Positions 1 to 64,000 of a stretch of DNA of 64,000 nucleotides are shown piece by piece. A program made the position numbers and the translations under genes. The stretch comes from Candidatus Venteria ishoeyi (GTDB taxonomy: Bacteria > Pseudomonadota > Gammaproteobacteria > Beggiatoales > Beggiatoaceae), in contig NZ_JAUCGJ010000004.1 in assembly GCF_030378065.1 (NCBI RefSeq), forward strand, positions 62,001 through 126,000, written 5' to 3'. The notes under the pieces were generated by a model. That model was not told the DNA's origin. It saw only the letters and a program-made list of their open reading frames with translations, and did not search any database. How positions within the stretch are numbered: the stretch's first letter is position 1; every line of letters begins with the position of its first letter.

Positions 1-1304
1 TCCATCAAACATTGCCAATCATCAAAGAGCATATAACGTGTCAAAGCCCTGAGATCATCAAAGAAAATTTTTCGACTGGGTAGATACTCTCTGAGTAATT
101 GATAGCAGACATCAAACCACTCCAATACAGTATGAAACAAATAGGCAAGGATAATGAGACTGGCAAGTATCGATGCCAGATATTGACTGCCATGTCCAAA
201 GTTGTGCTTAAAATTATATCCTTTTGTTTTTAATGTATTATTATTCTCATTTTCAATCTTCCAGCGAGTGCGTCCGGCTTTGACAATCTTCGCTACATTA
301 TTTTTATCTAAAGTATAATTTGTAGCAAAAGCATTATGATAAAGTACCTTGCCTGATTCATCTGTGGTTTCTAACTCACACCAGTTCACTAATAATGCAT
401 CATTACTGTTACGTAAGGGCATTTTATTCATAAATCTATATCGATCTACAACATATTGTTTACCTGTCCAACGGCGTTTCTCCATAACTTCAATTTTTTC
501 TTCACGTTCAAAATCGGCTACCCATTCATACAGGGTTTTATGTGAGTCAGGTTTACATACCAGTATAAAATTCCATCCCTTATCACGGATGTGTTCACAA
601 AATGGCTGATGGCAATACAAATCATCTCCAAGAATAGTAGTATTAACCGGCTGGTAGCTGCTTTCTCGTTCTATCCAACGTTTCGATGCAGCAAGTTCAT
701 AATCCTGCTTCTCACTACCATCTTGAGGAGTAACAAATTCGGGAGATAATGGAATAACACTTGATTGATTTGGTGAAACAATGACAGGAGTAACCGCCGT
801 ATGAAAATACTGTGCTTTACCATTTTTCAAAGTTTTTGTTGAGCAGCAGTTGCAATAAATTTTCTGAGAGCTAAAATATTCCACACCATCCATTGCAATC
901 AATGTGCTACCATTAAGTACATGAAATTCTTTTAGTTTACCGCTTTGCTCCAGTCCCTTAAAAATATCTCTATACAAGGGATGTAGTGCATTTGGTGTAG
1001 CGCCATCAAGTAAATTACGAATTTGATTATCACTCGGTATTTGGTGTACTCCGAATAAACTTTCCGCATTATTACCACCTTGCTGTTTTTTCATGGTTTT
1101 TTGATGCGCCAAAAATGAAGATGATTGCATAAAAAAAACTGAAAATGCACTCATTGCTGCATCTAACACACTATATTTCTTATAAGTACCTGTACCACTT
1201 CGATAATCTGGTAAGCTTTCAAAACTTTGTCTCAGATGCTTTATCATTGTTGTGTGGGTAAATTTATAGGTAGTTTTATCTGTTGACTCAAAGGGGTATG
1301 ACAT
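1..1304 (-). CDS. IS transposase (DDE, IS4-like), truncated by window edge
   Basis: An open frame of 434 codons runs on the minus strand from an ATG at 1304 to the window edge, so the C-terminus is missing. It looks like a DDE transposase of the IS4-like superfamily. Acidic residues sit in plausible catalytic contexts: 'IAMDGVEYF', 'ILGDDLYCH' and a late 'WKIENENNNTLK' block followed by 'GYNFKHNFGHG'. The N-terminal part carries the 'PSDNQIRNLLD' stretch common in this transposase group. I checked the frame at several points and found no internal stop, so the gene may be intact. The exact IS family is not assigned. It lies about 150 bases upstream of prfB and points away from it. I could not define the terminal inverted repeats. 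Confidence 0.8.
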   Translation of the reverse strand, partial: MSYPFESTDKTTYKFTHTTMIKHLRQSFESLPDYRSGTGTYKKYSVLDAAMSAFSVFFMQSSSFLAHQKTMKKQQGGNNAESLFGVHQIPSDNQIRNLLDGATPNALHPLYRDIFKGLEQSGKLKEFHVLNGSTLIAMDGVEYFSSQKIYCNCCSTKTLKNGKAQYFHTAVTPVIVSPNQSSVIPLSPEFVTPQDGSEKQDYELAASKRWIERESSYQPVNTTILGDDLYCHQPFCEHIRDKGWNFILVCKPDSHKTLYEWVADFEREEKIEVMEKRRWTGKQYVVDRYRFMNKMPLRNSNDALLVNWCELETTDESGKVLYHNAFATNYTLDKNNVAKIVKAGRTRWKIENENNNTLKTKGYNFKHNFGHGSQYLASILASLIILAYLFHTVLEWFDVCYQLLREYLPSRKIFFDDLRALTRYMLFDDWQCLM

Positions 1305-1457
1305 CGTTTAACTCATTTAATATTGATAATATTTAGTAGAGTTTAACCTATAAAATCCTAAATTGAGAATTGCGGATTTTTTTGCTTTTATCCGCCATCA
1401 GATTGGTTATGGTAGAATATCGGGTTTTCCCAAGTATTCTGTGATAAGGACAGCGCA

Positions 1458-2553
1458 ATGGAATTAAATCCATTATTTGAAAAAATCAAAGATATGCAGG
1501 CACGTAGCGATGTGCTGAGGGGGTATCTTTGACTATGAAAGCAAACGCGAGCGTTTAGATGAGGTTTCCCGCGAGCTGGAAGAGCCGGAAGTGTGGAGTG
1601 AACCGGAGCGAGCGCAGTCTTTAGGGCAGGAGCGTTCTAACCTGGAAAAAGTCATCAGCTTGTTTGACAAGCTGGGCAATACGCTGACTGACAGCCAGGA
1701 TTTGCTGGAAATGGCGGCAGAAGAAGACGATGCCGACACCGTGGAAGCGGTGACGCTGGATCTGGATGAACTGGAAAGCCAATTGGCGGAACTGGAATTC
1801 AATCGTATGTTTTCCGGGGAAATGGACGCTGAAAATGCGTTTCTGGATATACAATCCGGTTCTGGCGGCACGGAGGCGCAGGATTGGTCGGAAATGCTGC
1901 TGCGCATGTATTTACGCTGGGCGGAGCGGCGCGGCTTTAAGGCCGAACTGATTGAGGTTTCCGCAGGCGATGTCGCGGGTATTAAAAGTGCGACCATCAA
2001 GGTGGAAGGTGAGCATGCCTTTGGCTGGCTACGCACAGAAACCGGGGTGCATCGTCTGGTACGCAAATCGCCGTTTGATTCCGGTAATCGCCGCCATACC
2101 TCTTTTTCTGCTGTGTTTGTCGCGCCGGAAATCAATGATGACCTGGATCTTGACATCAATCCCGCAGATTTGCGTATTGATGTGTATCGCGCCAGCGGCG
2201 CGGGTGGGCAGCATGTGAACCGGACTGAATCCGCCGTGCGTATCACCCATAATCCGACAGGGTTGGTGACGCAATGCCAGAATGATCGCTCGCAGCATAA
2301 AAACAAAGCCACAGCAATGAAGCAGTTAAAAGCCAAGATATATGAGCTGGAAATGCAAAAACGCAATGCTGAGCAGCAGGCGGTGGAAGATAGTAAGTCC
2401 GATATCGGCTGGGGTAGTCAGATTCGCTCCTATGTGCTGGATCAATCGCGCATTAAAGACTTGCGCACCGGACATGAAACCGGCAATACCCAGGCGGTAC
2501 TGGATGGCGATCTGGATGCTTTCCTTAAAGCCAGTCTTAAACATGGCGTGTAG
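1458..2553 (+). CDS. prfB: Peptide chain release factor 2, programmed +1 frameshift
   Basis: Release factor 2 recognises UGA and UAA stop codons and triggers peptide release on the ribosome. The ATG at 1458 opens a 24-codon leader that ends in an in-frame TGA at 1530-1532. After a +1 shift at CTT (1527-1529) reading continues from 1531 to 2553, giving about 364 residues, the usual RF2 length. The downstream part has the UGA-specificity motif SPF in '[16 protein letters not shown]' and the catalytic GGQ in '[15 protein letters not shown]'. A possible ribosome binding site (AAGGA) lies at 1446-1450. The usual neighbour lysS is absent; a hairpin and repeats follow. Identification is secure. The gene should not be called a pseudogene because of the internal stop. 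Confidence 0.97.
1519..1533 (+). promoter_or_regulatory. RF2 autoregulatory +1 frameshift site
   Basis: An internal Shine-Dalgarno-like AGGGGG (1518-1523) lies just upstream of CTT TGA C (1527-1533). This is the arrangement known to promote +1 slippage in bacterial prfB. When RF2 is scarce the ribosome pauses at the UGA and shifts, so RF2 levels are self-limiting. The mechanism is established for the family; the sequence here shows every element. Confidence 0.95.
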
Positions 2554-2562
2554 TTTAACCAG

Positions 2563-2593
2563 GGGATAACACCCCTTCAAGGGGTGTTATCCC
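2563..2593 (+). terminator. Hairpin after prfB, possible terminator
   Basis: A 13-bp perfect stem (2563-2575 with 2581-2593) around a 5-base loop starts 9 bases after the prfB stop codon. It has no T-tract, so intrinsic termination is uncertain. It could equally be an RNA-stabilising hairpin. Confidence 0.5.
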
Positions 2594-2594
2594 T

Positions 2595-2710
2595 CTAGGA
2601 GGCTGTCCGAGAACTCGGTTTTTCAAAAAATCAGATTCTTAACTCATTGATAAGTAATGAGTTAATTTTAGCAAAATTGTTGATTTTGCTATTCTCGGAC
2701 AGCCTCCTAG
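2595..2710. mobile_element. 116-bp MITE-like element with 19-bp perfect inverted ends
   Basis: The ends CTAGGAGGCTGTCCGAGAA (2595-2613) and its exact reverse complement (2692-2710) bound a non-coding 116-bp segment. If the outer CTAG at each end is a target duplication, the true terminal repeats are the 15 bp GAGGCTGTCCGAGAA. Such ends resemble those of IS5-group elements. The interior has a small AT-rich hairpin (2641-2663) and no gene. Related end fragments occur near 40183-40199 and 58797-58827. Confidence 0.75.
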
Positions 2711-2726
2711 CCGGTAACAACAAATA

Positions 2727-3028
2727 CTAAACAACCACCCGCTAAAAGACGGGTGAGTTAGAGCGTTTGGCGGCTGAAAGCCGAGATACAGGGCGGACAA
2801 GCCCTGTTGTTTAGCCCCAACGGGGCGCATTAATATAGCCAGGGGTAACATCCCTGGAATTGTATCCGTGTCATTATCTACCTTGGGGCGTTGCCCCAAG
2901 CTATATTAAAATACCCCTTTGGGGTGTTAGTGCTAAAACCCATATTTTAAGTTTTACCGTTAAACATCAAAGATAAATCTGTTCGCCTGAAAGGCGAAGG
3001 TTTTAACCTTGTGCATGGAAAATAAAAA
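2727..3028. repeat. Dispersed palindromic repeat, short copy
   Basis: This non-coding stretch matches 30203-30846 closely at both ends (about 2727-2850 and 2882-3028). The middle is different and much shorter here. It is built of hairpins; one arm contains 'GCATTAATATAGCC' and the other 'AGCTATATTAAAATACCCC'. Short minus-strand reading frames in both copies encode the same peptide but look like by-products of the repeat. I see no gene between 2554 and about 3300. Confidence 0.85.
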
Positions 3029-3133
3029 ACTGTTGCAGAGCTTAGCCTTTTATCCAAATATTATTACCGGTATTTGCTGGTCGCTGTACCAGGTATTAAA
3101 CAATGACGCTGGAAAATAATGAAGAAAAAAATT

Positions 3134-3302
3134 TCTAAGGAGTGAAGATGAAATAAGTGCAGGAACTGGGTGCAGGATTTTTATTCATTTTCAAGGCGTG
3201 AAAATAGGCGCATAGCAAGCTATGTAACTGTTTTCACAACGTAGAAAATGGAGAAAAAGACCCGCCCAGTTTCTGAAGTTATAAAATTCTCGCTCCTAAG
3301 TC
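3134..3302. repeat. MITE-like palindromic element with ~94-bp core
   Basis: Imperfect inverted flanks (about 3134-3173 and 3264-3302) enclose a core (3173-3266) that recurs in reverse orientation at 36198-36290. The flanks alone recur as a 49-bp tandem repeat at 62812-62909 and in degenerate form at about 14502-14568. It sits directly upstream of the toxin-like gene and may have removed that gene's original start. Confidence 0.7.
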
Positions 3303-3375
3303 ATCCATTAGCTTATCCATTGCAATAGATGAAGAACACCACATTTCTAAAAAACAAGGCGGTGGAATCTTAAGA

Positions 3376-3609
3376 TTGCAGGCATGGGTGGATAAGCATC
3401 AACGTGTACAACGTTATAGCCTGACTTATATCAACCCACTGCTATTTTCTGGTGATAATGGCAGGGTATTAGGCTACGATGATGCCCATAATTACCATCA
3501 TCGGCATTATTTTGGTCAAGTAACCGCAGTGGAATTTGTATCCTTTCAAGATACATTAGAGAAATTCGAGCAGGAATGGAGGGCTATTGCTCATGAGTAT
3601 TGTCATTAA
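3376..3609 (+). CDS. TumE-like toxin (DUF6516), possibly 5'-truncated
   Basis: The product resembles TumE/DUF6516 toxins of type II-like toxin-antitoxin modules. Recognisable features are 'RVQRYSLTYIN' and 'GYDDAHNYHHRHYFG'. Only a TTG (3376) gives a conventional start, for 77 residues, whereas family members are commonly around 100. The same frame is open upstream to 3277 and codes plausibly (DEEHHISKKQGGGILR) back to the edge of the palindromic element at about 3302. The native start may therefore have been displaced or lost by that insertion. The 3' end overlaps the next gene by 17 bases, typical of co-translated pairs. Function is inferred from family resemblance and pairing; activity is uncertain. 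Confidence 0.65.
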   Translation: MQAWVDKHQRVQRYSLTYINPLLFSGDNGRVLGYDDAHNYHHRHYFGQVTAVEFVSFQDTLEKFEQEWRAIAHEYCH

Positions 3610-3967
3610 ACCAGCAAGTACTGAGGATTTTTTCAAACGAGCAACTGAAATTGCAGAGGCTGCTGACAAGGCTCTGCCAATATTGCCCACTGAAAAAGTG
3701 GTTACTTTCGAGCCTGATGCGTTTGATTTACTGATGTCAGGTAAACGATTGGCTCTGCTACGCTATGTGCGTGATACTGGCACAGCAACACTGGAATCTT
3801 TGAGTGAGGCCACGGGTCTGGCGCGCACTACGGTATCCAGAAATATCAATTTGTTGGCAAAATTGGGATTAATTCAATTTAGTACCAGTTCAGCATATGG
3901 ACGGCATAAAGTCATTGAACCAGTGTATAGCAAGCAACAGCGTTTGATTGTGCAAACTGAAATTTGA
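3593..3967 (+). CDS. MarR-like winged-helix antitoxin (TumA / HVO_A0114-like)
   Basis: This 124-residue protein has a C-terminal winged-helix region: 'LLRYVRDTGTATLESLSEA', then the likely recognition helix in 'GLARTTVSRNINLLAKLGLI'. Such DNA-binding proteins accompany DUF6516 toxins and are taken to act as antitoxin and autorepressor. I chose the ATG at 3593 over the TTG at 3587. The gene overlaps the end of the toxin gene, so the order is toxin first, antitoxin second. A methyltransferase gene follows after 30 bases, but a shared transcript is not evident. Antitoxin function is an inference from the pairing. Confidence 0.7.
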   Translation: MSIVIKPASTEDFFKRATEIAEAADKALPILPTEKVVTFEPDAFDLLMSGKRLALLRYVRDTGTATLESLSEATGLARTTVSRNINLLAKLGLIQFSTSSAYGRHKVIEPVYSKQQRLIVQTEI

Positions 3968-3997
3968 ATAAGGGGAATACCCAAATAAGGTTGATAT

Positions 3998-4879
3998 ATG
4001 AAACAAAAATCTGCGCTGCCTTCCTGGCAGAAAAATGACCTGGAATCCTGTGCCTGCCCCGTGTGTCAAAGTGAACAGCATATCAGCGGTCATGTTTTTG
4101 AATTTCCGCCGTTTCAGGTGGTACGTTGCGCCAACTGTCAGCTTTGGTATTTATCGCCGCGCCTGAAGGAATCCGTCATGCTGGATGTTTATGCGGATCC
4201 CAGTTATTTTGCAGGGGGCGGTGATTCCGGCTATGCTGATAAAGATGGGCATTACCGGGATCAGGAAACGGCGTTAAGACCCACTTTTCATGCTTTTTTA
4301 GGACAGATGCAAAAAGCAGGCATAGAGGGGGGTTCCTTATTGGAAATTGGTACCAGTTATGGTTTTTTTCTACAGGAAGCCGCCAGTTTTTTTGATACAT
4401 TGAGTGGTACAGATTTTGATGCAGAAGCGGTGAAGCAAGTGCAAGCACTTGGCTTTCAGGGCTTGCGCGGCGGTCTGGAAGCCATTCCTGAAGGTGAACA
4501 ATATAACTGTATTAGCTCCATGAGCGTGATTGAGCATGTCTATGATCCCGTTGCCTTTGTGAAGACCTTAAGTGGGCATCTCAGTCCAGAAGGCTGGATG
4601 GTGTTTGCCACACCTAAAATTAACGGTTTTTGGTTCAAGCTCATGGGTAAACGCTGGTCTTCATTTAAAATTCCTGAGCATATCACGTATTACGATGTTG
4701 ATACCCTGAGTTATTTATTTCATCAGGCAGGGGCTAAGCAATTAAAAGTTTTACCCTATCCTGCTGCTTATCCGTTGGGTTTAATTGCCGCAAAACTGGG
4801 GATGAAAATACCAAACCGGTTGGCAGGTCTGAATTTCTGGCTGCCCGGTACCATGTTTGCCATCGCTGCACAATTTTAA
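3998..4879 (+). CDS. Class I SAM-dependent methyltransferase with Zn-ribbon-like N-terminus
   Basis: This is a 293-residue protein. Residues about 18-50 hold two Cys pairs, 'CACPVC' and 'CANC', a likely zinc-binding knuckle. The Rossmann methyltransferase core follows with the SAM-binding glycine motif 'LLEIGTSYGFFL', the acidic 'GTDFDAEAV' and 'SVIEHVYDP'. This architecture (Methyltransf_23 type) is common in polysaccharide and lipopolysaccharide loci, where the enzyme methylates sugars. The next gene is a Wzt-like ABC ATPase on the same strand 64 bases downstream, which supports a role in modifying an exported glycan. The substrate is unknown. Confidence 0.75.
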   Translation: MKQKSALPSWQKNDLESCACPVCQSEQHISGHVFEFPPFQVVRCANCQLWYLSPRLKESVMLDVYADPSYFAGGGDSGYADKDGHYRDQETALRPTFHAFLGQMQKAGIEGGSLLEIGTSYGFFLQEAASFFDTLSGTDFDAEAVKQVQALGFQGLRGGLEAIPEGEQYNCISSMSVIEHVYDPVAFVKTLSGHLSPEGWMVFATPKINGFWFKLMGKRWSSFKIPEHITYYDVDTLSYLFHQAGAKQLKVLPYPAAYPLGLIAAKLGMKIPNRLAGLNFWLPGTMFAIAAQF

Positions 4880-4943
4880 GAATAATAAGTTTGATGTCAG
4901 CTTCTTTTAGCCGCTGCCACCTCACGCTAACCTATTGATAGTT

Positions 4944-6146
4944 ATGAATGCCATTGAAGCCACTAATTTATCTAAAGTTTATCGACTTTATGCCAAACCT
5001 GTTCATAGACTGAAAGAAATCCTGTTAAGGCGGCCTTGTCATCAGGCCTTCCATTCTTTGCAGAATATTTCTTTTACCCTGCCACAAGGCGGAGGACTGG
5101 GTATTATCGGTGATAACGGCGCGGGTAAAAGTACGTTGTTAAAACTACTCACCGGCACCTTGCAACCCACGGAAGGGCATATTCAGCGCAATGGTAAGGT
5201 TGCTGCGCTGCTGGAATTGGGCACGGGCTTTCACCCGGAATTAAGCGGTCGGGAAAATATTCGCTTAAGCGCCACGGTGCAGGGTTTAAGCGCTGAAGAA
5301 ATCAACCAGCGTGAAGCAGAAATTATCGCCTTTTCCGAACTGGAAGCCTTCATTGATCGCCCGGTTAAAACCTATTCTTCAGGTATGTATGTACGTCTGG
5401 GGTTTGCGGTTTCTACTTGTATCGATCCTGACATCTTGATCATTGACGAGGCGTTGAGCGTGGGTGATCATAATTTCCAGAAAAAATGTATCGAACGTAT
5501 GATGCAATTTAAGGATGCCAATAAAACAATTTTATTTTGCAGCCATAGTATGCATCTGGTACAGGAGATCTGCCAACAGGCGCTATGGCTGGAGCAAGGT
5601 GTCATGCGTGCTTATGGCTCCACGGAAGAGGTAATCGGTGCTTATACCCAGTATCTGGAAAGCAAACAGTATCAGCAGATTGAAACGGCAAGCAATGCGC
5701 AAGTCAGCGTTGAAGCGCATTTACCCCCTGCGATGATCACGAAGTTTCAGGTTACGGATAAAAATAATCAGGCTTTGGAAGTGTTACAGCAGTTTAAGGA
5801 TGTGGTCATCCACCTGAAAATGAAAGGCTTGCAAGACAAGCCGATGAAAGCGCATATCGGTATTGCATTATTACGTCCAGATGAGCAAATAGTGTTTGTT
5901 GCCAGTACCAAAGAATCCGGCTTATCGCCAGAATTACAACCGGGCGAGCAAAGCATGACGCTGACCTTGCCTTCATTTCCTCTGGCGACTGGGGTTTACC
6001 GTTTTTCTGCGATGATTGTGGATGAGTTTGTTTTGCGTATTATCCATGAGCAGCGCAGTGAGTTGTATGCCGTGCATAGCCGCAGACCGGAATATGGGCT
6101 TTTGTGGATGCCGCATGATTGGGATTTTGACTTGCAAGAGGGATAA
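4944..6146 (+). CDS. Wzt-like polysaccharide ABC transporter ATPase
   Basis: This 400-residue protein has an ABC ATPase domain at residues 1-235: Walker A 'GDNGAGKST', signature 'YSSGMYVRLGFAV', Walker B 'ILIIDEALSVGD' and H-loop 'CSHSMH'. A C-terminal domain of about 160 residues follows, like the glycan-recognition domain of Wzt proteins that export O-antigen or teichoic-acid-like polymers. I chose the ATG at 4944 rather than the TTG at 4935. The cognate permease (Wzm) is not in the window, so the locus appears split. The methyltransferase gene upstream may modify the exported chain end. The family assignment is firm; the polymer is unknown. Confidence 0.85.
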   Translation: MNAIEATNLSKVYRLYAKPVHRLKEILLRRPCHQAFHSLQNISFTLPQGGGLGIIGDNGAGKSTLLKLLTGTLQPTEGHIQRNGKVAALLELGTGFHPELSGRENIRLSATVQGLSAEEINQREAEIIAFSELEAFIDRPVKTYSSGMYVRLGFAVSTCIDPDILIIDEALSVGDHNFQKKCIERMMQFKDANKTILFCSHSMHLVQEICQQALWLEQGVMRAYGSTEEVIGAYTQYLESKQYQQIETASNAQVSVEAHLPPAMITKFQVTDKNNQALEVLQQFKDVVIHLKMKGLQDKPMKAHIGIALLRPDEQIVFVASTKESGLSPELQPGEQSMTLTLPSFPLATGVYRFSAMIVDEFVLRIIHEQRSELYAVHSRRPEYGLLWMPHDWDFDLQEG

Positions 6147-6162
6147 GCGTCATCCGTCATTC

Positions 6163-7848
6163 TCACTTATCACGCAACTTGGACAAACTGGCATCCATTT
6201 CCCCCAGAATTTCATTCATGGCATTCACCGCCAGCACCATGCCTTTGGAAAACTCCTGGGTTTGTGCATTCCATTGATCCATGCGATGGCGGGTTTGTTC
6301 TTCAACATCTGTGGCATAATCATTCATCATCTGCCCAACCTGCTTACGCAGCGCGGTCAAGGTTTTTTTCTGTTGCTCCAGGAAAGTTTTTTGTGACTCG
6401 CTCAGACTTTCAAAGCTGTTTTGACTGATTTCTGCTGATTCTTTCAGGGCTTGGCTGGAAACCAGCAAACCGTCATTGGCTTGATCCAGAGTTTGGGTAA
6501 TGCGCTCTAAGACCTGATTACTTTCCTGCTGGCGACGGCTGCTGGTTTCTGCCAGTTTTGCCGTTTGCAGTTGCGATTCACTCAATAAACGGCTACCTTG
6601 TACCAGTTGTTCCCCCAGTTTGCCCAGGTTTTGCGCGGCCTGATTGAGTAAAATACTGCCTTTCTGGATTTCTCCGGTAACATCCGCCAGAGCTTGCTGG
6701 CTGCTGTTGGCATCACGTTGCAGGGTTTGTCCCTGGGTTAACAGATTACCGACCTGTTGGTCAAAATCACCTGCGCGGTGTTCCAGACGCCCAAGAAAAC
6801 CTTCCATGCTGGTGCTCCATTGGGTAATGGCATCACTCAGTTGCGAGGATGCCGATTCCATATGCTCGCGGCTGGATTCCCCGGATTCTGAAACGCTGTC
6901 AACAAATTGTTCAATCAAACGTGACAGGGCTTCCTGTCCGCTGTCGCTTTGTTTTTCTGCGAGGGCTTCAGTGGCGGTAACCAGTTTCTCCACCGCCGGG
7001 GTGATGGCAGTTTCAAGACCTGCCTGAATTTGCTGCGGCACTTCCAGCAAAGCTTCCTGCATCTTATCGCCGATCTGCTCAGCCAGTCCCTTGAGCATGT
7101 TTTCACTTTCGCGGCTGGATTGCTCAATATTGACCAAGGTTTGTTCTGGCAGGTGTATCTGAAACAGGGTATTGGCGCGGCTTTGTATCTGATTGATTTC
7201 ACGCTCTAAATGTTGTTCCAGTGATTTTTCCAGAAAATTAAATAAAACACTGGCAATAGTGCCCCACACGGATGTGGCAAAGGCAACCGCAGCGCCTTGA
7301 ATCAAAGGTACAATACTTTTTGACAAGACTTGCGGCGAGCCTAAATCCAGGGAGCCTAAACCAATTTGTAAACCGACAAAGGTGCCGAGTATGCCAAAAG
7401 CGGTGAGTATACCGGGCATTGCCATTAACAGGCGGTTGCCGGAAACACCGCGTGATAAAATTTGTTTGTTAAAAAATACACTGGCATCGCTGGTCTGGTA
7501 AAAATGCTTACCATCGCTGGATTCCACCCAACTGGCGTCAAATTGCAGCCAGCAAGCACCTGCCACGCCTTGGCTGGTCGCTTGTTTGCGTAGCTCCCGC
7601 CGCTGCATGGGCAGGCTTTCAGGTTTAATCGCTGTCAGCAGTCGCGTCAGCCAGCGCAAATGCTGGCGTGCCTGAAAACTGCGAAAAAATAACCAGAAAC
7701 TTGCCAGTAAAAATGAAAAAACAATCACCCAGATAAACAGGGCGCTAAGCTCACCTGTGGTGCTAACACCGTCGGAGAGTAAGTTCAAGGGAGATTTTTG
7801 CGGGAGAAACAGGTTCCAGTTAAAAAAGGTTTCAGTTGTATTGGACAT
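6163..7848 (-). CDS. ZorA-like MotA/TolQ/ExbB family protein with long coiled-coil tail, no ZorB nearby
   Basis: This is a 561-residue membrane protein. One helix lies at about 34-55 and two more at about 139-163 and 178-205. The latter two carry the proton-channel signature of the MotA/ExbB family ('GILGTFVGLQIGL' and 'GAAVAFATSVWGTIAS'). Residues about 210-555 form a long Gln/Ser/Glu-rich predicted coiled coil. This matches ZorA of the Zorya anti-phage system more than flagellar MotA. Known systems pair ZorA with the OmpA/MotB-like ZorB, but none is adjacent: ftsY lies 87 bases upstream on the same strand and the Wzt-like gene converges downstream. It may be an orphan stator-like protein with another role. 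The family call is good; the function is open. Confidence 0.7.
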   Translation of the reverse strand: MSNTTETFFNWNLFLPQKSPLNLLSDGVSTTGELSALFIWVIVFSFLLASFWLFFRSFQARQHLRWLTRLLTAIKPESLPMQRRELRKQATSQGVAGACWLQFDASWVESSDGKHFYQTSDASVFFNKQILSRGVSGNRLLMAMPGILTAFGILGTFVGLQIGLGSLDLGSPQVLSKSIVPLIQGAAVAFATSVWGTIASVLFNFLEKSLEQHLEREINQIQSRANTLFQIHLPEQTLVNIEQSSRESENMLKGLAEQIGDKMQEALLEVPQQIQAGLETAITPAVEKLVTATEALAEKQSDSGQEALSRLIEQFVDSVSESGESSREHMESASSQLSDAITQWSTSMEGFLGRLEHRAGDFDQQVGNLLTQGQTLQRDANSSQQALADVTGEIQKGSILLNQAAQNLGKLGEQLVQGSRLLSESQLQTAKLAETSSRRQQESNQVLERITQTLDQANDGLLVSSQALKESAEISQNSFESLSESQKTFLEQQKKTLTALRKQVGQMMNDYATDVEEQTRHRMDQWNAQTQEFSKGMVLAVNAMNEILGEMDASLSKLRDK

Positions 7849-7857
7849 AAGTGCAAA

Positions 7858-7930
7858 TGAAATTCAGCGTGAAGCAATGGCAGTTTTTTTGTGCCTCAAA
7901 GCACAAAAATGAAGCCTTTGCGTAACAACA
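7858..7930. repeat. Degenerate palindromic intergenic repeat
   Basis: Inverted segments 'CAGCGTGAAGCAA' and 'GAAGCCTTTGCGTAAC' flank a GTGC/GCAC hairpin between ftsY and the ZorA-like gene. Relatives lie at about 9010-9112, 17008-17090, 21127-21265, 28265-28345, 32948-33016 and 58729-58797. Confidence 0.6.
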
Positions 7931-7935
7931 TCAAC

Positions 7936-8997
7936 TCAATCTTCCTCCCGGCTTAACAAGGCTTCAACAAATTCTCCCGCATGAAACACCCGCAAGTCAT
8001 CAATGCCTTCACCAATGCCGATATAACGTATGGGCAGGCCGGTTTTTTTGGCAATGGCAAACAAAATTCCCCCTTTTGCCGTGCCATCGAGTTTGGTGAC
8101 GCTGATACCACTTAAGCCCACTGCCTGATGAAATTGCTCTACCTGATTTAAGGCATTTTGGCCAATGCTGGCATCCACAATAATCATGGTTTCATGAGGG
8201 GCTTCGGCATCAATTTTCCCCATCACCCGTTGCACTTTTTCAAGTTCTGACATGAGATTATCTTGTGTATGCAAACGTCCGGCGGTATCAGCAATCAAGA
8301 CATCAACCCCTTTGGCAGTGGCAGATTGCAAGGCATCATAAATAACAGAGGCGGAGTCTGATCCGGTTTTTTGTGCAACCACCGGCACATCGTTACGCTG
8401 ACCCCAGACTTTGAGCTGTTCAACCGCCGCTGCACGGAAGGTATCACCTGCTGCCAGCATGACGCTTTTACCTTCACCCTGAAAACGTTTTGCCAGTTTG
8501 CCTATAGTGGTAGTTTTGCCCGCGCCGTTCATGCCTATCATCAATAATACAAAAGGTTTACCAGTATTTTCTGGAATCACTAAAGGTTGTTCTACTGGCC
8601 CCAGCAGTTTTTGCATGTCTTCCTGCAAGGCTTGAAACAACATGTCCAAATCTTCTAACTGGGCGTGTGAAACCCGTTTTTCCAAATCTGAAATAATTTC
8701 TCTGGTGGCCTCCACGCCCACATCAGCCATTAATAACAGGGTTTCAATGTCTTCCAGCAGTTCATCGTCAATGCCGGTTTTACCAATGCCTAGCCTTGCC
8801 AGACCTTTGGTTAAACCTGTGCGTGTGCGGTTAAGTCCTTGCTTTAAACGCGCAAAGAAACCACCATTTTGACTGGGTTTGTCACGGGGTTCAATCACCG
8901 TTTCTGAATCTGCTTGTGTATCCTTGTTATTGCCGGTCAGGGTATTTTTTAAGCGGGAAAACAATCCCTTTTGCTCTGTATTCTCAGTATCGGACAT
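7936..8997 (-). CDS. ftsY: Signal recognition particle receptor FtsY
   Basis: FtsY is the membrane-associated GTPase that receives SRP-ribosome complexes and delivers them to the Sec translocon. This 353-residue protein has a charged N-terminal region (about 1-55), an N domain and the G domain. Visible motifs are the P-loop 'GMNGAGKTTTIGKLA', 'DTAGRLHT' and 'TKLDGTAKGG'. The C-terminus 'GIGEGIDDLRVFHAGEFVEALL' region is typical. In E. coli the gene precedes ftsE and ftsX; here it is followed by the ZorA-like gene, which is unusual. Identification is secure. Confidence 0.97.
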   Translation of the reverse strand: MSDTENTEQKGLFSRLKNTLTGNNKDTQADSETVIEPRDKPSQNGGFFARLKQGLNRTRTGLTKGLARLGIGKTGIDDELLEDIETLLLMADVGVEATREIISDLEKRVSHAQLEDLDMLFQALQEDMQKLLGPVEQPLVIPENTGKPFVLLMIGMNGAGKTTTIGKLAKRFQGEGKSVMLAAGDTFRAAAVEQLKVWGQRNDVPVVAQKTGSDSASVIYDALQSATAKGVDVLIADTAGRLHTQDNLMSELEKVQRVMGKIDAEAPHETMIIVDASIGQNALNQVEQFHQAVGLSGISVTKLDGTAKGGILFAIAKKTGLPIRYIGIGEGIDDLRVFHAGEFVEALLSREED

Positions 8998-9115
8998 GTT
9001 TTATGCCTTATGTTTTTAATGATGAACTGAAGTGACGCACTCCAGTTGTTATTGGTTTGAAGTCTATGCTTTCTTGAGGCCTATCAAAAATGAAGCTTTT
9101 GTATAATGCCAGTAA

Positions 9116-11257
9116 TTAATGACTTTTCAGCCAGGCATCAAATTTTTGCCGGGATAAGGGGGCGCTGAAAAAATAGCCCTGAATTTCATTACATTGATGT
9201 TTTTTCATAAATTCAAGTTGAACACTGGTTTCCACGCCTTCTGCGACCACTTTAAGATTCAGGCACTTGGACAATGCAATAATTGCAGATGCCAAGGCAG
9301 AACTGTCTTGATCAGTGCCGACATCACGTACAAAGCTTTGATCAATTTTTAAGGTGTCAAAAGGAAATTTTTTCAGGTAACTTAATGAGGAATAGCCCGT
9401 GCCAAAGTCATCCAGCGCAATTTTTAGCCCCATATTTTTGAGTTTAGAGAGTATCGTTTTACTATTGTCTGAATCTTCCAGTAACACGCCTTCGGTAATT
9501 TCCAACTCCAGATATTGTGCACCTAAACCACTATCTTCCAGTGCATTGCGAACAGTGTTTAATAATTCTGTATTTTTAAATTGTAGCACTGAAAGATTAA
9601 CGGCGACTTTAAGCGGATACCCTGCATTATTCCACTGTTTTGTATCCTTGCAGGCGCGTCTTAATACCCATTCCCCTAAAGAATAAATCAGATCAGTTTC
9701 TTCCGCCAGAGGAATAAATGTTGCGGGGGAAATCATGCCTTTTTCAGGATGTTGCCAACGCACTAAAGCTTCCATGCCAATCGTTTTATTCTGCTTGAGT
9801 TCGACTTTGGGCTGATAATAAACTTCCAGTTCTTCATTTTCCAGTGCTTTGCGTAATTCATTTTCCAACATCAGACGCTGGTGCGCTTGTACATTCATTG
9901 ATGGATGAAAAAACTCAAAGGTATTACGTCCGGCATTTTTGGCATGTTGCATAGCCATTTCTGCATGTGCCAATAAGACATCAGTCGTTTGTCCATCATT
10001 TGGAAACATGGATATACCAATGCTGGCAGTCAGGTAAAAACGTTCTTTTTTAAGTATAAACGGTGCATTTAAGATTTTATGAATGCGGCGAATGGCATGT
10101 TGTACACCCGTTAGGTCTTTAATATCACTTAATAAGAGAATAAACTCATCGCCACCGAGCCTGACCAATGTGTCATTTTTGGTGATAGACTGAGCATAAG
10201 CATCTGTGGGCAAGGCCCAGTTACCACGCACCAGGTAATCACTGGTACGCACACATTGATTTAAACGTCTGGCTGCTTCCTGGAGCAACAGGTTGCCAAC
10301 ACCTTGTCCCCAGGTATTATTGATACGTTTAAAGTGATCCAAATCCAGTGATAAAATGGCAAATAAACGGTGATGACGCTTGGCCTGTTCAATTAGTTTA
10401 TTGAGGTATTCCTGGAGAAATACCCGATTAGGCAAGGTTGTCAGATTGTCATAATAAGCTAAGCGGATAATTTTCTCTTCAGATTTTTTGCGCTCACTGA
10501 TGTCTTGTATGGTCACTATCCATTGTTTCTGACCATTGTCTTTTTGTTGTAATTCACCTTCTTGACGAATGCTTTTAACCTGTTTGTTGGGTGTAATAAT
10601 TTCATGTTCAATCGCAAAATCCTGATTGGTGCGTAGTGCTTTAAAAAAAGTTTTGCGCAGCAGTGGTCGCTCTTCCAAAGGGATAAAATGCAAAAGCTGG
10701 CGGAGGCTGGTAAAGTGGGTTGTTGGCTCTAAACCCAAGATGGCAAGGGTTTGACTGGGAATATGCAACCGGTTTTGGCTTGTGTTCCATTCCCAATAAC
10801 CTAAACGCGCAATTTGCTGGGCTTTGCTTAAACGGGTTTCATTGCGACGCAAGCGTTCAAAAAGCTGACCGGCTCGCAACATATAACGCAACCTATGCGC
10901 TAAGATCGTGTAATTAATTGGTTTTGTTGTAAAGTCTGTTGCCCCGGAATTATAAGCGTGATGAATTGAATCAATATCATCCAAACCGGTCATCATCACG
11001 ATGGGGACATGTTTACCACCAGCTTGTTTGCGCAATTGCGCACAAACTTCAAACCCGTCCATACCCTGCATAATCACATCAAGTAATACAATATCGGGGG
11101 GCGTTTGTAAAAAATATTCGATAGCGGCTTCACCGCTTTCTACTTCATCAACGTGAAAATGGGATTCCTGCAAGGTCTCTCGAATCAGGAAGCGAATCAT
11201 TTCATCGTCATCAACCACCAAAACTTTCGCTGGTTTTTTTTCAGATAAATTTATCAT
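9116..11257 (-). CDS. Response regulator with REC, PAS, GGDEF and EAL domains
   Basis: This 713-residue protein has a receiver domain (1-125, phospho-Asp in 'DIVLLDVIMQGMDG'), PAS (about 145-255), GGDEF (about 265-450) and EAL (about 460-705). The diguanylate cyclase motif 'RLGGDEF' is intact. The phosphodiesterase side keeps 'EALVRW', 'LEITEGVL', 'DDFGTGYSSL' and 'VVAEGVET'. Both activities are therefore possible, so it could make or degrade c-di-GMP in response to phosphorylation. About 24 extra residues separate the RTSD (I-site-like) from GGDEF, an unusual spacing. It starts 8 bases after the upstream hybrid kinase gene, its likely phosphodonor, as the last gene of a yfiR-like operon. Confidence 0.93.
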   Translation of the reverse strand: MINLSEKKPAKVLVVDDDEMIRFLIRETLQESHFHVDEVESGEAAIEYFLQTPPDIVLLDVIMQGMDGFEVCAQLRKQAGGKHVPIVMMTGLDDIDSIHHAYNSGATDFTTKPINYTILAHRLRYMLRAGQLFERLRRNETRLSKAQQIARLGYWEWNTSQNRLHIPSQTLAILGLEPTTHFTSLRQLLHFIPLEERPLLRKTFFKALRTNQDFAIEHEIITPNKQVKSIRQEGELQQKDNGQKQWIVTIQDISERKKSEEKIIRLAYYDNLTTLPNRVFLQEYLNKLIEQAKRHHRLFAILSLDLDHFKRINNTWGQGVGNLLLQEAARRLNQCVRTSDYLVRGNWALPTDAYAQSITKNDTLVRLGGDEFILLLSDIKDLTGVQHAIRRIHKILNAPFILKKERFYLTASIGISMFPNDGQTTDVLLAHAEMAMQHAKNAGRNTFEFFHPSMNVQAHQRLMLENELRKALENEELEVYYQPKVELKQNKTIGMEALVRWQHPEKGMISPATFIPLAEETDLIYSLGEWVLRRACKDTKQWNNAGYPLKVAVNLSVLQFKNTELLNTVRNALEDSGLGAQYLELEITEGVLLEDSDNSKTILSKLKNMGLKIALDDFGTGYSSLSYLKKFPFDTLKIDQSFVRDVGTDQDSSALASAIIALSKCLNLKVVAEGVETSVQLEFMKKHQCNEIQGYFFSAPLSRQKFDAWLKSH

Positions 11258-11265
11258 TAGTTTTA

Positions 11266-13809
11266 TTATTTGCAGTGTTTTTGTAGTTGGGGTTCAATCT
11301 GCTGATAATTTTTTTCCATTTCTTTAATTATTTTTTCAATACCCTGAAAGTTATTTTCTCTACCTGAAAGCTCTATTTCTTTAGCCATTTTTGCTAACTG
11401 CATCGCACCAATGGTTGCGCTGTTTGATTTAATGTTATGTGCAATTTTGTAAAGTACCTCAGCATCTTGTTCCTGATAAGCATGATTCAGCTTTTGAAGT
11501 AAAACCGGGGTTTTTTCCAAATATAAAGTACTTACTTTTTTAAGTATATTGGATTTTTTTGATGAATTGATCGTACCCAGGCGCTCCAATATGTTCAGAT
11601 CCAATACAGCAAGATCGTTATCTGTATTTTTTTGATTATCCTTTATCGTTACAGGCTGATGAGTTTTCCCCTGAGGCAGCAAAGCCATTTGTTTTTTACT
11701 GGAATGATTTTGTGGCAACCATTTTTTTAAAATTTCATATAAAGTTTGCTGTTTAAACGGTTTACTCAAGAAATCATTCATACCTGCGGCCAGGCAGTTT
11801 TCCTTGTCGCCGGGCATTGTATTTGCCGTCACTGCAATCACCGGGGTGATTTTTTTTTCCGGGTGACGATTTTCATAGGTGCGAACCGTGCGTGTTGCAT
11901 CAAATCCATCCATATTAGGCATCTGGCAATCCATTAGAATAATATCAAAATTTTGTTTTTTTAGGGCATCAAATACCATGGAGCCATCTTCAACAACAGT
12001 CACCTTGCTGCCCATCAGTTCCAGCATATAAACAGCAACGGCTTGATTAACCGGGTTATCTTCTGCCAATAACACATGAATATTCAGTTGCTGTTCAGTA
12101 AAATCAGCCTGTTTTTCTTTAGTTTTAACAATTTGTTCAGTAATTGGTTTTTCTACAGTCTCCATATTTTTTTTAGTTTCAGTTGCAAGCCCGGTTGTAA
12201 GGAGTGGGTAACTTGCAGATTCTATCTTTTGAAATAAGACGGTAAACCAGAATAAAGAACCTTTAGCAAGCTGACTTTCCACACCGATTTCTCCGCCCAT
12301 CATCTGTGCCAACTGCCTGGATATGGTTAAGCCTAAACCCGTTCCCCCATACTTTCTGGTGGTTGATCCATCTGCTTGAGTAAAGGACTCAAATACTTTA
12401 CTGCGAGTTTGTACATCCAGGCCGATACCGGTATCGCGCACTTCAAAACGTAATAATATCTGGCTGTCATATTCCTCAATAATAGCAGTACTGATAATAA
12501 TCTGGCCTTTTTCCGTAAATTTAACGGCATTAGAAATAAGATTACTCAATATCTGGCGTAAACGCAGGGGATCGCCAATAATCATGCTGGGTAATTCTGG
12601 TGATAGAAAACAGGAAAGGGCCAGATTTTTTGTAGCCAACTGTTCACTGAATAGCTGGCTGGATTCTTCAATGGCTTTATGCAGATTAAAAGGGATGTTT
12701 TCCAGCTTTAAGCGACCAGCTTCAATTTTAGAGAAATCAAGGATTTCATTAATAATTTGTAACAGGCTTTCGGCAGAATTTTGAATTGTACCGGCATATT
12801 TTTTTTGGCGTTCATTTAGCGGTGTGCCAAATAATAATTCAGTCATGCCCATGATGCCATTCATCGGGGTGCGGATTTCATGACTCATTTTAGCAAGAAA
12901 CTCGCTTTTAGCACGATTGGCGGACTCTGCGGTTTCTTTGGCTTTATTGGCTTCATGGATGGCAAGTTTAAGCTCAGCATTAGCCGTTGATAGTTCTTCA
13001 GTACGCGCTGCAACCTGGTGTTCTAATTGCTCACTATAAGTTTCCAGCTGACTGTCCCGGGCTTCAATCTGGTGGAGCATCTCATTAAAACGCTCAAATA
13101 AACTGCCAATTTCGTCTTCATCCGTTTTAATAACGCGCAGACTGTAATCTTTGCTGGAGGAAATTTTAGACATGGCAGCAGCCAGATAAATAATAGGCTG
13201 TGAAATATAGTGTTGTAATTTGGCTGAAAGTATAAATGCGCTGATTATTGTTGTAATAATAACGAATAGGGCAATTTTAAAAAACCACCATAAATTATCA
13301 TACAAGCCGCTTAAACTCGCCTGAATATAAATCCGTCCAATTAAATCATTGTCATAATAAATCGGTTTGGTAAATTCAAGCCTGTCAGCCTGAAAATCAT
13401 GTTGCGCTGAAGACTGATTCAAGGCTTTTCGCCACCAATCACTCCCCAGAGAAGGCGATAAACTGTCCTGATTGACAATATTTTTTTGCGTAAAATAGTG
13501 AGCAAAAGGCTCTGGCTCATCTGTTTGGTATAAGAAAGCACTGAGAATATCAGGTTTTTTAGCTAAGCTGGTCAATAACGTTTGGGCAGAATCGGACTCT
13601 CCCAGCACCAATGTAGGTGCGGCAATGTCGCTGATTAAATCTGAAATACTGGATATGTGTGCCAATTGCACACGCTTAAATGAAAATACTTCAGCTGCAA
13701 CATAAGCCAGTGATGAAATTAATAACACCAGTGTACTCACGGTTGTGATGATGTATTTTAATTTATCGCTGATAGGCAGGCGGCTAAACCTGTTTTTTAT
13801 ATGCATCAT
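11266..13809 (-). CDS. CHASE8-type hybrid histidine kinase with REC and Hpt
   Basis: This is an 847-residue inner-membrane sensor. The order is TM1 (about 17-40), a periplasmic CHASE8-like domain (40-170), TM2 (about 172-195), HAMP, HisKA with phospho-His in '[12 protein letters not shown]', HATPase with 'DTGIGLDV' and 'GGTGLGL', REC with '[12 protein letters not shown]', and a C-terminal Hpt with '[13 protein letters not shown]'. This is a complete BarA-like phosphorelay. The CHASE8-HAMP front end is what YfiN/TpbB diguanylate cyclases use, and the gene follows yfiR after 71 bases, so YfiR may control this kinase. The likely target is the REC-PAS-GGDEF-EAL protein encoded next. Domain calls are firm; the YfiR link is inferred from context. 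Confidence 0.9.
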
Positions 13810-13880
13810 GAGTCTATTTTATCATCATCAAAATATACAGGTGCGCTGTAATACGCCAGAAAAAACCTCAGAATAGAAAT

Positions 13881-14474
13881 TCATTCAGGATTGTCGAGAC
13901 GTGTTTTACGATACTTTACACTTTTTGCCAAGCGCAACAGGGGCGCGCTGATTAGCAGCTTGACGGACTTTGCCGCATCCAGGTTAATCATGAAACGTAC
14001 GCGCTGTTTAGCCTGAATAAGGCCAATCATACCACCTTGCGATATAAAATCAGGCATATCACTGATAGTCAGTATCGGTTTATTATGCACTGATGATAAT
14101 ATCGTAGAAAATGACGCAGCAGAGGAAGCACTGATATACAGTGTCTGGCAAGACAATGTGTTTAATGTTTGCAAACGCTGGGTATGAATGCGTACGGCTT
14201 TTCCTCTTATTTGGCGTTTTTCAAAGGTTTTTAAGGCCGCAAAAAATGGTGTTTCCCCAAAAACACAGATATTAAAGGTTTGCTCTTTGCCAAAAGCTGT
14301 GTCGGGCCAGTCGATAAACTTACTCAGATTATATAAGACCCCCGCTTTTTTTTTATGCCAGAGTGCAGGGTTGTTTTCAGTACTTGGATCGCCGAAACTA
14401 CTGTTTGAAACGAGGCAAAAAATCAGGAAAAACAAACTTTTTCTGAGCAAGAAATACTGTCCTTTGTCCATCAA
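13881..14474 (-). CDS. yfiR: YfiR family periplasmic protein
   Basis: This 197-residue protein with an N-terminal signal segment (about 10-28) belongs to the YfiR/HmsC (DUF4154) family. Typical features are 'KAGVLYNLSKFIDWPDTAF', 'FNICVFGETPF', 'LYISASSAASF' and 'ILTISDMPDFISQGGMIGL'. In Pseudomonas, YfiR is a periplasmic repressor that binds the CHASE8 domain of the cyclase YfiN and is sequestered by the lipoprotein YfiB. Here the neighbours are an OmpA-like lipoprotein upstream and a CHASE8 hybrid kinase downstream. A similar sensing chain that ends in a phosphorelay is likely. The family call is secure; partners are inferred. Confidence 0.9.
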   Translation of the reverse strand: MMDKGQYFLLRKSLFFLIFCLVSNSSFGDPSTENNPALWHKKKAGVLYNLSKFIDWPDTAFGKEQTFNICVFGETPFFAALKTFEKRQIRGKAVRIHTQRLQTLNTLSCQTLYISASSAASFSTILSSVHNKPILTISDMPDFISQGGMIGLIQAKQRVRFMINLDAAKSVKLLISAPLLRLAKSVKYRKTRLDNPE

Positions 14475-14501
14475 TAAGAATACCGGTTAATCGAAATTAA
14501 G

Positions 14502-14568
14502 CTTAGGAACGAGGATTTTATCCGGGTTATAACACCAGTTATTTCATTCTCGTTCCTCAGGGAACAAT
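14502..14568. repeat. Palindromic element fragment
   Basis: Inverted segments 'TTAGGAACGAGGATTTTAT' and 'TTTCATTCTCGTTCCTCAGG' lie between the lipoprotein and yfiR genes. They are related to the flanks of the element at 3134-3302 and to the tandem unit at 62812-62909. The right part overlaps the end of the lipoprotein gene. Confidence 0.5.
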
Positions 14569-15387
14569 TTCAATAAATGGGGAAATCACACAAATGCGTC
14601 GCCGGGAGTCTGTATTTTTATAAGGTCGGTGTATTTTTTTCTGGCTGGGCAATTGCTCGCCCCGTCCCACAATTTCTGTTTGTATTTCAACGTTATAAAC
14701 TGTTGGCAATTGTTGTTGCAAGCGCTGTTTAACGTATTGACTTAGGGTGTTGGCGCGGAATTGGGATAGCATCTGATTGTATTGCTGACGTCGTTTAATA
14801 ATATTTCGTGAAACCGGTGCTGTCATGGCCTTGTCAAGCTCCCGCTCTAAACGACTTCCGGGAAGTATCCCTGTTTCATCTGTATAACCTGTGGTTTTAA
14901 TCATTATTTTCATTGCTTTTTCAGGGTATTTTTCCACTAATTTATGGATGGAAAAAATCATTTTTTCAACTAATTCATTACTTTTTTGCTGGCCTTTTTT
15001 AGCCAGGTTTTTTAATTTATAGGTTCCCAAAGGGAAAGAAATATCCATTTGTAATGTTAAGTCAGAAAGACGATCCATATTTTCATTAATAATATTAATT
15101 TTATGGATATAATCATTGATTTTGTCAGAACTAAATTTCCCAGGATTAGACTTAACATTATCTGTATATTCTAAAATACTATCTAAGGCAGAAATAGAAC
15201 CTTGTAATGCAGAGTCTGGATTTATCTCAACTTTTTCACGTACCCGATATAAGGTGCTCTGGACATCTGCTTCAAGTTCTACAATTGTTTTTTCCTGTTT
15301 TGTGCTTAACACAGTACAGGCAGATAATAATAAAGATAAAAAAAACATCCAGATAAGTGGATATATTTTTATAAAATAAACAGGCAT
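14557..15387 (-). CDS. OmpA-domain lipoprotein (YfiB-like)
   Basis: This 276-residue lipoprotein has a signal peptide with lipobox 'LLLSACT'. The middle (about 35-110) is helical. The C-terminal half resembles the OmpA/Pal peptidoglycan-binding domain: 'TTGYTDET' in place of GHTDNTG, 'SQFRANTLSQYVKQRL', 'GRGEQLPS' and 'NTDSRRRICVI'. About 30 extra residues lie between the first two motifs. YfiB of the YfiBNR system is also an OmpA-type lipoprotein that captures YfiR at the outer membrane. The immediate downstream neighbour here is yfiR, which supports that role. Assignment to OmpA-like is fairly good despite divergence; YfiB equivalence is inference. Confidence 0.7.
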   Translation of the reverse strand: MPVYFIKIYPLIWMFFLSLLLSACTVLSTKQEKTIVELEADVQSTLYRVREKVEINPDSALQGSISALDSILEYTDNVKSNPGKFSSDKINDYIHKINIINENMDRLSDLTLQMDISFPLGTYKLKNLAKKGQQKSNELVEKMIFSIHKLVEKYPEKAMKIMIKTTGYTDETGILPGSRLERELDKAMTAPVSRNIIKRRQQYNQMLSQFRANTLSQYVKQRLQQQLPTVYNVEIQTEIVGRGEQLPSQKKIHRPYKNTDSRRRICVISPFIEIVP

Positions 15388-15433
15388 TTACCTATTCTCC
15401 AGTAATATAATGAAATAGATTATGGCTAATAAT

Positions 15434-15946
15434 TTAATATTTATCTTTAAGCGCTTTTTGTTTTTTCATTAATAATCTAAACTCAATTGCTTTTTTTCTA
15501 AATAATAGCTCATTTCTAAAATCCAATAAGTGCGCATCCATTTTTTTAAGATTTTCTTTTACTTTATTTAATATAATGTGCTCGTTCTCCATCCCCAGAG
15601 TTTGTTGTTTTTTTTCAATTTTAGTATATTTTTTCCGTTCTTCTTCAAAATAATAAATAATATCTTCAATAACCGGGATCATTTCTGTATCGATTAGTTG
15701 GTGATTTTTTTCTTCTGACTGCGTGAGATCATGATATTCGCTTAAAGCAGCAAATAACTCATAAGGCACATCAAATACAGCAACACTGTGTTTTAGTGAA
15801 TGGATATGTGTGAGTTGGGTGTTGTCAGAAACCTCTGCAAACAGAGGAGAAGAGGTGCTGATATAAAAAATGAACAGCAATCCCAAACAGCTTGAGGTAT
15901 GCCATGAACTGAACAAGTCTTCAGTAATAATGCGACCTGATTTCAT
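15434..15946 (-). CDS. Exported coiled-coil protein of unknown function
   Basis: This 170-residue protein (ATG at 15946; an upstream in-frame ATG at 15985 would add 13 residues) has a hydrophobic signal segment ending near 'SSPLFAEVS'. The mature part is strongly helical and charged, with a predicted coiled coil over roughly the last 90 residues ('EDIIYYFEEERKKYTKIEKK', 'LKKMDAHLLDFRNELLFRKK'). I do not recognise a family. It is the first gene of the minus-strand operon that continues with the OmpA lipoprotein, yfiR, hybrid kinase and GGDEF/EAL regulator. A periplasmic role in that sensing system is possible. It diverges from the TraB-family gene at 16051. Confidence 0.6.
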   Translation of the reverse strand: MKSGRIITEDLFSSWHTSSCLGLLFIFYISTSSPLFAEVSDNTQLTHIHSLKHSVAVFDVPYELFAALSEYHDLTQSEEKNHQLIDTEMIPVIEDIIYYFEEERKKYTKIEKKQQTLGMENEHIILNKVKENLKKMDAHLLDFRNELLFRKKAIEFRLLMKKQKALKDKY

Positions 15947-16050
15947 ACCAATAATTTCTCTGAAAAGGGTATACAGTATACACAAATATGTTATAAGACT
16001 GTTGAAATATTGTTACCATAGAACACATCTAACATTTAAAGAGAGCCACC

Positions 16051-17001
16051 ATGCCATTACAATATATGACACAATTGATATTATTTATCAGTATGTTTTT
16101 TTATAGCCTATCGCCGTTATTGGCAAAAGATACCGATACTCAAGTAATTAAAGCAACATCTTTGCCACTTGCAGCGCTTGCAAAAGGTAGCTTGCCAGAA
16201 AAAGGTTTGTGCTGGGAAATCAGTAAACCTGGACAGGCAAGCAGTTATTTATTTGGCACCATACATTCTGAAGATCAACGCGTATTGCAACTTTCTGATA
16301 GCGTGCGTCAGAAATTTGACAAGGCAAGCAGTTTAAGCCTGGAAATTCAGATGGGTGATGAGGTTATTGAAAAACTGGCAGGGACGTTATTTTTGCCTGA
16401 TTCGGAAAACCTGATATTGTTGTTAGGCAAGGAAGACTTTAAAAAATTATTCCAGACTATGAGTCAACACGGGATGTTAGTTAATATCGCCATGCGCCTG
16501 AAGCCTTGGGTGGCGATGATGATCGTGATAATGCCAAAAACCAAAACAGGTTTATTTCTGGACAAATATTTGCAAGAGCAAGCCAAGGTGCAAAATAAGG
16601 CGATTTACAGCCTGGAAAGTGTTGAAGAACAACTGGCCATTTTTGATAGCTTAAGTCTTGATAAACAAGTACGCCTATTACGTGCAACCGTAAAATATCT
16701 GGATAATATCCCTGAATATCTGGAAAACATGCATACCTTGTATCTGGCACAGGATTTGGCAGGCATGGAAAAACTGTCTAATGAGATGATGAAAACGGAA
16801 GATCCTGAGCTTGAAGCATTAAACCTGCGTTTAATGCAGCATATGTTAAGTAAGCGTAACCATGTTATGGTGCATCGAATGCAGGCGCGGTTACAGGAAG
16901 GCAACGCTTTTATTGCGGTGGGTGCTTTGCATCTGGTTGGCAAAGAAGGTCTTATCTCTTTATTACAACAACAGGGATACCAACTGCGTCGGATAGATTA
17001 G
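16051..17001 (+). CDS. TraB/GumN family protein
   Basis: This 316-residue protein has an N-terminal signal peptide (about 1-25, ending 'SPLLAKD') and the TraB/GumN fold. The hallmark motifs are near each end: 'SSYLFGTIHSED' and 'FIAVGALHLVGKEGLISLL'. The family is related to TIKI-type metal-dependent proteases and is widespread, but its bacterial role is mostly unknown. The preceding GAGAG-like purine stretch is a fair ribosome binding site. The gene stands alone between a divergent operon and the flavoprotein gene 99 bases downstream. The family assignment is good. Confidence 0.85.
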   Translation: MPLQYMTQLILFISMFFYSLSPLLAKDTDTQVIKATSLPLAALAKGSLPEKGLCWEISKPGQASSYLFGTIHSEDQRVLQLSDSVRQKFDKASSLSLEIQMGDEVIEKLAGTLFLPDSENLILLLGKEDFKKLFQTMSQHGMLVNIAMRLKPWVAMMIVIMPKTKTGLFLDKYLQEQAKVQNKAIYSLESVEEQLAIFDSLSLDKQVRLLRATVKYLDNIPEYLENMHTLYLAQDLAGMEKLSNEMMKTEDPELEALNLRLMQHMLSKRNHVMVHRMQARLQEGNAFIAVGALHLVGKEGLISLLQQQGYQLRRID

Positions 17002-17007
17002 ACAAGC

Positions 17008-17090
17008 GTGACGCAAAAGCTTATTTTTTGTGCCTGAAAAACTCAGATTTCAAACCAAAAGCAAAAACAAAAGGATTGCGTAACATCAAG
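17008..17090. repeat. Degenerate palindromic intergenic repeat
   Basis: 'GCGTGACGCAAAAGCTTA' and 'AAAAGGATTGCGTAACATC' bracket an A/T-rich hairpin between the TraB and flavoprotein genes. It belongs to the same family as the repeat at 7858-7930. Confidence 0.5.
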
Positions 17091-17100
17091 GATTAATTTT

Positions 17101-19527
17101 ATGTCTGATCATTATGCAATTGCGATTATCGGCTCTGGACCCGCAGGCTTAAGTGCTTGCGCGAATGCCATAAAACAAGGCTTGTCTTGTATTTTATTAG
17201 AAGCTCAGCCCCAGTTTGCCAACACGGTGCAACATTACCAGAAAGGTAAATGGGTGATGGATGAGCCTGCGGTTCTACCGTTGCGCAGTGACTTACCGTT
17301 TCATGCGAACACCCGCGAAGCTGTGCTGGACACCTGGCAAGAGCATATTACAGAGCAACAGCTTAATATTCACTATAATGCAGAAGTGACTGCCATCAGT
17401 GGACAGAAAGGCAATTTTGCCTTACATCTGAAAGCCGATAACGATGAAACAATAATTTACGCAGAACAAGTGATCCTCAGTATCGGGATTCAAGGCAATC
17501 TGCGCCAATTAAGCGCGCAAATCTGTGATCCTGAAATCAGCATTGCAACCCGCAGCAGTGATAAGCAACGCCCTCTGGTGGAATACCAATTAGATGATCC
17601 GCTGGCTTTTGAAGGTGAAACAATTCTTGTCATCGGTGCTGGAGATTCTGCTATTGAAAATGCGCTGGCACTGGCAGAACAAAACCAAGTATTGCTTATC
17701 AACCGCCGTGGCGAGTTTACCCGCGCGAAACAAGCTAATAATGATGCCATACTACAAGCCATCAGCCAGGAAAAACTGGAGTGCCATTACAGCACCAGGC
17801 CGGTATCCATTATTCCGCATCCACATGATGGCAATGCCATACAAGCCACGCTGAAAACCCCGGAGGGTCAGGCAAAAATCACCTGTGACCGGGTGATTGC
17901 CCGCTTGGGCGCGACCCCGCCCCGCGCTTTTCTGGAAGCTTGCGGGATTGGTTTTCCAGATGATAATAAAGCCTCTGCACCGATATTAAACGGGCATTAT
18001 GAATCAACAGTACCCGGGTTATACCTTATTGGCGCAGTCGCAGCATACCCACTGATAAAGCAAGCCTTAAATCAGGGCTATGAAGTCATTGAATTTATTC
18101 TGGGTCATGATATTGCGCCTGCTGATGAACCCTTATTAATTGAAAAATTCCGGCGTTTACCCGCATTTCATTCAGTCGATACCACACTGGATATGATTCG
18201 TTTGAATATGCCGCTATTATCCGGTTTAACCAACCCGCAGCTACGGGAGTTTTTACGCACCAGTGAAGTACACTATCCTGAACCGGGTGAAGTCATTTTT
18301 AAATATAATGATTACAGCAATACCTTTTTCAGTATTATCTATGGTGAAGTACGGATTTCAGTCAATCGCGAGGATGCCAGTCAGATTGTCACGCTGCGTC
18401 AGGGGCAGTTTTTTGGTGAACTGGGCCTGATTTCCGGGCGTCGCCGCACCTCTACCGTTTATGCAGGTTCAGGGCAACAGTGTGTACTGATTGAAACACC
18501 GCGCCCTACCATGCTCAAGCTGATTAATGCCAGCCCGGTTGCCAAGGCACAAATTGATCAGATTTTTGTATTACGCGCCATTCAAACCAGTATTGCACCA
18601 GAAATCCCCGCTTCTGATCTTGCCGCCGTTGTATATTCTTCACGCATCGAAAGTTACGCGCCTGGCGATGTGATCTTTCGTGAGGGGGATCCCGGTGATT
18701 GCCTGCATCTGATCCGCAGTGGTTCGGTCACTGTTTCCCGGGAAAATGCTGGCAATGAAGTTGTTTCTTCCTATGTGGCTGCGGGGAATTATGTAGGAGA
18801 AACCGCGTTGCTCAGTAACAGTCCGCGCTCCGTTACAGTACGTGCGGCAGTGGCAACCGAAACAGTGCGCCTGGATGGTACTGCATTTATGGCATTACTG
18901 GATAAGTCTCCCGCCTTGCGTAAACGTCTGGAAACCCGCTTTCGCACCAATCTGGCACAACAGACTATGGCGGAAAGCCAGCCGCAGACGGGTAATATGA
19001 TTTCTTTTCTGGTGGCACAGGGCTTAGGAGAAGCAAGTGATGTGTTACTGATTGATGAATCTTTATGTATACACTGCAATAATTGTGAAGTAGCTTGTGC
19101 CGCGACACATGAAGGCACTTCGCGCCTGGATCGTGAGGCCGGCCCTACTTTCGCATCTTTACACGTACCCACATCCTGCCGTCACTGTGAACATCCGCGT
19201 TGTATGAAAGACTGCCCACCTGATGCGATTCACCGCGCGGATAACGGCGAAGTTTATATTGCTGATAATTGCATAGGTTGTGGTAATTGTGAGAAAAACT
19301 GTCCCTATGGCGTGATTCAAATGACGGGTAAAAAACAAAAACACACCAGCTTATGGTTGCGTTTATTGTTTGGTGTTGAATATGCAAAAATTGAGGCTGT
19401 GGGTGAACCAAAAGCCGTTAAGTGTGATATGTGCAAGGATCTGCATACGGGGCCTGCTTGTGTCCGCGCCTGCCCGACAGGTGCCGCGTTACGCGCCAGT
19501 CCTGAGCAGTTTATGGAAAGGCAATAA
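17101..19527 (+). CDS. Fusion of FAD/NAD(P) oxidoreductase, two cNMP-binding domains and 4Fe-4S ferredoxin
   Basis: This 808-residue protein is soluble by appearance. Residues 1-330 form a two-dinucleotide-binding flavoprotein with 'IIGSGPAGLSA' and 'VIGAGDSAIENALAL'. It resembles thioredoxin reductase or YpdA but lacks the TrxR CXXC centre. Two cyclic-nucleotide-binding domains follow (about 365-490 and 510-630), with phosphate-binding-cassette-like 'GELGLISGRRRTSTV' and 'GETALLSNSPRSVTV'. The C-terminal ~155 residues are a DmsB/HybA-like polyferredoxin with Cys clusters beginning 'CIHCNNC', 'CRHCEHPRC', 'CIGCGNC' and 'CDMCKDLH', enough for four 4Fe-4S centres. It may pass electrons from NAD(P)H to an acceptor under cyclic-nucleotide control. 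Substrate and partner are unknown. Confidence 0.88.
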   Translation: MSDHYAIAIIGSGPAGLSACANAIKQGLSCILLEAQPQFANTVQHYQKGKWVMDEPAVLPLRSDLPFHANTREAVLDTWQEHITEQQLNIHYNAEVTAISGQKGNFALHLKADNDETIIYAEQVILSIGIQGNLRQLSAQICDPEISIATRSSDKQRPLVEYQLDDPLAFEGETILVIGAGDSAIENALALAEQNQVLLINRRGEFTRAKQANNDAILQAISQEKLECHYSTRPVSIIPHPHDGNAIQATLKTPEGQAKITCDRVIARLGATPPRAFLEACGIGFPDDNKASAPILNGHYESTVPGLYLIGAVAAYPLIKQALNQGYEVIEFILGHDIAPADEPLLIEKFRRLPAFHSVDTTLDMIRLNMPLLSGLTNPQLREFLRTSEVHYPEPGEVIFKYNDYSNTFFSIIYGEVRISVNREDASQIVTLRQGQFFGELGLISGRRRTSTVYAGSGQQCVLIETPRPTMLKLINASPVAKAQIDQIFVLRAIQTSIAPEIPASDLAAVVYSSRIESYAPGDVIFREGDPGDCLHLIRSGSVTVSRENAGNEVVSSYVAAGNYVGETALLSNSPRSVTVRAAVATETVRLDGTAFMALLDKSPALRKRLETRFRTNLAQQTMAESQPQTGNMISFLVAQGLGEASDVLLIDESLCIHCNNCEVACAATHEGTSRLDREAGPTFASLHVPTSCRHCEHPRCMKDCPPDAIHRADNGEVYIADNCIGCGNCEKNCPYGVIQMTGKKQKHTSLWLRLLFGVEYAKIEAVGEPKAVKCDMCKDLHTGPACVRACPTGAALRASPEQFMERQ

Positions 19528-19571
19528 GTTATTTTGGAGACAATGCTTTGTCTCCTTACAAAATCCTGGTT

Positions 19572-21101
19572 TCACCTTAATAAATCAGCTAAACGCACCG
19601 CCATTTCGGTGCATTGTTGCGCATCACACTCAATTTCCCATTTTTCCAGATGCTCTAAAGCCGCGCACAAATCCAAATTATCATCCATCGCGGCTATGAC
19701 CGCTTGACCGCAGATATGCTGAATATGATCTAAAATTATTGTTTTATCCATTATTTCAGTTTCTGACTGCTCATGTATGGGACCCAGATATTCATAATGC
19801 CCTTGTGGATTTTTCTGGAAATTATCCCAGTGTAAATCAGATAAATGCATGACTGAACTTAAGTTTTGAAATGTGGCATATAGCGTGTTGGCTTGTTGCA
19901 GCAGCTTTTCAATAAAGGCTTCAGCACTGAGACCCTGGTGCATTTTTTTCTGTTCCTGTCCCAGGGTTTTGCAGGTTTTGACAATTTGCCACAGCCGCCA
20001 GCGATAACTGGCCTGATGAGAAATCGTGTAATAATGCGCAGTGGGTAAATAATCCTGATGCAATAAGCGCAGACGGGTATGGTTTTGTAAATTCAGCAGC
20101 GCATTATCCAGGGTGTCATGCAACCATTCATTATGTGACCAGCAGTACCATTGTTGCGCACTGTCTGTGGCGCGCCAGAGATTTTCGGCATATTCCACCA
20201 GGGTCAGATTACAGGCATTGAGCTGTTGCAGCGCTTGCCGGGTTGCCAGTGGCGGGTTACGCCAAGTAACGGGGACATCCGGCGTAGGCGTGGTGGGTAG
20301 GTGACGCTCTAAACGTAGCGGATACAATGTTGGGCTTGCAGTATCTGCGATTGTCGGCAAGCTGCTATCATTGTTGTCAACTTGCGCGCTTAGCAGCGCA
20401 GTAAAACCATCTTGCGTGGCTTCTGCTAAGTCCGCATTTTGCCACCAGTGTTGTAATTTCTCACCGTTATTGATGGGAACCTTGGCAAATAAATTCTGCC
20501 CCTGCTCACGGCAGGTGGTTAAATGATTTAGTGCCAGACGTACTGTGGCAACAAAAATTTCACGTATACCCTGCCCAGTGCTGGCTGCACTGCTCATGAC
20601 TTTTTCCAGTCTGTCAGATATGTTCAGCAATTGCTGAAGTTGCTGATTAGATAAACACTCGGCGCTGTCTTCAAAATTATTCTGAATAATTAAACCCGGT
20701 GCAATATCACGGCTATCACGCCAGCTTTGCAAACGCCTGAGATGTTCAAGATTAAGCGGCAGATTTTCCAGGCGGCTGTCTAAGACAAAAATAATGGCAT
20801 CTGCGGTTTTCAGCAAGGCTTCACGTTGTGCCCGACAGCATAGCTCCCCCGGCAGGCTGATAATCTGGGCTTCAATTTTACTGTTTTCAAACAAACCGCC
20901 GATATAACTGAGCCATTCAAAACTTTGCGTGGCAATATAATCTTCACCGTCATCTTTGCGCTGTTGCGGATCAAAAACGCCCCCAGGGGTTTTTAATTTT
21001 TTTTGTAAGGCATATAAACTTCTGGTTTTTCCAGCTTTGCTGGCACCTTCATAAATAATACGAATCACTACCCGATTATTGTCGGTATCAATGATTGCCA
21101 T
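19572..21101 (-). CDS. Small-GTPase-domain protein with C-terminal extension
   Basis: I chose the ATG at 21101 (509 residues); upstream codons in the same frame read through an intergenic repeat. The N-terminus is a P-loop GTPase-like domain: 'YEGASKAGKTRSL' as G1 and 'IFVLDSRLENLP' after the switch region. 'IIQNNFEDSAE' stands where a guanine-specificity NKxD would be expected, so nucleotide specificity is uncertain. The domain resembles MglA/Arf-like gliding-type GTPases. Residues beyond about 200 are not recognised. The upstream gene on the same strand is a COG3014 lipoprotein, suggesting a shared envelope role. Confidence 0.65.
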   Translation of the reverse strand: MAIIDTDNNRVVIRIIYEGASKAGKTRSLYALQKKLKTPGGVFDPQQRKDDGEDYIATQSFEWLSYIGGLFENSKIEAQIISLPGELCCRAQREALLKTADAIIFVLDSRLENLPLNLEHLRRLQSWRDSRDIAPGLIIQNNFEDSAECLSNQQLQQLLNISDRLEKVMSSAASTGQGIREIFVATVRLALNHLTTCREQGQNLFAKVPINNGEKLQHWWQNADLAEATQDGFTALLSAQVDNNDSSLPTIADTASPTLYPLRLERHLPTTPTPDVPVTWRNPPLATRQALQQLNACNLTLVEYAENLWRATDSAQQWYCWSHNEWLHDTLDNALLNLQNHTRLRLLHQDYLPTAHYYTISHQASYRWRLWQIVKTCKTLGQEQKKMHQGLSAEAFIEKLLQQANTLYATFQNLSSVMHLSDLHWDNFQKNPQGHYEYLGPIHEQSETEIMDKTIILDHIQHICGQAVIAAMDDNLDLCAALEHLEKWEIECDAQQCTEMAVRLADLLR

Positions 21102-21126
21102 GCTGTTGCTCCATCCTGATGAACTG

Positions 21127-21265
21127 ATGTTACGGGGTTGCTTGTTTTTTTTGCGTAACACCGGTGTTTGGCAAAATGCAAATGAAAACCAGCATGAAGC
21201 AAAAACGGTTTTTTCACATTTCAAACCTTCCAAGCCTGCGAAAAAGAAGCTTTTGCGTAACACCG
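21127..21265. repeat. Palindromic intergenic repeat, two arms
   Basis: 'TTTTGCGTAACACCGG' occurs near 21158 and again near 21250, with 'CAGCATGAAGCAAAAACGG' between. This fills the gap between the lipoprotein and GTPase genes. It is the same family as 7858-7930. Confidence 0.55.
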
Positions 21266-21266
21266 A

Positions 21267-22652
21267 TTAATAAAACTGTGCCATTTGCAGATAAAACCGG
21301 CTGCCAGTGTTAATCACTCTTAATATATTACGCGATCTGGCAGGTGCATCAATCGACAGATTTTGTCTTAGGCCTGATGCGCTATCCTGAAATTGTAACT
21401 GATGAATACCCGCAGGCACATGAATGCGCAGGAGTTGCACATTATTAGGCAGTGACAACCAACTGCGCAAATCAGCATGTTCACTGAATAAATTGTAGAG
21501 ATTAACCAGCAGACCCACTGCGTTGCCACCTTGATCATAACTGAATCGTTGTAATTCTGCTTTTGCCACGGCACGTCCAAGCTGACGTATAATCAATCCC
21601 ACTCGTTGTTCCTGCAAGGCTTTGGCAACCATACTGGCAACTTTGGTCAACATTTGGGTTCGCCCCAATCTATGCTGATCCCGGGAAACGATTAAGCTGC
21701 CCGGTATGCTGTAACCCTGGTAAATAGGAAAGCTGATGGCGACCAGGCCATAACGGTAAGGAATCGGAAAAGATACTTCCTGTTTTGGTGGTGCAAAACC
21801 GTTTTCATAAAAAATAATCAGTTCACTGCCTCCTGCATCGGATACATTATCTGACAGGCTGGCATCCTGTTGCAGCGTCTTTGCGGTTTCCTGATCACCT
21901 AATTGTTTTGCCAGACGTAATACATCGGCTTGAATCACGCTATTATCCGGTGCCAGTTTCAAGGCATTGCGATAGTCAATATAGGCATCATCGAGTTCAT
22001 CACGTAATTCATAAATGAGCGCGGAAACATAATAACTATAGGCATTTTGGAAAGATGTGCGTACCTGCGCGGCCTCTCTGTCCATTGCCTTAAAATAATG
22101 GTTGGCACGTTCAAAATCCACCGGCACCTGCTGACGTTTGGCTTCCAGTTTTTCCAATTCTTTGGCATAGAGGGTATTGGCTTGTTGTTGCGCCAGATTG
22201 CCGCGCCGCACTTCCACGCCAGCGCCTTCCAGGTCTTTCCAGAATAAATAATTCAGTGCCTGAAAGTGGTGCGCAAAAACCTGTTCAAAAATCGCACCCC
22301 GGTAAGGCATCACGTTATCATTGGTAACGAGCGCGACCCCCTGGCTGCCAATATCGCTTAAACGAAAAATTGCACCCGTATCATTATCATCAAATTCCGC
22401 CAGCGCACGCTCAAAAGTCAGCATACTTAAGGCGGTTTCCCCACGAATCTGCGCAAAGCGTGCTTTTTCCAATAAATTCAGCAATAAATCTGCATTACCC
22501 GCACTGCTTTGGGTATATAACAACTGCGGTGTCTGACCTTGATCCAGTTGCTGTAACTGCGGCTGTATTTGTTGTGGATAAGGTGACCATAAACTGCTGG
22601 CACAACCCGTGCTTAACAGGCCGAGCATGATGAGGAAGCTCAGTTTTATCAT
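21267..22652 (-). CDS. COG3014-family lipoprotein with TPR-like repeats
   Basis: This is a 461-residue protein with a signal peptide and lipobox 'LLSTGC'. Residues about 60-260 contain helical TPR-like repeats ('NAYSYYVSALIYELRDELDD', 'AYIDYRNALKLAPDN'). The C-terminal half is a conserved beta-rich region with 'IIFYENGFAPPKQEVSFPIP' and 'IYQGYSIPGSLIVS'. It matches the uncharacterised COG3014 family, which in many gammaproteobacteria sits beside lipoproteins that regulate peptidoglycan synthesis. Here the divergent neighbour is lpoA, 117 bases away. A cell-envelope role is likely; the mechanism is unknown. Confidence 0.75.
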   Translation of the reverse strand: MIKLSFLIMLGLLSTGCASSLWSPYPQQIQPQLQQLDQGQTPQLLYTQSSAGNADLLLNLLEKARFAQIRGETALSMLTFERALAEFDDNDTGAIFRLSDIGSQGVALVTNDNVMPYRGAIFEQVFAHHFQALNYLFWKDLEGAGVEVRRGNLAQQQANTLYAKELEKLEAKRQQVPVDFERANHYFKAMDREAAQVRTSFQNAYSYYVSALIYELRDELDDAYIDYRNALKLAPDNSVIQADVLRLAKQLGDQETAKTLQQDASLSDNVSDAGGSELIIFYENGFAPPKQEVSFPIPYRYGLVAISFPIYQGYSIPGSLIVSRDQHRLGRTQMLTKVASMVAKALQEQRVGLIIRQLGRAVAKAELQRFSYDQGGNAVGLLVNLYNLFSEHADLRSWLSLPNNVQLLRIHVPAGIHQLQFQDSASGLRQNLSIDAPARSRNILRVINTGSRFYLQMAQFY

Positions 22653-22769
22653 ATTTGGTTTCTCACTTTCCCAGATAGTTTCTGATATTTTTTAATAACG
22701 GGTATTCAGAAACATGACATAATAAAAATCATTATAGCGGTTAATTTTTTAATCAAGGACGCTGATTCC

Positions 22770-24620
22770 ATGCCTTTTCGTTTATGGCGGTTTTTTTCCG
22801 TCGTTATTGTATTATCTTTACTGTCCGCCTGTAACAGCTACTTAAAACCAGATAGGCAGCCAGCCGATGCTTACGCACGTCAGCAGGTGGCAGCCGGTAA
22901 TTATCAGGGTGCGGCACAAGCCTATTGGCAGTTAGCACAAAGCACACAGGCCGCAATGCGGGAAAGCTACCAGCTCACCGCCATTGAGTACGCTTTGCAA
23001 TCCAGGCAACTAGAACAGGTGCAAAACTGGCTTAGCCAGATAACCGCGCCTACACCGCAATCGCGCCCCAGAGTACAATTGATACAGACACAAATGGCTT
23101 TATTAGCGCACAAGCCGGAAGAAGCCAAAAGCCTGTTGGCGCAAATTCAGATACATTTATTAAGTGCCAATGGCAAAATCAGTTATTATTACCTGCAAGC
23201 ATTGAGCCTGGAAGCACTGAAACAAAATGTGCCTGCCTTATATGCGCGTTTAACACTGGATCCTTTGCTGCATCAGGCCAGTGCAATTCAAGCCAATCAT
23301 ACCGCTATCTGGAAAAGCCTGCAAAATCTGTCTATCACCCGCCAACAACAATGGCCCGTACCCCTGCCCCCTGATTTTCAGGGCTGGATTGCGTTAAGCC
23401 TGACAAGCCGTGAACCCGCTGCAAAATACCAACAAGCCTTGCAGCAATGGCGCGCACAGCATCCACAGCATCCGGCAAATTATGATATTGTCGGACAATT
23501 GCACAATCAGCCGCAACAAAGACCACGTTTTGCCGACCTCAGCCAGGTTTCACATATTGCTTTATTTTTACCTTTAAGCGGTAAATTCGCCCGCCCTGCG
23601 GGTATAGTTCGCGATGGTTTTATATCTGCCTGGTACGCCGATAAAAAAACCAGCAAACCCAAAGTTAAACTGTATGATGTGAATGACAATAATGTACTTG
23701 ATTTTTATCAGCAGGCAGTCAGTAATGGTGCGCAAATGGTGGTTGGCCCAATGGGAAAAAAGGCCACAGCGGCCCTGATTAGCCATTATAATGATTTTCC
23801 AGTACCCACTTTATTATTGTATCAACCCGAAGCCTTGCAGCAGCCCGGTACCCGCATTCCCAATAACTTATTCCAGTTCAGCTTATCTCCTGTACAGGAA
23901 GCGCAGATTGTAGCGCAACATGCCTGGTCTGATGGGCATCGCATAGCTTCAATATTAGTACCGGAAGGCACTTGGGGCGAGCGTCTGGCACAGGCATTCA
24001 GCATCCAATGGCAAAGTTTGGGTGGCAGCATTGTCGATTCACAATTTTATAATAAAAAGAACTTAGCTTCACCAGTGCGCGCAATCGCTCGCAGTGGCGC
24101 GGATATGGTGTTTGTTGGTGCATTTGCCAGTCAGGGGCGGCGCATTAAACCCCAGTTTCGTTATTATGGCGCAGGTGGCTTACCCTTATATGCCACCTCT
24201 CACCTTTATGAAGCCGAAGACAACCCCAGAATGGATAAAGATTTAAACGGGATTGTTTTTGTCGATATGCCCTGGGTTTTACTTAAAGGTTTCTGGAAAG
24301 AACCTAACTGGCTGGTGACAGCGGGAGAGAATAATCAGGCACAAGCCTTTTTACCCACACCCGACCCCATGTATGACAGTTTGCAACAACAATGGTCTGA
24401 GCGTATGTATGGCAGTAGTAAACGTTTATTTGCTTTTGGCATTGATGCCTATCAGGTGATTAATTATCTGAAACGTGTTGGTAATAATCGTTATACGCCC
24501 GTGCAGCAGGCTGGAGCCAGTGGTTTATTATCACTGAATAATCTGGGTATTGTGCAACGTCAGTTATTACGTGCGATATTTAAATCCGGTCGCGCCTTAC
24601 CTTTGAAGACAATACAATAA
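22770..24620 (+). CDS. lpoA: Penicillin-binding protein activator LpoA
   Basis: LpoA is an outer-membrane lipoprotein that reaches through the periplasm to stimulate the peptidoglycan synthase PBP1A. This 616-residue protein has a signal peptide with lipobox 'LLSACN', an N-terminal TPR-like helical domain (about 35-250) and a C-terminal periplasmic-binding-protein-like domain from 'HIALFLPLSGKFARPAG' onward. Length and order match LpoA (YraM). The next gene is yraN, as in E. coli; the usual upstream rsmI is replaced by the divergent COG3014 lipoprotein gene. Identification is secure. Confidence 0.93.
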   Translation: MPFRLWRFFSVVIVLSLLSACNSYLKPDRQPADAYARQQVAAGNYQGAAQAYWQLAQSTQAAMRESYQLTAIEYALQSRQLEQVQNWLSQITAPTPQSRPRVQLIQTQMALLAHKPEEAKSLLAQIQIHLLSANGKISYYYLQALSLEALKQNVPALYARLTLDPLLHQASAIQANHTAIWKSLQNLSITRQQQWPVPLPPDFQGWIALSLTSREPAAKYQQALQQWRAQHPQHPANYDIVGQLHNQPQQRPRFADLSQVSHIALFLPLSGKFARPAGIVRDGFISAWYADKKTSKPKVKLYDVNDNNVLDFYQQAVSNGAQMVVGPMGKKATAALISHYNDFPVPTLLLYQPEALQQPGTRIPNNLFQFSLSPVQEAQIVAQHAWSDGHRIASILVPEGTWGERLAQAFSIQWQSLGGSIVDSQFYNKKNLASPVRAIARSGADMVFVGAFASQGRRIKPQFRYYGAGGLPLYATSHLYEAEDNPRMDKDLNGIVFVDMPWVLLKGFWKEPNWLVTAGENNQAQAFLPTPDPMYDSLQQQWSERMYGSSKRLFAFGIDAYQVINYLKRVGNNRYTPVQQAGASGLLSLNNLGIVQRQLLRAIFKSGRALPLKTIQ

Positions 24621-24632
24621 GTTGCAAAAACC

Positions 24633-25106
24633 ATGTATCATGGTCCTTGGCAATCGGCTCAAAAATATCGGATTTGGTGGCGTAAGCTGGTATCTTATGG
24701 GCAACTATTTTTTAACTGCTTAAGCAAAACCAAGACGACAAAAAGACAAATAGCAAAACATTTATCTGATGGACAGTGGGCTGAGCAACAAGCGGAACGG
24801 TATTTGCTCTCTCAAGGTTTGATTTTACTGGCACGTAATTTTTCATGCACAGGTGGTGAAATTGATCGGATTATGCGCCAACAACAGACCCTGGTTTTTG
24901 TCGAAGTACGTTATCGTCAATCAGGTGGTGCTTTAGCCAGTATCAATCGCGCCAAACAACAAAAAATCTTAAAATGCAGCGCCCATTATCTGCGTTGTCA
25001 TAAGCAGGCGGCAATCAACTTAGCTTGCCGCTTTGATATTATCACCATTGAAGGTTTGAAAAAACAACCGACATTGCATTGGATTAAGGATGCATTTAGA
25101 GCCTGA
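24633..25106 (+). CDS. yraN: YraN family (UPF0102) nuclease-fold protein
   Basis: This 157-residue protein starts at an ATG 12 bases after lpoA. The conserved endonuclease-like core is 'GQWAEQQAERYLLSQG', 'NFSCTGGEIDRIM' and 'LVFVEVRYRQ', then 'KQQKILKCSAHYL'. Residues GEID and EVR are the putative catalytic set of this family. The first 40 or so residues go beyond the usual ~120-residue length, so translation may begin later, but I see no clearly better start. The role is unproven; association with lpoA is typical. Confidence 0.88.
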   Translation: MYHGPWQSAQKYRIWWRKLVSYGQLFFNCLSKTKTTKRQIAKHLSDGQWAEQQAERYLLSQGLILLARNFSCTGGEIDRIMRQQQTLVFVEVRYRQSGGALASINRAKQQKILKCSAHYLRCHKQAAINLACRFDIITIEGLKKQPTLHWIKDAFRA

Positions 25107-25190
25107 ATCAATGGCTTAGCGGGAGGTGTCAGCAGTTTTCAGTGTCTTTAGCATTGAAAACAGCTGATACCGAACTCAGATTAAATTAAT

Positions 25191-28100
25191 ATGATGTTCA
25201 ATCGACGTTTTCTTTTTTTATTGTTATCAGGACTGTTACTGCTGGCTTTATTAAGTCTTGCAGACGGTTGGCTGTTTTATCGCCAGCAACAAAGCGAACT
25301 TGAGCAACGTATTTTTACGGTGCAGCAACAGATACAGCAAGATCTGCAAACCTTCTCATCAGCAAATGCAAGCAGCCAGAAACGTTTACAACAGCTTGGA
25401 GAAATCAGCGGTTTACAGCGTTTGGAAATTCATCAAGCGCAAACCCTGTTGGCTCACTGGCAGGCGACTGGCAAGCGCAGCGATATGCGCATCTGGCAAT
25501 ATCCCCTGCTAAGTAAGCAGCAGCTTGGCAGCAAACCATCACTGAACTTATTAATTGGTGCTGATCTCAGCTTACTTAAAATACAAAGCCGCCAGCGTAT
25601 TTTGCAGGTTTTCATTGGTGGCAGTATTTTATTGCTGCTGTTATTTGTTTTATTTTCCTGGTTATTACATCGGCATTTTCAACGCCCTTTATCGTATATT
25701 ATTCATTATATTCGCAATTACCAGCCTGAAGATCAGCAAAATAGCTTAAGCCTGCAAACGCTGTTACACAGCACATCCCAAGAATGGTCTACGCTGGTGG
25801 AAGCCATTGCCGAAACCCACCAACATTTAAAAGGCGCTTATAATAAAATCCGTAAAAGTGAAGAACGCTTTGAACTGGCCTTGCAGGCAACGGAAGAAGG
25901 TGTCTATGACTGGAATATAGAAACCAATATTGTTATTTTTTCCCCCCATTGGAAAGCCTTGTGTGGCTATGCCGATACAGAAATTGATAATCATGCTAAT
26001 GAGTGGTTTGAACGTATTCATCCCGATGACTTGCATCAGGTGATGTCAGATGTTAAATCTCATCTTGATAAAAATACCCCGTTTTATAACAATATTCATC
26101 GTCTAAAACACAAAGAAGGTCATTATATCTGGGTACGCGCCCGTGGCATTGCCAGTTGGGATGAAAACGGTGATCCCTATCGCATGGTGGGCACCAGCCA
26201 GGACATCACCGCGCAGAAAGCCGCTGAAGAAAAATTACGCGAGAGCGAGCACTTTAACCGCACCTTAATTGACGGCTCGCCTATTGGTTTAATGCTCAGC
26301 GATATGGATGGCAATATTCTTGAAGTCAACAGCGCCTATGCGCAAATTGTCGGGCTGCCCATTGCCGAGATTCGTAAGCTCAGTACCTGGGACTTAACCC
26401 CGATTTCTTATCAGGAAATCGAACGCTCGCAAATGCGTTTACTGGAAAGTTCCCGACATTATGGCCCTTTTGAAAAAGAATACCTGCATCGTGACGGACA
26501 TCTGGTACCGGTGCGCGTTTCTGGTTTATTGATTGAAAAACAAGGCACGACTTTTATCTGGTCCAGCGTGGAAGATATTACCGAGCAAAAACGCTCAGAA
26601 GAAACGCTCATCCGTGCCAAGCAACTGGCGGAATCTGCTAACCTTGCCAAAAGTCAGTTTATTGCCAATATGAGCCATGAACTGCGCACCCCCTTAAATG
26701 CGATTATCGGTTACAGCGAAATGCTGCGGGAAGATGCAGAAGATATGGAAGAGAAGGGGTTTGAGGAGGATCTGGTTAAAATACACAGTGCCGCCAGACA
26801 TTTATTGGGCCTTATTAACGATGTGCTGGATCTTTCCAAGATCGAAGCGGGCAAGATGGAAATCTATAATGAGGTTTTCAGCCTGGAAGAAATGCAGGGC
26901 GAAATTGTTGCCACTATCAGTCCGATGCTGGAAGACAATGGCAATGTCATGGAGCTCATCACTGATGAAGACCTCGGTAATATGTATGCGGACTTGACCA
27001 AAGTTCGTCAAATGCTGCTGAACTTGCTTAGTAATGCCGCCAAGTTTACTGAAAATGGTACGATTACGCTGGAAATCACCCGTGAAATCCAAACCACAAA
27101 TAAGGAAGACAGAGAGTGGATTCAGTTTATTGTGCGTGATACCGGTATCGGCATGACTGACGCACAATTGAATAACTTGTTTCAGGCATTTACCCAGGCA
27201 GATGCCTCCACCACCCGCAAATACGGTGGCACAGGCTTGGGGCTGGTGATTACCAAGCGTTTTACAGAAATGATGCATGGTCATATCGATGTTAGCAGCG
27301 AATATGGTCAGGGTACTTGTTTTACCATTAAACTGCCCAGCCAGCATCTGACAGAAGCCGATCAAGTACGTCTGCAAAAACGCATGATGCTCAACGAAGC
27401 CACTTTTGCTTCGCTCGATACTGACAGCACGGTACTGGTTATTGATGATAACGCCAGTATTCGTGAGTTGCTCAAGTCCTATATTGAACGTCTGGGCTAT
27501 CATGTGGTGACCGCCTCAGGCGGTGATGAAGGTCTGCAACTGGCGCGGGAAAGCAAACCCGCTTTAATTACACTGGATGTGATGATGCCGGGGATGGATG
27601 GCTGGATGGTGCTATCTGCGCTGAAAACCGATCCTCAGCTTGCCAACACGCCAGTGATCATGATTTCCATGATAGAAGACAAGGCCTTAGGCTATTCTCT
27701 GGGTGCTGCGGATTATCTGATTAAACCGGTCAATCAGGAACAACTGCGCACCGTCCTGGCACGTTACCGCAAACCAAACAGCAACGAACACCTGGTGATG
27801 ATCGTTGAAGATGATGCCATCACCCGTGGCATGATGGAAGTCATGCTCAATCGTGCAGGCTGGCAGGTGTGCAGTGCGGAAAATGGTAAAAAAGCACTTC
27901 AGGTATTAGCCGCGCGCGACGCGCAGCATATTCCGCATCCTGATTTAATTTTACTGGATTTGATGATGCCGGAAATGGATGGTTTTGAATTCGTTGAAGA
28001 AGCCAATAAGAATCATACCTGGGCCAACATCCCGATCATTGTCCTGACGGCAAAAGATATCACGCTGGAAGACCGCTCCCGCCTGCAACGTCAAGTGCAT

Positions 28101-28196
28101 ACCATTTTTCAGAAAGGCACTTATAAACGTGATGATTTACTGGCAGAAGTTCAGCAGCAACTGCGTTTGATTAGCGCTCAGGATTCAAATACCTGA
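25191..28196 (+). CDS. Hybrid histidine kinase: 2 TM, 2 PAS, HisKA, HATPase, 2 REC
   Basis: This is a 1001-residue membrane sensor kinase. TM1 at about 7-27 and TM2 at about 138-160 flank a small periplasmic loop. Two PAS domains follow (about 222-345 and 350-465; 'EEGVYDWNIETN' and 'SPIGLMLSDMDG'). HisKA has 'ANMSHELRTPLNAIIGYSEM', and the ATPase has 'RDTGIGMTDAQ' and '[10 protein letters not shown]'. Two receivers follow (about 745-860 and 868-990) with phospho-Asp in 'ITLDVMMPGMDGW' and 'ILLDLMMPEMDGF'. No Hpt or output domain is present, so phosphate must pass to a separate protein. No cognate partner lies adjacent. Confidence 0.92.
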   Translation: MMFNRRFLFLLLSGLLLLALLSLADGWLFYRQQQSELEQRIFTVQQQIQQDLQTFSSANASSQKRLQQLGEISGLQRLEIHQAQTLLAHWQATGKRSDMRIWQYPLLSKQQLGSKPSLNLLIGADLSLLKIQSRQRILQVFIGGSILLLLLFVLFSWLLHRHFQRPLSYIIHYIRNYQPEDQQNSLSLQTLLHSTSQEWSTLVEAIAETHQHLKGAYNKIRKSEERFELALQATEEGVYDWNIETNIVIFSPHWKALCGYADTEIDNHANEWFERIHPDDLHQVMSDVKSHLDKNTPFYNNIHRLKHKEGHYIWVRARGIASWDENGDPYRMVGTSQDITAQKAAEEKLRESEHFNRTLIDGSPIGLMLSDMDGNILEVNSAYAQIVGLPIAEIRKLSTWDLTPISYQEIERSQMRLLESSRHYGPFEKEYLHRDGHLVPVRVSGLLIEKQGTTFIWSSVEDITEQKRSEETLIRAKQLAESANLAKSQFIANMSHELRTPLNAIIGYSEMLREDAEDMEEKGFEEDLVKIHSAARHLLGLINDVLDLSKIEAGKMEIYNEVFSLEEMQGEIVATISPMLEDNGNVMELITDEDLGNMYADLTKVRQMLLNLLSNAAKFTENGTITLEITREIQTTNKEDREWIQFIVRDTGIGMTDAQLNNLFQAFTQADASTTRKYGGTGLGLVITKRFTEMMHGHIDVSSEYGQGTCFTIKLPSQHLTEADQVRLQKRMMLNEATFASLDTDSTVLVIDDNASIRELLKSYIERLGYHVVTASGGDEGLQLARESKPALITLDVMMPGMDGWMVLSALKTDPQLANTPVIMISMIEDKALGYSLGAADYLIKPVNQEQLRTVLARYRKPNSNEHLVMIVEDDAITRGMMEVMLNRAGWQVCSAENGKKALQVLAARDAQHIPHPDLILLDLMMPEMDGFEFVEEANKNHTWANIPIIVLTAKDITLEDRSRLQRQVHTIFQKGTYKRDDLLAEVQQQLRLISAQDSNT

Positions 28197-28264
28197 TCCA
28201 GTCATTTTCATTCTCTTTATTGTTATTTTAAGCCTTTGCCACCATTTTCATATCGATTCTCACC

Positions 28265-28345
28265 GTAATATCCTGAGTTCAGCGTAAGCTTCTTTTTGTG
28301 CTAATGGCACAAAAAACTGCTTACGTCTCACATTAAATTCTTGAT
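28265..28345. repeat. Palindromic intergenic repeat upstream of menB
   Basis: 'GCGTAAGCTTCTTTTTGTGC' and 'GCACAAAAAACTGCTTACG' form a long imperfect stem in the 239-base gap before menB. It shares its arms with 58729-58797 and 32948-33016. The rest of the gap is AT-rich with no gene. Confidence 0.6.
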
Positions 28346-28435
28346 AGTATGCGCAGGATTTCAGTATTTTTGGATAAAATATCTTATCTCAAATAAGCAA
28401 TTATTTGTTCACTACGCAACATTCAGGACTTTAAA

Positions 28436-29263
28436 ATGCCCGGCATAAACTGGCAAACGCCATCAAGCGTTGACTATCAAGACATCCTCTATCAGCAGGC
28501 GGATGGTATTGCAAAAATCACCATCAACCGACCTCAGGTGCGTAATGCGTTTCGCCCTGAAACCATTATGGAATTGTGTGATGCTTTCAGACGCGCACAA
28601 CATGACCATCACATTGGTGTCATTATTTTAACAGGGGCCGGTGATTTGGCATTTTGTGCAGGTGGTGATCAAAAAGTGCGTGGCGATGCAGGCTACCGGG
28701 ATGAGCAGGGGCATCAATACCTGAATGTTCTGGAATTGCAAAAACAAATCCGCAGCCTGCCCAAGCCAGTAATTGCAATGGTGGCGGGTTACGCAATTGG
28801 TGGCGGTCAGGTACTGCATTTGATTTGTGATCTGAGTATTGCCGCAGATAATGCCCGCTTTGGTCAAACCGGGCCACGGGTTGGCAGTTTTGACGGTGGT
28901 TTTGGTGCGGGCATACTGGCACGCACTGTGGGTTTGAAAAAAGCCAAGGAAATCTGGTTTCTATGCCGCCAATACGATGCGCAGCAAGCACTGGATATGG
29001 GATTGGTGAACACCGTAGTACCACTGGCAGAACTGGAGCAGGAAACAGTACGCTGGTGCCATGAGATATTATCCCATTCCCCTACCTCATTGGCCTTGCT
29101 GAAAGCCTCTTTTAATGCTGATACTGATGGCATGGCAGGTATTCAGGAACTGGCAGGCCATGCCACAGGCTTGTTTTACACAACCGCAGAAGCGCAGGAA
29201 GGGCGGGATGCCTTTCTGGAAAAACGCCCGGTTGATTTTACTAAATTTCGGGATGAGTCATGA
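28436..29263 (+). CDS. menB: 1,4-dihydroxy-2-naphthoyl-CoA synthase
   Basis: MenB closes the second ring of menaquinone by converting O-succinylbenzoyl-CoA to 1,4-dihydroxy-2-naphthoyl-CoA. This 275-residue crotonase-fold protein has '[14 protein letters not shown]', the oxyanion-hole segments '[15 protein letters not shown]' and '[18 protein letters not shown]', '[17 protein letters not shown]' and the C-terminal '[14 protein letters not shown]'. These identify MenB rather than a general enoyl-CoA hydratase. menA overlaps its stop codon by 4 bases (ATGA), so the two are co-translated. The rest of the menaquinone pathway is not in the window. Confidence 0.95.
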
Positions 29264-30129
29264 TCCCTGCCTGGTTAAATTATGCCTGGCTAATGATTCG
29301 CCCGAAAACATTAACTCTGGCAATCACGCCGTTGTTGGTTGCAACGAGCATAGCCTGGTCTGATACCGGGCAACTTAAGGGGGGCGTGATACTGGCGCTG
29401 GCATTAGCCGCTTTATTAATCCAGATAGCGACCAATATCCATAATGATGCCGCTGATTTTGAACGTGGCACTGATTCCGCAGCGCGTATCGGGCCTGCCA
29501 GGGCTGCGGCTCAAGGCTGGTTCAGTGCGCATCAGATCAAAAATGCAGCCCGGTTTTGTTTTGCAGCATTTTGGTTGCCGATGACTTATCTGGTTTGGAT
29601 CGGTGGTTGGTTATTTATTCCCATGGCATTGTTTACGGTATTTGTTGCTTACAGCTATACCGGCGGGCCGCGACCTATCTCCAACACACCGTTTGGCGAA
29701 GTAACTGTTTTTAGTTTTTTTGGGCTGATTGCCACAGGCAGTTTTTATTATCTGCAAACCTCACAATTATCAGTGGATATAGTCTGGTCAGGTGCTGCGC
29801 TGGGATTTTTTGCCGCCGCCGTGTTACTGGTTAATAATTATCGTGATCTGGAAACAGATCAAGATTCTGGTCGTTTAACACTGGTTTATTATCTGGGCAG
29901 AAAATACAGTCGCTGGCTGTATAGTGCGCTATTATTATTGCCTTTTTCAGTGCCTGCGCTGTTACCTGTTGAAACCGTGATTATTATGCTATTGCTGCCT
30001 ATGGCACTGTATCTGATTCGCCGCCTTTTTATTGAACCAGTAGGGCCAAATCTGAACTCATTACTTGCATCAACAGGCAAGCTGCAATTGTTGTATGGCT
30101 TGTTAATGGGAATTGCGTATATTGTCTAA
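29260..30129 (+). CDS. menA: 1,4-dihydroxy-2-naphthoate polyprenyltransferase
   Basis: MenA attaches the polyprenyl tail to 1,4-dihydroxy-2-naphthoate in the inner membrane, giving demethylmenaquinone. This 289-residue protein has about eight hydrophobic helices. The two aspartate-rich UbiA-family motifs are seen as '[15 protein letters not shown]' and '[17 protein letters not shown]'. The start ATG overlaps the menB stop. Menaquinone is a low-potential quinone, so this pair fits the quinol-oxidising cytochrome locus about 18 kb downstream. That link is inference. Confidence 0.94.
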
Positions 30130-30202
30130 TTTAAGTTTTTCCGGTGATATTGGCCCGGCGATATTGGCCCGCTGCCATTGCATGAATTTCCTTAAAAGCT
30201 GA

Positions 30203-30846
30203 ATAAACAACCACTCGCTAAAAGACGGGTGGGTTAGAGCGTTTGGCGGCTGAAAGCCGAGATACAGGGCAGACAAGCCCTGTTGTTTAGCCCCAACGGG
30301 GCGCATTAATATAGCCAAGGGCAACGCCCCACTACCATTAACTTAAAGAGCCCAATCCTCGGATTGGGAGCCTAAAAAGCACACCCAAGCCAAGGCTTGA
30401 CCTCCTTTAAACTTTTGTGCCAGTATTAAGTTTAGACTTTTGGTTAAAAATTATTGCTTTATTCTCATTGGGTGAGCAAGTATATCCCTGAAAGGGATAA
30501 ACATACTAGCCTGGGGCAGCGCCCCAGGCAGGTTATTTTGTTGAATTAGAGTCCTGAAAGGGTGATACATCAGAGGGCGCATCATTTATGTATCGCCCTT
30601 TCAGGGCTCTGGTATCATCACATTACACACCCAGGGCGTTGCCCTGGGCTAGTATGTTTTGCCCCTTTGGGGCTTGAATACTTTCTTAAGTTAATGGCAG
30701 TGGGGCGCTGCCCCAAGCTATATTAAAATACCCCTTTGGGGGTGTTAGCGCTAAAACCCATATTTTAAGTTTTACCGTTAAACATTAGAGATAAATCTGT
30801 TCGCCTGAAAGGCGAAGGTTTTAACCTTGTGCATGGAAAATAAAAA
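30203..30846. repeat. Giant nested palindromic repeat, long copy
   Basis: The ends match 2727-3028. Three inverted-repeat pairs are nested: outer arms about 30296-30347 and 30687-30735, middle arms about 30487-30527 and 30632-30671, inner arms about 30547-30569 and 30589-30611. A separate hairpin sits at 30351-30368. The outer arm begins 'CATTAATATAGCCAAGGGC', the middle 'CATACTAGCCTGGGGC', the inner 'TCCTGAAAGGGTGATACAT'. I see no gene between 30130 and 30912. Confidence 0.85.
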
Positions 30847-30912
30847 TCACAACAAGTTTCTCAGCTCAGCGTTCCGGGAAAACCTTAAGACTCCCGGAAC
30901 AGGCATGATTAT

Positions 30913-32811
<1,899 letters not shown>

Positions 32812-32847
32812 CTAAATAAAAAAGGTGAGGATTTATATGAATATGCA

Positions 32848-32868
32848 TTCCCACGCTTTGCGTGGGAA
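32848..32868. repeat. Hairpin of the 'CCCACGC...GCGTGGG' family
   Basis: A perfect 9-bp stem, TTCCCACGC with GCGTGGGAA, lies upstream of thiC. Similar hairpins lie at 40067-40101, 46950-46977 and 51090-51105. Confidence 0.6.
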
Positions 32869-32947
32869 CGAGAGGTAAGTCGTTAATCTGGACTCGACGT
32901 AAGGTTTTTTAATGAAAACCACTTAAATTCAGCACACACTATCAATA

Positions 32948-33016
32948 AACAACGTGAGGCGGAAGCGGTTTTCAGCCGCATAGCGGATGAAAGAAGCTTA
33001 CGTCAAATTCAGATTA
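32948..33016. repeat. Palindromic intergenic repeat between hisC and thiC
   Basis: This contains 'GTGAGGCGGAAGCGGTTTTC' and 'GATGAAAGAAGCTTACGTC'. It is the inverted counterpart of 58729-58797. With the hairpin at 32848-32868 it fills most of the 282-base gap; no gene is seen there. Confidence 0.6.
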
Positions 33017-33081
33017 ACTAAATTATACTAACAATAATGGCGACATATAAAATAACAAGCTGGAAGTTAAGACCATGCAGT

Positions 33082-34191
33082 CTATGCCAGGATTTGTTGC
33101 AATGCCTGAATACAGCGCACATTTTCAGCAGGTGAGCCAATACTGATGCGTAAAAAACCGGGTAATTCATAGTTTTCTATCGGGCGCACAATCACACCAA
33201 GCCGCAACAATGCTTCATAAACATGCGCTGCGGCCTTGCCGGTGTCCACTGCAATAAAATTACCTTTAGAAGGGATAAAGTTCAGCCCCATTTGTTTGAA
33301 GGCTGTTTCATATTGCTGCATACCGGCCTGGTTGTCTTGTGCAACCTGTTGCAGATAAGTCTGCTCTTGCAAGGCATGTTCTGCGGCGAGCAAGGCCAAA
33401 CTATTGACATTAAATGGCTGGCGAATACGGTTGAGTAAGTCTGCAATTTCCGGGGAAGACAGGCTGTAACCCACGCGCAAACCCGCTAGACCGTAGGCTT
33501 TGGAAAAAGTACGGGTGATAATTAAATTGGAATAATGTGGCAGCCATTGAATACTGTCATGCCCGGTATCGGCTTGCAGATATTCAAAATAGGCTTCATC
33601 CAGCACCACAACAACTTTCTTGGGTACTTGTTTGAGAAAATTTTCCAGCGCGCCAGCTTTCAGCCAGGTACCAGTGGGGTTGTTGGGATTGGCAATAAAA
33701 ATCACCCGGGTATTGTCGGTAATGGCGGCAGCCATCGCCTCTAAGTCATGACCATAGGCGGTTGCGGGTACTTTCTGGATTTCTGCGCTCAGGGCTTGCG
33801 CTGCCAGTGAATAAACTGCAAATGCATGTTGTGAAAATAAAATACCCTGACCTGCCTGGACAAAACAACGTGCAATCAGCTCTAACACATCATTAGAACC
33901 ATTACCTAAGGTCACTTGTGTATCCATGACAGCATAGTGTTTTGCCAGCGCGGCTTTCAGCGCAAAACCACTGCCATCAGGATAACGCGCAATCGTGTCT
34001 GCTGATAGCTGTTGGCTTAGCACTTGTAAAACTTTGGGCGCAGGCCCGCTCGGGTTTTCATTGGAAGCCAGTTTAATGGCTTCCTGAATACCGTATTCAC
34101 GCTCCAGTTCTTCCAGCGGTTTACCGGGTTGATAAGGTGTCAGTTTTTGTACGCCAGGCGTGGCAAGCGAAAGATAATCACACATATTCAA
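33082..34191 (-). CDS. hisC: Histidinol-phosphate aminotransferase
   Basis: HisC is the PLP enzyme that converts imidazole acetol phosphate to histidinol phosphate in histidine synthesis. This 369-residue protein has 'LASNENPSGPAPKVL', 'NPNNPTGTWLK', 'LDEAYFEYL' and the PLP-lysine in 'TRTFSKAYGLAGLRVGY'. Length is normal. It stands alone, not in a his operon. It may also serve aromatic transamination, as some HisC paralogues do. The start may be the ATG at 34191 or the one six bases later. Confidence 0.93.
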   Translation of the reverse strand: MNMCDYLSLATPGVQKLTPYQPGKPLEELEREYGIQEAIKLASNENPSGPAPKVLQVLSQQLSADTIARYPDGSGFALKAALAKHYAVMDTQVTLGNGSNDVLELIARCFVQAGQGILFSQHAFAVYSLAAQALSAEIQKVPATAYGHDLEAMAAAITDNTRVIFIANPNNPTGTWLKAGALENFLKQVPKKVVVVLDEAYFEYLQADTGHDSIQWLPHYSNLIITRTFSKAYGLAGLRVGYSLSSPEIADLLNRIRQPFNVNSLALLAAEHALQEQTYLQQVAQDNQAGMQQYETAFKQMGLNFIPSKGNFIAVDTGKAAAHVYEALLRLGVIVRPIENYELPGFLRISIGSPAENVRCIQALQQILA

Positions 34192-34344
34192 GACTTCTGA
34201 GGTTTTGAGTAAACTTTGAATTTTAGCACATGAGAGTAGTGGTGGATTGTAATACCAATCACAATAAACTTCCCAGCTTTTGCTTCAATACTGTCTTGTT
34301 ACTCCTCTAAAAAATGCACTCACTATTATAAAGCTGATGATGTA

Positions 34345-36138
34345 CTATTGTGATTGCTGACGCAATGCCCGTACCTTTTTTAAATTATCCTGAGTCACCG
34401 CATTATCGGGATCTAATACCAGCACCTCATTATAGAGTTTTTCAGCTTCATCAAAACGCCCGGTTGATCCCATCAAGCTGGCAAGGTTGGCGCGCGCAGT
34501 GATGCTGTTAGGATAGGTTTTAATGGCATGCCTCAGATTGTTTTCAGCTCTTGGGTAATCTTTACGTGCAAAATAAATATTGGCACGGTTAATTAAAAAT
34601 TTGGAGCGCAGTAAAGGCGGCATGGGATAGGCCATGACATCTTTGGTCAATTTCAGCGCTTCGTCATAACGTTCCAGGTGTTTTAAGGCAACAATCAGAT
34701 TAATGACATCCACCGTATTAATAATGCCTTTGCCACTGGCTTGTTGTATCTGCATGGAACGCTGCAAAGACTGCATGGCGAGTTTGGGCTGTTGAGTTTG
34801 TAAATAATGCTTGCCCAGGATAGACCAGCCACGCGCCTTATTAGGCGCGTGTTTCACATTATCATGCCACAAGGCCACCGGGTTACGCCAGGTTTCATTA
34901 CGTTGCCAGGTTTGCATGGCAAACAACACTAATAATACCAGCCCCAGAATCGTGATAGCCTGTCTATCCAGTAAACGCGGCAGCCATAATAATAAGACGA
35001 TTGCCACTAATAAACTTAGACCTAAATCCGGTAAATAAGTGCGATGTTCAAACACCACATCACGGATGGGAATTAGACTGGACTCAACACTGTGCGCCAG
35101 ATAATAAAATAAAATCGCAAAAGCCAGCAACGGCATTTTGCGCATTAACCATAATGCCATGCCTATCATGGCAACATGCCCAAGCAAAGCGGCGACCACC
35201 TTAGCATTGGCAAACCCTGTCAGCGCAATCAGATCATAATCAATGTGCAGCCCCACCGGGATAAAAAATAATTTGACATAATGCCAGATTACCGTAGTTT
35301 GGGTTGCCAGATATTCCATACGTGAAATACTGGTGGTCTCCCGGCTCATTGCCTGCATGGCTTCCAGGGAAAATGGACGATATTCAAAGCCATAAGCCAG
35401 AATCAGCCAGAGACTCAGTAAAGCCAGTAACACCAGAGCGATTTCAATTAGAAAGCGTTTCAGGGTTTCCCGGAAAAAAATACCTTCAATCAATAACAAG
35501 GCAAAGGGCAAGGTGGCGGTATTTTGTTTGGTAAAAAATGCCAGTGCGGCAAATAGCAGACAAAACCCTATCCATAAACTGCGCTGGGTGATGCTATTTG
35601 CCAGTCGCGCCTGCACAAAAGCCAGCATGGTCAGGATATAAAATAAAGCCGCCATCGCCGCCAGACGCTGCACGATATAGGTGACAGCCTGCGTATGCAA
35701 AGGGTGCAAGGCAAACAGCAGGGCGGCAAACACAGGGATGCCAATCAGCGCCAGTGGTGGCAGCTTATCTTGCAGGCGCGGCGTGCGCAGCAGACGGTGT
35801 AAAAAACCATAAATAGCCAGACTGACCAACAGATGAATAAAAATATTTACCAGATGATAGCCAGTTAAACCAAACTGATGCACCTGATAATTCAAGGCAA
35901 AACTGAGATAACCCACCACGCGCGGCGGTGCGTAATGCCAGATTGTCTCCAATCCCTGACCCAGGTAAATCACCGGGTTCTCCCTAATGGAAGAAAAATC
36001 ATCCATATAAAACGGTACATCCAGGGTATGGAAATAAACCGCGACAATTGCAATGGCAATCAATAACAGATGGAATAAGGGCGATGACAGATATTTTTTA
36101 AATTCTGGCGTTGTTGCAGTTGTTTGTGTTTGACTCAT
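34345..36138 (-). CDS. Polytopic membrane protein with C-terminal TPR (TMTC-like glycosyltransferase fold)
   Basis: This 597-residue protein starts at ATG 36138; an ATG at 36156 would add six residues. About ten to twelve hydrophobic helices span residues 20-420. An early lumen-type loop, 'FYMDDFSSIRENPVIY', has the acidic pair typical of GT-C glycosyltransferases. The last ~170 residues are TPR repeats ('AENNLRHAIKTYPNSITARA', 'EAEKLYNEVLVLDPDN'). This layout matches bacterial relatives of TMTC O-mannosyltransferases. Donor and acceptor are unknown; no glycan genes lie adjacent. Confidence 0.7.
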   Translation of the reverse strand: MSQTQTTATTPEFKKYLSSPLFHLLLIAIAIVAVYFHTLDVPFYMDDFSSIRENPVIYLGQGLETIWHYAPPRVVGYLSFALNYQVHQFGLTGYHLVNIFIHLLVSLAIYGFLHRLLRTPRLQDKLPPLALIGIPVFAALLFALHPLHTQAVTYIVQRLAAMAALFYILTMLAFVQARLANSITQRSLWIGFCLLFAALAFFTKQNTATLPFALLLIEGIFFRETLKRFLIEIALVLLALLSLWLILAYGFEYRPFSLEAMQAMSRETTSISRMEYLATQTTVIWHYVKLFFIPVGLHIDYDLIALTGFANAKVVAALLGHVAMIGMALWLMRKMPLLAFAILFYYLAHSVESSLIPIRDVVFEHRTYLPDLGLSLLVAIVLLLWLPRLLDRQAITILGLVLLVLFAMQTWQRNETWRNPVALWHDNVKHAPNKARGWSILGKHYLQTQQPKLAMQSLQRSMQIQQASGKGIINTVDVINLIVALKHLERYDEALKLTKDVMAYPMPPLLRSKFLINRANIYFARKDYPRAENNLRHAIKTYPNSITARANLASLMGSTGRFDEAEKLYNEVLVLDPDNAVTQDNLKKVRALRQQSQ

Positions 36139-36164
36139 ACGGTTTTTATTTTCCATGTATATTA

Positions 36165-36323
36165 GGTAACTCGCAGCGAATAATACCCCCCATTTCGCTG
36201 GTCTTTTCCCCCGTTTTCTGCGTTGTAAAAACCGTTACATAGCTCACTATGCGCCGGTTTTCACGCCTTGAAAACGGATAAAAATCCTGCGCGCTACGGG
36301 GGCGTTATTTCTTGCGAGTTACC
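36165..36323. mobile_element. 159-bp MITE-like element
   Basis: Imperfect 26-bp inverted ends (36165-36190 and 36298-36323) flank a core homologous to 3173-3266 in opposite orientation. The right end is partly duplicated in tandem ('TTATTTCTTGCGAGTTRCC' twice, 36305-36343). It occupies most of the 319-base gap between the TPR protein and rhombosortase genes. No gene is seen in that gap. Confidence 0.7.
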
Positions 36324-36457
36324 TTATTTCTTGCGAGTTGCCTTATTGTAACACTTAGTCAATCTCCAAAAACTGTTTCCAGATTTTGTAAAAATTCAGC
36401 CGTGTATTAACATGGGTATTCACATGGCTTGAAATAAATTGAATAATTGCGTAAACC

Positions 36458-37033
36458 ATGCCTTACCGAAATTTATCCTGTTCCGTTATTGTACTCACTC
36501 TCATTGCCAGTCTTTGTCTGCTCATACAATTCAATAATACTGAGTTATTTCCAATCCTGCGTTATGAACGTAACCCTATTGCTGAGGGGGAATATTGGCG
36601 TTTTTTAAGTGGGCATCTGCTGCATTTAAACTGGCTTCATCTCTTATTTAACCTGCTTGGCTTATTTTTGCTTTGGGCATTCAGGCCCGTTGGCTTTAAC
36701 TGTTATGCCTTAATCGCTTTGTTGATATTGTCCGCCTTTGGCATCAGCACCGGATTAAGCCTGTTTTCACCTCACATCAGTTGGTATGTCGGTTTGTCCG
36801 GTATTTTGCACGCTTTGTGGATGGCAATTGCCTGGCTGCAAAAAAATACCATGCTGGGCTTGGGCTTGCTGGCATTCTTAGCATTTAAGTTGCTTGGGGA
36901 ATGGTTATGGGGTGGATTAGGGATGACGGCTCAGCTTATCAGCGGCACAGTGGTGACTGATGCCCATTTGTATGGTGCCATTACGGGTTGGCTGCTTGTG
37001 CTGCTTTTTCCTGTCATCAAATCCAAACGATAG
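36458..37033 (+). CDS. rrtA: Rhombosortase (rhomboid-family intramembrane protease)
   Basis: This is a 191-residue rhomboid-family protein with about six helices. It matches rhombosortase, the protease thought to process GlyGly-CTERM proteins after type II secretion. Visible features are 'YWRFLSGHLLHLNWLHLLFN', the nucleophile Ser in 'YVGLSGILHALW' and the catalytic His in 'DAHLYGAITGW'. The next gene encodes a multiheme cytochrome ending in a GlyGly-CTERM tail, the expected substrate. Adjacent placement of protease and substrate makes the assignment strong. Confidence 0.9.
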   Translation: MPYRNLSCSVIVLTLIASLCLLIQFNNTELFPILRYERNPIAEGEYWRFLSGHLLHLNWLHLLFNLLGLFLLWAFRPVGFNCYALIALLILSAFGISTGLSLFSPHISWYVGLSGILHALWMAIAWLQKNTMLGLGLLAFLAFKLLGEWLWGGLGMTAQLISGTVVTDAHLYGAITGWLLVLLFPVIKSKR

Positions 37034-37068
37034 CCCCATCACAGGGGTTTATCAGATATTGATCGAGG

Positions 37069-37096
37069 TATATCACCTATATCTGCGTTATATCAC
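37069..37096 (+). promoter_or_regulatory. Repeated TATATCAC, candidate activator site
   Basis: TATATCAC occurs at 37069-37076 and 37089-37096, 20 bp apart (about two helical turns). It lies about 60-85 bp upstream of the -24 element. This placement suits an enhancer-binding protein. Binding is inferred only. Confidence 0.4.
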
Positions 37097-37152
37097 ACAC
37101 TTATTTTTTGCTGAAAAATAACTAATTATTTGTTTTTAATAAGAAATAATTA

Positions 37153-37168
37153 TGGTGTGAATTTTGCT
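37153..37168 (+). promoter_or_regulatory. Sigma-54 (-24/-12) promoter
   Basis: TGGTGTGAATTTTGCT has GG at 37154-37155 and GC at 37166-37167 with the exact 10-base spacing, and agrees with the consensus TGGYRYRN4TTGC. It lies about 57 bases upstream of the octaheme cytochrome start. A sigma-54-type regulator is encoded in the same region (56682-58061). Confidence 0.75.
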
Positions 37169-37223
37169 GTTGCTTAGCTCTTTAATATTTTTTTAATTGG
37201 CAAAGGGAATCGCAGGAGAAACC

Positions 37224-40058
37224 ATGATAATAAGCCATGCCCATCGACACTTACTTCACCATCTTGTTTGTTGTTGTTTCATTGTTTTCAGTTCATTAAG
37301 TTGGGCTGGAGCCTTGGATGAACCCGTTGCCCACCCTGCCATTCCTGTTCTCGATGAAAGCGGCGCTCATGTTTTAAACTCCGGTCAGCCTTACAGCCCC
37401 AAAACAACCTGTGGCACGGGCGGCTGTCATGATTATGAGCAGATCACCCATTCCTTCCATTTTGAAACCGGGCGTGATGAAGCGCGGGATGATTTTGGTG
37501 CCTTGCGTCAATTGCCGCAATTGGTTTCCCCCGGTTATTTTGGGGGTTATAACTGCATGGGTGGCAGTAATCCGGATAACCTCGCCAAAAAGAACAATGC
37601 ACAAGTCAGCGACTTTGCTGATCACGGCTCTGCGGGCTTGATTAAACGCTGTATCAGTTGCCATTCCGGTGGCGGCTGGATGGAGAAAGACCGCAATAAC
37701 CGCCGTTATGATGAAGTGAATCCTGATACGGTGAATCCTTTGGATGGAGATTATTTTAATCGCGGCACGGATGAAAATAACCAATCAGCAGACAGTTCCG
37801 TGGTCAGTCAATGGAACTGGCAAAAAAGTGGCGTGGTCGAAAACGACTGTTTTTTATGTCATTTCAAATTTGATGACTTAAAAGTCTTTGATGATCAAGT
37901 ATCTGCGGATACATCGGGTTATGATCATTTCCGCAGCGTACGCGGCACTGATTTAGCCAAAAAAGGTTTTTTCCGTTATGTGGATAGCGCTATTCTCGAA
38001 GTCATGAACTTAAACCATCCCGATGGTGTCACCAGCGATAAATCGCTGCTTAATTTCAGCCGCACTGATGGTCATTTGAATCTGGATGACAATGGCAACC
38101 CACTGTTAAACTGGAATCCCGATGCCTTTGATGAAAATGGCAAGGTGGTGATTCCCATGTTGCGTTATCCAAATAATGACAACTGCATGATGTGTCACCG
38201 TACCAGTAATTCCCGCCGGGGTTTTTATGGTTTTGGCGAAGATACGGCGATGGAAGCCGATGCTGAAGGGATCATTGAGGAAGATTATCAGGATGATGTG
38301 CATTATGGCAAAGTCTGGACGGAAACCAACGGTGAATCCCGCGCCATTGAAAATTGTAACAGTTGCCACTCTGGAACCTATTTCAAACCAAGTTACAGCA
38401 ATGTGGATTTGGACAGTCCCCATCAGTTTTTGAAGGGGAATTCAGATATGGACGTGCGTAATGATCTGGATTTCAATCCTGCGCCCAAGAGCTGTGAATA
38501 TTGTCACGAAACCTCACCGAATCGCGCCATTCCTTCCGGGCATGACACTATGTTAGATGCGCATAGAGAACGCTGGAAAGCCAGCAGTGATTTACAGGGT
38601 TATACCGCAGGCAGTCTGGATCGTATTACCCAGACTCATCTGGATGTAATTTCCTGTCAGGCCTGTCATATTACAAATAAAAAATCTCGGGGCCGACCCT
38701 TGCAGATTCTGTATCGCTATCGTCGCGGCGAAGATAACAAACTTAAAATTATTCCTTATAACCCGCGCCTGCGTTATTACTGGAAAGACAAAACCAGCGG
38801 TTATGTAATGAACCAAACCGAACGCAACCGCGCTTTCCGCCTGGAAACCGATGCCGATGGCAACAAATACGGTGCTTTGATCAATCCGGTGAGTGGCGAG
38901 CAACTCGGCACAGTAGGGGCGCGCATGTCTCATGGTAGCTGGCGTTTCAGCGATCCCGCTGATTACAATAGCTTTAAGGCATTGAAACAGGCTTATGACA
39001 GCGTATTGGCTGAAAAGGGGTTGGCTAACCCCGATGCCGTTATGGTGTGGACAGAATCCAATTATTACATCATGTCGCACAATACCCGGCTGGCGGTTGA
39101 TTCGTTACAGTGTGAACAATGTCATGAACGCAAACAAAACGGTTCTTTCAGCGCTCTGGTTTCAGAACAAGGCGTATTAGGCAAAGAAAATATCAAACAG
39201 GTCACAACCCTGCCAGATAAACGTTTGGTGGATGAGGGGCTGGTTATTTTTGATAAACCTTATATGCAGGTTGATGACAGCGGCGTGGTAACGGAAAATA
39301 TTGCAGATATTTTGTATGACAGCAAAATCAATCCTTCCATGTCTATTCTCAACGCGGAACAAGCCAGGGTGATGACGGGTTCCATGCACAAATATGCTTT
39401 GGATAATGCTGCTAACCAGGCGCAATTGGGTGCTTACAGCAGTCGCCTGGGCGAGCAAATCTTCACCCCGCAAGCTTATGTCTTTAAGGGCGATTATGGG
39501 GACGATGCACTACGCCATCTGGCGCTGTTGCTGGAAGCCAATTCCGCCACCGATGCCATTTTCTCCACCGCTCAAATTCAGGCAAGTCTGGCAAGCAATG
39601 AGCAGTTCAATCGCGCCCAGAATGCGGGTTTTGGTGGTTTGATCAGCAGCGTCATCAACTTGCAAGCGGCTTATGATAACGGTCAAAACATGAGTCAGTT
39701 GACCACGGGTGGTCAAATGTTGCTTAAACTGCCTTATTACAGCGATATTACCGATGAAAGCAAGATTAAATTGATTCACAGTGATAATGGTAATGACTGG
39801 AATGATTTGAATGCCAAACTGGTTTTTGTTCAAGCTCAAACTGATGGTGAAACAGGCTTTGCCCTGTTCCTGACCGAACACTTCGGCTATTTCAGCGTTG
39901 CCAGTCAGAATGCCAGTGCCCAGCCTGTGGCAGTGGATACGGATTCCAGCACAGAAACCACCAGCAGTGGCGGTGGGGGCGGTGGCTCCGTGTTCTTATT
40001 GCCAATTCTGTTATTGCTGGGATGGCGCTTTCGTGGGCGGTTATCAGTAAGTAAATAG
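37224..40058 (+). CDS. Octaheme c-type cytochrome with GlyGly-CTERM tail
   Basis: I chose the ATG at 37224, which follows a good AGGAG site, giving 944 residues. A Sec signal peptide (about 1-30) ends near 'SLSWAGA'. Eight heme motifs are visible: one CX4CH ('CGTGGCH') and seven CXXCH (CISCH, CFLCH, CMMCH, CNSCH, CEYCH, CQACH, CEQCH), all in the first ~640 residues. The last ~300 residues lack hemes. The C-terminus is a run of six glycines, a hydrophobic helix ('SVFLLPILLLLGW') and basic residues: the GlyGly-CTERM signal. Such proteins go out by type II secretion and are cleaved by rhombosortase, encoded just upstream. A surface-exposed terminal electron-transfer protein is likely; the substrate is unknown. 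Confidence 0.9.
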   Translation: MIISHAHRHLLHHLVCCCFIVFSSLSWAGALDEPVAHPAIPVLDESGAHVLNSGQPYSPKTTCGTGGCHDYEQITHSFHFETGRDEARDDFGALRQLPQLVSPGYFGGYNCMGGSNPDNLAKKNNAQVSDFADHGSAGLIKRCISCHSGGGWMEKDRNNRRYDEVNPDTVNPLDGDYFNRGTDENNQSADSSVVSQWNWQKSGVVENDCFLCHFKFDDLKVFDDQVSADTSGYDHFRSVRGTDLAKKGFFRYVDSAILEVMNLNHPDGVTSDKSLLNFSRTDGHLNLDDNGNPLLNWNPDAFDENGKVVIPMLRYPNNDNCMMCHRTSNSRRGFYGFGEDTAMEADAEGIIEEDYQDDVHYGKVWTETNGESRAIENCNSCHSGTYFKPSYSNVDLDSPHQFLKGNSDMDVRNDLDFNPAPKSCEYCHETSPNRAIPSGHDTMLDAHRERWKASSDLQGYTAGSLDRITQTHLDVISCQACHITNKKSRGRPLQILYRYRRGEDNKLKIIPYNPRLRYYWKDKTSGYVMNQTERNRAFRLETDADGNKYGALINPVSGEQLGTVGARMSHGSWRFSDPADYNSFKALKQAYDSVLAEKGLANPDAVMVWTESNYYIMSHNTRLAVDSLQCEQCHERKQNGSFSALVSEQGVLGKENIKQVTTLPDKRLVDEGLVIFDKPYMQVDDSGVVTENIADILYDSKINPSMSILNAEQARVMTGSMHKYALDNAANQAQLGAYSSRLGEQIFTPQAYVFKGDYGDDALRHLALLLEANSATDAIFSTAQIQASLASNEQFNRAQNAGFGGLISSVINLQAAYDNGQNMSQLTTGGQMLLKLPYYSDITDESKIKLIHSDNGNDWNDLNAKLVFVQAQTDGETGFALFLTEHFGYFSVASQNASAQPVAVDTDSSTETTSSGGGGGGSVFLLPILLLLGWRFRGRLSVSK

Positions 40059-40066
40059 ACAGTTGA

Positions 40067-40101
40067 TTCTCGTTCCCACCACTCCAGCGTGGGAACGAGA
40101 A
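40067..40101. terminator. 13-bp hairpin after the octaheme gene
   Basis: TTCTCGTTCCCAC pairs perfectly with GTGGGAACGAGAA across a 9-base loop, 9 bases after the cytochrome stop codon. It belongs to the same hairpin family as 32848-32868. It could act as a terminator, but there is no T-run. Confidence 0.45.
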
Positions 40102-40182
40102 ACTGATAATTGGGATGAACCTCCAGTACAATGAGCGGAAAATCCGACCAATATCCGGTTTTTCGCAGTAGATTATCCTGAG

Positions 40183-40199
40183 TCCGACAGGCTCCTAGC
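40183..40199. repeat. MITE end remnant
   Basis: 'GAGTCCGACAGGCTCCTAG' is a near match to the right end of the 116-bp element at 2595-2710. The matching left end is not obvious here. Confidence 0.45.
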
Positions 40200-40265
40200 A
40201 CTCATCCTTATACATAAGTCAGGCTCCAAACAACAACCTTATTCATATCTTCATAGGTCAGATTT

Positions 40266-41207
40266 ATGACAGAAAACACAAATATAGCAACCATAGATTT
40301 TTATGGGCAACCAATATCGACAGTCAAGAAAGATGGTGCTGAATATGTTGCTATGCGCCAGATTGTTGAGGGAATAGGGCTTAACTGGGCTTCTCAGTCT
40401 GTCAAGTTACGGAATAATCAGGAGAAATTTAGGTGTTGCGATATCGCAACCCCTTCAAAAGGTGGGCTTCAACCATCTTTATGTCTTCCTCTGAAAAAGC
40501 TAAATGGATATCTATTCTCAATAAACCCCGACAAAGTCAAGTCAGAAATAAAAACAAAAGTAATCTTGTACCAAGAAGAATGCTTTACTGCACTACACGA
40601 CTACTTTAATTATGGATACAGTCTAAATAACAAACTACTAGAAACGGATCAAGAGAAACGTGACAAATTATCTGCCGATCTTCGTAAACTACGTGTTTCC
40701 GATGTAGATTTATATCGAAAATTGACAGATGCAATATCAGCAACATGCGTAGACTATAAATCCAAGGACAGGAAAGAGCTTGGAAAGTTCTTTTCAAAAC
40801 TACAAGATAGCTTCCACTTCGCAGTTTCTGGCTACACAGCGGCAGAGCTTGTGTTTCACAATGTTGATTGCAATGAGTCAAATGCAGGAATGAAATCATA
40901 CGCTGGAGACTCGAATCACATTACACAGGCAGATGTAAAGGTCGGTAAAAATTACCTGGATGAGAAAGCATTCAGAAGGTTCGATATACTTTATGACCAA
41001 TTGCTGTCATTCGTTGAGATGAAAGTCATTAATGGTGAAGAAATGACACTTGATAAATGGTATCACCAGCTAACCTCCGTGATAATGTCAAATGGTCTTA
41101 ACCCATTCCCGGGGTATCAGTCGAACATAAAAAGAAATTCAGCAAATCTTAAAGCATTTGATGAGCTGAAAAAATTCAAGCAGTTGCAACTATCCAAAAA
41201 GGTCTAA
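40266..41207 (+). CDS. P22_AR_N antirepressor domain fused to RhuM-like domain
   Basis: This 313-residue protein has a phage antirepressor N-terminal domain in residues 1-125 ('IDFYGQPISTVKKDG', 'YVAMRQIVEGIGLNW', 'LFSINPDKVKSE'). The C-terminal half resembles RhuM 'virulence' proteins ('FFSKLQDSFHFAVSGYTAAE', 'YLDEKAFRRFDILYD'). RhuM proteins are frequent cargo of mobile elements; their function is poorly known. The stop codon lies inside an integron attC-like site, so this looks like a gene cassette. Codon use appears more AT-rich than in the flanking cytochrome genes. Confidence 0.8.
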   Translation: MTENTNIATIDFYGQPISTVKKDGAEYVAMRQIVEGIGLNWASQSVKLRNNQEKFRCCDIATPSKGGLQPSLCLPLKKLNGYLFSINPDKVKSEIKTKVILYQEECFTALHDYFNYGYSLNNKLLETDQEKRDKLSADLRKLRVSDVDLYRKLTDAISATCVDYKSKDRKELGKFFSKLQDSFHFAVSGYTAAELVFHNVDCNESNAGMKSYAGDSNHITQADVKVGKNYLDEKAFRRFDILYDQLLSFVEMKVINGEEMTLDKWYHQLTSVIMSNGLNPFPGYQSNIKRNSANLKAFDELKKFKQLQLSKKV

Positions 41208-41263
41208 CAATCAAATCCAGCGGACACGCAAAAAGTGCACGCCGCTGAATTCGGGCGTTACAC
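41202..41263 (+). mobile_element. Integron attC recombination site
   Basis: The R''-type box GTCTAAC (41202-41208) includes the stop codon of the RhuM gene. The arm AATCCAGCGG (41214-41223) pairs with CCGCTGAATT (41242-41251), 9 of 10 bases. The site closes with GGGCGTTACAC (41253-41263). Arrangement, size and position right after a gene fit attC. The R' box GTTACAC departs from GTTRRRY by one base. No integrase gene is in the window. Confidence 0.7.
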
Positions 41264-41316
41264 GGCAAAACTAGTATGCACAATCTCATGGATTCTAAAA
41301 AAGGGATTAATTTAGA

Positions 41317-42369
41317 ATGAAAGATAGCTTTAAGTTTGACAATGACTATGACGAAGAGTTTGTACTTTCTTCGGAAGATGCATTTTCAAAAATAACATCA
41401 TATTCAATTTCATATAGCATCTGGACTCTAATAGATCTAATTCAGCACCAAGAGTTAGAATTGGAGCCAGAGTTCCAAAGGAATTTTGTTTGGGACAAAC
41501 GAATGGCTAGTCTATTTATTGATTCATTACTTATTGGTTTTCCTACACCAAATCTATTTTTTGGTAGAAATTCATCGAGAGAAGATTTTATTGTAATTGA
41601 TGGCTTACAACGTCTTAAAACTATATATTTTTTTATTACCGAACAATTCTCAACAGGCGAAGGATTTCGACTTGTTGAGCTTGATGGACGGTCATGGGAT
41701 GGATGTAGCTTTAGTGAACTTCCTCTAAATTTACAGCGAAGGCTAAAAAATTCTGTTCAAAATGCAACTGTTATTGACGATATTGATTTCAACCCAGATA
41801 TTGTTCATGAGCTTTTCTATAGAATTAATACCGGTGGCATTCCACTGACTAATCAAGAGGTCAGAAATTGTGTGTATATTGGTGAGTTTAATCGGACTCT
41901 CCACTATGTAAATACTTATCCAGCTTGGAGACGGTTGTTGGGGACATCTCAGCCCCATGCTCGATTAGCTGACATTGAACTTGTTTTACGAATCATGTCT
42001 TTAATCGATGCTCATGAACAGTATCGTCCCCCAATGCATAGATTCCTCAGTAGATTTCAATCTGAACATCGGGACAATACAATGAGCGAGTACGCTTCAT
42101 TATTTGAAAAAGTTTCTGATCTTCTCACAATAGACATAGATGGTACTCCCTTTAAAAATAAAGGAGTTGTAAAGCGAAATTTACTTGAGACAGTATTCGT
42201 AGCTTTGGGGGTATGCGTAAGGAATAATTATAGAGTTGGTGACGTTAAATCTGGAATAGAACAATTCTCTCAGGTTATTGAGGAGAATAGAAATTTACGA
42301 ACAGCAACTACTTCAACTGCTGTAATACGAGAAAGAATTCAATTAGCTCTTGATATCTTCAGGGAGTAA
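41317..42369 (+). CDS. DUF262 (GmrS/ParB-like) domain protein
   Basis: This 350-residue protein has an N-terminal DUF262 domain: 'LEPEFQRNFVWDKRMASLFI', 'SLLIGFPTPNLFFGRN' and 'FIVIDGLQRLKTI' (residues about 92-103). The last corresponds to the nucleotide-binding DGQQR motif with Leu replacing one Gln. DUF262 occurs in GmrSD-type restriction proteins, but here no DUF1524 nuclease half is present. The next gene, two bases after the stop, encodes a HEPN protein, so the pair likely works together, perhaps with HEPN as effector. It lies between two attC-like sites. Defence function is inference. Confidence 0.75.
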   Translation: MKDSFKFDNDYDEEFVLSSEDAFSKITSYSISYSIWTLIDLIQHQELELEPEFQRNFVWDKRMASLFIDSLLIGFPTPNLFFGRNSSREDFIVIDGLQRLKTIYFFITEQFSTGEGFRLVELDGRSWDGCSFSELPLNLQRRLKNSVQNATVIDDIDFNPDIVHELFYRINTGGIPLTNQEVRNCVYIGEFNRTLHYVNTYPAWRRLLGTSQPHARLADIELVLRIMSLIDAHEQYRPPMHRFLSRFQSEHRDNTMSEYASLFEKVSDLLTIDIDGTPFKNKGVVKRNLLETVFVALGVCVRNNYRVGDVKSGIEQFSQVIEENRNLRTATTSTAVIRERIQLALDIFRE

Positions 42370-42371
42370 AA

Positions 42372-42920
42372 ATGAATTTTAACTCACCTGAAATCCAAAC
42401 TTTAAAAAGTAATTTGGATGGTAGTATTAGTTCAGCGGTTCAGCATCAGCCTAATTCATACGCAGCTATAAAGGTTCAAGCTCTGCTAGATATAACCGTA
42501 TATGTAATGGCTTGCAGGTTTCTAGAGGCTTCGGTAAAACATATTGTATACAACTGTATGGTTATGAGAGGAGCAAGTCAGCAAGATTTAGATGACTTAT
42601 CAAGTCGGCTAAAGAGATTTAATAACCCTGAATTTACGAATATTAAGCAGTTGGTAGAGGACGAGCTTGGGTATGATATATCAAGTAATCTTAATACTGG
42701 TTATTTACCAAGAGACATTACATTCTTAAATGAAATTTGTAAAAACAGGCATCGAAATGTTCATGCAAACGAAGATCCAAGAGATTGGTACAATACGAAT
42801 CGAAAGACAATGGATAACTTCAATCAAGAGTATCAAGGTTTGCTAAATATTATAAAATATCTTGATGGTTTAGTATTTGATGACACAACAAATACATATA
42901 TTCTGAATATAGCCGTGTAA
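42372..42920 (+). CDS. HEPN domain protein with Rx4H motif
   Basis: This 182-residue all-helical protein is of the HEPN type (RiboL-PSP/MAE_28990-like). The putative RNase motif Rx4H is R126-x4-H131 in 'NRHRNVHAN', near the start of a late helix, as in active HEPN ribonucleases. The start codon lies two bases after the DUF262 stop, with a purine-rich RBS (GGGAG) inside that gene's end, so the two are coupled. HEPN proteins often act as RNA-cleaving toxins in defence or toxin-antitoxin systems. The stop codon lies in an attC-like dyad. Family call is good; activity is inferred. Confidence 0.75.
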   Translation: MNFNSPEIQTLKSNLDGSISSAVQHQPNSYAAIKVQALLDITVYVMACRFLEASVKHIVYNCMVMRGASQQDLDDLSSRLKRFNNPEFTNIKQLVEDELGYDISSNLNTGYLPRDITFLNEICKNRHRNVHANEDPRDWYNTNRKTMDNFNQEYQGLLNIIKYLDGLVFDDTTNTYILNIAV

Positions 42921-43018
42921 ACAAGTGGCTGCAACCGACCGCGGAAACTGTCACTTGTTTTGCCAAAAAGCCGGCAAAACAACCGCCATTTTTGCGGCTG
43001 CTGAACCAGGCGATATAC
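42914..43018 (+). mobile_element. Degenerate attC-like dyad after the HEPN gene
   Basis: Left arm TGGCTGCAACCGACCGC (42926-42942) and right arm GCGGCTGCTGAACCA (42994-43008) pair at 13 of 15 positions, leaving two unpaired left-arm bases, as in attC folding. GTGTAAAC at the start holds the HEPN stop, and GGCGATATAC at the end resembles GCGTTATAC. A perfect 10-bp hairpin (42955-42982) lies inside. It is more degenerate than the site at 41202. Confidence 0.45.
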
Positions 43019-43051
43019 ACTCCCACGCAGAAGCGTAGGAGTGAGAAAAAA

Positions 43052-43114
43052 ACTGACAACTGACAACTGACAACTGACAACTGACAACTGACAACTGACA
43101 ACTGATAACTGATA
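43052..43114 (+). repeat. Nine tandem 7-bp repeats
   Basis: Seven copies of ACTGACA and two of ACTGATA run in tandem, ending 5 bases before the ATG at 43120. No Shine-Dalgarno site is visible in this stretch. Copy number could vary by slippage. Confidence 0.95.
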
Positions 43115-43119
43115 TAACC

Positions 43120-43329
43120 ATGTCTCCAAAAATAACCAAAATACTCCCCTGGGCCATAGGTGCTGGCATTGCCGGCAGTCATATCGCCTTATCCAGCAAT
43201 TGCTCTCTGCCTAAGCAGGGGGCTTGCACCGCTTGCGGCAGTTGCGTCATTGCCTTGGCAACGCTTTCAGGTTGGGCCTGGTACAAAAATCAGCAGCAGG
43301 ATAAGGAACATTTTTTTGTGGAAAAATAG
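43120..43329 (+). CDS. Small membrane protein with Cys cluster
   Basis: This 69-residue protein has a hydrophobic helix (about 8-24), a Cys-rich stretch 'CSLPKQGACTACGSC' (four Cys) and a second hydrophobic segment (about 41-55), then a charged tail. I do not recognise the family. The Cys spacing could bind a metal or Fe-S centre or form disulfides. The next gene, a beta-barrel, overlaps its end by 14 bases, so it probably belongs to the cytochrome locus. The start lies right behind a tandem repeat with no clear RBS. Confidence 0.6.
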   Translation: MSPKITKILPWAIGAGIAGSHIALSSNCSLPKQGACTACGSCVIALATLSGWAWYKNQQQDKEHFFVEK

Positions 43330-44530
43330 TGGCTGGCTGGCTGCTTTATGTCTGGTTTGTCTGCTGGAATCGGTACAGGCCGCAGGCTGGCTGGGGCATC
43401 TGGAAAGCCGGGTTCAAGCCGATAATCACTATGGTGAGCATGATCAGTTTATCCAGCATTGGGGGGAGTTCAGTTATGAACATAACGATAATCTCCAACT
43501 GGGTATTGCTGCTGCCGCCAGAGTGGGTATTGCAGGCATTGAAGGCCAGTTACAACAAGCCTGGTTGCGCAAAACCTGGCCTCATCGAAAATACAGCCTG
43601 CTGGCAGGACGCTTTGAACAAGCGGACTTGAGCGGTTTTTATGCTTTGGATGGCGCACGGCTTGAGCATCAGCGTGAGCAGTGGTCATGGCGCGCTTATG
43701 CGGGTGTGCGCCGTCAAATTGAATATTTTGTGGCACAGACAGAAAAGCCCGATGAACCAAGCCATGCTTTATTGGGGCTGGAAACTGAATATAAACATAA
43801 ACGCTTAAGTGCTAGATTGGGCTTTGAGCATCATGCCACTAATCCTTCCGGTGATTTATTTAATCTTGATATCAATCGTCAATTTGACAAGCTGCATTTA
43901 TCTACCGCAGCGAGTCTGGATGTGCATCATCACCAGATTGAGCATTTTTTGATCCGCACCCAAAGTGCGATGGATTGGGCGGAACGTCCGGTTCATTTCA
44001 CATTCAGTTATGAAACTTATCAACCCTTGAATCCTTTACTCAGTTTTCGCCAGCGTTTTTATCGCCTCTATGCCCGTGGACGACAATCCGGGTTGAGCGC
44101 GCGCGCTCAATACAAAACCCAAAAGGATGACTTGTGGCGGGTTGAAGGGCGTAAGTTGTGGCGTGATTTTGGTGACAGCGGTTATGCCGTTAGCATCGAC
44201 TGGCAATCCCACAAACCCCAACGTTGGCAAAGCCGCCTTGATTGCTTGACCCTGGCTGATGAAAAAGCCATCAATTGGTTTGTCGCCTTGGAAAAACCGT
44301 TAAGTTCTCGCCATTTGGCAACTTTCAGCAGCGTTATCCAATGGAAACACAGCCAATTACTCAAACCCAACTGGGCGACCGGGGCATCTGTGAATCTTAA
44401 ATATAAATATCAACGCGATATGTTTATTAATTTTTTTGCCGAGTATATTGCTCAAACCCAAATGGATAACCAATATCAACTGGGTATTCAAATCCAGTAT
44501 GACTTTTATGCCAAGCGGTATCGACCATGA
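43316..44530 (+). CDS. Predicted outer-membrane beta-barrel of the cytochrome locus
   Basis: I place the start at TTG 43316 (404 residues), because a signal peptide follows ('WLAALCLVCLLESVQAAG'). An upstream frame back to 43160 is open but only shadows the preceding gene. The mature protein is rich in alternating aromatic/polar strands ('YSLLAGRFEQADLSGFYALD', 'LSARLGFEHHATNP'), lacks hydrophobic helices, and ends in an aromatic strand ('QLGIQIQYDFYAKRY'). This suits a porin-like barrel. It is flanked by multiheme genes and overlaps the next by 4 bases. A sheath role like that of MtrB is plausible, though no MtrB sequence signature is seen. Confidence 0.6.
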   Translation: MWKNSGWLAALCLVCLLESVQAAGWLGHLESRVQADNHYGEHDQFIQHWGEFSYEHNDNLQLGIAAAARVGIAGIEGQLQQAWLRKTWPHRKYSLLAGRFEQADLSGFYALDGARLEHQREQWSWRAYAGVRRQIEYFVAQTEKPDEPSHALLGLETEYKHKRLSARLGFEHHATNPSGDLFNLDINRQFDKLHLSTAASLDVHHHQIEHFLIRTQSAMDWAERPVHFTFSYETYQPLNPLLSFRQRFYRLYARGRQSGLSARAQYKTQKDDLWRVEGRKLWRDFGDSGYAVSIDWQSHKPQRWQSRLDCLTLADEKAINWFVALEKPLSSRHLATFSSVIQWKHSQLLKPNWATGASVNLKYKYQRDMFINFFAEYIAQTQMDNQYQLGIQIQYDFYAKRYRP

Positions 44531-45120
44531 GAGGGTTTTACATATTAATGTTTCTGCTGCTTTTTATGAGCAATGCTTTGGCTGAAGCACAAAAAAAGGA
44601 AAAATGGTGGGAACAACGCCAGCAACGCGAGGATATTTATTATCCCCATGACAAGCACGATCAGGTGATGCAAGACCTGGGGGATTCCTGTTTGTTGTGT
44701 CACAGTTTTGCTAAAACCCAGCTCACCGATCCCAAAGCATTAAAACCATTAACCCTGATTGCCAATGAACCCCTGGCGGCGATTTGCCATGAATGCCATA
44801 AGGAAAATATTGCCGCACCCTGGGATTGCAAAACCTGTCACCCGGACAAAACCACAATCTGGCCTGAAGATCACAATATTGATTATGTTTATAACCATGC
44901 CGCAGATGCCAGGGCCGATGAAAGCGGCTGTCGTGAGTGTCATATTGAACTCAGTTTTTGCACCGACTGCCATTTTAAGTCCAGCAATCTGAGCCATCAG
45001 ATTCACCCTCTGGGTTATCTCAGTTGGCACGGACTGGATGTGCGCGGCTCGGCGTTTGCTTGCGGCAAATGTCACAGCGGTTCTTATTGCCAGCGTTGTC
45101 ACCTGGGAGGCGGACGATGA
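44527..45120 (+). CDS. Heptaheme c-type cytochrome
   Basis: This 197-residue protein has a signal peptide (about 1-19, ending 'SNALAEA'). Seven CXXCH motifs are visible: CLLCH, CHECH, CKTCH, CRECH, CTDCH, CGKCH and CQRCH, about one heme per 25 residues of mature protein. Extra His residues ('YYPHDKHDQV', 'SHQIHPLGYLSWHG') can serve as distal ligands. It is probably a periplasmic wire. The start overlaps the barrel gene (ATGA) and its stop overlaps the next cytochrome gene, so translation is coupled across three genes. Confidence 0.9.
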   Translation: MRGFYILMFLLLFMSNALAEAQKKEKWWEQRQQREDIYYPHDKHDQVMQDLGDSCLLCHSFAKTQLTDPKALKPLTLIANEPLAAICHECHKENIAAPWDCKTCHPDKTTIWPEDHNIDYVYNHAADARADESGCRECHIELSFCTDCHFKSSNLSHQIHPLGYLSWHGLDVRGSAFACGKCHSGSYCQRCHLGGGR

Positions 45121-46070
45121 GAATTTTTATTTATAGCCTCATGGCTTTTATGCTTTACGGCTGCGGCGGCGGTGAAACCGGACAAGTGCCCATTTCCACA
45201 ACGACAGGTAATCTTATTTTGCAAGCTGAGCACGGCGTTGATGGCGCGGCTTATGGCCTGAGTGATTGCGGGGCTTGTCATGCGCTCACCGTTATCCACA
45301 AACAAGCGCCACAGATACGCGGCATGGTTGCTGCCAAGGGGTTTAACAGTTGCACGGGCTGTCACGGCGACAATGGCACGGACGAACCCCGCGCCTGTTT
45401 GATTTGTCACAATGCCACTGATTTACCGCAATCGCCTCAATTATCTGGTCAATATGCCCATTTATTTCAAGATCATGGCAACCTGAGTGATGCAGATTGC
45501 GTTACTTGCCATCAAGCCTCAGATATGGATGGGGTATTTGAACCCCAGGTTGATCTTACCCACTATGCTGGTGGAAATGCCTATAACAACAGCAGTGAGT
45601 TCTGCCTGCGCTGTCATAACCGGGATAATCATCAGGCCGGATTTGAGTTTAATCAGCAGGATTATGATTCACCCTTGATCGCAATGGCAGATAATTATCA
45701 TTTTATTGATAAACACGGCTGGGTTGATGGGATTGGTCAACGCACTTACAGCGGATTAAGGCCGGGTTATACCTATCAAACCCTGGTCGCCTGCACTGAT
45801 TGCCACGCCATGCACGGCACCACCAATCAACATCTGATTATTGACCAGGCGAGCAAGGGCGCGAGCCGTTTAAGCCCTGATTTCAGTACCTACCCAGTCA
45901 GCATTCATGAGGGTAACTACGCTCAATTATGTGTGCTCTGTCACCAGATGGAAACCAGCATCGTACAGGGTGACATGGACGCGGGTAATGGCTTATCCGG
46001 GGTACATCTGGTAAATGGTGACTGCCGACCTTGCCATACTCACGGCGAAGCGGTGCAGGCGGGGTTATAG
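45117..46070 (+). CDS. Octaheme c-type cytochrome lipoprotein
   Basis: The ATG at 45117 overlaps the previous stop (317 residues). A short signal ends in a lipobox 'LYGCGGG', with Gly rather than Asp after the Cys, which favours outer-membrane sorting. Eight CXXCH motifs follow: CGACH, CTGCH, CLICH, CVTCH, CLRCH, CTDCH, CVLCH and CRPCH. Parts resemble doubled CXXCH repeats ('ACTDCHAMHGT'). It may be the outer-membrane-anchored cytochrome that docks with the barrel encoded two genes upstream. The next gene starts two bases after the stop. Confidence 0.9.
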   Translation: MRIFIYSLMAFMLYGCGGGETGQVPISTTTGNLILQAEHGVDGAAYGLSDCGACHALTVIHKQAPQIRGMVAAKGFNSCTGCHGDNGTDEPRACLICHNATDLPQSPQLSGQYAHLFQDHGNLSDADCVTCHQASDMDGVFEPQVDLTHYAGGNAYNNSSEFCLRCHNRDNHQAGFEFNQQDYDSPLIAMADNYHFIDKHGWVDGIGQRTYSGLRPGYTYQTLVACTDCHAMHGTTNQHLIIDQASKGASRLSPDFSTYPVSIHEGNYAQLCVLCHQMETSIVQGDMDAGNGLSGVHLVNGDCRPCHTHGEAVQAGL

Positions 46071-46072
46071 CG

Positions 46073-46930
46073 GTGTTGGTTTTTATAATTCTCCTCAGCT
46101 TCAGTATCAGCCCGGTCATGGCACAAGAATATAAACTGCCAGCCGTACATCATCAGGTTGCTGTGACTATTCCCGCAGACATGCAGATTCCTGAAAACTT
46201 TAAACTGGATAAAAACAAACAACTGCAATGCGCAACTTGTCATGGCATAGCGGATATTGAAAATATCCCCTTAGAAGAAATTGATCCCCAGGCAACAGAT
46301 TTTCTCAACGGTGGCCCTTATCAAAAACTGACAAATTTTTGTTATGCCTGTCATGACAAACAGGACAATCAGAAGCTGAATATCCATAAAATGCTGAATA
46401 AACAACAGCAAGTGAACCAGGATCATTGTGATTTTTGTCACCTTGAAATCCCCGATCCCGCTGAGCCACCCGGTAAAGAAGTGCTTAAATTTCGCTTGCC
46501 CAAAGCCAAGCTCTGCTGGGGTTGTCACCTCAAAACCCCGCATTTGAACGCCATAACCCACCAGCAAAAGCTGTCTGACAAAATGCTGGAACAATTACAA
46601 AAAACGCAAGACCAGCAGCAGATTCGTTTTCCTCTGGGTGAGGATAAGCAAGTGATTTGCATTACCTGCCACAACAGCCATCAATACGGGGTTTTGGATG
46701 CTGATTCGGAAGCAGGCAAACAGATTGCCAATACGGATTTGGACACAGGTATCAGTTACCAACCTCATGCCTGGAATGAAGTTTACCAGCAGGATAAACA
46801 AAAACGCCTGGAAGAAGCTGGCAGGTCGGTTCATGAATTGACTTATCAACGTTTAAGCACCGAAGTGTTACTGCGCTTAACAGCTAAGGATGGGAGCTTG
46901 TGTCGTGTCTGTCACAGTTTTAAGGACTAG
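46073..46930 (+). CDS. Hexaheme c-type cytochrome
   Basis: I chose the GTG at 46073, two bases after the upstream stop, giving 285 residues with a signal peptide ('VFIILLSFSISPVMAQ'). A TTG at 46031 is possible but lies inside the preceding gene. Six CXXCH motifs: CATCH, CYACH, CDFCH, CWGCH, CITCH and CRVCH. A charged helical stretch lies between hemes 4 and 5 and another before heme 6. It is likely a soluble periplasmic electron carrier between the inner-membrane NapH-like protein and the outer-membrane complex. The gene ends the coupled block; a hairpin follows at 46950-46977. Confidence 0.88.
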   Translation: MLVFIILLSFSISPVMAQEYKLPAVHHQVAVTIPADMQIPENFKLDKNKQLQCATCHGIADIENIPLEEIDPQATDFLNGGPYQKLTNFCYACHDKQDNQKLNIHKMLNKQQQVNQDHCDFCHLEIPDPAEPPGKEVLKFRLPKAKLCWGCHLKTPHLNAITHQQKLSDKMLEQLQKTQDQQQIRFPLGEDKQVICITCHNSHQYGVLDADSEAGKQIANTDLDTGISYQPHAWNEVYQQDKQKRLEEAGRSVHELTYQRLSTEVLLRLTAKDGSLCRVCHSFKD

Positions 46931-46949
46931 AAAATGGCTGATGCTTTCT

Positions 46950-46977
46950 CATTCTCATCGCTACAGCGTGAGAATGC
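46950..46977. terminator. Hairpin after hexaheme gene
   Basis: CATTCTCA...TGAGAATG with an inner CGCT/AGCG pairing lies 20 bases after the cytochrome stop. It is possibly a terminator, and related to the hairpin family at 32848 and 40067. Confidence 0.4.
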
Positions 46978-47092
46978 ATACTGTGTTGCTCCAGCGGCAT
47001 ATGAGCAGGAGTGAGGTAACTTGCTACCCTATTAGAAACAACCTATGCTAATTCTAACGAGCAAGCAACAACCTATATTGAGGTCATAAATT

Positions 47093-47374
47093 ATGAATAT
47101 TCACACTGTAATAGACGATCAGCTTTTTCAGCAAGCTGTCCATATAACCGGGATGACAGATAAGCGCATATTGCTGGAATATGCATTACGTTCATTGCTG
47201 CAAGTACAGCAATCTCAGGCGACTTCAAAAGCTGATTCTACAGCATCAGAAATTGATTTTTGGGAACACTTACAACACTTTCGCAGTACGGTTGATTTAT
47301 CAGAACTGGGGGATATAGATGAGATTTTTGCCAATGTACGTGACAAAGATGTGGGTAGAACGGTAGAACTATGA
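47093..47374 (+). CDS. VapB-type antitoxin
   Basis: This 93-residue protein has the N-terminal region of VapB/VagC-like antitoxins that bind DNA as ribbon-helix-helix dimers ('MNIHTVIDDQLFQQAVHITG', 'KRILLEYALRSLL'). The acidic C-terminal tail would cover the toxin. Its stop overlaps the start of the PIN-domain toxin gene by 4 bases (ATGA). The pair interrupts the cytochrome locus between the hexaheme and NapH-like genes. Likely self-regulated by the complex, as in the family. Confidence 0.8.
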   Translation: MNIHTVIDDQLFQQAVHITGMTDKRILLEYALRSLLQVQQSQATSKADSTASEIDFWEHLQHFRSTVDLSELGDIDEIFANVRDKDVGRTVEL

Positions 47375-47793
47375 CCTCATATTATTTATTAGACACTAAT
47401 ATTCTTTCAGAAGTCATTAAACCTCAGCCATCATCACCGGTGCTTGAGCGTATAAACCACTATAAAGCTGAACTGGCAACAACCAGTGTGGTTGTGCATG
47501 AACTCTTATTTGGTTGTTTACGCCTGCCGCTCGAATCTAAACGCCGTGCCAAACTCCATGATTATATCCACCGGATTGTATTAACTGGTTTACCGATTTA
47601 TCCCTATGATACGGCTGCCGCATTATGGCATTCCCAGGAACGTGCCCGCTTGACAGCACAGGGCAAAACACCACCTTTTACCGATGGACAGATTGCAGCC
47701 ATTGCTAAAGTGAATAATCTAATCTTAGTCACCCGTAATGTAAGTGACTTTGATAAATTTGAAGGTTTGACTGTGGAAAATTGGTTTGCTTGA
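47371..47793 (+). CDS. vapC: VapC-type PIN-domain toxin
   Basis: This 140-residue PIN-domain ribonuclease has the conserved acidic set: Asp in 'YYLLDTNILSE', Glu in 'VVVHELLFGC', Asp in 'FTDGQIAAIA' and a late Asp in 'TRNVSDF'. These coordinate the metal in VapC toxins, which cleave specific tRNAs or rRNA. The antitoxin gene is directly upstream and overlapping. All key residues are present, so the toxin is probably active. Confidence 0.9.
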   Translation: MTSYYLLDTNILSEVIKPQPSSPVLERINHYKAELATTSVVVHELLFGCLRLPLESKRRAKLHDYIHRIVLTGLPIYPYDTAAALWHSQERARLTAQGKTPPFTDGQIAAIAKVNNLILVTRNVSDFDKFEGLTVENWFA

Positions 47794-47867
47794 TTTTCTC
47801 ATTTCCATCACTCCTGTGTGGGAGCAAAAGAAGACCGTAAACCGCCAACCACCAACCATAACCCATT

Positions 47868-50009
47868 ATGTTTAAGAAATTACGCCAAATCCCCAACGCG
47901 CAAAAATTCCGTTATGCGCTGATAGTGTTATCTATCGGCGTATTCTTCTCCCCCTGGCTGTTTATCCCGCAACTCGTTGGCAATGACGATTTGTGCGGCC
48001 CATTGTGCCTGAGACGTTTTTATCTCTATTTCCCCGGCATGGATCTGGCAGACTTGTGGCAACACATCAGAGTGGCCTTTATCGGCGCGGGATTTCTGGG
48101 GATTATTCTTGTCAGCACCTTGTTTTTTGGGCGTATCTGGTGCAGCTATATCTGCCCGGTGGGTGGCTTGCCAGAACTGCTCAGCCGGATGCTCAATGAT
48201 CGCTGGAAAATTGAATACCGGTCTTTGCCGCAAGTCCCTATTCGCTATGGTTATTTCAGCGTTTATCTGGTGCTGTTTCCCATGCTGGGCGTCAGCGCCT
48301 GCACCCTGTGTAACTTCATGACCGTGCCGCGCATGTTTGAAGCGTTCAGTGGTGAAATTCGCGGTTTTCTCTATATTCTCTCTGCTATCGGGCTGACCAA
48401 TCTGGGCTTGTTTTTATTGCTGGGGGTTTTTGCCAGCAAAGGCCGCGCTTATTGCCAGTTTCTTTGTCCTATCGGCGCGATTGACGCGCTGGTCAATCGC
48501 GTTGCTGCCAAATTTCATTTTACCCGCCGTATCCGGGTGGAGCGCAATCGCTGCACCGGCTGTAATCAGTGCGCTAAAAATTGTATGTGTGGGGCGATTA
48601 AAATGGTGGACAAGATTGCGGTGGTGGATCAGCTTTCCTGCATGTCTTGTCATGAATGTGTGGATGTCTGTGACTGGAGTGCTATCGACTGGCGCCACAA
48701 TCCCATTGATAAAACCCCAAAACGTAAGAAAAAAGGTATAGACTTCCATCCTCAGCCCACCTGGATCAGCGTTCATAAACATACGCCGCCAAGCCGCCTG
48801 AAAATCAACTGGCAACGGGTTATATTCAGCATTATTATGCTCACAATGCTGGGCTTTATTATTATCACCGAAGCCATTGCCGCGCAACGCTACCCGGACC
48901 CGGATGGCTGCCAAACCTGCCATGCCCTGCCCAATCTAGCCTATCGGGATAAACAAGGATTATTGCGCAATGCCAGTATCGATAATGAACACTATTACGC
49001 CTCCCTGCACGGTAGCGTGCCTTGCCGTGATTGTCATCGTAAAATCACCCAATATCCCCATGACCCAAAAAATGGTGCTGTGGATTGTGGTGCCAGTTGC
49101 CATCTTGAAGAGCCTTCTGACCAAAAAGCCTATAGTCACGAGGATGTTATTAAAGAATTTCAACATTCCGCCCACGCTCAGGGCTGGAGCAAAAATCTTA
49201 CCGCTGAAAACCGCCTTGAAGAAGTCGAGCAGGAAACCAGCCCTTCCTGCCGCTGGTGTCACAATAACAGCCTTTACATTGAGCCGGATAAAATCACCCA
49301 GTTCCAGCACGCTCTGGATCACCATGACCAGGCTTGCGGTACTTGTCACCAGGGTATTGCCTGGCGGGATCGTATCGGGGGGCATATCTTGCGGCGTTTT
49401 ATCGGCGCGCGTTGGAGTAAGGCCGAAACCAATCAGGTTTGTCAAAATTGTCATGGTGACATTAAAAAAATGCAAAACCTGACCCGCAAGGATGCCCAAA
49501 CCGGTGAGGAGAAAAAACCATCAGCTGATTTCATCCATGCCAGCCAAACCTACGACATGACCTTGCACGGTCGTTTAATCGCCAAAGACAATGCAGAAGG
49601 CGCAAGCTGCAACGACTGCCACGCACCTCAAGGTTTACATCACAATCATCTGTCCGCACAAAACCACCAGTCCAGCACCCATCCAAATCAGTTAGCCACA
49701 AGCTGCGGTCAAAGCGATTGTCATGCCTATGCCAACAATCCGCTTAATGCCGGTTTTCTAAACACCAATCTCCATGATGTTAAACAACTACCGGTTGATT
49801 TCAAGCTGATTCTGAGCAAAGACGATTATTTGAACTCCAACTGGTTTATCACACTTATCATCATACTACCCGTGCTGTTATTGCTTATTATTGGCAGTTT
49901 ACTCTGGTCCATCCTTATCGGCCCCTGGGCTAAACCAAAAATCACTGCTATTGTCGGTGGCAAACGATTTTTAGATGTTATGCTAGGGAATCCCAGGTTG
50001 AAAAAATGA
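47868..50009 (+). CDS. NapH-like polyferredoxin fused to an octaheme cytochrome domain
   Basis: This is a 713-residue inner-membrane protein. The N-terminal ~215 residues have about four helices and two CX3CP motifs ('CSYICPVGG', 'CQFLCPIGAID'), as in NapH/CcoG quinol-linked proteins. Residues about 225-265 hold two 4Fe-4S clusters ('CTGCNQCAKNC', 'CMSCHECVDVC'). A helix at about 318-340 leads to a periplasmic domain with eight heme motifs: CQTCH, CRDCH, CGASCH (CX3CH), CRWCH, CGTCH, CQNCH, CNDCH and CGQSDCH (CX4CH). A final helix lies near 655-680. It may oxidise quinol and pass electrons directly to hemes. The fusion is unusual; the quinol role is inferred from NapH. Confidence 0.88.
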   Translation: MFKKLRQIPNAQKFRYALIVLSIGVFFSPWLFIPQLVGNDDLCGPLCLRRFYLYFPGMDLADLWQHIRVAFIGAGFLGIILVSTLFFGRIWCSYICPVGGLPELLSRMLNDRWKIEYRSLPQVPIRYGYFSVYLVLFPMLGVSACTLCNFMTVPRMFEAFSGEIRGFLYILSAIGLTNLGLFLLLGVFASKGRAYCQFLCPIGAIDALVNRVAAKFHFTRRIRVERNRCTGCNQCAKNCMCGAIKMVDKIAVVDQLSCMSCHECVDVCDWSAIDWRHNPIDKTPKRKKKGIDFHPQPTWISVHKHTPPSRLKINWQRVIFSIIMLTMLGFIIITEAIAAQRYPDPDGCQTCHALPNLAYRDKQGLLRNASIDNEHYYASLHGSVPCRDCHRKITQYPHDPKNGAVDCGASCHLEEPSDQKAYSHEDVIKEFQHSAHAQGWSKNLTAENRLEEVEQETSPSCRWCHNNSLYIEPDKITQFQHALDHHDQACGTCHQGIAWRDRIGGHILRRFIGARWSKAETNQVCQNCHGDIKKMQNLTRKDAQTGEEKKPSADFIHASQTYDMTLHGRLIAKDNAEGASCNDCHAPQGLHHNHLSAQNHQSSTHPNQLATSCGQSDCHAYANNPLNAGFLNTNLHDVKQLPVDFKLILSKDDYLNSNWFITLIIILPVLLLLIIGSLLWSILIGPWAKPKITAIVGGKRFLDVMLGNPRLKK

Positions 50010-50121
50010 GAGTAGTTTGCGGTTTAGAGTTGGGTTAGGGATTCTAATGGTCAATTATTATGTTATTTTTATTAGGCGATAAACAATTTGAGTATGATGC
50101 GTTGTCCGTATAAATTTTAAT

Positions 50122-51066
50122 ATGAAAATTTTATACAAAATTATTGGTCTATCAAATACACCAGTCAGCCATATAGAAAAAATAATTTCGGCTATCGGCG
50201 GTTTTTTAGCCATTCTGAGTATATTGATCATCAGCCAATGGTTAGTGGGTGCTTATGCTGCTGCAATCATTGTTGCCTCTATGGGTGCATCCGCTGTTTT
50301 ATTATTCGCAGTGCCGCATGGCCCCTTGTCGCAACCCTGGCCGGTGCTGGGAGGACATGTCATTTCAGCGCTTATTGGGATTACTTGCGCTCAATTTATT
50401 AGCAATGAAATTTTTGCAGCCAGTCTGGCGGTTGGTATTGCCATTGCTGCCATGTATTATTTGCAATGTATCCATCCTCCAGGTGGTGCTACCGCTTTAT
50501 CGGCTGTCATGGGGGGAGAATCAATACATGCCCTTGGCTATCAATATGCAGTAACGCCTGTTTTATTAAATGTATTGATTATTCTTTTTTTTGGCGTACT
50601 GTTTAATGCTTTTTTTCACTGGCGACGCTATCCGGCTTTTTGGTTTGATAAAAAAACAGAAAAAGAGGCCAGCAACAAAGTCCGAGCCAATATTACACAT
50701 GAGGATTTTGTTTACGCGCTGACTGAAATTGATTCATTCATTGATGTCAATGAACAGGACTTGTTACACATCTATGAATTGGTTATGGGGAAGCCACAAG
50801 CACACGCCTTAAAACCAGAAAATCTGTTTGTTGGGGGGTACTATAGCAATGGTCAATATGGTAATGACTGGGCAGTGCGGCAAATTGTTGACAGCCCGGA
50901 AAATAAGCGGCAAGCCGATGATATTGTGATATACAAAATTGTTGCGGGTCATGGCAGGCGTAGTTCTGCTTATTCCTCACGAAATGATTTTTTACGCTGG
51001 GCAAAGCATCAAGTGATACGAGAGGAAGACAATTGGAAAAGAATTGATGGCTCTCATTCAATCTAG
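50122..51066 (+). CDS. HPP family membrane protein
   Basis: This is a 314-residue protein. Residues about 20-170 contain five or so hydrophobic helices and the family signature 'CIHPPGGATALSAVMGG'. The hydrophilic C-terminal half ('GRRSSAYSSRNDFLRWAKHQ') is not the CBS pair seen in some members. Plant HPP proteins have been linked to nitrite transport; bacterial roles are little known. It sits between the NapH-like and radical SAM genes on the same strand, but with 112 and 102-base gaps, so operon membership is uncertain. Confidence 0.85.
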   Translation: MKILYKIIGLSNTPVSHIEKIISAIGGFLAILSILIISQWLVGAYAAAIIVASMGASAVLLFAVPHGPLSQPWPVLGGHVISALIGITCAQFISNEIFAASLAVGIAIAAMYYLQCIHPPGGATALSAVMGGESIHALGYQYAVTPVLLNVLIILFFGVLFNAFFHWRRYPAFWFDKKTEKEASNKVRANITHEDFVYALTEIDSFIDVNEQDLLHIYELVMGKPQAHALKPENLFVGGYYSNGQYGNDWAVRQIVDSPENKRQADDIVIYKIVAGHGRRSSAYSSRNDFLRWAKHQVIREEDNWKRIDGSHSI

Positions 51067-51089
51067 CCCAGCAGAATAATTTCTCGCTC

Positions 51090-51144
51090 CCACGCTCCAG
51101 CGTGGTAGTGTATACCTGTTGTTTATTGCCGCTGGAGCGGCAAT
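51090..51144. repeat. Two hairpins before the radical SAM gene
   Basis: CCACGC/GCGTGG (51090-51105) belongs to the dispersed 'cacgctccagcgtgg' family. A second perfect 9-bp stem, ATTGCCGCT with AGCGGCAAT, follows at 51125-51144. Confidence 0.55.
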
Positions 51145-51168
51145 GAGAAATGTGTGAGTGTAAAAGCT

Positions 51169-52428
51169 ATGAATCAAAAACATGCTGAGCTATCCCTACT
51201 CGCCATCAATTTAACCCGCCGCTGTAATCTTGCCTGCGCGCACTGTTACCTGGATGCCGATACCCTGCGCAAGCATAACCCCGATGAATTAAGCACTCAA
51301 GCCGTGTGCGATTTGCTGGATGATGTTGCCACCTTAAATCATGGCACGATGGTAGTTTTAACTGGTGGTGAGCCTTTGCTGCGGCGGGATTTGGAAGCCA
51401 TTGTAGAACATGGTACGAAACAGGAACTGGCGATTGTGCTGGGCACTAACGGTGCTTTATTAACCCGGCAACGGGCAAAAAGCCTGCAACAGGCGGGGTT
51501 GATGGGCGTGGGTATCAGCGTGGACTCGCTGAACCCGGAATACCATGATAAGTTTCGCGGACAAAACGGTACCTGGCAGCAGACCATGAGCGGCATAGAA
51601 AACTGCCGCCGCATTGGTTTGTCTTTTCAAATACATTTTTCCATCACCGATGATAATGCCGATGAACTGCCGGCGATGATTGAGTTTGCCCAGCTCAGCG
51701 GGGCGCGGGTGATGAATATCTTTTTTCTGGTTTGCACCGGACGTGGCGAGTCGTTTTCTAACATTAACCCTACCCGTTATGAGCAAAGCTTAAAACAAAT
51801 TATTCAGGCACAGGCTGATTTTCCTGATTTGATTATTCGTCCGCGCTGTGCACCACATTTTAAGCGCGTCGCCTGGCAACAAAACCCGGATAGCCCCCTG
51901 AATCAAATCAGTGGGCGTGAAGGCGATGGCTGTATTGCCGGAATTCATTACGCCAGAGTTAAAGCGGATGGCGGGGTGACGGCTTGCCCTTATATTGAAA
52001 ATGAAGTCGGGCATATTCGCCAGCAGAAATTTTCCACAATCTGGCAGCAGGCACAGGACTTCCAACAATTAAGACAGCCCAAATTAAGCGGGCGTTGTGG
52101 TGTCTGTGAATACCAGCAGCTTTGTGGCGGTTGCCGCGCCCGTCCGGTGGCGGTGGGTAAAAGCTTAATGGATGAAGATAATTTTTGTGCTTACGTGCCG
52201 CAAGGTGGCAGCATGATTCAGGCATTAAGCGACGATGCTTATAAAGTCACCTGGAGTGAGCAGGCGCACAGCCGTTTACAGCATGTGCCGAAGTTTTTAC
52301 GCAAAATGGTTAAAAAACGGGCCGAAGCGTATGTGGCAGAGCAGGGGGAAACGGAAGTAACCACTACGCATTTAAGCATTTTATCCGCACGCCGTTTTGG
52401 TGGCAAGCCGGGTAATCATGACAGTTGA
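51169..52428 (+). CDS. Radical SAM/SPASM protein (NirJ/AhbD-like) with C-terminal PCP_red-like domain
   Basis: I chose the ATG at 51169 (419 residues); a GTG at 51154 would add five. The radical SAM cluster motif is 'CNLACAHCY' (CX3CX2C), followed by 'VLTGGEPLLRRDL'. A SPASM-type Cys set lies at about 325-365 ('GRCGVCEYQQLCGGCRARP'). Resemblance is to heme-modifying NirJ/AhbC/AhbD enzymes ('NLTRRCNLACAHCYLDAD'). The last ~55 residues ('WSEQAHSRLQHVPKFLRKMV') resemble the PCP_red domain of protochlorophyllide reductases. The gene overlaps the next (a HemY-like oxidase), implying a joint role in heme or modified-tetrapyrrole synthesis. Confidence 0.8.
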   Translation: MNQKHAELSLLAINLTRRCNLACAHCYLDADTLRKHNPDELSTQAVCDLLDDVATLNHGTMVVLTGGEPLLRRDLEAIVEHGTKQELAIVLGTNGALLTRQRAKSLQQAGLMGVGISVDSLNPEYHDKFRGQNGTWQQTMSGIENCRRIGLSFQIHFSITDDNADELPAMIEFAQLSGARVMNIFFLVCTGRGESFSNINPTRYEQSLKQIIQAQADFPDLIIRPRCAPHFKRVAWQQNPDSPLNQISGREGDGCIAGIHYARVKADGGVTACPYIENEVGHIRQQKFSTIWQQAQDFQQLRQPKLSGRCGVCEYQQLCGGCRARPVAVGKSLMDEDNFCAYVPQGGSMIQALSDDAYKVTWSEQAHSRLQHVPKFLRKMVKKRAEAYVAEQGETEVTTTHLSILSARRFGGKPGNHDS

Positions 52429-53833
52429 AACGCTTATCATCGGCGCGGGTATTTCCGGTTTAAGCACTGCCTGGCAGTTGGCGCAAGCGGGTTGTTCCGT
52501 AGCAGTCTGGGAGAGTGGTGCGCGTTTAGGGGGTAAAATCGCCACAGATTATGATCCGGTATCGGGTTATACCACGGAGCAGGCCGCTTCCATGGTGCTG
52601 AATTTTCGCCCTGAAGTATCACGCTTTTTACAGGAAACGGGTCTGGAATCCTGTAAATTAATTCGCAGCCCCACCACCAAACGTTATTTAATCCATCAAG
52701 GGCAGTTGCGTGAAGTGCCGATGACTTTAAGTGGTTTACTGTTGACGCCCCTATGGTCATGGCCTGCAAAATTAAGATTGTTGCTTGAGCCTTTTATTAT
52801 GCAACAGGGCCATGCCAACGAAACGGTGGCTGAATTTGTACGCCGACGTTTAGGATCGGAAATATTGGATAAGGCGCTAGGCGCTTATATTTCCGGCACC
52901 CTGGCTTCAGACCCTGAACAGGCCAGCGCGCAGGCAATTTTGCCACGTCTGACGGCTTTGGAGCAGCGTTACGGCAGTTTAACCGCCGGGGTTTTTGCGC
53001 ATAAGGTTTTAAATAAGAAACAGGCCAGTGAAACGGAGGGATTTTCTTTTCAAGGCGGTATGAGTGCCCTGGTTGAAAAATTAGCCGTTGGCATTGCTTC
53101 AAAGATTCATTTGCAGCATAAGCTGGTGGCGGTGAGTCCTGAGCATAACGGTTGGTCGGTAGTGGCGCAAACCCCAACAGGTGAAAAATCGCTATGGGTT
53201 AGAAATCTGATTTTAACCACCCCCGCACCTGCCACTGCTCAGTTATTAAAATATTTTGATAAACCCTTATCTGAGTTGTTAACAGGGATTCAATACGCAC
53301 CTTTGTCCGTGGTTCATCTGGGGGTTAAAAAAGACAATATTAAACATGCGGTTTCAGGCACGGGTTTTTTAACCCCGCCCAAAGAAAAAACTGTGATTAA
53401 TGGCAGTATGTGGATGCATAGCTTATTTCAAAATCGTGCGCCAACAGACCATGTTTTGTTAAGTAATTATTTAGGCGGAGCCAGGCATCCCGAGGTGATA
53501 AACTGGGATAAACAACAGTGTATTGATAGCGTCACTCAAGAATTACAGGATTTATTAGGTTTATCAGGTCATGCGGCTTGGGCCAAAGTGGATCAACATG
53601 CGCAAGCCCTGCCCTTGTATCATGGTCATTACATGCAACGCCAACAACAGATTCAGCAATGTCTTAGACAACATACGGGCTTGTATTTACAGGGCAATTA
53701 TATCGGTGGCGTTTCCATCCGTGATCGCATTATCCAGGCAGAAAAACTGGCGCAAGTCATCTTGTCCAAAACAGCCTCTCATTCAGCGCAAACAGCGACC
53801 CATCATGAAACCACAATCCCCATCAACAGATGA
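52418..53833 (+). CDS. hemY: Protoporphyrinogen/coproporphyrinogen oxidase (HemY-like)
   Basis: This is a 471-residue FAD-dependent oxidase. Start ATG 52418 overlaps the radical SAM stop by 11 bases. The FAD-binding N-terminus reads 'ETLIIGAGISGLSTAWQLA' and 'WESGARLGGKIATD'; 'ISGTLASDPEQASAQAI' and the C-terminal 'GLYLQGNYIGGVSIRDRI' are typical of PPOX. HemY enzymes oxidise protoporphyrinogen IX or coproporphyrinogen III. Linked to a NirJ/AhbD-like gene and close to genes needing 37 hemes, it may supply heme for these cytochromes. Which porphyrinogen it uses is not clear from sequence. Confidence 0.85.
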   Translation: MTVETLIIGAGISGLSTAWQLAQAGCSVAVWESGARLGGKIATDYDPVSGYTTEQAASMVLNFRPEVSRFLQETGLESCKLIRSPTTKRYLIHQGQLREVPMTLSGLLLTPLWSWPAKLRLLLEPFIMQQGHANETVAEFVRRRLGSEILDKALGAYISGTLASDPEQASAQAILPRLTALEQRYGSLTAGVFAHKVLNKKQASETEGFSFQGGMSALVEKLAVGIASKIHLQHKLVAVSPEHNGWSVVAQTPTGEKSLWVRNLILTTPAPATAQLLKYFDKPLSELLTGIQYAPLSVVHLGVKKDNIKHAVSGTGFLTPPKEKTVINGSMWMHSLFQNRAPTDHVLLSNYLGGARHPEVINWDKQQCIDSVTQELQDLLGLSGHAAWAKVDQHAQALPLYHGHYMQRQQQIQQCLRQHTGLYLQGNYIGGVSIRDRIIQAEKLAQVILSKTASHSAQTATHHETTIPINR

Positions 53834-54146
53834 TAAAATACCCGCCATACCCGAATTTAAACCCTTGCGTTTAGTTGCGTTTGTATTGTTTTTATTATTG
53901 GGGATTTCACTCTGGCTGCAATGGTATACCAGCGCGGTTTCCCTGCCGCGTTATTGTCAAAATACGGATGAAAGCTTAAGGATGCTGGAAAAAGTTATTA
54001 CGGAAACACGTCCTGCCAAAGATGGGGATCGTAAGCCTTATATTATTGTCGCTAAACTTTTATTTTTAGTCCCCCGTCAGCAAGATGAAATGATTGCAGA
54101 TTATCTGGCGCGGGTACGGCTGCATATTGAAGGGCATTGTCGTTGA
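53805..54146 (+). CDS. Small single-pass membrane protein, unknown
   Basis: This 113-residue protein overlaps the end of the HemY gene by 29 bases. One hydrophobic helix lies at about 22-42 ('LVAFVLFLLLGISLWLQW') with a short N-terminal cytoplasmic part. The C-terminal domain has 'CQNTDESLRMLEKVI' and ends in Cys-Arg. I do not recognise a family. Overlap on both sides (the next gene's TTG start uses its stop codon) places it in an operon with the histidine kinase. It could be an accessory to the sensor. Confidence 0.6.
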   Translation: MKPQSPSTDDKIPAIPEFKPLRLVAFVLFLLLGISLWLQWYTSAVSLPRYCQNTDESLRMLEKVITETRPAKDGDRKPYIIVAKLLFLVPRQQDEMIADYLARVRLHIEGHCR

Positions 54147-56689
54147 TAAAAAAACGTACCTGGAAAGTGTTAAAACGCTTTTTTATTATTTTTTCAGTGG
54201 CCGGGTTTTTATTATCTCTGGTGGCTTTAGCCCATTATTCTTACCTTTCCAGCAAAGAACAACTGGAATTTCAGAGCAATGAAAAATTTCAGGTGATTCA
54301 AGGGCAAACCGCCATTAAGCAGCAATTGGCCGGAGTCTTATCCGATCTTAATTATTTAACGGCCTATGGTGAAAAGTATCTGCTGTTTAACCCTGACAGT
54401 GCCAATCAGAATCGAATGCTTAATGATTTATTACTGATTTTTAGTAAAGAAAAAGGGGTTTATGATCAAATTCGTTATTTAGATAATCAGGGTGTGGAAG
54501 TAATACGGATTAATTATAATCATGGAAATCCTGTTTCCATACCCAAAACCAATCTACAAACCAAGTCTAATCGTTATTATTTTCAGGCAGTGCAATATCT
54601 GAAACAAAATCAATATTATATTTCCCCGCTGGATTTAAATATTGAAAATGAAAAAATTGAATCACCCTATAAGCCTGTATTGCGTTTTGCCAAACCCGTA
54701 TTTGATCAGCAAAGTCAAAAACAAGGTACTTTAATTCTGAACTATACGGGACAAACTTTACTGGATCATTTTATAAAAGCAACCCATGTCATTCAACAGC
54801 GTGTTGCTTTATTAAATCCACAGTCTTATTGGTTATACAGTGCGGAAAAGTCTTTACAATGGGCGTTTATGTTTGGCAAGGAAACCACCTTTTCCAAGCA
54901 GTTTCCTGCTGCCTGGGAGGTACTCAGGCAAGAAGATGAAGGCCAGTTTATCGCGGATAAGCATCTATTTACCTTTGTCACTGTTGACCCCTTACCGGCA
55001 AGCTATTCGTACACCACGCCGCGCCCAAAATGGAAAATCGTGTCTACGATTTCACTGTCTAATAAACAACTAAACAGCACTTTTGCCAGTTACATTCCTT
55101 TATATAGCTTTATGTTGTTATTGCTGGGTTTAGGTGCGTGGTTACTGGCCCAAACCTGGATACAACATCAGCAGACGGAGCTACAAGTTGCCTTTGAGCA
55201 GCGTTTCCGCCAAGCCCTGGAACATATTAATTTGTTAGCCATTGGTCTGGATAATAATGGTCATTTGATTTTTTGTAATAATGCTTTATTAAAATTAACC
55301 GGTTGGTCAAAACAAGCGGTATTAGGTAAAAAATGGCTGGATGTATTTGTTGCCCCAGAATTTAAAAATCAAGCCATAGATATTATGCATGGTATTTTTA
55401 ATGGTCAGTTGCATGATATTCATCAAGATACCCTGATCCAAACCCGTGACGGGGAAATTCGTAAAGTGCGCTGGAATAATACTTTAATGTTGAATCCAAC
55501 GGGCAAAACCATCGGCATGACTTGTATTGGTGAGGATGTCACAGAAATCAGAGAACAGGAACAACAGTTATTAAACTTATCCAGAGCAGTGGAGCAAAGC
55601 CCTAATGTGGTGATGATTGTGGGTATGGATGGGGAAATTCAATATGCCAATCCTAAATTTACTGAGCTGACGGGTTATACCTTAAAAGAAGTGCTGGGAA
55701 AAAATCCGCGCTTACTGAAATCAACCAATGGTATGTCAAAGGCAGATTATAGAAACCTTTGGGAAACCATAAAAAGTGGCAAAACATGGAAAGGTATTTT
55801 TCAAAATAAGAAAAAAAATGGAGAAAATTATTGGGAATCTGCAATTATTTCGGGTATCCGTAATAGTGATGGGGATATTATTAACTACCTTGCGGTTAAA
55901 GAAAATATTACCAAGCGCTTACAACTGGAAAAACAACTGGAACAGCGTAATATCAAGATTGCAAAATCAGAAGCACTGGCAGTGGTTGGGCGCATGGCAT
56001 CCATGGTTGCCCATGATTTAAGGAACCCGCTTTCATCAATTAAAATGAGTTTACAAATTCTCAGCAAGCCTGCAACAAAAGCAATGGAGGCGCAGATTAC
56101 AGAGTTGAAAAAAATTGCACTGGATCAAGTCGCTTATATGGAAATCATTTTAGAGGATTTGTTGAGTTTTGCCTGCCCTAGTTCCCTGCAACCTGAATGG
56201 CTGAGTATTGAACATATCATTAATGAAACCATTAATATTTTACAAGGAAAAATTCAACGTCACCAAGCCATTATTGAAACCAGTTTTCAAACAGGTTTGC
56301 CAACGCTGTATGTCGATAGCAGGCGGATACGCCAGGTTTTATCCAATCTTATCAGTAACGCGATTCAAGCCGCAACGGAAGCGGGGGAAAGTCCACATAT
56401 TATGATTGTTGTCATGTCAAAATTAGGGCAGGACTTACCCGCCATTCAAATAGAAATTTATGACAATGGCGCAGGTCTGGGTGATACCAATACAAAACAA
56501 CTCTGTGAACCTTTTTATACCACACGCACCAAAGGCACCGGCTTGGGGCTTGCCATTGTCAAACGTTATGTTGAAGAGCATAACGGCACCATTATTTTAG
56601 AAAATAATCCGGAAGAAAAAGGTACGATTTGTAACGTTACCTTACCCATCTCATCCCTTGTTAATGTCGGAGAAAAACATCATGCCTAA
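54143..56689 (+). CDS. Membrane histidine kinase with two PAS domains
   Basis: This is an 848-residue protein. The TTG at 54143 overlaps the previous stop (TTGA); a TTG six bases earlier is an alternative. TM1 (about 13-33) and TM2 (about 318-340) enclose a large periplasmic dCache-like sensor with 'GVYDQIRYLDNQGVEVIRIN'. Two PAS domains follow (about 360-470 and 475-600), then HisKA with phospho-His in 'MVAHDLRNPLSSIKM' and ATPase motifs 'NLISNAIQAA' and 'TRTKGTGLGLAIV'. It is NtrB/AtoS-like. The cognate sigma-54 regulator gene overlaps its end by 8 bases. A signal related to external electron acceptors is a guess. Confidence 0.92.
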   Translation: MIKKRTWKVLKRFFIIFSVAGFLLSLVALAHYSYLSSKEQLEFQSNEKFQVIQGQTAIKQQLAGVLSDLNYLTAYGEKYLLFNPDSANQNRMLNDLLLIFSKEKGVYDQIRYLDNQGVEVIRINYNHGNPVSIPKTNLQTKSNRYYFQAVQYLKQNQYYISPLDLNIENEKIESPYKPVLRFAKPVFDQQSQKQGTLILNYTGQTLLDHFIKATHVIQQRVALLNPQSYWLYSAEKSLQWAFMFGKETTFSKQFPAAWEVLRQEDEGQFIADKHLFTFVTVDPLPASYSYTTPRPKWKIVSTISLSNKQLNSTFASYIPLYSFMLLLLGLGAWLLAQTWIQHQQTELQVAFEQRFRQALEHINLLAIGLDNNGHLIFCNNALLKLTGWSKQAVLGKKWLDVFVAPEFKNQAIDIMHGIFNGQLHDIHQDTLIQTRDGEIRKVRWNNTLMLNPTGKTIGMTCIGEDVTEIREQEQQLLNLSRAVEQSPNVVMIVGMDGEIQYANPKFTELTGYTLKEVLGKNPRLLKSTNGMSKADYRNLWETIKSGKTWKGIFQNKKKNGENYWESAIISGIRNSDGDIINYLAVKENITKRLQLEKQLEQRNIKIAKSEALAVVGRMASMVAHDLRNPLSSIKMSLQILSKPATKAMEAQITELKKIALDQVAYMEIILEDLLSFACPSSLQPEWLSIEHIINETINILQGKIQRHQAIIETSFQTGLPTLYVDSRRIRQVLSNLISNAIQAATEAGESPHIMIVVMSKLGQDLPAIQIEIYDNGAGLGDTNTKQLCEPFYTTRTKGTGLGLAIVKRYVEEHNGTIILENNPEEKGTICNVTLPISSLVNVGEKHHA

Positions 56690-58061
56690 GTTACTGATTA
56701 TTGATGATGATGTTGCCAGTTGCCGTACCTTGCAATTGCATTTAATGACCCAGGATTTTGAAGTGCAAACGGCTTATGATGTCGAAAGCGGGATGAATTT
56801 AGCTAGGCAAATGCAGCCCGATTTAATTATTCTTGATATCAGTATGCCGGGGCGCAGTGGTTTGGAGGCCTTGCCCGACTTCAGACAGGATTATCCCGAT
56901 GCACCTGTTATCATGATTACAGCATTTCAGGATATGGAAAGTACGATTGCAGCAATGCAGGGCGGAGCCACGGAATATATTCATAAACCCATTGACATTA
57001 ACGAGCTGGATAATGCCATCAGTTGCGCATTAGAACGTCAAAAAAACAAACATGACAATATTAAAGTGACCTGCAATGATCGCTTGAATAAAAACAGTAT
57101 GGTTGGCAAAAGCTGGATGATGAAAGAGGTGTTTAAAACCATTGGTTTGGTGGCAAAACAACCCGTTACGGTATTAATCACCGGAGAGAGCGGTACTGGC
57201 AAAGAGTTGGTTGCCAAAGCCATACACAATGCCAGCAACAGGGGTGAGCAACCTTTTGTTGCCATTAATTGCGCGGCTTTGGTTGAAACCTTATTAGAAT
57301 CGGATATGTTTGGTCATGAAAAAGGTTCATTTACCGGTGCGGTTAATCGCCAACAGGGAAAATTTGAACTGACGCGCGGCGGCACCATTTTTTTAGATGA
57401 GGTGGGCGAATTATCACCTATTATTCAGGCAAAGTTGTTGCGGGTGTTGCAGGAAAAAGAATTTAGTCCCATCGGCAGCAGTAAGGTGATTAAAACCGGT
57501 GCGCGTATACTTGCGGCAACCAATGTGAATTTGCAAAATGCCGTCACTTCAGGCGAATTCAGAGAAGATCTGTTTTATCGCCTGCAAGTGGTTACTATTG
57601 ATATACCGCCGCTACGAGAACGCCGTGAAGATATTATTGACTTGGTACAGGTACTGTTAAGTAAAATTAATAAAGAGCTTAAAAAAAGCATTACCCGTTT
57701 ATCCAATGAAACCATAGAGGCTTTTATGCATTATGACTGGCCGGGTAATGTCAGAGAATTGAAAAACGTATTAACCAAAGCTGTGGCATTATGTCCTAGC
57801 GACACCATTACCCTGGATTTGGTTTCCCAGGAAATTTCCCAGTTACAACCCAATCGTAAAAAAATGTCCTTTATTGAAGAGGATAATGATGAGTTGGCTT
57901 TGTTATCCCTGGAAGATATTGAAAAATTACATATTATTCGGGTATTGGAATCGACTAACTGGCATAAAGGCAAAACCTGTGAAATATTAGGTGTCTCGCG
58001 TCCGCGCCTGCGGCGCATGTTACGCAACTACCATATCAGAGAGCCTCAAGAGTATAATTAA
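56682..58061 (+). CDS. Sigma-54-dependent response regulator (NtrC/AtoC family)
   Basis: This 459-residue protein has a receiver (1-120, phospho-Asp in '[12 protein letters not shown]'), an AAA+ domain (about 145-370) and a Fis-type HTH (about 415-455, '[18 protein letters not shown]'). The AAA+ part has Walker A '[18 protein letters not shown]', the sigma-54-contact loop as 'GSFTGA' (Ser for the common Ala) and Walker B '[10 protein letters not shown]'. It should activate -24/-12 promoters. The best such promoter in the window, at 37153, fronts the octaheme cytochrome gene. The histidine kinase directly upstream is its partner. Confidence 0.95.
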
Positions 58062-58197
58062 CTGATTGTTTTTGAAATTGGTTTAATGTATTTCTATATT
58101 GTTTGCAATACTGGAATTACCTTGTAGAATAAAGCATATTTTGGTACTTTATAGGCCACTTTGTTACATTCTGTCACATTACTGGGGAAAATAATTT

Positions 58198-58722
58198 ATG
58201 GCCATTGGCGAACAAGTGCAAATGCGGGTCGGTCAATCATGGATGCACGATGAGTTTTTAAACATCAGCGCAGAAACAGAAATTCTGATTGGTGAAATTT
58301 CCGGGCCGGTTGGCAAGTCATTTGCCCAATTATTTGGCAGCCAGTTGGATGGTCAATATTGCGTGCTGGCAAAATTAAATAAAAAAATTCAGGTACGTCC
58401 CAATACGCTGGTGATTAATAAAGCCGATATTGACGATCAGCGGCATCAGGAGTTATTTCGCACGGTCATTCAAACTGCCGTTGCTCACGGGGTGCTCGAT
58501 TGTGTGCGCAATAGCGAAATTCCCAAGAAAAAAGCCAATGATTTGGTGATTATTGCCAATATCTGGTTGGATCCGGAAGTCTGTGAGCGGGAAGGTTTGG
58601 ATGAAAAACAGATTTTCACCTTATACCGGGATAATGCCGCCAAAGCCGTACACAAAGCTTTGTGTTATGAGCCTAGTGTGGATTGGTTATTGGAAAAACA
58701 GGATAATTTGTTGCATCAATAA
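58198..58722 (+). CDS. Divergent formaldehyde-activating enzyme (Fae) homologue
   Basis: This 174-residue protein aligns by eye with Fae, which condenses formaldehyde with tetrahydromethanopterin. Shared features are 'ILIGEISGPVGKSF', 'KIQVRPNTLVINKADIDD', 'AVAHGVLDCV' and 'ANDLVIIANIWLDP'. At the place of the catalytic His (Fae 'VAHIDL') this protein appears to have Glu ('SAETEI'), so classic activity is doubtful. It may be one of the Fae-like paralogues of unknown role. It stands alone, with a repeat fragment behind it. Confidence 0.8.
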   Translation: MAIGEQVQMRVGQSWMHDEFLNISAETEILIGEISGPVGKSFAQLFGSQLDGQYCVLAKLNKKIQVRPNTLVINKADIDDQRHQELFRTVIQTAVAHGVLDCVRNSEIPKKKANDLVIIANIWLDPEVCEREGLDEKQIFTLYRDNAAKAVHKALCYEPSVDWLLEKQDNLLHQ

Positions 58723-58728
58723 ATAATC

Positions 58729-58827
58729 TGAGTTCGGCGTAAGCTTCTTTCATCGCTTAGTGTGCTGAAAATCGCTTCCGCCTCATGCTAAGTTATTGAT
58801 TTTGCTATTCTCTGACAGCCTTCCAGG
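58729..58827. repeat. Palindromic repeat plus MITE end fragment
   Basis: 58729-58797 is the inverted counterpart of 32948-33016 ('GCGTAAGCTTCTTTCATCGC', 'CGCTTCCGCCTCATGC'). 58797-58827 ('TGATTTTGCTATTCTCTGAC') continues as a degenerate right end of the 116-bp element at 2595-2710. Confidence 0.6.
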
Positions 58828-58830
58828 TCT

Positions 58831-61800
58831 CTACTGTGTTATGTCTTTTGCCTTCACCACAGGTTTTTCCCAAGACCCTGAAATCTTGTAATGGCGCTGT
58901 ATGCCTTGTTTTAATTGCCCCTTAAATAAATTCTGAAAGACAAAAACCCCCGTACCCACCACAGGGCCACCAACAACCATGCCTGCAATAGGTAGCGCAT
59001 TACTCAAGTGTGGATACAGGATCATATCCTGGTCATAGGTTTGATTCAGTAGCCCCGTGCGACCGGCAATATGCACATCAGCAGCCACGCCTTGTATCTG
59101 TAAACCATCAGTATAAGCATAACCCCCTTCAATAAAAAAACGCCCCAGTATCTGCTGGAAAGCAAAACCTTCACTGACGACATTTTGTAAATCCTGACTT
59201 AAACGCTGAGCGATTGAGGCAAAATCCAATAAACCGATTAAGTGTCCAACAACGCCCGGATCGACTGTAATAAGTGTACCTGAGCCGATGTCCAGATTTA
59301 AATGCCCCCGCACATGCGCCATGCTGAGTTGCAAGGGGTGTCCAGGCCAGTTCACGTCCAGATTGATTTGGCTTTTGCCACCTTGCAGCGCACCTTTGCC
59401 ATAATCAAGATGTTTCAGAGCTTGCCCCAGAGAGGGGCTGTCAAATTGTAATTTCAGCGTGGTTAAATGGGTGTCGGCCTGATCGGATAAGCCACTTTGT
59501 TTCTGGTAATCCCAACGCGCCTTACCATTCATTTCAAAATCAGGATGTTGGGCATGGATTTGATATATATCCAGCCCCCGGCTATCGGCTTTTGCCAATA
59601 GCTCCCAACGTCCCAGCGAGGTCTCTCCCTGCCATAAGGATTGACAAATCAGAGTTAATTCAGGCAGCTTACGTGGATCGAGACTTTGCCTTGCATGGCT
59701 TAAGGTTTCCATTTGTTTGAGATAGGAATGACTGTCTGCGCGTTTTGCGTCTTGTTGGCTATCGTTGTCTGCGGGTAAACGAATAAAGTCAAAATTTAGC
59801 TGAAAATCGGCTTGTCTGGGCAAATATTTCAATTTGCCGCCCGCCTCATCAGAAAGGAAGTTAAACGTCCAATGAATTGGGTTGATAGCACCTTTAAGGT
59901 GCACATGATGCAGTTGCGTTTGTGCCAGTGTGAGTTGATTTAATTTTAAATCCAGGTCCCAGTAACGTGGTGCCTGGATATCTATCTTGGTATCTATCTT
60001 GGTATCGCCAGTTGTTGAAGATTGTTGGGCAACGGGGGAGGATTGTGCTGCCTGCTGCCACAGCCCATACAAGTCATCTAATGACAGTTGCGGCCAGTAT
60101 CCCTGAATTTGAATACCAGGAAAGTTATTCAACTTAGCCGCTTGCTTGCCTAACTGTATACTGATACCAGGGTGTTTGGGTTTAAGTGCCAGATTAAACA
60201 GGCTGCTGTATTTGGCGCGAATTTCTTGCAAGCCCTTTGCCATGCTTTGCTGGTATTGAAATGGTCGGGTTTGCTGCGCCATTTTCCCCAGGGGAGCAGG
60301 TAAATCAATCTGCAAACCCTGTAAATCAGTGTTTATTTCTAATGAGGGTGCTTGCAGGCTTGCTGTTTCAGGATAAAATAAATTTGCCTGCCATTGGCTT
60401 TCTCCAGAAACCGTTTTTAACCAAAAATCCAGTGGCAAATCAAATGCCTGCCAGACATTATTTAATAAGCTGCGATGTACAGGCCCCATCAATTCGACAT
60501 TTAATCCGGCGTTTGCTTTTTTTAACAAGTTCATGCGCACGGGCGCGTCCAGTAAGTTTCCAGAGAGATTATGCGCTTGTAATCCGTTATTCTGGAAAAA
60601 AACCTGGCCCTTTAATGCACTGATTGCGAGATCCTGCTGACGCAGCAAGGCATTTTGCAAGGTATTATTTTGTAAGTTAATTTTGCCGTCAACTTTTAGA
60701 GTGTGCGGGTTTTCCAGCGGAATATCCAGCTTTAAGGCTAAGTCAAGTCTGTCGCTGATGTCGAGATCCTGCGTACCGGTTTTGCCGCGCAGCGGGCTAT
60801 TTTGCAGAAAACCCAACATATCCCGCGCCCTGCCACGCACATGCCCATCAACCTGTAACAAGGGGTAGTCTTTAACAGACTTACCCCGACTCATACCGGT
60901 AATATTCACGCGGGTATCATAAATTGTATTACGATGGACTTTCCCACGATTACCGTGGATATATAAGTTATCGCCATCCACTTGCAAATCTGCTGTTGTT
61001 ATCTGTTTTAAGGCTGGCCAACCCGGTGCATAATCAATTTTTGCCTGTATTACCGTGGCACTGCCATAAAAACCATTTTTACCTTTTTTCTGATGAAACA
61101 GATTCTTTACCTGCATTAAGCCCTTAAATTTTAAATCCCCCGAGACTGAACCCGTAACCAAACCACTGCGTAGCCATTTTCGTGCTGCTTTAATTTTCAG
61201 TGGTATATATTGGTAAATATGTGACAAATCTGCATTTTTTATCTGGATACTCAAGTCAATCCGGGGCTGGTTTTGAGCTGTGCTTAAGTTTTCCGAATGC
61301 TGTTCTGACAGATTTTTTGCTGCATTTGTTGGTAAAAACAGTGTTCCCTGTAGCCCCAGTTGTTGAATATTTGCGGTATTTAACAACCAGTGTTCAAAAT
61401 GTAATAACCAACCTTCTCCCAGTTTTTTTGTTTTATGCCAATGCAACTTACCTAATAAACTTTTAATTTTGAAAGCTTTGTCGGCAAACATCGGCGCATC
61501 CAGCTCCACATCCTTGCTCTCCAGTTGCAACATGCCGCCATGAGTATCCAGCATTAACTGACCACTGACAGATTTGAAGCCCGGTATTTGCGCCCAACTG
61601 TGGTGTTGCCAATTAGAAAAACGGGTTTTAATATGCCAATGTTTAGGATTAAAACGAAACTGCATATTATGTAATTGCACACCAGGGCGCACTGCAACTA
61701 ATATCTCACGTATTTTATCTGGCAGATGGCGAATGCCGCCAAGCAAAGGAAACACTTCCTGAAGATCTAAAAAACCGATTTTGCCCAGTACCTGGGTATA

Positions 61801-62763
61801 ATCCTGCTGTGGTTTAATCTCCAGTTGCATTTGACTGACAGGCCAACGATGCTGACCGGTATTGAGTAAAAATGTTTGCACAGCCATTAACCAGCCTTGT
61901 TCCGCCATTGCCTGCAAGCGCAAACGCACGAATAAATCCTGTACTTGTAGTACATTATTGCGCGAATGCAGGGTTAAATGCTGTAGTTGAATTTTACCTT
62001 GCAATGATTTTAGATGCTGAGCCTGCCAAACGGTATTGGCATCAAATGCAAAACTGCCACCTTGCATATCCAGGCCACTGCCCGCCAGTAATGGTGCAGG
62101 ATAACGTATGGGTGGCAAGCTTAAATGACCGCGCATTGCATAGGTATCTGCTGCTTTTTCCAGATACAGATTAAGCTGGGTAATTGGCAGTGAAGGGCGT
62201 TTTTGTCCCAGCCATAACAAACGGGTATCCGTTAAACGAATATTTTGTTGTTGCAAAAACCAATGCCGGATTTTTTGTTGGGCATTATCCAACGGTGCTT
62301 TATGCGCTTCTACAGGCAGCGGATTAGCATCCTCAGGCAGCGCAAAACCTTTTAAGCTGATTTGACCATCAGTGCTTTCAATCACGGTAAAGTTGCCACC
62401 GTTTAAGACAATATTACGGGTAATCAATTGCCCATGCAGCAGTGAAGCTGCCAGATCCAGGCGAATTTCAGCCTGTTGAAAACCGAATAAGAATAAACCG
62501 CTGTCATGCTGGCGAACCTCAGTTGTGCCGATTTTAACAACCGGCGTCCAGTTCTCCCAGAAACTTTCAAGGGAATCAATGGCAACAGTATGCCCTATCG
62601 CGTTGCTTAAATTGGCCTGAAAAATGGCATGATTTTGCGCCAGATAAAATACACTCGCATATAGCAGCGTGAGTAGCAGGCACAGCAACAACAAGCTGAA
62701 CACGAAAAATCGCCACAAGCTGTGTAAAATTGTACGAAGATGAAGAAAAAAACGGCGTGTCAT
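58831..62763 (-). CDS. yhdP: YhdP family AsmA-like protein
   Basis: YhdP is one of the giant AsmA-like proteins that bridge the envelope and help carry phospholipids to the outer membrane. This 1310-residue protein, near the E. coli length, has one N-terminal helix (about 10-40) and a long beta-rich periplasmic part. The DUF3971 region and the C-terminal AsmA-like end are recognisable ('SGSWEKPVVKAKDITQ', 'DMILYPHLSNALPIAGMVVG'). A 12-bp duplication gives 'DTKIDTKID' near 59990. The start ATG at 62763 is clear. Identification is strong. Confidence 0.9.
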   Translation of the reverse strand: MTRRFFLHLRTILHSLWRFFVFSLLLLCLLLTLLYASVFYLAQNHAIFQANLSNAIGHTVAIDSLESFWENWTPVVKIGTTEVRQHDSGLFLFGFQQAEIRLDLAASLLHGQLITRNIVLNGGNFTVIESTDGQISLKGFALPEDANPLPVEAHKAPLDNAQQKIRHWFLQQQNIRLTDTRLLWLGQKRPSLPITQLNLYLEKAADTYAMRGHLSLPPIRYPAPLLAGSGLDMQGGSFAFDANTVWQAQHLKSLQGKIQLQHLTLHSRNNVLQVQDLFVRLRLQAMAEQGWLMAVQTFLLNTGQHRWPVSQMQLEIKPQQDYTQVLGKIGFLDLQEVFPLLGGIRHLPDKIREILVAVRPGVQLHNMQFRFNPKHWHIKTRFSNWQHHSWAQIPGFKSVSGQLMLDTHGGMLQLESKDVELDAPMFADKAFKIKSLLGKLHWHKTKKLGEGWLLHFEHWLLNTANIQQLGLQGTLFLPTNAAKNLSEQHSENLSTAQNQPRIDLSIQIKNADLSHIYQYIPLKIKAARKWLRSGLVTGSVSGDLKFKGLMQVKNLFHQKKGKNGFYGSATVIQAKIDYAPGWPALKQITTADLQVDGDNLYIHGNRGKVHRNTIYDTRVNITGMSRGKSVKDYPLLQVDGHVRGRARDMLGFLQNSPLRGKTGTQDLDISDRLDLALKLDIPLENPHTLKVDGKINLQNNTLQNALLRQQDLAISALKGQVFFQNNGLQAHNLSGNLLDAPVRMNLLKKANAGLNVELMGPVHRSLLNNVWQAFDLPLDFWLKTVSGESQWQANLFYPETASLQAPSLEINTDLQGLQIDLPAPLGKMAQQTRPFQYQQSMAKGLQEIRAKYSSLFNLALKPKHPGISIQLGKQAAKLNNFPGIQIQGYWPQLSLDDLYGLWQQAAQSSPVAQQSSTTGDTKIDTKIDIQAPRYWDLDLKLNQLTLAQTQLHHVHLKGAINPIHWTFNFLSDEAGGKLKYLPRQADFQLNFDFIRLPADNDSQQDAKRADSHSYLKQMETLSHARQSLDPRKLPELTLICQSLWQGETSLGRWELLAKADSRGLDIYQIHAQHPDFEMNGKARWDYQKQSGLSDQADTHLTTLKLQFDSPSLGQALKHLDYGKGALQGGKSQINLDVNWPGHPLQLSMAHVRGHLNLDIGSGTLITVDPGVVGHLIGLLDFASIAQRLSQDLQNVVSEGFAFQQILGRFFIEGGYAYTDGLQIQGVAADVHIAGRTGLLNQTYDQDMILYPHLSNALPIAGMVVGGPVVGTGVFVFQNLFKGQLKQGIQRHYKISGSWEKPVVKAKDITQ

Positions 62764-62811
62764 CAGGTTTTATACATTAACATGAGGTGGAAGCAGTTTT
62801 TAATATGCTTA

Positions 62812-62909
62812 GGAGCGAGAATTTTATAACTTTAGACACTTATTTCATCCTCACTCCTTGGGAGTGAGAATTTTATAACTTCAGACACTTATTTCATCCT
62901 CACTCCTTA
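62812..62909. repeat. 49-bp unit repeated twice in tandem
   Basis: Two near-identical copies (62812-62860 and 62861-62909) each contain 'GAGAATTTTATAACTT' and 'CACTTATTTCATCCTCACTC'. The units match, in reverse orientation, the flanks of the element at 3134-3302. They lie between yhdP and the MFS gene; no gene is seen in this 219-base gap. Confidence 0.85.
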
Positions 62910-62982
62910 GTCATAAAAGGCGCTTACACCGAACTCTGCTTATTCTATAGGAATGTCACTTGAAAAGAGTAAATTTTCAATC

Positions 62983-64000
62983 ATGAGCATAAATGCTGCC
63001 ACCTTCCCTTATTGGCGTTTATCTGGTTTTTACCTGTTTTATTTTGCCATTTTAGGGGTTGTCATACCTTATTTTGGCCCCTGGTTAAAATTTTCAGGAT
63101 TTACGGCACAGGAAATTGCACAGTTGACCGCCGCCATCATGGCAAGTCGTCTGATTTCTCCAAATATACTGGGCTGGATTGCCGATCACACCAATCAGGC
63201 TTTGCGTCTGGTACAACTTTTTTGTATTTTAGGCGCACTGAGTTTTGCGCTGGTATTTGTTGAACAAAGCTACCACTGGCTGATGTTCAGCTTTATTGCA
63301 TTCAGTTTTTTCTGGAATGCAGTGCTGCCACAATTTGAAAGTATCACCCTGGCGCATCTGGGAAAAGCACATCATCGTTATCCCCAGATTCGGCTCTGGG
63401 GTTCAGTGGGCTTTATCCTTACGGTAATGGGACTGGGCTTGCTGCTTGAGCAACAAAGCCCCAATATCGTGCCGCTGATTACTTTTTTTGTACTGCTGGG
63501 CTTAATGCTCAACAGCCTCACGGTGCCTGATCACGCTCTGCCGCATCATCACGATAATATGCCATCATTTAAGACGGTTCTATTACGGCGTGAAGTGCAG
63601 GCGTTATTTGTTATTTGTTTCCTGATGCAAGCCAGTCATGGTGCATATTACACGTTTTACAGTATTTATTTGCAAGATCATGGTTATACTGGCAGCAGCA
63701 TTGGTAGTTTATGGGCTTTGGGCGTCATTGCAGAGATTGCCCTGTTTTTGGGTGTATCGCGTTATCTCAAACACTATCAACTATCCAGCCTGCTGCTTAT
63801 CAGCTTGTTATTGGCGGTTTTACGCTGGTTATTGATAGGTCTGCTGGCAGACAGCCTGATGATTTTAATTATTGCGCAGTTGCTCCATGCCGCCACTTTT
63901 GGCCTTTACCATGCGGTATCTATCCAATATATCCACCGCTATTTTCCAGGACGCCTGCAAGGACGGGGGCAGGCTTTGCATAACAGCCTGAGTTTTGGCG
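62983..64000 (+). CDS. MFS transporter (MFS_1_like / HcaT-like), truncated by window edge
   Basis: From ATG 62983 an open frame of 339 codons runs off the window. The protein is polytopic, with at least ten helices in view. It resembles the MFS_1_like/HcaT group: 'YWRLSGFYLFYFAILGVVIP', 'FTAQEIAQLTAAIMASRLIS', 'PQIRLWGSVGFI' (the conserved 'R-WGS-GF' motif) and 'SHGAYYTFYSIYLQDHGYT'. Members include the putative 3-phenylpropionate transporter; the real substrate is unknown. The C-terminal helices lie beyond the window. Confidence 0.85.
   Translation, partial: MSINAATFPYWRLSGFYLFYFAILGVVIPYFGPWLKFSGFTAQEIAQLTAAIMASRLISPNILGWIADHTNQALRLVQLFCILGALSFALVFVEQSYHWLMFSFIAFSFFWNAVLPQFESITLAHLGKAHHRYPQIRLWGSVGFILTVMGLGLLLEQQSPNIVPLITFFVLLGLMLNSLTVPDHALPHHHDNMPSFKTVLLRREVQALFVICFLMQASHGAYYTFYSIYLQDHGYTGSSIGSLWALGVIAEIALFLGVSRYLKHYQLSSLLLISLLLAVLRWLLIGLLADSLMILIIAQLLHAATFGLYHAVSIQYIHRYFPGRLQGRGQALHNSLSFG

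Follow-up and report, generated by a model that had tools for sequence, protein, structure and literature searches.

The NapH protein of W. succinogenes has been described as a membrane module that oxidises menaquinol (PMC5928378), and NapH-like modules often carry a fused FMN domain (PMC8238504). Methylococcus capsulatus generates anodic current and reduces Fe(III) (PMC6281684). Its MCA0424 operon, which contains a beta-barrel gene, is repressed by copper and rises upon copper starvation, and two of the products, MCA0424 and MCA0426, were detected on the cell surface (PMC4831470).

We have analysed a 64,000-nucleotide stretch of the Candidatus Venteria ishoeyi genome (the whole stretch is referred to as the window) which carries a cluster of six genes, A to F. 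From the gene order in the Texas strain of M. capsulatus (L072) we infer that this cluster is the counterpart of the MCA0424-MCA0433 operon of strain Bath. The order of the multiheme and barrel genes is the same, whereas NapH and the octaheme cytochrome are separate genes in M. capsulatus, by this order MCA0430 and MCA0431, and the NapH gene is absent from the main-text discussion of the operon (PMC4831470). In the window the two are joined in gene F. As argued below, the F protein probably forms the inner-membrane end of a porin-cytochrome conduit of six components and links it to quinone.

Gene F and its product

The features of the locus are collected in the table. Gene F is free of stops over 713 aa in a single frame. 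Its membrane part has all the marks of the NapH-like superfamily: Fer4_5 is matched twice (6e-17; 61.8 bits against a Pfam cut-off of 22), and the two CX3CP motifs together with the eight 4Fe-4S cysteines account for 12 cysteines, all of which are invariant in the alignment of the F family. The heme sites begin at aa 348, 386, 407, 461, 490, 525, 581 and 613, six of them being CX2CH, one CX3CH (site 3) and one CX4CH (site 8). Counting CXXCH alone yields seven, CMSCH being part of the second 4Fe-4S motif. The frame, the Pfam matches and the motifs thus bear out the preliminary description, which had proposed a NapH-like module with two 4Fe-4S clusters and eight hemes, two of them at non-canonical sites. 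The domain-architecture search suggested there recovered both Fer4_5 copies in the membrane part; the octaheme part by itself produced only weak generic multiheme matches in profile searches.

The heme sites were compared in 60 F homologues and eight standalone octaheme cytochromes (ca. 25-30% identity), and all eight sites are kept throughout. Seven further histidines are invariant across all compared proteins and two more are invariant inside the F family. There are therefore enough distal histidines for every heme, as expected of bis-His electron-transfer hemes. The CX3CH and CX4CH spacings are routinely counted among heme sites (PMC5566968, PMC10734462). A search of the genome revealed one CcmF/NrfE-family protein, one CcmC and one CcsB-like protein, and no dedicated heme lyase for the odd sites. 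Since the CX3CH site is present in 68 of 68 proteins, the CX4CH site swaps with CX2CH and there is a single CcmF/NrfE-type protein, nothing indicates a special lyase, and the earlier idea that maturation may need one finds no support.

Structures were modelled with AlphaFold2, without cofactors. The model of the whole protein was poor (pLDDT 60, pTM 0.40), and a fold search with it retrieved only ferredoxin pieces, at E 0.29 or worse. The model of the octaheme domain was fair (pLDDT 78, pTM 0.70), and no similar fold was found for it among solved structures. Scanning around F for promoters and terminators gave signals no better than those of shuffled sequence, and a search of plasmids with F returned only distant matches of the NosR/yccM type.

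Two features of the protein are new here. One is a set of four additional invariant cysteines in the membrane module, C43, C47, C145 and C148. Canonical NapH/NosH proteins of a class-wide sample and the NapH of the genome itself contain 12 cysteines (13 in two cases), those of the CX3CP and 4Fe-4S motifs, and none of the 28 canonical full-length sequences in the comparison has a cysteine at any of the four positions. With the CX3CP and 4Fe-4S motifs on the cytoplasmic side and the octaheme domain in the periplasm, the predicted topology places these cysteines on the periplasmic face, where they may be ligands of a metal or Fe-S centre or pair up in disulfides.

The other is a signal-peptidase-like site retained at the junction of the two halves. 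In lineages with separate genes, a fifth helix (..NWARVIN..) closes NapH and the octaheme protein opens with a signal peptide. In fused proteins a single helix (..NWQRV..TEAIA) does duty for both segments. The putative -1 position of the signal-peptidase site, six residues ahead of a conserved DxDG, carries Ala in 19 of the 20 fused proteins and 39 of the 40 split ones, and position -3 is V, A, L or I in every fused protein, while the residues between and after them are variable. Such a pattern fits a selected cleavage site, and the fused protein may be cut at the junction into the two proteins of the split lineages, so that the mature products would possibly be the same; the Ala at the helix end may instead be a mere structural preference. 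A precedent for a cleaved fusion is the cytochrome b-c1 precursor of Bradyrhizobium.

Table. Features of gene F and of the surrounding cluster (window positions; aa numbering refers to the F protein)
Feature	Position	Strand	Basis or comment
Rhombosortase, directly upstream of gene A	36458..37033	+	TIGR03902, 127 bits (cut-off 84)
Gene A, large surface multiheme cytochrome, 7 CXXCH + CX4CH, GlyGly-CTERM-like tail	37221..40058	+	Start not firm: at 37197 or slightly downstream
Block inserted between A and B: P22_AR_N/RhuM ORF, GmrSD_N (DUF262-type) ORF, small unassigned ORF	40266..42920	+	No match in relatives
Gene B, predicted outer-membrane beta-barrel, without Pfam match	43160..44530	+	Same place in relatives; MCA0427 by order
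Gene C, 7-heme cytochrome with signal peptide	44527..45120	+	7 CXXCH in 35/36 loci
Gene D, 8-heme cytochrome, probable lipoprotein (LYGC lipobox)	45117..46070	+	Relatives compared
Gene E, 6-heme periplasmic cytochrome	46031..46930	+	6 CXXCH in 37 loci
VapB/VapC-like toxin-antitoxin pair between E and F, outside the conduit	47093..47793	+	No match in relatives
Gene F, NapH-like polyferredoxin + octaheme cytochrome c, 713 aa	47868..50009	+	Intact frame, Fer4_5 x2, homologues
NapH-like membrane module, aa 1-300, four predicted TM helices, two 4Fe-4S motifs	47868..48767	+	Fer4_5; helices in low-confidence model
Extra invariant cysteines C43 + C47, TM1-TM2 loop, predicted periplasmic	47994..48008	+	57/57 in family
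CX3CP motif 1, CSYICP, aa 92-97, predicted cytoplasmic side	48141..48158	+	Invariant, 58/58
Extra invariant cysteines C145 + C148, predicted periplasmic end of TM3	48300..48311	+	58/58 in family
CX3CP motif 2, CQFLCP, aa 196-201	48453..48470	+	Invariant, 59/59
4Fe-4S motif 1, C229-C239 (aa 229-239)	48552..48584	+	Pfam match, alignment
4Fe-4S motif 2, C258-C268 (aa 258-268), includes false CXXCH (CMSCH)	48639..48671	+	Pfam match, alignment
TM5 / internal signal-peptide-like helix, aa 314-338, ends AIA (A338); possible signal-peptidase site 338/339	48807..48881	+	Conservation of -1 Ala
Octaheme domain, aa 339-640, eight conserved heme sites + further invariant His	48882..49787	+	Alignment; model pLDDT 78, pTM 0.70
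CX3CH heme site 3, CGASCH, aa 407	49086..49103	+	68/68 homologues
CX4CH heme site 8, CGQSDCH, aa 613	49704..49724	+	CX4CH 57/65, CX2CH 8/65
C-terminal TM helix, anchors octaheme domain	49836..49919	+	Hydropathy maxKD 3.06; helix in octaheme model

The A-F cluster and its fused and split forms

The preliminary description missed the cluster: judged by gene content and order, F ends a conserved set of genes that probably encode a porin-cytochrome conduit. The order A-B-C-D-E-F is kept in about 30 long loci of Methylococcales, Chromatiales and relatives, F always being last, and the five upstream genes A-E are its only conserved neighbours in the window and in relatives. Heme numbers are near-constant across loci (7 in C, 8 in D, 6 in E and 8 in F). 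Of the features expected of a porin-cytochrome cluster, the multihemes are conserved and surface sorting of A is supported, the rhombosortase beside gene A fitting the GlyGly-CTERM-like tail of its product. The barrel nature of B and its place in the outer membrane are predicted from its position and from MCA0427, its counterpart by order, which has been called a beta-barrel (PMC4831470).

The tail on A and the lipobox on D occur in the lineage with fused F (L023-L031, L039, L075) and not in Methylococcales; surface anchoring of A and D seemingly changed together with the fusion state. The genes between A and B lie outside the conduit and are a possible defence or mobile insert; a tandem array of nine AACTGAC copies (43051-43112) adjoins this insertion ahead of gene B. 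Further downstream, at 51154-53833, are genes for a radical SAM/SPASM protein near NirJ2/AhbD with a C-terminal PCP_red domain and for a protoporphyrinogen oxidase; the pair is possibly heme-related and is not kept beside F in relatives.

A scan of 84,980 species genomes yielded 55 loci. The fused gene is present at 69-70% identity in four genomes of the same family and in 15 more loci in other records; in all, the fused form occurs in 20 loci, one of them broken by an in-frame stop. In the same-family genome G041 (L012/L018), the F homologue contains in-frame TAA stops and is either a decayed gene or the product of assembly errors. The split form, with NapH and octaheme as adjoining genes, was found in 37-40 Methylococcales-type loci, including that of M. 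capsulatus (Texas). Among 398 genomes sampled evenly across the phylum, no further F appeared at E 1e-40, so that the gene is rare overall. A maximum-likelihood tree of 57 sequences parts fused from split proteins by one branch (support 100/99). By this tree, one change between the two states suffices, be it a fusion or a fission.

The two objections raised with the preliminary description can be answered from these data. An assembly error joining two genes is ruled out by the independent presence of the fused gene in 20 loci, and no characterised name under which the protein might be widespread, or indeed any name for it, was found in the open-access literature. Its central statement, that a single protein joins roles kept on separate proteins in NapGH/NapC systems, holds for the gene, which is one intact frame. 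The fusion is dispensable, since Methylococcales loci have separate adjacent genes, and because of the signal-peptidase-like site the mature form may be two proteins.

Proposed role and alternatives

Together, the composition of F and its place in the cluster suggest the following scheme. The CX3CP/4Fe-4S part of the NapH-like module would exchange electrons with the quinone pool and so link the conduit to respiration. Electrons would then cross to the periplasmic octaheme domain, held by the junction helix and the C-terminal helix, and from there pass to the 6-heme (E) and 7-heme (C) cytochromes, reaching the surface cytochrome (A) by way of the barrel (B) and the 8-heme lipoprotein (D). The menaquinol oxidation described for W. 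succinogenes NapH, the cell-surface location of MCA0424 and MCA0426 and the current and Fe(III) reduction of M. capsulatus speak for this scheme. Standalone octahemes with the same eight sites adjoin a b561-type cytochrome b, and in several of these loci an E-like cytochrome is also present. That the same octaheme is paired with either a NapH-type or a b-type membrane partner supports exchange with the quinone pool. The standalone clusters, found in other Gammaproteobacteria (L079, L080, L081, L083), additionally encode a triheme membrane protein, an NHL protein and 18-24-heme cytochromes, and seemingly represent a different electron conduit.

Several observations speak against F being a conduit terminal. 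It scores far below the NapH family cut-offs (73.5 bits against 213 for TIGR02163 and 66 against 234 for PRK09477), the true NapH of the same genome reaching 346 and 420 bits with these models. The M. capsulatus cytochrome that has been knocked out, MCA0421, is outside this operon. Moreover, the predicted barrel B matches no family and the octaheme model resembles no solved fold.

If the cluster is a conduit, it could also run inwards, as proposed for Fe(II)- and sulfur-oxidisers, with reduced compounds or minerals being oxidised outside and F reducing quinone. The window genome contains dsrA, and the organism may therefore be a sulfur oxidiser, but dsrA does not fix the direction of the electrons. 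Characterised NapH proteins are quinol oxidases and the M. capsulatus current is anodic, which makes this direction unlikely and outward flow the favoured one. (A pmoA model found no match in the window organism, and neither did a control model, so this search says little about methanotrophy.) We consider somewhat less likely still that the conduit serves metal acquisition, reducing Cu(II) or Fe(III) outside the cell so that they can be taken up, with F as the source of quinol electrons. The M. capsulatus operon is switched on under copper starvation and has a predicted FUR box, and the region around it responds to copper and includes TonB-family genes (PMC4831470). However, 37 hemes (with the CX3CH and CX4CH sites counted) are a costly outlay for uptake, anodic current and Fe(III) reduction indicate electron disposal (PMC6281684), and in the window and its relatives the genes A-F have no conserved neighbours but one another. 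Least of all do we expect the octaheme domain to be an enzyme of its own, a reductase fed by the NapH module. It shares the number of hemes with octaheme reductases, and a profile of NrfA-type nitrite reductase matches it weakly (E 0.0018), yet it matches no reductase family, all eight motifs end in His and none in Lys, the invariant non-motif histidines suffice as the distal ligand of each heme, and the domain is always found within a conduit cluster.

Within the conduit reading, a more specific and rather doubtful proposal can be put forward from the residue patterns. F would be a polyprotein that signal peptidase splits behind A338, giving a NapH of five helices and an octaheme with its anchor, which form the same complex as in split lineages. 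C43, C47, C145 and C148 would hold an extra periplasmic metal or Fe-S centre, lacking in canonical NapH, that connects the membrane module with the octaheme with no NapG between them.

Comparison with known systems

F resembles NapH of NapGH/NapC systems in its module of four helices, which has two CX3CP motifs and two 4Fe-4S motifs and would feed periplasmic carriers. It differs in having an octaheme domain in place of NapG/NapC, four extra cysteines on the periplasmic side, a fifth helix and no nitrate reductase: napA, napB and napG are absent beside F in the cluster and its relatives, and the nap genes of the window genome, which also holds a true napGHBC set, lie elsewhere. The NapH-NapG fusion polyferredoxin of the deltaproteobacterium MLMS-1 likewise leads through a fifth TM helix to a periplasmic domain with several cofactors, which there is a Tat-dependent NapG with 4Fe-4S clusters and in F an octaheme cytochrome c (PMC5449189). 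In NosR/PceC and flavinylated NapH-like systems, too, the module is linked to an extracytoplasmic redox domain, but this is an N-terminal FMN domain instead of C-terminal hemes (PMC8238504, PMC5928378); no FMN-binding family was matched by F in Pfam.

ImcH, too, is a multiheme protein on the quinone side that has TM helices and a single CX3CH site. Its description gives three N-terminal TM helices, a CX3CH adjoining the membrane domain, seven heme sites in Geobacter and no 4Fe-4S part (PMC6295460). Judged by that description, F, with CX3CH as the third site at aa 407 and a NapH-like membrane part, is not an ImcH. Nor is F a CbcL, MtoC or MtrH, which require a b-type diheme membrane domain; its membrane domain is NapH-like and matches no cytochrome b. 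An ANME-2c genome contains NapH followed by an 8-heme cytochrome, which have been likened to quinol:cytochrome c oxidoreductase clusters; as described, this pair is archaeal, unfused and outside any porin cluster (PMC9012536).

At the level of the whole cluster, PCC3 and PCC4 also combine a barrel, multihemes and an inner-membrane redox protein. In them the latter is a five-helix putative diheme cytochrome b with HX13H (PMC5566968), no counterpart of which is present among A-F, where a polyferredoxin-octaheme takes this place. If the proposed role is true, a polyferredoxin-octaheme linked to this conserved conduit would add another type, giving current-making methane-oxidising bacteria such as M. 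capsulatus a testable gene pair for the inner-membrane route. The four extra cysteines would offer a concrete site for mutation in asking how electrons leave the NapH membrane module on the periplasmic side.
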